A model generated the notes under the pieces. It was not told the origin of the DNA. It searched no databases and saw only the letters and a program-made list of their open reading frames with translations. Positions 1-32,340 of a stretch of DNA of 32,340 bases are shown in pieces (within the stretch, counting starts at the first letter, position 1; each line of letters starts with the position of its first letter). Origin of the DNA: Candidatus Nomurabacteria bacterium (GTDB taxonomy: Bacteria > Patescibacteriota > Saccharimonadia > Saccharimonadales > Saccharimonadaceae). The stretch spans positions 1 to 32,340 of the forward strand of contig JAIRRY010000010.1 in NCBI GenBank assembly GCA_031255735.1, in the 5' to 3' direction. Position numbers and translations under genes: made by a program.

Positions 1-471
1 CTTGATCCAAGTGGGTTGCCTTCTACACTAACCCTGAATGTAGAGCTGCGCCAGCCAGTGGCGGCGTGGTCGCAAGATAGCAAAGATTTTTACGTTGACG
101 GCGACGGCAAGTCGTTTGAATATAGTTATCACGAACGTCCTACCTTAAACATCGTCGACGAGAACGAGCTGAGTGCTGAGTATAAGAACACGGCTATCGC
201 TAGTAACCGTTTTCTGCAAACTGTTGGCCGCCTGGTTACCGAGCTGGACGTGCGCCGGCTCACTGTCGAGAAACTGATTATCCCGCGTGGTATGGTGCGC
301 GAGATAGACGTGTTGGTGAAGGGGAGTGCGATACGTTTTAAGTTATCGGTCGATCGTTCGCCAGCCGAGCAGGCCGAAGATGTCGCTAGGGTGCTGAGGT
401 ATTTCAACGAGCGCGGCGAAGTGCCGCAATATGTAGATCTTAGGGTAGAGCAGAAGGCTTTTTACAAGTAG
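1..471 (+). CDS. C-terminal part of a FtsQ/DivIB-like cell division protein (5' truncated by window edge)
   Basis: Frame is open from base 1 (LDPSGLPSTLTLNVELRQ...), so the TTG at 16 is probably not the start. The C-terminus 'VEKLIIPRGMVREIDVLVKGSAIRFKLSVDR...YVDLRVEQKAFYK' resembles FtsQ/DivIB C-termini. Confidence 0.5.
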   Translation, partial: LDPSGLPSTLTLNVELRQPVAAWSQDSKDFYVDGDGKSFEYSYHERPTLNIVDENELSAEYKNTAIASNRFLQTVGRLVTELDVRRLTVEKLIIPRGMVREIDVLVKGSAIRFKLSVDRSPAEQAEDVARVLRYFNERGEVPQYVDLRVEQKAFYK

Positions 472-1162
472 GCTTTGAAAAATAGGCCTTTGCCCTAGTC
501 TGCTCTTTTGTTCGGTTTTTGTTCTATAAATAGGACGTACACGTGGTAGGGCATATAAACACACAAAAATGCACAAAAAGCAAATATAGCAAAAAAGCAG
601 GGAAAAGTGGGGTAGTACAATAAAATTCGAAAAATGCAAATATGTGGAAAACCTAAGGCCAAGGTGCGTTGTAGATACGTCTACGGCTACCATGGCTGAT
701 ATGGTGTATGAACGGCTTAGGGCGTGGTATAAGGTGTAAAACAGCTAGCACTTAAGTGCTTAAATTGCCGAAATAAGTGCGCTATAAGCGTGTAGTACTT
801 CCCTCAAGGTGAAGAGTGGCTCATTTAGGCTCATTAGAGTACACGTCCTAAAAGGTATATTGTGCGACATTAAACTAACCAAACAAAGATGAGTGTTAGT
901 ACCTCTTTTCTGCTTATATTTATCCCTGTTTTTTATAACTGGTTTGAATTTAATATATTTCGCTATGGTCTGCCCTGTGCATGTCTGCACGTCCGCATGC
1001 CTGTGTGGCTGACTATATATTATTAACTATAACTACACCATGTTTCAGTGCACATTTAAGTTCGGTTTTTGTTCGATGCGCTGGTTATAGATATGAAGCA
1101 GCTGCAACTAAAGGTGGTTAATAGGGGTGAGGAAAGCTGTATTTCTCTGCTCTGCCTTAGTT

Positions 1163-1198
1163 AAAAAAAGACAGCCTCGGCTTAGAAACCGCCGAGGC
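1163..1198 (-). terminator. Rho-independent terminator of the 1229-1666 unit
   Basis: Stem gcctcggc (1174-1181)/gccgaggc (1191-1198), followed on the minus strand by a T-rich tract (complement of aaaaaaag, 1163-1170). Confidence 0.8.
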
Positions 1199-1228
1199 AA
1201 AAAAGAGAAGTTGGTAAGAGGAGTTTGA

Positions 1229-1666
1229 TCAGATTAGTAGTGCAACTATACACAACGACAGTTGTATATAGTTTAGTACCATGTCATGCCAGGTATTACC
1301 TGTCATGTCATACTTTTTAAGTACAACTTGGCATGACATGGTCGCAACCATTATACAACTAAAAACTATAGTTGTTATTAATGGTTGTGCATTGGCGGCC
1401 GATAGCTTTATGGCGGCCGCCACCGCCATTACGGCGATAAAGACGCCACCCATTGACTGGGTGAACGCCAACCAGCCAGTGGCTGGTTTCACCAGCTTCC
1501 ACCATCTCACGACGGCGTCAACCATGATGTCGCATAGGAGCCATGCGACTACCATGGCGGCTAGTGCTATCTGCCATCGGATTTTAACCAATGGCAGTAA
1601 AATGCATACGAACGACATAAGTCGTATCGCGGCCCCATAGTATGGGACCATATTGATGACGCTCAT
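1229..1666 (-). CDS. Small multi-pass membrane protein (145 aa), hypothetical; coding sequence tiled with inverted repeats
   Basis: ORF with several hydrophobic segments, SD-like gagagggggtga upstream of ATG, its own promoter and terminator. May be a protein, an RNA, or both. Confidence 0.6.
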   Translation of the reverse strand: MSVINMVPYYGAAIRLMSFVCILLPLVKIRWQIALAAMVVAWLLCDIMVDAVVRWWKLVKPATGWLAFTQSMGGVFIAVMAVAAAIKLSAANAQPLITTIVFSCIMVATMSCQVVLKKYDMTGNTWHDMVLNYIQLSLCIVALLI

Positions 1667-1734
1667 TTTGCGTCACCCCCTCTCTAAAAATATACAAACA
1701 CTGAGCAACCGTATGTTACCCAGAATGCGGCTTA

Positions 1735-1763
1735 ATTGTACCACCCATGAGCGGTATTGTCAA
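1735..1763 (-). promoter_or_regulatory. Sigma70-type promoter for the 1229-1666 unit
   Basis: On the minus strand TTGACA (1763-1758), 17 nt, TACAAT (1740-1735). Confidence 0.7.
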
Positions 1764-1798
1764 TAATTCATAGTGAGAGCAGTTCAGTATTTAACTTA

Positions 1799-4594
1799 CT
1801 ATTTTTTGTTTGCACTGTGGCGTGGGTGACGCGAATGTTTAATGTAAACGGTTGTTGGGTCGTTGTTTGGCGGCGTTTTGCCGGCCTTCGGGGCTGGTGG
1901 TGTAGGCTTAGGTGTGGTTTTAAGCTTATTAGCAGCAGGCCTAGCGGTTGGCTTAGCCGGCTCAGTAGCTGGCTTTGGCGCTACGGTTTCCGTTTTGGTG
2001 GCGGCTTGTTTGCTTCTTTCATAGAGCGCCGACAGGTCTTTCAAGGTAGTTTTGGGTACACGATTCTCAGCCTTAGAAGGGCTAATTTTAGCTTTATTTA
2101 ATATAATTTGTGGCTTTGCGGCTGCGCCTTCGGCCTGCGCACCACGAGCGTGAATCTCTTCTTTATATACTGTGGGCGAGGCGATAATTTCGGCAATTTC
2201 ACGCTCTACTTCTGCCCTACTCCGCGCAAAACTATGGCGCGAGTTTTCGATAATCGTGCTAGAATGGTCGGTTTGTGGTGTAGGTAAGTTTAGTGTAGTT
2301 GCGCTAAACGCGGGAGCTTTTTCGCCGTTAATAATCATATTGATAATAAAATGGCGGTTGTGGATTTGCAGCAAGTCACCTTCTTCAAACTGCGGCTCGA
2401 ACTGCTTAGCCAGCATTGGAGCGTCGTCGGCTGAGACACGGAACGAAATCATAGTGCCTACGTTGCCAAACACGGCGTCGCGCACCGACTCGGTCATCTG
2501 CGAGATATACTGGTTGGCCACAGTGAGGTTTAGGCCATATTTACGGGCTTCAGAAAGAATAACCGCGAACGAATCGGTGGCGAAGTTTTGGAACTCGTCT
2601 ACATACAGATAAAACGGGCGGCGGTCGGCCAAGTCGGAAATATCGCTACGGCTCATGGCGGCTAACTGCACTTTTGTAACCAAAAACGCGCCTAAAATTG
2701 CAGCATTATCTTCACCAATAAGCCCTTTTGATAGGTTAACAATGAGAATTTTGCCGTTGTCCATAATCTCGCGGATATTGAATGAGCTTTTGGGCTGGCC
2801 AACAATGTTGCGGATGATAGGGTTAGCCGTGAAAGCACCAACCTTATTTAGCACTGGTGCGATAGCTTCGTTTACCTGTTTCTCGCTCCACTGACCAAAC
2901 TCGGCTTTCCAGAATTGCAGCACCGATACGTCTTTGCAGTATTCCAGCGTGTCTTTGCGGAAGTTTTTGTCGGTAAGCATGCGCGTAATATCAAGCATGG
3001 TGGCGTCTGGCCTATCGAGCAGTGCCAAAATAGTGTAGCGCAGCACATATTCCAAGCGCGGCCCCCAACTGTCGCCGAACATACGCTTCAGCACGCCGAT
3101 AACCTCAGAACTAATGTTTGGCTTGCGGTTTTGATCGGTCACCTCAAGCGGGTTAAAGGCCACGGGGTACATGGTATCGGCTGGGTTGAAATACACTACG
3201 TCGCTTATGCGTTCTTTAGGTATGAAACGCATATTGTTGATGGCAAAATCGCCATGCGGGTCGATAATGGCGTAACCCTGGTTGTGATAAATATCGGAAA
3301 GCGCGAATAGTTCCAACATGCCCGACTTTCCTGCTCCAGTTTGGCCAATAATGTAAACGTGGCGTGAACGGTCGCGGCGCAACATACCGAATTGATGGTT
3401 GATACCGCGGAAGTTAGTTAGTCCAAATGCGCTGATGTTTTCATCTACTACTGGGTCGCCAGTTAATACGGGTAACTTGGCGGGCGGCTCGGCAGTTTTA
3501 TTGCTTGCCCATACTACGTTTGGTGTTTCTACACTAGTGTGCGGCAAGTGGTATACGCTAGCGAGCTCTTGAATGTTGAGTACAAAACCTTTTTCAGCAA
3601 AACGGCGTTGTTTGTAAGCTTCCACCACACTGCGGTCGAATGTGCCATTAACTTGCTTAAAACCGTTTAAGTTGGTGCTGTTGTATTGCTTGAACGTGCC
3701 TGCTAAGGCTTGCATATGCAGCTTAGCGTTGGTTTGGTTGTTGCCCAGATACATTAGGCGGACTTTAACGCGGTAACCTAGCTTTGCGGCTTTTTCTCCG
3801 GCTTTGCTGATACGCGTTTTGTCGCGTTCGCTCAGCTCTACAGTGGTCGGCGAACTAGTTCCACCTTCTGGCGGTTTCCACAGGGCGGCCAAAGCCTCCA
3901 AAAACCAACGAAAGTCGAACCCGCCGCCACTGCTTAGTTTGAATAATCCACCGCCGTTTTTTACGCGGCGCACCCAGGCTTCAGACTGCTTGTGCCAATT
4001 GTCGGCAATTGGGCGAACCAGCATCTGAATCCACAGTTCTTCGTCGATAGATTCAAGCTTGGCTAATGTTCCAGTTACACCCGCTAATGGGTCAACTTCA
4101 AAGCTCTCGAAGGTTTTAATTGGCAGTGCTTCGTCGTCGGTTAAAATGATTTCAGAGCTATAGATAACAGGGTGGTCTTTGGAATGGTTTACGTAATCCT
4201 CTTTAGACTCGTAAATCTGCACCGTTGGGTACTGCGAGTAAATCTGCCCCTCTACGAAACTTTGTAGAATTTTCGGCACCCAAACATAGAAGCGGATTTG
4301 GCGATTAACGCTGGCGATCTCAAACCCAAGGTGCTCTTGTACACCGTTGTTTATTTTGAGCTCGTTGGCGTCGCGCAAAATTCCGTGTAAGCTGGCGAAA
4401 AGTTGTTCGGCGGCCAACTCTTTTTTATCGTTAGTGCGCGGAATTTCAAGTATTAAAAGCACACTTTCAATGTCGGCTGCTTTAATTTGGTCAATTTTTT
4501 TATAATTGCGATAAGTTAAGTACGACAGCACCACAACCAGAGGTAGCCAAACCCATGGCTGCAGAATAAAACTTATAATACTTGCGAAAATCAT
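1799..4594 (-). CDS. VirD4/TraG/HerA-like type IV secretion-family ATPase with N-terminal membrane segment and Pro/Lys/Thr-rich C-terminal tail
   Basis: Walker A 'IIGQTGAGKSGMLE', Walker B-like 'PFYLYVDEFQNF', 'YAIIDPHGDFA', N-terminal TM 'WVWLPLVVVLSYLTY'. Confidence 0.8.
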   Translation of the reverse strand: MIFASIISFILQPWVWLPLVVVLSYLTYRNYKKIDQIKAADIESVLLILEIPRTNDKKELAAEQLFASLHGILRDANELKINNGVQEHLGFEIASVNRQIRFYVWVPKILQSFVEGQIYSQYPTVQIYESKEDYVNHSKDHPVIYSSEIILTDDEALPIKTFESFEVDPLAGVTGTLAKLESIDEELWIQMLVRPIADNWHKQSEAWVRRVKNGGGLFKLSSGGGFDFRWFLEALAALWKPPEGGTSSPTTVELSERDKTRISKAGEKAAKLGYRVKVRLMYLGNNQTNAKLHMQALAGTFKQYNSTNLNGFKQVNGTFDRSVVEAYKQRRFAEKGFVLNIQELASVYHLPHTSVETPNVVWASNKTAEPPAKLPVLTGDPVVDENISAFGLTNFRGINHQFGMLRRDRSRHVYIIGQTGAGKSGMLELFALSDIYHNQGYAIIDPHGDFAINNMRFIPKERISDVVYFNPADTMYPVAFNPLEVTDQNRKPNISSEVIGVLKRMFGDSWGPRLEYVLRYTILALLDRPDATMLDITRMLTDKNFRKDTLEYCKDVSVLQFWKAEFGQWSEKQVNEAIAPVLNKVGAFTANPIIRNIVGQPKSSFNIREIMDNGKILIVNLSKGLIGEDNAAILGAFLVTKVQLAAMSRSDISDLADRRPFYLYVDEFQNFATDSFAVILSEARKYGLNLTVANQYISQMTESVRDAVFGNVGTMISFRVSADDAPMLAKQFEPQFEEGDLLQIHNRHFIINMIINGEKAPAFSATTLNLPTPQTDHSSTIIENSRHSFARSRAEVEREIAEIIASPTVYKEEIHARGAQAEGAAAKPQIILNKAKISPSKAENRVPKTTLKDLSALYERSKQAATKTETVAPKPATEPAKPTARPAANKLKTTPKPTPPAPKAGKTPPNNDPTTVYIKHSRHPRHSANKK

Positions 4595-4645
4595 TGTTCT
4601 AATGTCTATTTTCTCACCTGGTCGCCATTAGCGCAACCTCTGGTG

Positions 4646-5707
4646 TTATTTTTTGCTTTCGTCGTCGGCTAGAATGTAATCGGCTTTACCAACGCGTTTA
4701 AACTGCGGCTTGCTTTGCAAGTTGAGTAATACGGTGGTAGCCTTCACCTGGCGGTTCTTTAAAACACGCTTTACAACTTCGTCGCGGTAAACTGGTTCAC
4801 CGGCGTCGCGTAAGACTTTTTCAATCATGTCTGTAACGGTGCCACGCGTGTAACCCCAGCTAGCCAGAGCATAAATACCACGGCCAATCAGCACAAAGCG
4901 GTCATCTTTGATGAGCTCGTTGTGAATAGCTTGAGTTGTAACGTTTTTGCGCTTAAAATCGCTTTTTGAAATTGCGCTGCTAATTTCTGAAAAATGCATT
5001 GGCTGCTTGTTTTCCTCAAGAACCACGAAGATTTTGTCGCGGATATTGCGCGGGTTGACGGTTGGCCACTTGGTAAGCCCCCACAAGCCGTTTAGGCTGG
5101 TTAGATTTTTACTAACACTGGCTAGTGCGCTGATATGTGATGGGTGTTCGTAATCAAGCTTTTCGTCAAGTTCCTCGGCGGTAATAGGCGCTTTGTTTTC
5201 CTTGATAAGCTTGGCGATTTCATCGGTGCGCTTCTTGATACTGTCTTCGTTGCCGTACTCAGCAATGCCGACCGCTTGGTAATAGTAGTCGTTTTCGTGC
5301 ACAATGGCCAGATTGTCGGAGATTTCACCCAAGAAGGCCACGGCGGCGCGTTCGGTGGCATTAGTGTCACGCTCTAAAAGCTTATCTGTTAGGTCGCTAA
5401 CTTTGGCTACGCGCCCCATTTCGGTTAGGCTACGAATGACGAGCTTTTCTGCAGCTGGTAGGTCGATGGCTTTGCCATCTTCGGCCGACATTTTCAAGCG
5501 GATAAGAATGGCTTTTTCGAGCTGGCGAACGCGTTCACGCGTAATATTTAGCATCTCGCCGATCTGTTCTAGGGTTTCTTTGCGCTCTTTGATTCCAAAG
5601 CGACGAACGATGATTTCTTTCTCGCGGTCTTGATCAATAACGCTTAATATACTATCAATAGCCTTATTTATAATATTTAGATTTGTATCTGTCGAGCTAT
5701 TCGTCAT
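4646..5707 (-). CDS. Sigma-70 region 4-like HTH fused to HARE-HTH-like domains
   Basis: 'IIVRRFGIKERKETLEQIGEMLNITRERVRQLEKAILIRLK' is sigma region 4. 'MHFSEISSAISKSDFKRKNVTTQAIHNELIKDDRFVLIGRGIYALASWGY' is HARE-HTH-like. Confidence 0.8.
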   Translation of the reverse strand: MTNSSTDTNLNIINKAIDSILSVIDQDREKEIIVRRFGIKERKETLEQIGEMLNITRERVRQLEKAILIRLKMSAEDGKAIDLPAAEKLVIRSLTEMGRVAKVSDLTDKLLERDTNATERAAVAFLGEISDNLAIVHENDYYYQAVGIAEYGNEDSIKKRTDEIAKLIKENKAPITAEELDEKLDYEHPSHISALASVSKNLTSLNGLWGLTKWPTVNPRNIRDKIFVVLEENKQPMHFSEISSAISKSDFKRKNVTTQAIHNELIKDDRFVLIGRGIYALASWGYTRGTVTDMIEKVLRDAGEPVYRDEVVKRVLKNRQVKATTVLLNLQSKPQFKRVGKADYILADDESKK

Positions 5708-5850
5708 GGTTTCCTCTCGTCGCCACCATTAATTTGTTATCAGATTATAGCTATATACTATAATATATTAATTTTAATGTCAACCTCTAAACGCGGTCAA
5801 ACTTATTCTATTATTATATCACAAGCTTGCCGCAAGTTGTAAATAATTAT

Positions 5851-8163
5851 CTAAGACTTTTTTGTGCGGCGTTTTACTGGTTTTTTGCGAGTGGCTGCTC
5901 GGCGCGGTGCTTTACGAGCTGGTGCTTTCTCGAGTAATTCTTTGGCGCGTTCTTCTGTCACACTTTTTGGGTCTTCATCTTTTGGTATCTTGGCGTTTTT
6001 TGTGCCGTCAGTCACATATGGGCCAAAACGGCCATTTAGCACCTTAATCTTGCCGAAGTCGGCGATATTTTTCTCAGCTTCAGCTTTGAGTTTGGCAGCG
6101 TAAAGCTCAAGGGCTTCTTCAAGTGTGATATCGAATGGGTCATGCGGCTTAATGCTTACAAACAACTTACCAACCTGGATATATGGGCCAAAACGGCCGA
6201 TATTGGCTTTGATTTCATCGCCAGCTTCAGTTTTGCCAACCAGGCGTGGCAGCTTAAACATCTCTAGCGCTTGGTCTAGTTTTACGTCTTTTAAGTTTAC
6301 GCCAGTAGGCAGTGGCGCGAATTTAGGAGTTTCGTCGTCTTCTGCCGCGCCAAGCTGTAACATAGGGCCAAAACGGCCAAGCTTGGCTAGTACCACGCGC
6401 CCTGTTTTGGGGTCTACGCCCAGTTCGCGGGCGTTTACCACTTCGCTGCGCTCAATTGTTCCCGATTTCTCGATTAGCTCATGGAATGGTTTGTAGAAGG
6501 CGTCGAGCATTTTTACTTGGTCGAGCTTGCCGTCGGCCACTTCGTCCAACTCTTCCTCGATCTCGGCTGTAAAGTCGTAATCTACGATAGAGCTGAAAAA
6601 CTTAACCAAAAAGTCGTTTAACACTTCTCCAGCAGGAGTCGGAATTAACTTACCCTTGTCTGCCCCTGTCTTTTCTTGCACCACCTCTCTTTTGAGAGTC
6701 GAGCCTTGCAAGCGCAGCTCTACAGCGTCGCGTTCTTTGCCTTCGCCAATGCCTTTTTCTACGTATCCACGAGTTTGAATGTTTTCTAGGATAGTGGCGT
6801 AGGTGCTCGGGCGACCAATGCCAAGCGACTCGAGTTTTTTAACCAGCGACCCTTCAGTGTAGCGGGCGGGCGGTAGGCTGAACTTCTGGCGTGCTACTAT
6901 CTCGTTAGCGTCTAGTTTGTCACCTGTGGTGAGTTTTGGCAGTATAACCTCTTTGCCACCACCGTAAACTTTCAAGAAACCGTCGAAAACCACCACCTCG
7001 CCTTTGGCTTCGAACACTTGCTTGTGATCACTAATGTCGATCGTCACGGTTGTTTTTTCAAGCTCGGCAGACGCCATTTGGCTAGCCAATGTACGAGATC
7101 TAATCAGTTCGTAGACTTTTTTGTCGTAGGCCGTTGCTCCAGCGCTGGCCACGCTAATATCTGTAGGGCGGATGGCTTCGTGGGCTTCCTGCGCGTTGGC
7201 GTTTTTCGTCTTGAATTGGCGAATTTTGAGGTATTTCTTGCCAAATTCATCCTCAATATAATTACCTATTGCTCCTAAAGCCTGGTTACTCAGAGCGGTT
7301 GAGTCGGTGCGCATATAGGTAATATTACCCTGTTGGTACAATTTTTGCGCCGCATTCATGGTGGTGCGTGCCGAGTAGCCAAACCGAGCGTTGGCTTCTT
7401 GCTGCAGGGTAGACGTCGTAAACGGCGCTGAGGGGTTGCGCGTGCCTGGTGTGGTCTGTATACCCAAAATGCTATATAAAGCGCCAATAAGGCTGTTTAA
7501 AAAGCTCTGGGCGGACTTTTCACTACTAAATACCTCGTTTAATTCACCCTTGAGCTCGTCTTTGCCATGCGCGAACACGCCTGTGATTTTGAAGGTTTCT
7601 TCGGGCTTAAAGGCGTCAATTTCACGCTCGCGCTCTACAATTAGCCTAAGCGCGGGGCTTTGCACGCGGCCAGCGCTTTTGCCGCCTGGAACTTTACGCC
7701 ACACCACGGGGCTTAGCTCGTAACCTACCAGCCTATCTAGCGCCTGCCTGGCCTGTTGTGCTTGTACTAGGTCCATATCAATGGTGCGCGGTTTAGCGAT
7801 AGCCTCTTCCACGGCACTTTTGGTGATTTCATGATACTCAATACGTTTGGTGGTTTTAGGGTTGAGTTTTAATACTTCGCTAAGATGCCAAGCAATAGCT
7901 TCACCCTCGCGGTCGGGGTCAGTGGCCAGCCACACTTCGTCCACTTTCTCGGCGGCTTTTTTAAGCTCACTTACCACCTTTTTTTTAGCGGGGTCAACTT
8001 CGTACTTAGTTTTAAACCCGTTCCCTACATCTATAGCGTTGTTATCTTTTGGCGGAATTTGCCGAATATGCCCTATACTACTTAATACCTTAAAATCTTT
8101 GCCTAGGTATTTTTCGATGGTTTTTGCTTTTGCGGGGCTTTCTACTATTACTAAGTTCTTCAT
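5851..8163 (-). CDS. topA: DNA topoisomerase I
   Basis: 'MKNLVIVESPAKAKTIEKYLG', 'ATDPDREGEAIAWHL', 'ITYMRTDSTALS', 'GIGRPSTYATILENIQTRGYVEK', three C-terminal GRFGP repeats, basic tail. Confidence 0.98.
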   Translation of the reverse strand: MKNLVIVESPAKAKTIEKYLGKDFKVLSSIGHIRQIPPKDNNAIDVGNGFKTKYEVDPAKKKVVSELKKAAEKVDEVWLATDPDREGEAIAWHLSEVLKLNPKTTKRIEYHEITKSAVEEAIAKPRTIDMDLVQAQQARQALDRLVGYELSPVVWRKVPGGKSAGRVQSPALRLIVEREREIDAFKPEETFKITGVFAHGKDELKGELNEVFSSEKSAQSFLNSLIGALYSILGIQTTPGTRNPSAPFTTSTLQQEANARFGYSARTTMNAAQKLYQQGNITYMRTDSTALSNQALGAIGNYIEDEFGKKYLKIRQFKTKNANAQEAHEAIRPTDISVASAGATAYDKKVYELIRSRTLASQMASAELEKTTVTIDISDHKQVFEAKGEVVVFDGFLKVYGGGKEVILPKLTTGDKLDANEIVARQKFSLPPARYTEGSLVKKLESLGIGRPSTYATILENIQTRGYVEKGIGEGKERDAVELRLQGSTLKREVVQEKTGADKGKLIPTPAGEVLNDFLVKFFSSIVDYDFTAEIEEELDEVADGKLDQVKMLDAFYKPFHELIEKSGTIERSEVVNARELGVDPKTGRVVLAKLGRFGPMLQLGAAEDDETPKFAPLPTGVNLKDVKLDQALEMFKLPRLVGKTEAGDEIKANIGRFGPYIQVGKLFVSIKPHDPFDITLEEALELYAAKLKAEAEKNIADFGKIKVLNGRFGPYVTDGTKNAKIPKDEDPKSVTEERAKELLEKAPARKAPRRAATRKKPVKRRTKKS

Positions 8164-8261
8164 TGCATTCTAATTAATCACAGCCCGCGGGTAAAAGTCA
8201 AAAAATGGGCTACATTGGCACTGCTGACAGAGTTTAGTGGTGCTCATGAACATCTCGGTAA

Positions 8262-8513
8262 CTAAACAGCTGCTTTTTCGAGCTTTGTGATTCGGCGTTC
8301 GTGGTTATCTACCTTGCGTTCTAAGCCTGCGCTTGGTGCTAAGCGTTCTTTTTCGTCTGCGTCAAGTTGGTCGGCAATCCAATCAAGCTTATCGTCGACA
8401 TCTTTGAAGCGCTCGCTCATGGCCTCTTTAACGTCTATCAGTACCTTTTTGTGCTGCTCGTCAAATTTCTTGTCGAGATATTTCACTAGTCTAAGATACT
8501 GCTTATCATCCAT
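8262..8513 (-). CDS. Small coiled-coil hypothetical protein (83 aa)
   Basis: Charged heptad-like sequence 'KKFDEQHKKVLIDVKEAMSERFKDVDDKLDWIADQLDADEKERL...'. Confidence 0.6.
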   Translation of the reverse strand: MDDKQYLRLVKYLDKKFDEQHKKVLIDVKEAMSERFKDVDDKLDWIADQLDADEKERLAPSAGLERKVDNHERRITKLEKAAV

Positions 8514-8555
8514 ACACTAATTTAATCATAGTTTGGGCTTGAGTTAAACCCAAAA

Positions 8556-9416
8556 CTACCTTAATCCCCACTTATTACCACCTAGTGCGCGCACTAAGCC
8601 TTTAATCTCAAGCATGGTGATGGTTTGGTTAAACTCGCCCACAGGCACCTTTAGCCGTGCTATGATCTCTTCGCCGTCATTTACACCTTGTTTTATAAGG
8701 TTTAGAACGTCATTTTCTTGCCTATTGTCGCCTATCACTTCGGCTAAGTTAGCCTGCTCAAGTTTATCGGGCGCTATTACGGCTAGTATATCGTCTAGCT
8801 CGGTGTAAGGCATAGCACCCTGTTTAATTAGGTTGTTACAGCCGGCGCTCATTGGATTGTTAATATTACCAGGCACGGCAAACACTGGCCTACCTTGGTT
8901 TAGAGCGTGTGCAGCTGTGCTAAGGGTGCCGCTTCTGGTGGCGGCCTCTATAACTACCACGGCGTCAGAAAGACCACTTACAATACGATTACGCGCTAAA
9001 AAGTTTGCGGGATAGGTTGTCACTCCTGGGGGATATTCGCTGATAATAGCTCCGCCGCCGTTCTCAATCTGTTTACCTAGCGCTAAATTAGTGCGCGGAT
9101 AGATGTGGTCTATACTACTACCCAGCACGGCGATGGTTTGGCCACCAGCCTCTAGCGCCCCCGTGTGTGCTATCGAATCTATACCTAATGCTAAGCCAGA
9201 AATAACAATAATTCCCTTTTGTGCTAGCTCGTGAGCCACCTTATAACCAATATCTTTACCGTAACTAGTGGGCTTGCGTGAGCCTACAATTGCCACGCTT
9301 TTTATGCGAGTTTCAGGTAAAATGCCACGATAATACAACTTTTTAGGCTTAAGCGCAATGGTCTTTAATACCTCTGTAAATTTGTTGTCTTGGGGTTGAA
9401 CTTCATTGATTTTCAT
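8556..9416 (-). CDS. dprA: DNA processing protein DprA (DNA uptake)
   Basis: 'VAIVGSRKPTSYGKDIGYKVAHELAQKGIIVISGLALGIDSIAHTGAL', 'ISEYPPG', 'FLARNRIVSGLSDAVVVIEA'. Likely ATG at 9416; the ORF is open to 9518. Confidence 0.95.
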   Translation of the reverse strand: MKINEVQPQDNKFTEVLKTIALKPKKLYYRGILPETRIKSVAIVGSRKPTSYGKDIGYKVAHELAQKGIIVISGLALGIDSIAHTGALEAGGQTIAVLGSSIDHIYPRTNLALGKQIENGGGAIISEYPPGVTTYPANFLARNRIVSGLSDAVVVIEAATRSGTLSTAAHALNQGRPVFAVPGNINNPMSAGCNNLIKQGAMPYTELDDILAVIAPDKLEQANLAEVIGDNRQENDVLNLIKQGVNDGEEIIARLKVPVGEFNQTITMLEIKGLVRALGGNKWGLR

Positions 9417-9701
9417 ATATTTTATGCGTAAAGTGTTGACATAATTAGCTATGTGTGCTATAGTGGTACACGAGTTGGTAAATTCGCGTTCGCGAATGAG
9501 CCAAACGCACCTAACCAAATTATAACATAAAGCTTATGTTTATATGTAAGTTTATTGTTACTTTGCGTTTGAATAGCTGAAAGTTTCGTTCTTAGTGAAT
9601 GTAACCTCCACTTTTGGCAAGCTTATCCAGTGTTCGTAGCTGGCTAAGAAACCGAGCGCATTGTAACCCCTTTAACCGGCGGACCCCATGTGTGAGGTGG
9701 G

Positions 9702-10349
9702 TCACGCTCCAGCAGGTCCAGCTGGGCCCACAAGGTGTGTTGAAGGGCCAAATGACCCCGTCTCAGACGATGCCCACCCTTGTCTGCAGGCGGGGTCTTT
9801 TGGTTTAGGAGCTTTTTTAGTTTCAAATTGATCGCCCATAAAACTTTGGACGACGGCCTCGGCTTTTAGTAATATCTCGGGCATCTGTGCCCATTCTTCG
9901 GCGCTAAACTTGCTGAGCACGAAGTCGGTGTCGCCCAGTTTAGTACGTAATTCGTTTTCAGTGCCAATGCGCAGCCGTGTGTAGTTATTGCCAACAGCTA
10001 CGCTGATAGACTTCAACCCGTTGTTGCCGCCGTCGCTACCTTTGGCGCGCGTACGCAATGTGCCAAGCGGCAGGTTTAGATCGTCGCATACCACTAAGAG
10101 GTCTTTACTGGGCTCAATTTTGTAGAAATCAGTTATTTTGCGCACACTGAGGCCAGTTTCGTTATAGAAAGTTTGTGGTTTAGCTAGTAAAGCGCCGTTC
10201 CACTCTACGGTGTCGGCAGCGAACTTTTTACTATACTTAAAAATTAAGCTGTGGCGTGCGGCTAAAAAGTCAGCCACTAAAAAACCAGTATTGTGGCGTG
10301 TACGCAAGTACTGTCGGCCTGGGTTTCCCTGGAAAACAATCAGTTTCAT
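9702..10349 (-). CDS. pth: Peptidyl-tRNA hydrolase with atypical C-terminal extension
   Basis: 'MKLIVFQGNPGRQYLRTRHNTGFLVADFLA', 'VCDDLNLPLGTLRTRAKGSDGGNNGLKSI', 'TRLRIG'. Residues after about 190 (KPKDPACRQGWASSETG...) are not Pth-like. Confidence 0.93.
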   Translation of the reverse strand: MKLIVFQGNPGRQYLRTRHNTGFLVADFLAARHSLIFKYSKKFAADTVEWNGALLAKPQTFYNETGLSVRKITDFYKIEPSKDLLVVCDDLNLPLGTLRTRAKGSDGGNNGLKSISVAVGNNYTRLRIGTENELRTKLGDTDFVLSKFSAEEWAQMPEILLKAEAVVQSFMGDQFETKKAPKPKDPACRQGWASSETGSFGPSTHLVGPAGPAGA

Positions 10350-10353
10350 AAAA

Positions 10354-10728
10354 TCATTTTATCATGCCAGAATCTTTCGATTTATGGTGGGCAGTAAAGA
10401 TTGCTTGCACGATGGCGGTGATGGCTATAGCTACCCAACTTGTCATGAATAGCGTGCGAGTGGTGATAAGCCAGTTATAGTCGCTGCTGAAGATGGCTAT
10501 CACGAAGGCTATGAGCACCATTACCATAACTGAAAATTCGATAATAAACACCTTATGTAGTAAAGCACAGCGGTGTTCTAGGGCTAGCTTATTAGCAAAT
10601 TCACAGGCTACTGCATGTTTGTATTCGGCATCGGCTTCAATAATAGGCTGAGTGCGCGCGGCGTAAGGGTCGGTAATAAGTGGATTACTTTGCTCTGTAC
10701 CCACTACTCCGCTCTGCTGCTCGTTCAT
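10354..10728 (-). CDS. Small membrane protein with two predicted TM segments, hypothetical
   Basis: Hydrophobic stretches 'VFIIEFSVMVMVLIAFVIAIF' and 'TLFMTSWVAIAITAIVQAIF'; overlaps der start by 4 bp. Confidence 0.7.
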   Translation of the reverse strand: MNEQQSGVVGTEQSNPLITDPYAARTQPIIEADAEYKHAVACEFANKLALEHRCALLHKVFIIEFSVMVMVLIAFVIAIFSSDYNWLITTRTLFMTSWVAIAITAIVQAIFTAHHKSKDSGMIK

Positions 10729-12053
10729 TTTTCGCGCCCTTTTCTTTCTTCGCGGAAGCTAAATTTAATTGGTGTGCCATTGAACCCGAAAGTTTCGCGC
10801 CAGGTGCGTTCTAGGTAGCGTTTATAGCTCCAATGTAGGAATTTAAGGTGCGCGCCGTGGATAACGAACCAAGGCGGCGTAGTGTCGGTTTGTACCACGT
10901 AGCGTAATTTAGGAAAGGTATTTTTCAGCCCCGCTGGCGGATGAGCATTTACAGCGGCCCGTAGCGCGCGGTTTAGTTCGCTCGTTTTAATCTCTTTGAG
11001 GCGTTGGTCTTGTATCTGCAGAGCGAGGTCTAGCAGTTTGGCTACATTCTTCCCTGTTACGGAACTAGTGAACACCAGTGGCGCAAACGGTACAAACTTG
11101 AAATCGTAAGCTATGCCTGCGCGAATTTCGTCCACCTTGGCGATGTCGGCGCTATCAATGGTATCCCACTTGGTGAGCACTACTACCAGCCCTTTACCTA
11201 CTTCGTTAATAATACCCGCTAGCTTTTGATCGAACTGGGCGTGCGTTTCGCCCGAATCTACTAGTAAAAGGCAAATATCTGCTTCTTCAATAGCCTGCAT
11301 GGTGCGCAGCACACTAAATTTTTCGATACCCACAGCTTGTTTGCCTGGGCGGCGTACGCCCGCCGTGTCTATAATTTCGATGAGTTGCCCCTGGTATTTA
11401 ATCTCTACACGGTTAAGGTCGCGTGTAGTGCCGCTAAGGTTGGCTACGACGGCTTGTTGTTTTTTCGCCAAGGTGTTAAACAAGCTACTTTTACCCACAT
11501 TCGGCCGCCCAACAAGCGCAATTTTGAGCATATTTTCGTCGCGCTGCGATGTTTTAACCTTTGGGATATTGGCTACAACCTGTTCTAATAATGTACTCAC
11601 GCCCGTGCCGTGCTCGGCGCTAACTTCCACGATATTTTTGATGCCTAGGCGCAAAAATTCTTCACGTGGCAAGCTGTCTTTTAGGTCGATCTTGTTGAGC
11701 GCCAGCACCACTGGTTTTTTGCTTTTTAAGGCTTTTTTGGCAATATCGCGGTCGCTTTGTGAGGGGTGTTTGGTGCTATCTGCTGCTACTAATATTAGGT
11801 CGGCTGCGGCGCTGGCCTCTTCTATCTGCTGTTGGATGGTGGCCTCAAAGTCGTCTTCAGGGTCTTTTAGCCCCGCTGTGTCTACCAGCCAAAAGCTTGC
11901 CCCAGTGTGTTCAACTCGAGTCATCACGTTGTCGCGCGTAGTGCCCTCTTCGCGGGCTACAATGGCGCGGCGTGAACGGCTGATCCGGTTAAATAGGCTG
12001 CTTTTGCCAGCGTTAGTTTGGCCAATTATCGCCACGGTTGGAAGCTTTTTCAT
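10725..12053 (-). CDS. der: Ribosome-associated GTPase Der/EngA
   Basis: Two GTPase domains: 'IIGQTNAGKSSLFNRISR...DTAGL...NKID' and 'LVGRPNVGKSSLFNTLAKK...DTAGVRRPGK...TKWD', plus C-terminal KH-like domain. Confidence 0.97.
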   Translation of the reverse strand: MKKLPTVAIIGQTNAGKSSLFNRISRSRRAIVAREEGTTRDNVMTRVEHTGASFWLVDTAGLKDPEDDFEATIQQQIEEASAAADLILVAADSTKHPSQSDRDIAKKALKSKKPVVLALNKIDLKDSLPREEFLRLGIKNIVEVSAEHGTGVSTLLEQVVANIPKVKTSQRDENMLKIALVGRPNVGKSSLFNTLAKKQQAVVANLSGTTRDLNRVEIKYQGQLIEIIDTAGVRRPGKQAVGIEKFSVLRTMQAIEEADICLLLVDSGETHAQFDQKLAGIINEVGKGLVVVLTKWDTIDSADIAKVDEIRAGIAYDFKFVPFAPLVFTSSVTGKNVAKLLDLALQIQDQRLKEIKTSELNRALRAAVNAHPPAGLKNTFPKLRYVVQTDTTPPWFVIHGAHLKFLHWSYKRYLERTWRETFGFNGTPIKFSFREERKGREK

Positions 12054-12062
12054 ATCTGTTAT

Positions 12063-12104
12063 ATCTTAGCACGCTTTGCGTTAACTGTAAAAATGTAGTA
12101 TAGT
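12063..12104. promoter_or_regulatory. Overlapping divergent promoters (minus for der, plus for candidate sRNA)
   Basis: Minus: TTTACA (12091-12086), 17 nt, TAAGAT (12068-12063), predicting an almost leaderless der mRNA. Plus: TTGCGT (12076-12081), 17 nt, TATAGT (12099-12104). Confidence 0.6.
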
Positions 12105-12110
12105 AAAGAT

Positions 12111-12330
12111 TCAGTAACCTAAATTGACTAGAATTATGGACAGACGAAAGGAAGGTGGTAACCAACGCCGATGTACCAACGGCCTTTGTGTAGGAGCAGA
12201 CTGATATTAGTTTTATCGCTGAGATGTGTAAAATGTTACCGTTTGAGGTAGTAGCTCGCAGGGAAATTATGAAAACGAGCTCGTACTTGAAGCGCGTAAC
12301 AACCTCAAAAGCGGGCGACGCTTTTTGGTG
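12111..12330 (+). ncRNA. Candidate structured non-coding RNA, family not recognised
   Basis: Plus promoter upstream, about 285-bp intergenic gap, nested stems TTTGAGGT/ACCTCAAA (12242-12249/12302-12309) and AGCTCG/CGAGCT (12253-12258/12276-12281), terminator-like AAAAGCG-GGCGA-CGCTTTTT near 12307-12326. Confidence 0.5.
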
Positions 12331-12339
12331 CCGCCTTTG

Positions 12340-13095
12340 TTAATGCTTAGTAGCACTCTTTATTTCTTGCCACTCACCTGGTTGCAGCGCACCGAGCTGG
12401 TAAGCATCTAACTGGGTGCGGTGTAGTTTTGTAACGGTGTAACCCAGCGCGCCGAATGTGCGGCGAATTTGCCTGTTACGACCTTCGTACATCGTAACTT
12501 GCCACTTGCGTTTACTACCTAGTGCGGTGAGGCCTAGCTGGCTTCTGCCGTCGGGTAGGTTTACGCCGAAGTCGGCTATCATCTGTTGATGCAAAGGCTC
12601 TAGCGGCTTATCTAGCTCAACTTCGTAGATTTTAACTTTCTCGTATTTCGGGTGGGTCATTTTAAGCACCCAATCGCCGTCGTTGCTTAGTAGCATCAAC
12701 CCCGAGCTGTCTTTGTCTAGTCTGCCTGCGGTTTTAAGATGCTTGTATTCTTTGGGCAAAAGTTCGTAAATTGTTGGCGTACTGTCTTGCCGTGCCCGCG
12801 ACGAAATGTAGCCTACAGGCTTATTTAGCGCTAAGTAAGTGAGGTACTTAGTTGGTTTAATTTCTTTACTATCTACGTAAATTACGCTGGTTGGTGAAAT
12901 GCGTTCGCCTAAAGTAGCGGTTTTACCATCCACTTGCACGCGGCTAGCAGCTATCATGTCGTCGGCCTCGCGGCGGCTAACACCTAAATAAAGCGCCAAA
13001 GTTTTATTGAGGCGCAGAGTGCTTTTATACGGCTGGCGCTGCTGGCGGGGTGGCTGGTGCGGGCGTTGTTGGTGGTTGTCCGACGACGGCATCAA
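12340..13095 (-). CDS. RluB/RsuA-family rRNA pseudouridine synthase
   Basis: S4-like N-terminus 'LRLNKTLALYLGVSRREADDMIAASRVQVDG', catalytic 'AGRLDKDSSGLMLLSNDG', 'EGRNRQIRRTFGALGYTVTKLHR'. The N-terminal ~24 codons overlap the upstream ORF, so the true start could be internal. Confidence 0.92.
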   Translation of the reverse strand: MMPSSDNHQQRPHQPPRQQRQPYKSTLRLNKTLALYLGVSRREADDMIAASRVQVDGKTATLGERISPTSVIYVDSKEIKPTKYLTYLALNKPVGYISSRARQDSTPTIYELLPKEYKHLKTAGRLDKDSSGLMLLSNDGDWVLKMTHPKYEKVKIYEVELDKPLEPLHQQMIADFGVNLPDGRSQLGLTALGSKRKWQVTMYEGRNRQIRRTFGALGYTVTKLHRTQLDAYQLGALQPGEWQEIKSATKH

Positions 13096-14083
13096 AAGGT
13101 TGTGCTCCAGATAGGGTTGTTATTGGTGTGGCTGAGGTTACGGGTGCGGCGGGCGCAACAGGGCTTGGTGCCGCTGGTGCGGGCGTTGCAGACTCTGCGG
13201 CCGGTGGTGTAACTGGTGCTAAAGACGGTGCCGATGGTGCCGTCGGGGCGGGAGTAGACGTAGGTGTAGGTGTAGGGTTTGGTTGTGGCGCAGGAGTAAG
13301 TTGTGGTGCGGGTGCATTTAGCTCATCACTCAGTTCGGCTTGAATTTTTTTGGCCATTTCTTCCTGTTTAGCTTCGGCTAAGGGGTTAGGAATCGGCTGT
13401 ATCACCTTTTCTCCAATTTTTGGTGCCGCTGGTGCGGGCGTTGCAGACTCTGCGGCCGGTGGTGTAACTGGTGCTAAAGACGGTGCCGATGGTGCCGTCG
13501 GGGCGGGAGTAGACGTAGGTGTAGGTGTAGGAATAACTGGCGCAGCGGGCGTTGGCGTTATTGGGCTTGGCACAACTGGTGCTGGTGCGGGCGTCGCGGC
13601 TGGAGTAGTAATTGGTGTAGGGACAGCTGGTGCTGCTACGTTACTTGGCGTTAATACTGCCTGGGAAGGTTGTACTTGTGTGGCAGCCATAGTGGGTGCA
13701 GCGGGCGTCGCGGCTTTATCGCCTAATATTTCGTGCACAACATTAACTACGTCTTCAATACCCACCTGGCTTTTTACCAGATAGCGATTAGCGCCCAGCG
13801 ATTCACCGCGCTCACGCTGATCTTCGCTACCAAGTGCGGTCATCATAATAACTTTAGTATCTTTTACTTCTGGTGTAGAGCGAATAATATCTAGCATGTC
13901 GAAGCCGCTAATTTTTGGCATCATAACATCAGAAATAACTAGGTCGGGGCGCTCTTTGACAACTTGCGCTAGAGCATCTTCACCATCACTTGCCGAAACT
14001 ATGTCGTAACCTTCCGCTACCAAGCGTATGCTGTAGATTTCTCGAAGGCTCTTATCATCCTCTACTAGCATTATTTTAGTCAT
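13025..14083 (-). CDS. Response regulator (receiver domain) with long Pro/Ala/Thr-rich C-terminal tail
   Basis: 'MTKIMLVEDDKSLREIYSIRLVAEGYDIVSASDGEDALAQVVKERPDLVISDVMMPKISGFDMLDIIR...VIMMTALGSE' followed by about 220 aa of low complexity. Confidence 0.9.
   Translation of the reverse strand: MTKIMLVEDDKSLREIYSIRLVAEGYDIVSASDGEDALAQVVKERPDLVISDVMMPKISGFDMLDIIRSTPEVKDTKVIMMTALGSEDQRERGESLGANRYLVKSQVGIEDVVNVVHEILGDKAATPAAPTMAATQVQPSQAVLTPSNVAAPAVPTPITTPAATPAPAPVVPSPITPTPAAPVIPTPTPTSTPAPTAPSAPSLAPVTPPAAESATPAPAAPKIGEKVIQPIPNPLAEAKQEEMAKKIQAELSDELNAPAPQLTPAPQPNPTPTPTSTPAPTAPSAPSLAPVTPPAAESATPAPAAPSPVAPAAPVTSATPITTLSGAQPFDAVVGQPPTTPAPATPPAAPAV
13165..13276. repeat. 112-bp exact direct repeat, copy 1
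   Basis: Identical to 13420-13531 by base-by-base comparison; offset 255 bp (in frame). Confidence 0.95.
13420..13531. repeat. 112-bp exact direct repeat, copy 2
   Basis: Identical to 13165-13276; both encode PTPTSTPAPTAPSAPSLAPVTPPAAESATPAPAAP. Confidence 0.95.
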
Positions 14084-14132
14084 ATCAGCTCCATTGTAGA
14101 TTAATTGTTTAAAAACTGCAAACCTCTTATGG

Positions 14133-15617
14133 CTAAGAAAGTGTCGTAGGTGTTGGAGCTACCGTTTGTGGTTGCTCAGTTGGTATAGTAGGCGTGTTCG
14201 GAACTATTGGCGCAGGAGCAGGAGCGGATGCATCAACTGCTGGTTGCGGTGTAGGTGCAGGATAGTAGTTTGAGTTAGTTGGTGTAGCTGGCCTGGCAGA
14301 AGCTGATGCGGCAGGTGTGGGCGCGGTTGACTCCGTGGTTGGTAGTGTGGGAGTAGGTGCGGCAGGTGTTGGTTGCGGCGTAGGTGCAGGAGGGTTGCCA
14401 AACGGATCAAACTGTTCAATGGCACCAGTTCTTATGGCCTCGGCATGGGTTTCTTCGGCTCTAATCTTTTCAGCCTCGGTGTTGTCTAAACGTGGTACAG
14501 ATATGAAGAATGTGCTACCTTTACCATATTCACTTTCTGCCCACATACGACCACCCACTTCTTCAACGTGCCGCTTACTGATATAAAGCCCCAGACCAGT
14601 GCCACCAATCTCGCGGGTATCGGTGCTATCTACACGATAGAATTTTTGGAATAAGTGTGATAGGTCTTCAGGTGCGATGCCGATGCCGCTGTCTTTCACC
14701 GACACCACCACATTTGCGCTGTCGGCAGTTACATTAACTTCAACTGACCCACTAGGTGTGTATTTGGCGGCGTTTTCTATTAGGTTATCAAGTGCTTCAC
14801 GCAAGAAGTCTTGGTCAACTTGAGCGTATAAAATTGGCGCCAGTGTGAGCTCACCACGCACCACTTGGTCGGGTATAAAAACATACTGTAAGCCTTTTTT
14901 TGCCATGCGCCCTTGTTGGCCGTCAAAAACTGTGCGAGCTAGTGCCGTAATGTCAGTTAGCTTGGGGTCGATTTTGAAGCGTTTGTCGTCGAGTTTGGTG
15001 GTGTCGAGCAAGTCTTGAAATAAACGCCCTAGGTGCTGAGCGGCTTCATGCGCTTTACTGATGTAGGTTTGAGCGCGGGCGTCAATGGTGGCAGTTTCGG
15101 GGTTCAGGGCTAGCCCCAAATAACCCTCAATTGAAGCCACTGGCGTGCGCATTTCATGGCTAGCAGTAGAAACAAACTCGGTGCGTTCGCGCTCTTCTTT
15201 TAACTCGGCGTCAATGTCGCGGGCGGTTACTACAATATCACTGCCACTTGGTATAACTGATAAGAACACGGGCACTTTTTTATTGCTATGCTTAGTAAAA
15301 ACCATAAGATCTTTCGATTCGACAGGCTGGTTACTGGTTTTCACTTGTAAAACCGGGCATTTAATGTCGGTGAGTGGCTGACCAGTTGAATCTAGCAGGT
15401 TCAGGACCGATTTATAGTTAAGCCCGGTGGCGTCTTCGGCTCCCCAGCCTGCAATATTCAGCATGGCGGGGTTGGCCAATGCGATATTTAGGCTGTCATC
15501 AATCACCATCACGCCGTCGCTGATAGAACGAATAGCTGTTTCGTAAGCGTGCGCTTGTGCTGCTTGATTCACATCGCTTGTTTGTTGTTCTGCTGTTTTT
15601 TTGCCGAATAATGTCAT
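14133..15617 (-). CDS. PAS-containing sensor histidine kinase with Pro/Ala/Thr-rich C-terminal tail
   Basis: 'VSTASHEMRTPVASIEGYLGL' (H box), 'LDNLIENAAKYTP' (N box), 'DSGIGIAPEDLSHLFQKFYRVD', 'GGTGLGLYISKRHVEEVGG'. Confidence 0.95.
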   Translation of the reverse strand: MTLFGKKTAEQQTSDVNQAAQAHAYETAIRSISDGVMVIDDSLNIALANPAMLNIAGWGAEDATGLNYKSVLNLLDSTGQPLTDIKCPVLQVKTSNQPVESKDLMVFTKHSNKKVPVFLSVIPSGSDIVVTARDIDAELKEERERTEFVSTASHEMRTPVASIEGYLGLALNPETATIDARAQTYISKAHEAAQHLGRLFQDLLDTTKLDDKRFKIDPKLTDITALARTVFDGQQGRMAKKGLQYVFIPDQVVRGELTLAPILYAQVDQDFLREALDNLIENAAKYTPSGSVEVNVTADSANVVVSVKDSGIGIAPEDLSHLFQKFYRVDSTDTREIGGTGLGLYISKRHVEEVGGRMWAESEYGKGSTFFISVPRLDNTEAEKIRAEETHAEAIRTGAIEQFDPFGNPPAPTPQPTPAAPTPTLPTTESTAPTPAASASARPATPTNSNYYPAPTPQPAVDASAPAPAPIVPNTPTIPTEQPQTVAPTPTTLS

Positions 15618-15741
15618 AGTCCCACCGTGCGTATTGAGTAATTATATCATGTTGCCGTAGCGCTATAAATGCCGTAATAAACTTAGTTTAGTCTTCTGCT
15701 CACGAGAAGGCTTTAAGAGTGTATACAATCAATATGTATGC

Positions 15742-16053
15742 TTATACTACGCTATCTATATTAGCCAACATGATATTTATGCGGTCGGTGGTGATCTCGT
15801 GAAAAGCGGCTATATGCTCCTCTAGCCAGTGTTGTACTATGTTTGAAGAGAATTCGTGTTTATCAACCAAAGCCAGATATTTCGCCAGTAAGTCTGCGTC
15901 GTAATTATACTCAATCTCAATGCGAATTTCGGCGTCAATTTGCTCGGCTATCTTTTTATTAACCGTATCTAGTAGCGACTGCAAAGCTTCAGTGTCATAC
16001 CTAAAGCCAATTCCTTCTAATTGTTGAGTGGTAATATATTGTTTAACCTTCAT
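15742..16053 (-). CDS. Hypothetical protein (103 aa)
   Basis: Intact ORF 13 bp downstream of the 16067-17593 ORF, same strand, likely same operon. Confidence 0.65.
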   Translation of the reverse strand: MKVKQYITTQQLEGIGFRYDTEALQSLLDTVNKKIAEQIDAEIRIEIEYNYDADLLAKYLALVDKHEFSSNIVQHWLEEHIAAFHEITTDRINIMLANIDSVV

Positions 16054-16066
16054 TTGGCTCTCTTTC

Positions 16067-17593
16067 TTACTCGTCGTCTAATTTGACGATTACTATATCT
16101 GGATTGTTGCTGATTATCTCGCCCACCTTTGCGTCTTTAGCAATATATAGAGATGTTAGGGAATTGTTATTGGCTATACTATTCACCTTTGCACCTTTCC
16201 CGATGGTTAGAGACGTTAGGGAGTCGTTGTCGCTTACGTTGTTTACCTTTGCACCTTTCCCGATGGTTAGAGACGTTAGGGATTCGTTATTATTAGCAAA
16301 GAGATAATCGAGTGCGCGTATTCCCTCTTTCACTAATATACTCAATCCAGTCTGCCGCTGTTTCTCATCTGTTTCAACACATAGCACAGCCAACACCTCG
16401 CCAGTTTCTTGATCTATCATTTCGTAAACACCTTCAGTCTGCTCGATGGTGTATCGTGTCTTTTCTTCCGATTTAAGGCTAAGGTCGACTAACTGGCCAC
16501 CGTTTCTTTTGACATAAAACATCGGCGACAATCTATAGTATTCATTTTCTGGCAGGCTTGTTACCTCACCAGCTGCAATCTTTTCATACCAGCCGTAATA
16601 AACATTATCTTTTTCTATATAATATCGGTGTATCCCACCATTATTATCGGTTACGTAATTATTAGCAAGATTGACGCCACCGGCCTTCATCAAGTCCTTT
16701 CTGCCAACTAGGCTATAAACAGCTAATCGTAGCTCGCTAGTCAGGTTGTCTAAATTATTGCTCAACGTTGCGTCTGGGCTATTAACCGTGTGATTGTAGC
16801 GGTTCTTAATTGATACGTGGTTATTACTCTGCCTACCAATTTGCACCGACATCGACGACCTACCGTAGGGGTCTTCGCGTTCTGGCTTCAAATCTTGTAA
16901 ATTGTAAGTGTCTGAATCTTGATCGTAGCGGTTGATTGTTCTTAAGTATTGTTGCCACTCTTCGGTTAAATTCTGCGCCGTTAGCTCATCGGCTGGTGGT
17001 ATATTGTCGGCATTTTGGTGGCGCAACCACAAGATGTGATACGCCTTAAGGCGGCCTTCTGGGTCGTTAAAGGTGCAAATCCGCTCACCGTGCCGGTAGT
17101 CGGTTTTGAAGCGCTTCATCTCCTTAGCTGAGTCAAACGGCCCAAGCAGCTCATAGCCGACATTTCTGGCTAACTCATAAGGATTCTTGGGAATTTGTTC
17201 AGCTTCTGCATTTTTATCGCTATAAAAATCCCGTAAAGTGGAACGAATATAGTCCATATTATCCAGTAAAGTCTCGGTAGCGTCGTGTTTAACGGGTATA
17301 AGCTCTTGCATCTTTTCCGCAAAACCATCAACCGCTAAAAATTCTGTCAAGCTGCCGCGTACCTCTTTGACAAAACCTTCCCCGAAACGTTTTTTAAACC
17401 TCTTGTAATTTGTGTCGTAAACTTGTTGTTCAGGTGTTAAGTCTGCCAAAGCTTCCATGGGTTGGGTTTGCGGTAACTCTGTGGAATTCTCGTGTCCCCC
17501 CCCCTGACTACTTGTTGTTAAACTATCAGGCCATTCAGGCAGCGCGCTGCGGTTACTTTCTTCTGAATTATACATCATTTCTGGACCTATCAT
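16067..17593 (-). CDS. Hypothetical protein (508 aa) with C-terminal 20-aa repeats and a G9 tract near the start
   Basis: Intact ORF. C-terminal units SLTSLTIGKGAKVNNVSDND / SLTSLTIGKGAKVNSIANNN / SLTSLYIAKDAKVGEIISNN. Central 'HVSIKNRYNHTVNSPDATLSNNLDNL' resembles hypothetical proteins I recall from CPR genomes (unverified). Confidence 0.8.
   Translation of the reverse strand: MIGPEMMYNSEESNRSALPEWPDSLTTSSQGGGHENSTELPQTQPMEALADLTPEQQVYDTNYKRFKKRFGEGFVKEVRGSLTEFLAVDGFAEKMQELIPVKHDATETLLDNMDYIRSTLRDFYSDKNAEAEQIPKNPYELARNVGYELLGPFDSAKEMKRFKTDYRHGERICTFNDPEGRLKAYHILWLRHQNADNIPPADELTAQNLTEEWQQYLRTINRYDQDSDTYNLQDLKPEREDPYGRSSMSVQIGRQSNNHVSIKNRYNHTVNSPDATLSNNLDNLTSELRLAVYSLVGRKDLMKAGGVNLANNYVTDNNGGIHRYYIEKDNVYYGWYEKIAAGEVTSLPENEYYRLSPMFYVKRNGGQLVDLSLKSEEKTRYTIEQTEGVYEMIDQETGEVLAVLCVETDEKQRQTGLSILVKEGIRALDYLFANNNESLTSLTIGKGAKVNNVSDNDSLTSLTIGKGAKVNSIANNNSLTSLYIAKDAKVGEIISNNPDIVIVKLDDE
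16128..16290. repeat. 60-bp tandem repeat encoding the 20-aa repeat units
   Basis: 'ctttgcacctttcccgatggttagagacgttaggga' recurs with exact 60-bp period, with a third diverged copy. Confidence 0.9.
17496..17504 (-). repeat. Homopolymer G9 tract (C9 on plus) within codons ~30-33 of the 508-aa ORF
   Basis: cgtgtCCCCCCCCCtgacta. Confidence 0.9.
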
Positions 17594-17602
17594 AGTATGG
17601 AC

Positions 17603-17633
17603 ATTATATCATAGTTTCCATTTTGTGAGAAAC
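17603..17633 (-). promoter_or_regulatory. Shared promoter-like element, copy 1 (upstream of 508-aa ORF)
   Basis: Minus-strand block ending CAAAATGGAAACTATGATATAAT; 27/31 identical to 18578-18608; contains TATAAT. Confidence 0.55.
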
Positions 17634-17656
17634 AGGACGGGTTTTACCTTATTTAT

Positions 17657-18047
17657 CTATTGTAATAATTCCGCCAACTCTTTCGCCGTTTTAATATTAG
17701 CACGATATAGGCAGTCTCGACATTTCTCAGTTGCATCAGGTCCGAGCGAATAAATTGGTTTACCAAGCGCCGCCGCATAGCCGATTTCAAGAGTTACACT
17801 ATTGCCAACATAACCATCTTTATCAAAAACAAAAACCACATCGGCCATACGGATTTTATAAAAATGGTCATGAGTTAGCCCAAGACAAATAAACTTCTGA
17901 TATTCTGGCGACAAAGCCTCCCATTCTCCGTCTTTTGCTCTATGAAGATATGGCTCATAAACTACCCCCCGATTTTTTCAATTCAGCCGCGAATTTTCGA
18001 ATTTCAGGTTTAAATCTCGTACTTCCGCATAAGACAACTGTTTTCAT
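17657..18047 (-). pseudogene. Nucleoside 2-deoxyribosyltransferase-like protein, interrupted by a frameshift at a G6 tract (17965-17970)
   Basis: N-terminal frame MKTVVLCGSTRFKPEIRKFAAELKKSGG... starts at 18047 and stops shortly after the G run. Removing one G joins it to ...VVYEPYLHRAKDGEWEALSPEYQKFICLGLTHDHFYKIRMADVVFVFDKDGYVGNSVTLEIGYAAALGKPIYSLG... Confidence 0.75.
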
Positions 18048-18544
18048 TTTTCTTCCTCTCCTTCTATCATCAATGATATGCCAATTTTATCAAAAATATG
18101 CTTCCATACAGGCTCTAGGCCCGGATCTGCTTCCCATTCTTGTTCTGTCATCTCTTTATTCTCGTAGCGCTGCGTTTTTTCCAGCAAATGCCTTAAAATG
18201 CCGGCATCAGTCCAGTGATACGTTTTCACTTCGTCCTCGGACTGCTCGATCTCGCCGGTGGTATTCATTTTATAAACTTTCCAATGGTGCCACGAGCCGT
18301 CAACGCGCCGGCAAGGGTTATTAATCTTCTCATCCAGCATCAGTGTGCATGACAAAGCGCGCAGCCCAACCTCCTCTCTTAGCTCACGAACAGTAGCCTC
18401 TTCAAAACTAGGGTCGCCATCTACATGGCCAGCTGGCGCAGCCCAACCAAAAGGCGGTTTCTTGCGCTCTATCAGCAAGATTTCCCGATCCTCATTGAAT
18501 ACAATCATACCTACGCTCGTGTGATCGCATACTTTTTCACTCAT
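18044..18544 (-). CDS. NUDIX hydrolase
   Basis: Nudix box 'GHVDGDPSFEEATVRELREEVGL'; stop overlaps the next start as ATGA at 18044-18047. Confidence 0.92.
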   Translation of the reverse strand: MSEKVCDHTSVGMIVFNEDREILLIERKKPPFGWAAPAGHVDGDPSFEEATVRELREEVGLRALSCTLMLDEKINNPCRRVDGSWHHWKVYKMNTTGEIEQSEDEVKTYHWTDAGILRHLLEKTQRYENKEMTEQEWEADPGLEPVWKHIFDKIGISLMIEGEEEK

Positions 18545-18577
18545 TTTACTAAACTTCTAGCTCCTGATAATAACAGT

Positions 18578-18608
18578 ATTGTATCATAGTTTTCATTTTG
18601 TTAGAGAC
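18578..18608 (-). promoter_or_regulatory. Shared promoter-like element, copy 2 (upstream of NUDIX gene)
   Basis: Minus-strand block ending CAAAATGAAAACTATGATACAAT; 27/31 identical to 17603-17633. Confidence 0.5.
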
Positions 18609-18840
18609 GGCGCAGTTACTAAGGTGTACTTGAAAGACAACTACCCTGGGTGGGAAAATCCATTGATGTATTGGTAACCCACAAAACAAGTTAAGTCATT
18701 TGGAAACCCGTCTTCGAGACGGACTTTCTGTTTTTTAAAACCGAAAACTACAAAAGTAGACAAGCTTGATAAGACGTACTCTGTTATTACAAACCAAAAA
18801 ATCGCCGAAAATGACGACAGATTGGAGCTATGTTCACAAA

Positions 18841-18858
18841 TGGTGACCCCTGCGGGAG
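18841..18858 (-). repeat. 18-bp duplicate of the tRNA-Glu 3' end
   Basis: tggtgacccctgcgggag at 18841-18858 equals 18954-18971 (tRNA 3' end including CCA). Confidence 0.9.
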
Positions 18859-18918
18859 GGTTGCTAGCGCAACGCTTCGCCCGCACCCGCTTCGCGGTTT
18901 CGTTCCTGCGAAACTTCC

Positions 18919-18954
18919 AACTAAAAACACCACCGAAAGGTGGTATCTTTAGTT
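18919..18954 (-). terminator. Hairpin immediately downstream of tRNA-Glu
   Basis: Arms AACTAAA/TTTAGTT and ACCACC/GGTGGT with GAAA loop (plus strand); minus strand gives ACCACC-TTTC-GGTGGT-GTTTTTAG. Confidence 0.65.
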
Positions 18955-19030
18955 GGTGACCCCTGCGGGAGTCGAACCCGCGATTTTCTGGATGAGAACC
19001 AGACGTCCTGGACCACTAGACGAAGGGGCC
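18954..19030 (-). tRNA. tRNA-Glu (anticodon CUC), CCA encoded
   Basis: Minus: GGCCCCTTCGTCTAGTGGTCCAGGACGTCTGGTTCTCATCCAGAAAATCGCGGGTTCGACTCCCGCAGGGGTCACCA; anticodon loop TTCTCAT closed by TCTGG/CCAGA. Confidence 0.95.
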
Positions 19031-19068
19031 ATCCCTGTAATCTTAGCAAAAACGCTTCAATCTGTAAA

Positions 19069-19440
19069 CTAAGACAGGTTCTTTAGTATAGAGATCAACT
19101 TACTGGGCGTGATGTCGGCCTTAATAAGATAGGCATCTACCTTGCGCTCTAGGCCAGCGCGAGCCGAATCGTCTTGCTGGAAGTTGGTTAGAATAATAAC
19201 CTTGGTAGCGGCGCTGATGGGGTTTTCTTTGGCGCGTAACACCGATAGCACTTCATCACCCTTTTTATTAGGTAACATTAGATCGAGCAGTATGAAATCG
19301 TAGCGTGTAGTGTAGGCCTCTTGCAAACCTTCGTCGCCGTCGGTTTTCAGCACAAAGGTGTAGCCAGCTTTTTCAAGTGCACGCTGATACATCTCTCCTA
19401 TTAGCCTGTCATCTTCTATACATAAAATTTTTTTAGTCAT
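19069..19440 (-). CDS. Single-domain CheY-like response regulator
   Basis: 'KKILCIEDDRLIGEMYQRALEKAGYTFVLKTDGDEG...DFILLDLMLPNKKGDEVL...KVIILTNF'. Confidence 0.93.
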   Translation of the reverse strand: MTKKILCIEDDRLIGEMYQRALEKAGYTFVLKTDGDEGLQEAYTTRYDFILLDLMLPNKKGDEVLSVLRAKENPISAATKVIILTNFQQDDSARAGLERKVDAYLIKADITPSKLISILKNLS

Positions 19441-19447
19441 CTGAGTC

Positions 19448-21007
19448 CTATTTTAACATACCGTGGTTTTGAATGCGCGGCGTGTTTTCAGACATCGCGG
19501 CGCTATTTTGAGCAGTACCGTTTAGCAACTTGTCTTTGATTGAAACGTAAGTTGGCAATGTAACGGTAAACGTTGAACCCTCGCCTTCTTGGCTACGCAC
19601 CGACAGCTCGCCGCCGTGTTGTTCCACGATGGCTTTGCTAACATATAACCCAATACCTGTGCCAATTGCCGAGCCACGCGAGCGGTGTGAGCGGTAGAAT
19701 TTTCTAAATAGGTTACTTACCACGTTAGCTGGCATCCCAATGCCGTGGTCGATAATATCTACTACTACGTAGTTATCGTGAGCCCAGGCGTTCACTTCTA
19801 TTGAGCCACCTTCGCGGCTATATTTTATGGCGTTGTCGATGAGATTAGTGAATACTTCGCCCATGCCTGAAATGTCGGCTGCAACAGCTGGCAGGTCGTC
19901 GGGCACGTGGATGCTCAGAAGCCGCCCCTGTGAGCTGGCGCGCAATGTTACATCGTCTATGATGCTGTGGAATATAGCAGACAGGGTTTGCTCTTCAAGG
20001 TTTGTATTAAGGTGGCGCTGGTCGTAGCGTGAGGTGTTAAGAATATTACTAATATAGCTGCTAAGGCGGTTAGCTGAAACCGAGAGGCGGTCGAAAAGCT
20101 GTTTTGTGTCTGGGGTGATATCTTTACCCATGTCGTTGATTAGGATGTCTAGGTAGCCGCGGATAACCGTAACTGGCCCGCGTAGTTCGTGAGCGGCAAA
20201 GGCAATCAGGTTTAGATCGTCTTCATCGCGGCCGTATTGCGGAGTGCGGTCGATAATAGCCAGTACGATTTCTGCCTCTTCGCCTTGTGCATAGTTAGCT
20301 ATAACGTCGTAATAGCGGCGTTCGCGCTCTTCGCTATCGTCGGGCAGGTTGGGTATGCGCTGCCAAACTTTAGTTGCTTTAATAACGTTTTTACTTGTGC
20401 GCTCTACCCAATCACTCACGCTGTCGCGTTCATTAAATAGCAGGTCGAGGGCTTGCTCGTTATTAAAGCCGTTTCGGATTGGTGCAGCTGTGTTGCGGTA
20501 AATCACGCGGCGTTGCTTGTCGAGCATAACTATGCCGACATCGGTGATATTCAATGCATTTACTACGTAGTTGTCGGCTTGTTCATTAACATTTTCTGCC
20601 GCAGACGCCAAAGTGGCGGCAGTTGAAGCGCTGTTGATGCTCTGTATATAGCTGGCTATTGCGGTGAGCCCGCTATGCTCATCCCATCTATGGCGTGGTA
20701 TCTCGGCCATAGCGTCTTTACCCGCTACCAGGTGACTTATAAACTTAATTAAGCGTTTTTGGGGTTGTAGCACTAAACATATCACCAGAGCCTGAACTAG
20801 CAGTTCTAGCACGATAATTACTACGATGCCCACAAAAACCGTTTGCGCATCTTTGGCGAGTATCATAAAGCCTGCCGCAGTTAGCGCCACAAATAGCTGC
20901 CCCGCTACGAATAAGTTAACTGCCCGGCTAGAGAATTCCCCCCAATAACCCTGAATTTTGGATTCGGGCGTTTGAATAAGTTTTTTACGCTTTCCGCCTA
21001 TTGCCAT
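19448..21007 (-). CDS. Membrane sensor histidine kinase
   Basis: Two N-terminal TM segments, 'IAFAAHELRGPVTVIRGYLDIL', 'LIDNAIKYSREGG', 'DIIDHGIGMPANVVSNLFRKFYR', 'GTGIGLYVSKAIVEQHGGEL'. Confidence 0.95.
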   Translation of the reverse strand: MAIGGKRKKLIQTPESKIQGYWGEFSSRAVNLFVAGQLFVALTAAGFMILAKDAQTVFVGIVVIIVLELLVQALVICLVLQPQKRLIKFISHLVAGKDAMAEIPRHRWDEHSGLTAIASYIQSINSASTAATLASAAENVNEQADNYVVNALNITDVGIVMLDKQRRVIYRNTAAPIRNGFNNEQALDLLFNERDSVSDWVERTSKNVIKATKVWQRIPNLPDDSEERERRYYDVIANYAQGEEAEIVLAIIDRTPQYGRDEDDLNLIAFAAHELRGPVTVIRGYLDILINDMGKDITPDTKQLFDRLSVSANRLSSYISNILNTSRYDQRHLNTNLEEQTLSAIFHSIIDDVTLRASSQGRLLSIHVPDDLPAVAADISGMGEVFTNLIDNAIKYSREGGSIEVNAWAHDNYVVVDIIDHGIGMPANVVSNLFRKFYRSHRSRGSAIGTGIGLYVSKAIVEQHGGELSVRSQEGEGSTFTVTLPTYVSIKDKLLNGTAQNSAAMSENTPRIQNHGMLK

Positions 21008-22107
21008 GCTACGTTCCCACTACTGTTTGGTATAGCAGTCACCCAGGTTTGCCCGCGATTAAGCTTGACTTGTTTGCCTGCGCTGTCTTTAAATTCAATC
21101 ATGGCTTCGCGGCTGGTTTTTGCCCAAATTCCTTCAGTTACAACTCCGTTTTGGAAGATGTAAACTGCGCCGCTACCAGAGGTTTCTATTGATTCACGGG
21201 TGCCATCTTCGTTAACCCGCGATTGGTTAACTTTCATAACTATCACCGTGTCGGGTGCGATCTGGCCTTGTTCGCGGTCTAGGTGTGCCCCACCGTATTC
21301 GTGCGAGCGCAGGTATTTATTACTGGCTGTGTCGTAGGTGTATAAACTGTTGTAGAGTTCGCTACTTATAGTCACGTGAATGCTGGTGGCGTTAGGCTCT
21401 TTAGCGGCTTTGCCAGTTTGCCGCGGCCAAGGCGCGAACTCGCTTTTGGTGTAGCCTTTAGCCTTGTTTAGCTCGTCGAGTAGTTCAAACTTAGTGTATA
21501 CATTGTGAGGCGCGTAGCGGTCTGTGGCGCGCCAATAAAAACCGGCGTTGAAAAATTGGTCGATGTCGCGGTAACTGCCGTTACGCACTAAGTTGAGCGC
21601 TGCGGCGCTGCCTCCTACATGCGCCACCGACGCTTGGTATGGCGTTAACCAGTCTACGTAATATAGGCGCACGCTACGCACAGGCCCAATTAACTGTGGT
21701 TTTTCGGTTTGATAAAGCACTAAAAAGCGTGTTATACCACCCTCGGCGATAGCTTCAAACACTACGCCGCTATCTTTCAGCCCGCTTTGTGGCCGCGCGT
21801 CGGGGCTGTTTTCTATCATGATGGCCGTTACCGCATGGGTTTCCTCAGCTTTGCCGCCGACTTTTTTGCCAGTTAACGTGGCGTAGTAAACGGGCTTTGC
21901 GTCGTTACTGGTTTTGCTGATTAAGCCAAACTCGCCTGCGCTGTTTTGGGCTATCAGGTAAAACACCGCGCCTGCAACTATGGCTACAACAGCAACAATG
22001 CCTACCTCTAATTTCCAATGTTTTTTTATAAACGCAGATGTTTTTTTTGACCGTTTTGGTGGCTCCTCAGCCGCCACACCAATTGGGTCAGGCTTAAGCA
22101 GTTTCAT
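20998..22107 (-). CDS. DUF3048 (YerB-like) domain protein with N-terminal TM anchor
   Basis: 'TAIMIENSPDARPQSGLKDSGVVFEAIAEGGITRFLVLYQTEKPQLIGPVRSVRLYYVDWL', 'VGGSAAAL', 'APHNVYT'. Confidence 0.88.
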   Translation of the reverse strand: MKLLKPDPIGVAAEEPPKRSKKTSAFIKKHWKLEVGIVAVVAIVAGAVFYLIAQNSAGEFGLISKTSNDAKPVYYATLTGKKVGGKAEETHAVTAIMIENSPDARPQSGLKDSGVVFEAIAEGGITRFLVLYQTEKPQLIGPVRSVRLYYVDWLTPYQASVAHVGGSAAALNLVRNGSYRDIDQFFNAGFYWRATDRYAPHNVYTKFELLDELNKAKGYTKSEFAPWPRQTGKAAKEPNATSIHVTISSELYNSLYTYDTASNKYLRSHEYGGAHLDREQGQIAPDTVIVMKVNQSRVNEDGTRESIETSGSGAVYIFQNGVVTEGIWAKTSREAMIEFKDSAGKQVKLNRGQTWVTAIPNSSGNVAWQ

Positions 22108-22156
22108 AAGATAATTGTATCATAAGTTGGCGGATATCTGTAAGCTAGCGTGGCGT

Positions 22157-23611
22157 TTAGCCCGCACGCTCTTCGCCGAGGCTCTTAGTGGCGCTTTGCA
22201 ATCGGCTTAGGGTGATTTCTTTACCAAGTAGCCGCATAGTTTCAGGCAGGCCAGGGCTAAACGGCGCCCAAGTGAGTGCTAGGCGGATGAGGCCAAACAG
22301 CACAGGCGGCTTGGTGTTGGTATCAGTCAATAGTTCATTTAGCGTGTTTTGCAAGGTTTCTTCGTTCCAATCTTCGGCAGAAACTTGTACAAGTTTCTCG
22401 GCCGCCGACCTCAGTAAATCGAGCCGATTTTTGTACAAAACTTTAGCCAGTTGTTTGCTATCGTCTACCATTTTCCAGTCTGGGGTTGGCTCAGTGAAGA
22501 AGAATTCGGTTAAGTTTGGCAAGTCGGTTAGGGTTTTTAGGCGGTCTTGCACCACGGTAAGAACGGCTTTTCGCTCGGCCTCGCTCGCCTTCTGGCCTGC
22601 TTCGCCCCAAAAAGTTTCAGCGCGCTTTAATAGGTCGCTAAGCTCTAGGCGTTTTATCCACTGCCCGTTCATCCAAATTAGGCGTTTCTCGTCGAACCTA
22701 GCGCCACTGCGCCCTACGCGCTCAAGGCTAAACTTAGAAACCAGTTCTTCTTTGCTAAAAAGTTCCTGCTCTGTGCCGTCATTCCAGCCCATGCTGGCTA
22801 TAAAGTTCAACATGGCTTCCTCTATAAAGCCATCGCGAAAATAGTCTAGCACGTCTTTTGCGCCGTCGCGTTTACCTAGTTTTTTGTTGCCTGTTTCGTT
22901 TAAGATGTGCGGCATGGTGGCTAGCACTGGGCGGTCGATTTCCAGCGCCTCGTATAAGTTTAGATAGTTCGGCGTGCTAGCGATGAATTCTTGCCCGCGG
23001 ATAACATGGCTAATCTCCATCTCGAGATCGTCTATGATGTGTGCGAAGTTGTAAGTTGGGTAACCGTCGCTCTTAATAAGCACAAAATCGTCTATCACCT
23101 CTTCGCCAGCGTGTAGGTCGCCCATCACGGCGTCGTGCCAGGCGCAGGCCTTAGGCTCGCTTTTGAAGCGCAGCGGCCGCGTGCCGTCCCACTCGGGCGG
23201 GTTCTCTGGCCTGTGGTGGCGATATAAAAACGCCTTCTTATTTTGCTCGGCTTCGCTGCGAAAAGCCCGGATTTCTTCAGGAGTATAAGGGTCGGCGTAA
23301 GCGCGGCCTTTTTTAACTAGCTTTTTACCCCACTCTATATAATGCTCCAGTCGCTCGCTTTGGCGATAAGGTGCGTAAGCTCCGCCGATGTCTGGGCCTT
23401 CGTCGTAGTCTATGCCTAGCGTGTGCAGGCTTTTTATAATGTGCGCGTCGCTGCCTTCAACTTCGCGTTTCTTGTCGGTGTCTTCTAAGCGCAACACGAA
23501 TTGGCCGCGCGCTTGCTTGGCTAGTAAATAAGCGTAGAGCGCGGTGCGAATACCGCCTACATGCACATACCCAGTTGGGCTAGGCGCAAAACGAGTTCTA
23601 ACTTTTGTCAT
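22157..23611 (-). CDS. gltX: Glutamyl-tRNA synthetase
   Basis: 'TRFAPSPTGYVHVGGIRTALYAYLLAK', 'LRLEDTDKKREVEGSD', 'HVIRGQEFIASTPNYLNLYEAL', 'KKLGKRDGA'. Confidence 0.97.
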   Translation of the reverse strand: MTKVRTRFAPSPTGYVHVGGIRTALYAYLLAKQARGQFVLRLEDTDKKREVEGSDAHIIKSLHTLGIDYDEGPDIGGAYAPYRQSERLEHYIEWGKKLVKKGRAYADPYTPEEIRAFRSEAEQNKKAFLYRHHRPENPPEWDGTRPLRFKSEPKACAWHDAVMGDLHAGEEVIDDFVLIKSDGYPTYNFAHIIDDLEMEISHVIRGQEFIASTPNYLNLYEALEIDRPVLATMPHILNETGNKKLGKRDGAKDVLDYFRDGFIEEAMLNFIASMGWNDGTEQELFSKEELVSKFSLERVGRSGARFDEKRLIWMNGQWIKRLELSDLLKRAETFWGEAGQKASEAERKAVLTVVQDRLKTLTDLPNLTEFFFTEPTPDWKMVDDSKQLAKVLYKNRLDLLRSAAEKLVQVSAEDWNEETLQNTLNELLTDTNTKPPVLFGLIRLALTWAPFSPGLPETMRLLGKEITLSRLQSATKSLGEERAG

Positions 23612-23652
23612 AGGTTAATTCTAGCATAAAATAGCCCCTTAAGGCTGGTATA

Positions 23653-23681
23653 TTGACTTTCTACGTTAACTATGCTATAAT
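23653..23681 (+). promoter_or_regulatory. Near-consensus sigma70 promoter pointing antisense into the 23697-24707 gene
   Basis: TTGACT (23653-23658), 17 nt, TATAAT (23676-23681) with TG extended -10. Confidence 0.55.
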
Positions 23682-23696
23682 GAAAGTATAAGGTTG

Positions 23697-24707
23697 CTAC
23701 ATACTTATGGCGATCTTCTCGATTTGATCGCTAATGGACTTTGGGCCATCAACTACAAAGAACACCCCGCCATTTACCCAGGCGGCTTTGCCATCGTGCT
23801 TGTAAATAGTTAGGCCGCGCTCTTTGCTTACCTCGTAATTATTACCCCATTCGCGTTTAACATAATTGCTGAGCACGGCGCTAGAATCCCACGAGCTTTT
23901 TTGCTGAGTGATGGTATATTGCCCACTTTCGCCGCTAAATATCATAGCCACACGTTCATCCTTAACTGTGGCCAGGCTGTTCATGTCGTAGCCTATGGGC
24001 TTGTAGCTGGGGTATGAAACATCTACGCCGCTTTGCATGGCGGCAATGCGCACCGAAATGGCGGGCATATTAAGATAAGCCAGGTAGCCAACCAGTAATA
24101 AAATAGCCAGTGTGCCCGATAGCACGCCCGCCAGGCGCCTACGTGTAAACACTCGCCCCACTTCTTTTTTGACTTTTTTAGCTTCAGCTTCGTTTTCGGC
24201 AATGCGCTCAAAGGCGGCCGAGATGTCGCGCTGCTTCATTTCCTTAGCTGTTAGATGGCGCTTCATAACTGGTTTACGAGATTGCACAACTTGGTTGGCC
24301 TTAGCGGCCAGGGTGTGTTGTTGCGGCTGTTCCTCATCTTGATTAGGCTGGTTTTTAACAGAGACAATATCGCCTTGAGCCAGTGGCTGCAGCCTAACAC
24401 CACGTTTTTTGCTGGCTATACGGGCACGCATGGCTTGAGCTTGCGCCTCGGCGGCGGCATAGCGCCGCTTAAACTGTTCTAGCCTAGCCTTTTCCGCGGC
24501 ACTTTTCTGCTTAGCAACTTGTGCTTTGGATTTAGCAACATACTTACGGTTCAAAGTGTTAGAATGTTGAGTCTTGGTATGAATAAGAGCTGAATTAACA
24601 GCGTTTACGTTCGCGGTTGTGCTATTTTTTTGTTCAGAGCGAACAGGAAGCCCAGTCGACGCGTCGTATTTCTGGCCGTTAATTATGACTATTCCACTCT
24701 CACTCAT
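23697..24707 (-). CDS. Single-pass membrane protein, hypothetical; C-terminal domain possibly DUF4367-like
   Basis: Basic Ala/Gln-rich N-terminus, TM 'LAGVLSGTLAILLLVGYLAYL', extracytoplasmic 'YTITQQKSSWDSSAVLSNYVKREWG...GLTIYKHDGKAAWVNGGVFFVVDG'. Confidence 0.8.
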   Translation of the reverse strand: MSESGIVIINGQKYDASTGLPVRSEQKNSTTANVNAVNSALIHTKTQHSNTLNRKYVAKSKAQVAKQKSAAEKARLEQFKRRYAAAEAQAQAMRARIASKKRGVRLQPLAQGDIVSVKNQPNQDEEQPQQHTLAAKANQVVQSRKPVMKRHLTAKEMKQRDISAAFERIAENEAEAKKVKKEVGRVFTRRRLAGVLSGTLAILLLVGYLAYLNMPAISVRIAAMQSGVDVSYPSYKPIGYDMNSLATVKDERVAMIFSGESGQYTITQQKSSWDSSAVLSNYVKREWGNNYEVSKERGLTIYKHDGKAAWVNGGVFFVVDGPKSISDQIEKIAISM

Positions 24708-24799
24708 CTCGTTCGCCCTTAGTATCTATAACCATAATAACCTTTACCAGTGTTATATGCAATAGTTTTTATGTGAAAAATATTGTACAATGAAGCGAG

Positions 24800-26254
24800 A
24801 TGCATAAGTTTGATAATCGATTTAAAGTTAATCGCATCATTATTACCAACGCCATTACGGTGATGGTTGTTATATTGATTGTAACGGTTTTAACGCTGAT
24901 TACTATGGGTTATACACTTACCCGCGATGGGCGCCTGGCGCAAACTGGCCTGGTGCAGTTTGTGTCTGTGCCGTCTGGCGCAACAGTGAAGATAGATGGT
25001 GAGCAACAATTTTCCCGAACTAGTACGAAGGCTGCGCTTATGCCTGGCGAGCACGATTTCTCGTTTAGCCGCAAGGGTTACGACACCTGGAGTAAAAAAG
25101 CTGATGTTCATTCGGGGCGGGTGTTATGGCTAAATTACGCGCGCCTAATCCCTAACCAAAAAACCGTCAAAACAGTTAAAACTTACGAAACTTTAGATAA
25201 GATGAACGTATCGCCCAAAGCACAGTACATTTTATTTATGTGGTCAATGCCAAATGTCGCAATTCAGCTGGTAGATATCCGTAATGATGCTATTAAAGTG
25301 CAAGATAGTCAATTGGCTGCGTTTTTCTCTGACATGGCTATTGAAGACGCGCAACATGCATTCGATATTACTGATTGGAACGAAGACGAAAATAAGGTTC
25401 TGGTGTTTCATCAGTTTTCCGGGCGTTCAGAATGGGTGTTAGTCGACTTAAAGAATCCTAGCGACAGTGTTAATATAACCAACGAGTATAAAATGGGTTT
25501 TTCAAGTGCTAAATTTACCTCGAATGACGGCAATAAGCTATGGATGCTAGAAAATGGCAATCTGCGCCGTGCTGATGTTGGTAATAAAACTGTGTCGGCG
25601 GTGTTAGTTAGTAGCGTGCTATCTATGTACCGCGTGTCTGAAAACGAAACATTATTAATTACGGCCGACGAAGCAGCTGGCACTAGAAGTTTCAGTTTTT
25701 ATAAAAATGGCAATCGCGGTGCTAGCGAAATTTACTCACTTGACGCCTCTACTCAACCAATGCTCAATGTGGTAGGTGGCGAATATTATAGTGAAGACTA
25801 CGTAGCCACGAGTGAGGGCGATAGGCTACAGATTTTAAAAGGCTCTTATCCGTCGTTTGGTAAGGCTGGTAACCCACTAAACTATCTGGTAAACCAAAAG
25901 CTGGAGTGGCCTATTGAACGTCTCGAGCTTAGTAGTAATAAGCGGTTTATCTATGCTATCAATAAGGGTAGGGTTTACAACTACGACCTTGAGAATAATG
26001 TGGGGCGGTATTTTGTGCTTGATGGCACTTATAGTTCCACGACTAGCTTGCGTTGGCTAGATAGTTATATGCTGTGGACTAGCGACGGTGGTCAGTTAAC
26101 GGTTTACGATTTCGACGGTAATAATAAGCGCAACATTCAAACATTTGACCCTGCGTTTGACGTGGCTTTAACCAGTAACGGTAAATGGTTGTATACGATT
26201 GCAGAAACTAGCGGTGGTTATAACCTGCAGCGCCTGAAGATGATATTAGAGTAG
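24800..26254 (+). CDS. PEGA-domain membrane-anchored protein with predicted beta-propeller-like C-terminus
   Basis: TM 'AITVMVVILIVTVLTLITMGYTLT', PEGA 'GLVQFVSVPSGATVKIDGEQQFSRTSTKAALMPGEHDFSFSRKGYDTWSKKADV'. Confidence 0.85.
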   Translation: MHKFDNRFKVNRIIITNAITVMVVILIVTVLTLITMGYTLTRDGRLAQTGLVQFVSVPSGATVKIDGEQQFSRTSTKAALMPGEHDFSFSRKGYDTWSKKADVHSGRVLWLNYARLIPNQKTVKTVKTYETLDKMNVSPKAQYILFMWSMPNVAIQLVDIRNDAIKVQDSQLAAFFSDMAIEDAQHAFDITDWNEDENKVLVFHQFSGRSEWVLVDLKNPSDSVNITNEYKMGFSSAKFTSNDGNKLWMLENGNLRRADVGNKTVSAVLVSSVLSMYRVSENETLLITADEAAGTRSFSFYKNGNRGASEIYSLDASTQPMLNVVGGEYYSEDYVATSEGDRLQILKGSYPSFGKAGNPLNYLVNQKLEWPIERLELSSNKRFIYAINKGRVYNYDLENNVGRYFVLDGTYSSTTSLRWLDSYMLWTSDGGQLTVYDFDGNNKRNIQTFDPAFDVALTSNGKWLYTIAETSGGYNLQRLKMILE

Positions 26255-26909
26255 ATTTCCTTGGCGGCTTGGCCTGTTTTAGGTCGAAGCAAACGTGCAA
26301 AATAATCAATAAGATTGCTGCTACCGACGGCAGTTCGGGTAATATCATGTTTGATAGGCCTAGGCCAAAGATGACTGCGACATGTAGCGGCACGATTCTT
26401 GCGTATGGTGCTAAGAATAGGCTAGTCGTAGATTCTATATTTTCATTAGGCCAAACTGTTGCTGCTAGGTTATTTTGTTTGAGAGCGACTATTTTCGCTA
26501 CCGTTGCTACAATTCTCCAGCCTAACGCCAGCAGCCAGAGCACTATTACTGGCGCCACCGCAAACTTTGTAGTTGGCGCTTCCACTAGCCCATCCATTTC
26601 GCCAGATATTAATCTGACCACCAATATTCCATGTGCCATGCAAAACACGCCATAATGTATCATAAAGAAAATTACCGTGACTATTCTATGGATCGTAGAG
26701 GTGCCACTTCCATTAAGCGGTGCTGTCAGAAGTTTTATCACTGTTATCACTCCAAGCGATATATTCTCTAGCCAATAAAGTAATAATATTTCGCGCCAAT
26801 CCCAGCCTAGAAACAGCATTCCAAGAATAGGGATCGCCGCAAAAAACAGAGTTTGCCAACCTAAAGTGCGCCTTTCGGCAGTAAGTGGTCGATATGAAAC
26901 TATGCTCAT
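26208..26909 (-). CDS. Multi-pass membrane protein, DUF6498-like
   Basis: 'LFFAAIPILGMLFLGWDWREILLLYWLENISLGVITVIKLL' and multiple TM segments; 3' end overlaps the PEGA gene convergently. Confidence 0.7.
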   Translation of the reverse strand: MSIVSYRPLTAERRTLGWQTLFFAAIPILGMLFLGWDWREILLLYWLENISLGVITVIKLLTAPLNGSGTSTIHRIVTVIFFMIHYGVFCMAHGILVVRLISGEMDGLVEAPTTKFAVAPVIVLWLLALGWRIVATVAKIVALKQNNLAATVWPNENIESTTSLFLAPYARIVPLHVAVIFGLGLSNMILPELPSVAAILLIILHVCFDLKQAKPPRKSTLISSSGAAGYNHR

Positions 26910-26948
26910 GGTGTCATTGTAGCATAATCAGCGGGTATGACTCAGTAG

Positions 26949-28169
26949 TTACCAGCCCTTGCCTGAGAAGAGATTAACTATGCGCTCAAAGAACGTTGGC
27001 GAATTACTGGGCATTTCGCTAGACTCACTATTGCTTGTTGCGGCGGGGCCTTTAGCTTCGGTTGGGCTGGGGCTAATTTGTTCGGCCGTAACCAGCAGGC
27101 GGTAGCGTGCCGTGCCAAGTGGCGTGCAAGTAATGAGTGTTAAAACGGGCTTGCCGCCTGTATCGTATACTAATTTTTTAATGTCGGTTGGTAAAACAAC
27201 TTCCTTTTTTGTGACGGCGTAGGTGTAGCGCACACCCTCATAATTCACATAAACGGTATCGCCAGTTTCTAGCCTGTCGAGTTGCGCAAAAATAAACTTG
27301 TAGCTACCACCGTCAAATACATCATTGCTGCTATGCCCGCTTAGTGCGGTGTTACCCACTTGCCCAGGTGTGCTACTAGCGCCTTCCACTGCGAAATGTG
27401 TTACCCCTCTGCTCATTCCAGCCTGTTGCGAGGCGTAGTCGTTGCCAATACCAAACACTATAGGTACTTCAATGTTGATTTTTGGAATAATGAGCTTAGG
27501 ATCGGGGCCAACGTTCGCCGAAACCGTAGGGTCTATTTCGGTGATGTTGCTACTAACCTGCGTTGGCATAATGTAAGCGCTAACTGTGGCCATAAACCAG
27601 CGGTTGTACTGTAAAAACACAAAGGCCAATATCACCACCAGCCCAGCCAAGATTGGTATAAAATGGCGGCTACGGCGGATTTTCTGGGCGTGATCGCTGG
27701 CACGTTCCCTAATGCGGCTGCGCAGATTGTCAAACGTTCGTTCTTTTTTCTTTTCTTCGTCTTCAATTTTCGGTAGTACCACCTTTTGCGATGGCGCTTG
27801 TTTTGCCTGCCCTACTGCCACTTTGCGCACGGCACTGGTGTAATAATCTTCGTAATACTTGCGGTAATAATTTTGCCAGGCGCTGTGATATTGCCGCCAC
27901 TGGTGTTCGCTAATCTTAGGCTGTGACGTATCAGCCGCTAAGGTTTGATGTAACACCTGTCTGGGCGCCATGCCGTTACCGCCAGCTTGCTCAATTTTAA
28001 TATCTTCTTTAACTTGCTCTCTAAGCTCGGGCGTTTCAATATCTGTGTAGTTTTCAGGGCGTTTTTTAAAAGCATTAAGAACCCGCTGTCTGGCAATTGC
28101 TGTTGCAGCTTGGCGTTGTTCATCTGTCATGGCTGTCCCACCCGAAGACGTTGAATCAGCTGGCTTCAT
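26949..28169 (-). CDS. Sortase with long cytoplasmic N-terminal region
   Basis: TM 'HFIPILAGLVVILAFVFLQY', 'KLIIPKINIEVPIVFGIG', 'GNTALSGHSSNDVFDGGSYKFIFAQLDRLETGDTVYVNYEG', catalytic 'VLTLITCTPLGTARYRLLV'. Confidence 0.93.
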   Translation of the reverse strand: MKPADSTSSGGTAMTDEQRQAATAIARQRVLNAFKKRPENYTDIETPELREQVKEDIKIEQAGGNGMAPRQVLHQTLAADTSQPKISEHQWRQYHSAWQNYYRKYYEDYYTSAVRKVAVGQAKQAPSQKVVLPKIEDEEKKKERTFDNLRSRIRERASDHAQKIRRSRHFIPILAGLVVILAFVFLQYNRWFMATVSAYIMPTQVSSNITEIDPTVSANVGPDPKLIIPKINIEVPIVFGIGNDYASQQAGMSRGVTHFAVEGASSTPGQVGNTALSGHSSNDVFDGGSYKFIFAQLDRLETGDTVYVNYEGVRYTYAVTKKEVVLPTDIKKLVYDTGGKPVLTLITCTPLGTARYRLLVTAEQISPSPTEAKGPAATSNSESSEMPSNSPTFFERIVNLFSGKGW

Positions 28170-28215
28170 ATCTGTCTACATGATATCATAATATGGTATT
28201 AAGGGGGTTACAAAA

Positions 28216-29004
28216 ATGGCACAGTGGGCTTTGGTAACTGGTGGTAGTTCAGGTATTGGTTTGGAGTTTTCGCGGCAATTGGCCGAGCTTGGATATAATA
28301 TAGTTTTGGTGGCGCGTGATGCCAACCAGCTTAAATCTGCGAGGGTCGAACTGGCTAGCTTAGGCGTAGAAATTGAAACGATGAGCGTAGATCTAGCCGA
28401 TCGTAAAGGCGTGGGCGCAGTGATGAACCGCTTAAAAAACAACAAAAAGCCCGTTGAGGTGTTGGTTAATAACGCTGGTTTTGTGCTTCATGTGGCCTCA
28501 AGTTCGGCTGAGCCTGCCGACCTAGCCGTTCAAGAGTCGGCCATGCAGGTTATGGCTACTGATGTTTTACTACTGAGCGCCACAGCGGTCAGCGAGATGA
28601 AACGTCGCCGAAAAGGTATTATTTTGAACGTGGCTTCAACCACTGCTTGGGCTTACACGGGTAATTACTCGGCTATTAAGCGCTGGGTGGTTAGTTATAC
28701 TGAGGGTTTAGCGTTAGAGCTGCGTGGCACAGGCGTAACTGCCACAGTGGTTTGCCCTGGTTGGGCTCACACCAACTTTCACAAAGCGGGTGGGCGGCCT
28801 GAGCCACATATGCCCGAATGGCTGTTTACTAAGCCAGAGGTTATTGCTCGCATGGGGCTTAGGAGCGCTTTTCGCGGTAAAGTTCTTTCCATTCCTACAC
28901 TGCGCTGGAAAATTGCTTTGTGGCTTGCTATGCACGGGCCATTAGCACTTAGCCGCGGTTTTACAAAAATCTATTTAAGTTCACGTGGCACTGATAAAAA
29001 ATAA
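28216..29004 (+). CDS. Short-chain dehydrogenase/reductase (SDR)
   Basis: 'ALVTGGSSGIGLEFSRQLAELGYNIVLVARD', 'LVNNAGFVLH', 'ILNVASTTAWAYTGNYSAIKRWVVSYTEGLALELRGTGVTATVVCPGW'. Confidence 0.95.
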   Translation: MAQWALVTGGSSGIGLEFSRQLAELGYNIVLVARDANQLKSARVELASLGVEIETMSVDLADRKGVGAVMNRLKNNKKPVEVLVNNAGFVLHVASSSAEPADLAVQESAMQVMATDVLLLSATAVSEMKRRRKGIILNVASTTAWAYTGNYSAIKRWVVSYTEGLALELRGTGVTATVVCPGWAHTNFHKAGGRPEPHMPEWLFTKPEVIARMGLRSAFRGKVLSIPTLRWKIALWLAMHGPLALSRGFTKIYLSSRGTDKK

Positions 29005-29005
29005 A

Positions 29006-29695
29006 ATGTCTAGCAAGAATGTTATAAAATATAATAAAGCCAGTCGCTATAAGTCGCCGTGGCGAGCAGCGGTGCGCTTTGTTCTGCAACGTGGTATTTT
29101 AAAACCAATAATCTACGCAATTCTTAATGTGAAAGTTGAAGGCAAAGAAAACTTGCAGAAGTTGGGTTCTAAGCCGTTTATTTTAGTTGCCAACCATTCG
29201 TCACACCTTGATGTGCTACTTTGTACTTTTTCGCTGCCTTGGGCACGTGCTAAAAGCTTGGCAGCAGCAGCAGCTAGCGATTATTGGATGGATAAGTTTT
29301 GGCCACGCGAATTTACACGCTCATTTTTGAATACTTTCCCAGTAGACAGAAATGGCAAAAACCGTTATGGCGGCTTGTCATCTCGCCTGCTTGAGACGGG
29401 GGTGTCGTTGGTGATTTTCCCTGAGGGAACGCGTTCGCGCACGGGTAAGTTGGGCGATTTTAACCCTGGTTCGGCCGCACTGTCAATTAGGCACAACGTG
29501 CCGATTTTGCCAGTTACTTTGCACGGCACATATCGGGCTTGGCCAGCTGGTAAGTCTGTACTCTACATTGTTAGGTGCCCGCGCCCGCGCGTTACCGTAT
29601 CATTCGGCGTACCAATCTATCCTGATAATCTCACAGTTGAGCAGCTGAATAAGAAGCTAAAAACTACCATTGAGAAAAGTTTGAAACAAAAATAG
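29006..29695 (+). CDS. 1-acyl-sn-glycerol-3-phosphate acyltransferase-like (PlsC family)
   Basis: 'FILVANHSSHLDVLL' (HxxxxD), 'FPVDRNGKNRYGG', 'LVIFPEGTRSRTGKLGDFNPGSA'. ORF track begins at 28985 (GTG), which overlaps the SDR; ATG at 29006 preferred. Confidence 0.93.
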   Translation: MSSKNVIKYNKASRYKSPWRAAVRFVLQRGILKPIIYAILNVKVEGKENLQKLGSKPFILVANHSSHLDVLLCTFSLPWARAKSLAAAAASDYWMDKFWPREFTRSFLNTFPVDRNGKNRYGGLSSRLLETGVSLVIFPEGTRSRTGKLGDFNPGSAALSIRHNVPILPVTLHGTYRAWPAGKSVLYIVRCPRPRVTVSFGVPIYPDNLTVEQLNKKLKTTIEKSLKQK

Positions 29696-29737
29696 TGCTA
29701 TAATATAAGTGTGCAGCTAAGCTGAGTATTTTTTAGT

Positions 29738-29824
29738 GCCGCGGTGGTGGAATTGGTAGACACGTCAGACTCAAAATCTGGTGAGCATTAGCTCGTGCTG
29801 GTTCAAGTCCAGTCCGCGGTACCA
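29738..29824 (+). tRNA. tRNA-Leu (anticodon CAA), CCA encoded
   Basis: gccgcggtggtggaattggtagacacgtcagactcaaaatctggtgagcattagctcgtgctggttcaagtccagtccgcggtacca; class II variable arm; loop CTCAAAA. Confidence 0.95.
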
Positions 29825-29904
29825 AAAAGTACTTAAGCACTCAACGCAGGTGTTGGTTTGCGCCTGCCTGTATATTACATTTGCCCCAGTTCGCCTGGTT
29901 GACG

Positions 29905-29933
29905 TTGACCCTTCATAGTTATTGTGTTATAAT
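29905..29933 (+). promoter_or_regulatory. Sigma70-type promoter for the HEAR-repeat gene
   Basis: TTGACC (29905-29910), 17 nt, TATAAT (29928-29933). Confidence 0.7.
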
Positions 29934-29978
29934 TAAAGAGACGGCAATAGTAGAACTTTATTTAGGAGGTGGCAGCAG

Positions 29979-30560
29979 ATGTTTGAGCGAGATGAAATGA
30001 TCGATGGGTTTAGGGCTTTTGTAAAGAATCTTGGTCACGTGCCGACTACGCGTGAGTACAAAGATCTAAAAAAGTCGGGAGTGCCTGGCCCATCATTTAA
30101 AGCTATCAAACGCGTGTTTGGTAGCTGGAACGATATGCTCGAAGAATCGGGTTTACCAGTTAATCGTAAGGTTGATTGGGTGAAAGTGCCCGATAAACAT
30201 ATTATCTGGTTGATTCGTGAGTTTACAGTTAAGCATGGTCGCCCGCCGATGATTTCGGATTTTAGAAATCATCTATTAGAGGTCGATTATGAAACTGTGA
30301 TAGCGCGTTTCGGAAACCTGCCTAATGCATTGGCCCAACTAGGGCTTAAATGTAGGTATGGCAGGGGCGTCGACTACGATCGTATCGTGAGAGAGCTCAA
30401 GGTATTAGCGATTGAGCTTGGCCGCACGCCAACTCGCGACGAGTTCGAAGCGCGGTACGGCTCAACTGTTTATCGCCGCAATGGCGGTTACAGCTGGACC
30501 GACGTCGTGAAGATGGCGGGGTTGCAACCCATTCGCAACACGCCACGCCGCAAACCCTAA
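29979..30560 (+). CDS. Protein made of three homing-endonuclease-associated repeats (HEAR/HNH_repeat-like), no nuclease domain
   Basis: Three units with LGHVPTTREY.../HGRPPMISDF.../LGRTPTRDEF... and following 'FGSWNDMLEESGL', 'FGNLPNALAQLGL', 'YSWTDVVKMAGL'. RBS aggaggt at 29964. Confidence 0.8.
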   Translation: MFERDEMIDGFRAFVKNLGHVPTTREYKDLKKSGVPGPSFKAIKRVFGSWNDMLEESGLPVNRKVDWVKVPDKHIIWLIREFTVKHGRPPMISDFRNHLLEVDYETVIARFGNLPNALAQLGLKCRYGRGVDYDRIVRELKVLAIELGRTPTRDEFEARYGSTVYRRNGGYSWTDVVKMAGLQPIRNTPRRKP

Positions 30561-30566
30561 CAAAAC

Positions 30567-30592
30567 GCCCGCAGTAACCTGCGGGCTGTTTT
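30567..30592 (+). terminator. Bidirectional rho-independent terminator
   Basis: gcccgcag-taac-ctgcgggc-tgtttt; on the minus strand followed by gttttg. Confidence 0.85.
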
Positions 30593-30598
30593 AATGCT

Positions 30599-31384
30599 TT
30601 AAATCAGGCTGGTTGTTACGGCCTGTAAAGGCTTATTCGGATTCCACAAAAAATATAACGCAGCTTTTACGGCGGCTTCCCCGCTCCAGATAGTCAGTGG
30701 GCTATACATTGTACTACTAAGCGGCGTGGTGGTCACCTGCCCGCCATGTGCCACTACAGATTGCCCGTCGTGCACGGTAGCCACCGTCACAGGGTATGTG
30801 ATAGTGAATTTATGTAGAGTCTCAACCAGGTTAGACAGCGTCATACTGAAGGTTAAAACCTTGTTGTAGTATGCGTTTCTGAACAGTTTCTGCAGCTGCG
30901 CAAAAGTAGCAATTAATACGGTGCCGTCGCGCTCCAACATGCTGTTGGCGTTGGTGGCTAGTAGGTCTACTGCATCGCGCGTGATAATAAGCCGCCCGCT
31001 TTGATGAGCTACAAAATTTTCTATTAGCACGGCGGTTTCGCTGTTTTTGCTAAGGTCGCCAATTAACACGGTTACGTTCGCCCATTCGTTGACGGCGTTT
31101 AAGGTTGATTTGGCCTCGCGCCCTAACCCGCCCGAATGGTTGCTGGGTGCAAACACAATGCCTGCGCTGTGGGGTAAAACTGGTTTTAAGGCATCGGGCA
31201 CTAAAGCTTTTACTTGCCCTGCGCCAAAGCTTTCGGCGAAGGCAAAGCTGCGTGCCACGGCGGCAAAACTCAGTTTATTGCCACCCACAATTGCCAATTT
31301 ACCCGCCAGAGTTTTCTGTTCGGGCTTATTCCAAACAATCTCTTCAAATAATGGCTTAGCGTCTTGCTTTTGCCAATATTCCAT
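30599..31384 (-). CDS. NAD(P)HX-dehydratase/ribokinase-fold-like protein
   Basis: 'KLAIVGGNKLSFAAVARSFAFAESFGAGQVKALVPDAL', C-terminal 'TIWSGEAAVKAALYFLW'; resembles the YjeF C-terminal domain but divergent. Confidence 0.55.
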   Translation of the reverse strand: MEYWQKQDAKPLFEEIVWNKPEQKTLAGKLAIVGGNKLSFAAVARSFAFAESFGAGQVKALVPDALKPVLPHSAGIVFAPSNHSGGLGREAKSTLNAVNEWANVTVLIGDLSKNSETAVLIENFVAHQSGRLIITRDAVDLLATNANSMLERDGTVLIATFAQLQKLFRNAYYNKVLTFSMTLSNLVETLHKFTITYPVTVATVHDGQSVVAHGGQVTTTPLSSTMYSPLTIWSGEAAVKAALYFLWNPNKPLQAVTTSLI

Positions 31385-31475
31385 TAAAAACTCTCAACTT
31401 TTTCTAAGATTGGGAAAAGTAAGGTAGCTTCCGTTTCTCGCATATGCCGCAATTATACCATATGTAACGTTCTAA

Positions 31476-31503
31476 CAAAAAAATGCAGCCTTGCGGCTGC
31501 ATT
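31476..31503 (-). terminator. Rho-independent terminator of the small-protein operon
   Basis: aatgcagcc-ttgc-ggctgcatt (31482-31503); minus strand followed by TTTTTTG. Confidence 0.85.
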
Positions 31504-31512
31504 ATGATCCTC

Positions 31513-31713
31513 CTACCTATCCTCCTGGCTCGTGCCAGGATTATTGGCAGGAACAGGAACTCGGATGGGGACGATTGGGAGTTGCCTCTCCCTCACGTCA
31601 GATCCGCATTTTTTGCAGATCATTCTCCCATCTTCTAGTGGGTGTTTTTTTACAAAACACCCACCTACATGCCCGCATCCCGGGCATGCGTATGGAAATA
31701 ATTCTGGAAGCAT
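31513..31713 (-). CDS. Small zinc-ribbon protein (66 aa)
   Basis: CxxC pairs 'CPGCGHVGG...CKKCGSD'; near-perfect SD agaaaggaggtgatacaATG. Confidence 0.75.
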   Translation of the reverse strand: MLPELFPYACPGCGHVGGCFVKKHPLEDGRMICKKCGSDVRERQLPIVPIRVPVPANNPGTSQEDR

Positions 31714-31961
31714 TGTATCACCTCCTTTCTACTAAAATAAAAGCCGCCGTTTTGCCGCAGCACGGTTCTAGCTTTTGTCAAGTGGGCCGTGTACTTGTGC
31801 GGGACCGTGTTCTTGTACAACGGCAACATAATGCTGGTCGGCATTGTGAGCCTGCGAGTAGGGTTCAAAGAACCCGTTTTAATGGAGCTCGCTTTAGTGC
31901 AACTCCATATGCTGGGACCAGCGTATTCCAGCTTTCTGGAAGGCGCTTTTTGCTTTTTCAC
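31665..31961 (-). CDS. Small basic hypothetical protein (98 aa, GTG start)
   Basis: Tandem SD gaggaggtgaggagGTGaaaaag, upstream promoter, 49-bp overlap with the zinc-ribbon gene. Product has no recognised domain. Confidence 0.45.
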   Translation of the reverse strand: MKKQKAPSRKLEYAGPSIWSCTKASSIKTGSLNPTRRLTMPTSIMLPLYKNTVPHKYTAHLTKARTVLRQNGGFYFSRKEVIQCFQNYFHTHARDAGM

Positions 31962-32046
31962 CTCCTCACCTCCTCACTTCAGGCGATAAAGAACTGATAG
32001 GAATATTAAATTAAAGATCTTTACTAGAAGTAACTTTCTATAAACG

Positions 32047-32075
32047 GTTATAGTTCAAAATAGCAGAAATGTCAA
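32047..32075 (-). promoter_or_regulatory. Sigma70-type promoter for the small-protein operon
   Basis: On the minus strand TTGACA (32075-32070), 17 nt, TATAAC (32052-32047). Confidence 0.65.
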
Positions 32076-32190
32076 TAGTGGATCATATCATACCGGTGAA
32101 AAAGTCGTAAATAGGTTATTTGCGGAAGTCTTCTTCCCTAGTTTTAATTTGATGCATAGTGTAGGCTTGGGGTAAAATGAAGGAGATACT

Positions 32191-32340
32191 ATGAGCCACG
32201 AAGTTAAAATTCATGAAGCCCAAACCGTGATTTTGCGCGAACTGCTTTTCGTGCCCGAGGCTAATTTTGCCTTGTTGCAAAAAGCCACGGGGCTAGAAAG
32301 CGATCACGCCAAGTTTCACATTAAACGTTTGGTAGAGCTG
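32191..32340 (+). CDS. Start of a hypothetical protein with possible N-terminal winged-helix (3' truncated by window edge)
   Basis: aaggagatact-ATG, open frame MSHEVKIHEAQTVILRELLFVPEANFALLQKATGLESDHAKFHIKRLVEL to the window end. Confidence 0.65.
   Translation, partial: MSHEVKIHEAQTVILRELLFVPEANFALLQKATGLESDHAKFHIKRLVEL

Follow-up and report, generated by a model that had tools for sequence, protein, structure and literature searches.

A hairpin-tiled membrane-protein gene and a class of strongly folded orphan coding sequences in a Saccharibacteria genus

Bacterial coding sequences do not normally fold beyond what their choice of codons imposes. By this measure the ordinary genes of the genome studied here, a 150-kb control from E. 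coli, and samples from 18 related genomes all centre near zero. The window analysed is a stretch of 32,340 nucleotides that makes up the whole of contig C29 of a Saccharibacteria genome (652 kb, 29 contigs). At positions 1163-1763 it carries a small minus-strand gene whose coding region is covered by short inverted repeats. The question raised by this locus is whether the repeats form an RNA with a function of its own, serve the messenger that carries them, or are left behind by a process acting on the DNA.

The locus has the parts of a self-contained minus-strand transcription unit, as a preliminary description had proposed. The putative sigma-70-type promoter (TTGACA-17-TACAAT, 1735-1763, minus strand) matches 11 of 12 consensus positions, and its region is conserved in the leader of a paralogue described below. 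The predicted intrinsic terminator (1163-1200, minus strand) has a stem within 1170-1193 and a T run after it. Promoter and terminator bracket the unit as claimed, both as consensus matches. A 5' leader hairpin of 9 bp with a loop of 5 (1701-1723, minus strand), which the first list of repeats did not contain, sits some 5 nt from where the transcript is predicted to start. A Shine-Dalgarno-like stretch, AGAGGGGGTGA, can be read at 1673-1683 (minus strand), partly inside the first coding hairpin. The open reading frame (1229-1666, minus strand) has 145 codons, and its start codon lies in a hairpin loop, as had been noted.

The start codon, the Shine-Dalgarno-like site, and five predicted hydrophobic segments indicate that the ORF probably codes for a membrane protein. 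A structure predicted for the product gave no information (pLDDT 47). At 145 amino acids and with several hydrophobic segments, the product differs from the very short hydrophobic toxins of type I toxin-antitoxin systems. No promoter-like site was found on the plus strand in 1000-1900, which leaves room for an antisense RNA antitoxin.

The gene lies between an FtsQ-like ORF (16-471, plus strand) and a gene for a TrwB/TraG-like, conjugation-type ATPase (1799-4594, minus strand). Among named organisms, the nearest relatives of the ATPase gene belong to Candidatus Saccharibacteria, and many of these come from the ruminant gut. The genome encodes a second, diverged copy of this ATPase (C27:5842-8340, 34% identity), and both species of the genus keep the two copies. 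The non-coding region at 472-1160 is conserved in the sister genome at about 67% identity and is bracketed by the direct repeats GTTCGGTTTTTGTTC at 510-524 and 1060-1074.

About a dozen adjacent hairpins with stems of 5-14 bp run across the coding sequence (1244-1675, minus strand), and all 13 of the arm pairs originally listed were verified on recheck. The arms are perfect at 1278-1291/1329-1342 (14/14), 1393-1401/1414-1422 (9/9), 1470-1477/1481-1488 (8/8), and 1529-1535/1543-1549 (7/7), and also at 1311-1315/1319-1323, 1447-1452/1458-1463, 1612-1616/1621-1625, and 1657-1662/1670-1675. One mismatch apiece is found at 1244-1273 (12/13), 1571-1597 (9/10), and 1631-1649 (7/8). In all three the mismatch is C/A on the plus strand and hence G-U in the sense RNA, in agreement with the preliminary description. 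The repeat at 1346-1386 consists of two helices with an internal loop between them. The proposed extension of the 14-bp stem to 25 of 31 positions exists, but the hairpin at 1244-1273 competes with it.

The folding excess of this gene is large. The predicted transcript (1163-1735, minus strand) has a minimum free energy of -262.2, against -169.6 +/- 7.3 for dinucleotide shuffles (z -12.6). The coding sequence alone folds at -211.5 kcal/mol, against -148.1 +/- 7.0 for codon-preserving shuffles (z -9.0 in sense; -5.8 on the antisense strand); a null built on the codon usage of the genome puts it at z -8.5. It contains 7 strong hairpins, where 400 shuffles averaged 1.28 and never exceeded 4. The claim that this density of hairpins exceeds that of ordinary coding DNA is thus borne out, and the tiling is confirmed as real and unusual.

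The 145-aa protein is an orphan. Searches of Pfam (which gave one match below the cut-off), PHROGs, and NCBIfam brought no significant homologue, and neither did searches of phages, plasmids, contigs from viruses and from GTDB, and several hundred genomes from its family and order. The scans of contig collections, viral contigs included, detect close relatives only. Two other genes with the same folding property also gave no match in viral contigs, in a scan sensitive to close relatives only. A viral or plasmid origin was rejected for the 145-aa gene on its lack of matches in phages, plasmids, and viral contigs, the last scanned for close relatives only. Weak matches in two genomes, G068 and G145 (E 1e-4), were discarded, as neither region resembles the gene and the one in G145 overlaps a trmD-like gene. 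In the sister species of the same genus (genome G040), the neighbouring ATPase (84% identity), a counterpart of the FtsQ-like gene, and the adjoining intergenic region are all present, and the hairpin-tiled gene is absent.

The genome holds no second close copy of the protein that could be found, though it does hold a probable relative. The promoter and leader match C2:2876-2790 (minus strand) with 74% identity over 92 nt (E 1e-8). The leader there is followed by an ORF for a small multi-helix membrane protein of 165 aa. The two proteins share 22% alignment identity (pairwise E 0.006), a similarity that taken alone is no proof. Because the promoter and leader match and the protein similarity occur together, the two genes are probably fast-diverging paralogues. 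The leader hairpin carries a compensatory change between them, CTGGG...CTCAG becoming CTGAG...CTTAG (G-C to A-U). The coding sequence of the C2 paralogue lacks hairpin tiling (z -1.4).

The preliminary description had suggested a structured RNA, or a dual RNA/membrane-protein gene, of undescribed type. Taken to mean an RNA that adopts one set fold and binds a partner, this proposal agrees with the transcript z of -12.6 and the compensatory change in the leader hairpin. At the curated gathering score, Rfam 15 yields two tRNAs in the window and no match for the gene. The C2 paralogue keeps the promoter and leader without the tiling, which comes close to the case of a protein kept with its stems lost and speaks against a conserved fold. 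Further evidence against a defined fold comes from the many unrelated ORFs with the same property and from the mostly unconserved base pairs of their homologues, and this explanation is very unlikely. Of the dual proposal, the probable membrane-protein gene and the exceptional sense folding stand; the defined-fold RNA is not supported.

When every one of the genome's 634 greedily called ORFs was set against codon-preserving shuffles, the gene proved to be one of a class. About 18 of the 634 fall below z -6 (genome median -0.6, lowest -14), and the 145-aa ORF ranks fifth. A few calls have the strand wrong or do not represent genes, so the true number of genes is somewhat below 18. About 20 ORFs in the genome behave likewise, so the locus is not the single, unique RNA element it might have seemed. 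The hairpins within these ORFs are short and mutually unrelated. Two further members lie in the window: an HNH_repeat protein (29979-30560, plus strand; z -5.96; PF18780, E 2e-32) and a 66-aa zinc-ribbon-like ORF with an AGGAGG site (31513-31713, minus strand; z -5.7).

Most members of the class have no Pfam family, with a thymidylate kinase and the HNH_repeat protein among the exceptions. BLASTP against the sister genome found no match for 13 of the 15 class members of at least 100 aa, compared with 99 of 522 ordinary ORFs. A strong Shine-Dalgarno site precedes 67% of the class and 22% of ordinary genes (p 3e-6), and the sister genome repeats this bias (60% vs 22%). The 35 orphans with strong Shine-Dalgarno sites fall into two groups separated by a gap, 16 at z -3.4 or lower and 19 at z -1.9 or higher.

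The class is lineage-restricted. The sister genome has a smaller set, with 8 ORFs below z -6. In a sample of 363 ORFs from 18 other members of the family, one fell below this value. Two ORFs did so in the part of G060 that was covered, as did three in 300 kb of G072, none of the latter a convincing gene. In E. coli K-12, no annotated gene fell below z -4 among 154 ORFs in 150 kb that included two cryptic prophages. Class members are mostly orphan accessory genes of one Saccharibacteria genus and are rare in the samples from related genomes.

Three other class genes, whose homologues in the sister species have amino-acid identities of roughly 40-60%, allow conservation of a fold to be distinguished from conservation of foldedness. 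Both copies are highly folded in all three pairs (sense z -8.8/-5.0, -6.7/-4.1, and -22.4/-9.2). When the base pairs of one copy are projected onto the other, they are canonical no more often than in codon-shuffled versions in pair B, about 1.7-2 sd above that null in pair C, and about 3-5 sd above it in pair A. For the 145-aa gene, compensatory change of the kind expected of a conserved structured RNA was seen only in the leader hairpin. Since the folded homologues of these other genes mostly do not share their base pairs, what persists is foldedness and not a fold. More distant homologues are mostly unfolded, with the exception of one in G060 (z about -10). The class proteins are under purifying selection where dN/dS could be computed (about 0.29 and 0.14). 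The reading as a structured RNA of new type gives way to one in which the gene belongs to a set of coding sequences with generic folding, where RNA-level selection is favoured and a mutational origin is the main rival.

Several class members share related leaders. Five hairpin-rich orphan ORFs have a common homologous 5' leader: C16 (L024:15-178), C1 (L009:287-449), C15 (L023:3413-3573, minus), C6 (L014:6915-7056, minus), and C25 (L051:3377-3520, minus). Its layout is a long stem of ~26 bp, then GAGACGTC, then the Shine-Dalgarno site. RNAalifold finds 7 pairs changed on both sides, which makes this leader a candidate conserved RNA element. A second leader family, 84-96% identical, is found at C4:34012-34171, C17:19207-19360, C26:21277-21436, and C12:15625-15778 (all minus). 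The ORFs that follow it are otherwise different, and two are hairpin-rich and two are not. Related leaders also precede small hairpin-rich membrane-protein ORFs at C4:26116-26577 in the same genome, at G040:C6:6210-6698, and at G060:C3:4201-4614. The first two of these lie directly upstream of an exonuclease I-like gene, and their proteins have no BLAST similarity to each other.

The coding hairpins could instead act in translation, slowing ribosomes so as to pace membrane insertion or to limit expression, for example of a toxic protein. The position of the start codon in a hairpin loop would suit such a role, and the 145-aa protein and several other class members are membrane proteins or lipoproteins. 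Roughly half of the class is apparently soluble, however, including the thymidylate kinase; strong Shine-Dalgarno sites speak against low expression; and the C2 paralogue encodes a membrane protein without tiling. Control of translation is a very unlikely explanation of the hairpins.

A stronger competitor is a mutation bias at the level of DNA. Replication template switching (quasi-palindrome correction) would make and perfect short inverted repeats that have no function; conserved genes would purge them, and intergenic DNA and fast-evolving orphans would keep them. Hairpins are known to be created and maintained by template switching (PMC8794818), which can be transcription-associated (PMC3820800). 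Intergenic hairpin coverage relative to shuffled sequence is 3.19 and 2.90 in this genome and its sister, against 2.19 and 2.20 in two other Saccharibacteria and 2.21 in E. coli. It is thus raised in exactly the two genomes that hold most of the class, as expected of a DNA-level process. Stems turn over between homologues, nearly all members are orphans, and the hairpins take little account of codon frame (amino-acid share 11% in frame against 14-15% out of frame), all of which fits a mutational origin.

The strand of the folding argues the other way. In 31 of 39 genes chosen on the mean folding excess of both strands, the sense strand is the better folded (p 3e-4, Wilcoxon 7e-6), against 126 of 222 ordinary genes with strong Shine-Dalgarno sites. 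An earlier count of 26 of 29 was inflated because the genes had been picked on sense folding. The bias is weaker among genes selected by their coverage with Watson-Crick arms: 15 of 25 at a coverage of 0.12 or more (Wilcoxon 0.04), and 23 of 31 at 0.08-0.12. G-U exceeds A-C in the stems of 20 class genes against 3, in a set chosen on sense folding. Hairpin arms cover 0.218 of class coding sequence, which is under purifying selection, against about 0.13 of unconstrained intergenic DNA, though the class was chosen for folding. A further point against mutation bias is that half of the strong-Shine-Dalgarno orphans show no folding at all. Neither loss of SbcCD nor loss of RNase HII sets the genus apart from its kin or tracks the class: in the six genomes tested, SbcD was never detected and RNase HII was always present.

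Other causes were tried and set aside. Evasion of Rho-dependent termination was rejected because Rho was undetected in this genome and its sister. The Rho model gave sub-cut-off matches, perhaps F1-ATPase subunits, in G072, G015, and G035 and none in G000, G040, and G060; the latter three may lack catalytic ATP-synthase subunits as well as Rho. Avoidance of one nuclease motif would deplete a k-mer, and no single k-mer was clearly depleted. GNRA and UNCG loops in class hairpins were too few to judge a preference.

Selection on RNA has its own difficulties. The C2 paralogue does without structure, the C12 and C26 genes share leaders with class members yet have unfolded coding sequences, and the folding excess of leaders in the class is marginal (p 0.05). 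On balance the evidence leans toward RNA-level selection over a DNA-level process, and a purely mutational origin appears somewhat doubtful. The explanation we prefer, and consider close to an even call, is that the 145-aa ORF is a translated orphan membrane-protein gene of a lineage-restricted class whose mRNAs are selected for generic, non-positional folding, with protection from nucleases as the probable benefit.

The mRNAs of the class would share one layout: a leader able to form a hairpin, a strong ribosome-binding site, a hairpin-tiled coding region, and an intrinsic terminator. Folding may shield such an mRNA from endonucleases that cut single-stranded RNA. Stems of 5-14 bp would also be short for RNase III. 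Shielding could in turn lengthen mRNA life in a slow-growing, reduced cell, and the strong Shine-Dalgarno site would keep ribosome loading possible despite the folding. Single stems would be free to turn over, with overall foldedness alone being kept. Decay of mRNA usually sets in where the 5' end lacks structure, where the 3' end is free, or where single strands lie exposed, and it is established that bacterial mRNA is protected by hairpins at its 5' end, by intrinsic terminators, and by the sequestering of single strands (PMC3997798).

The class departs from the normal state of bacterial coding sequences by 6 to 14 standard deviations, and it does so in orphans with strong ribosome-binding sites. 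Either a selective force on whole-mRNA structure has been missed in some bacteria, or a genome-wide inverted-repeat mutation process rewrites young genes. Both answers have consequences for the origin and survival of orphan genes in reduced, host-dependent bacteria.

The literature searched, which took in few subscription papers, yielded no description of a class of bacterial genes tiled with hairpins. Rickettsia palindromic elements are palindromes inside ORFs and are copies of one repeated insert; here, the hairpins all differ in sequence and no other close copy of the protein was found. The nearest analogues are the coding palindromes of nematomorph mitochondria and the genome-scale ordered RNA structure (GORS) of RNA viruses. 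In Nematomorpha, inverted repeats lie in functional protein genes and are gained and lost between species as the protein is conserved (PMC6649704, which also mentions the Rickettsia elements). Their arms are perfect and reach 284 bp, and a mutational origin is favoured for them (PMC6649704). In contrast, the arms here are 5-14 bp, the longest perfect one is 14 bp, G-U is tolerated in the sense RNA (three arm pairs), and the whole gene is tiled.

The leader of B. subtilis aprE, as far as its citation in PMC3997798 goes, offers a likeness in mechanism, with a 5' hairpin, a ribosome-binding site, and a terminator hairpin that protect against nucleases. In the hairpin-tiled gene, it is the coding region itself that is the main structured part, and stability is a prediction. 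Like the class, GORS is folding that pervades the coding sequence and goes far past that of shuffled controls, and in viruses it is tied to evasion of RNA-directed attack. The energy of the 145-aa gene lies outside codon-preserving shuffles along the whole coding sequence (z -9.0), and the homologous pairs of other class members show the same generic structure with few conserved pairs. GORS belongs to the genomes of positive-strand RNA viruses, whereas the gene described here is chromosomal in a Saccharibacteria, and the class consists of scattered chromosomal accessory genes with local hairpins in DNA-encoded mRNAs. More tentatively, the class may be a cellular counterpart of GORS, a possibility short of probable: orphan accessory genes whose armoured mRNAs and strong ribosome-binding sites would let them survive a nuclease or RNA-targeting threat.
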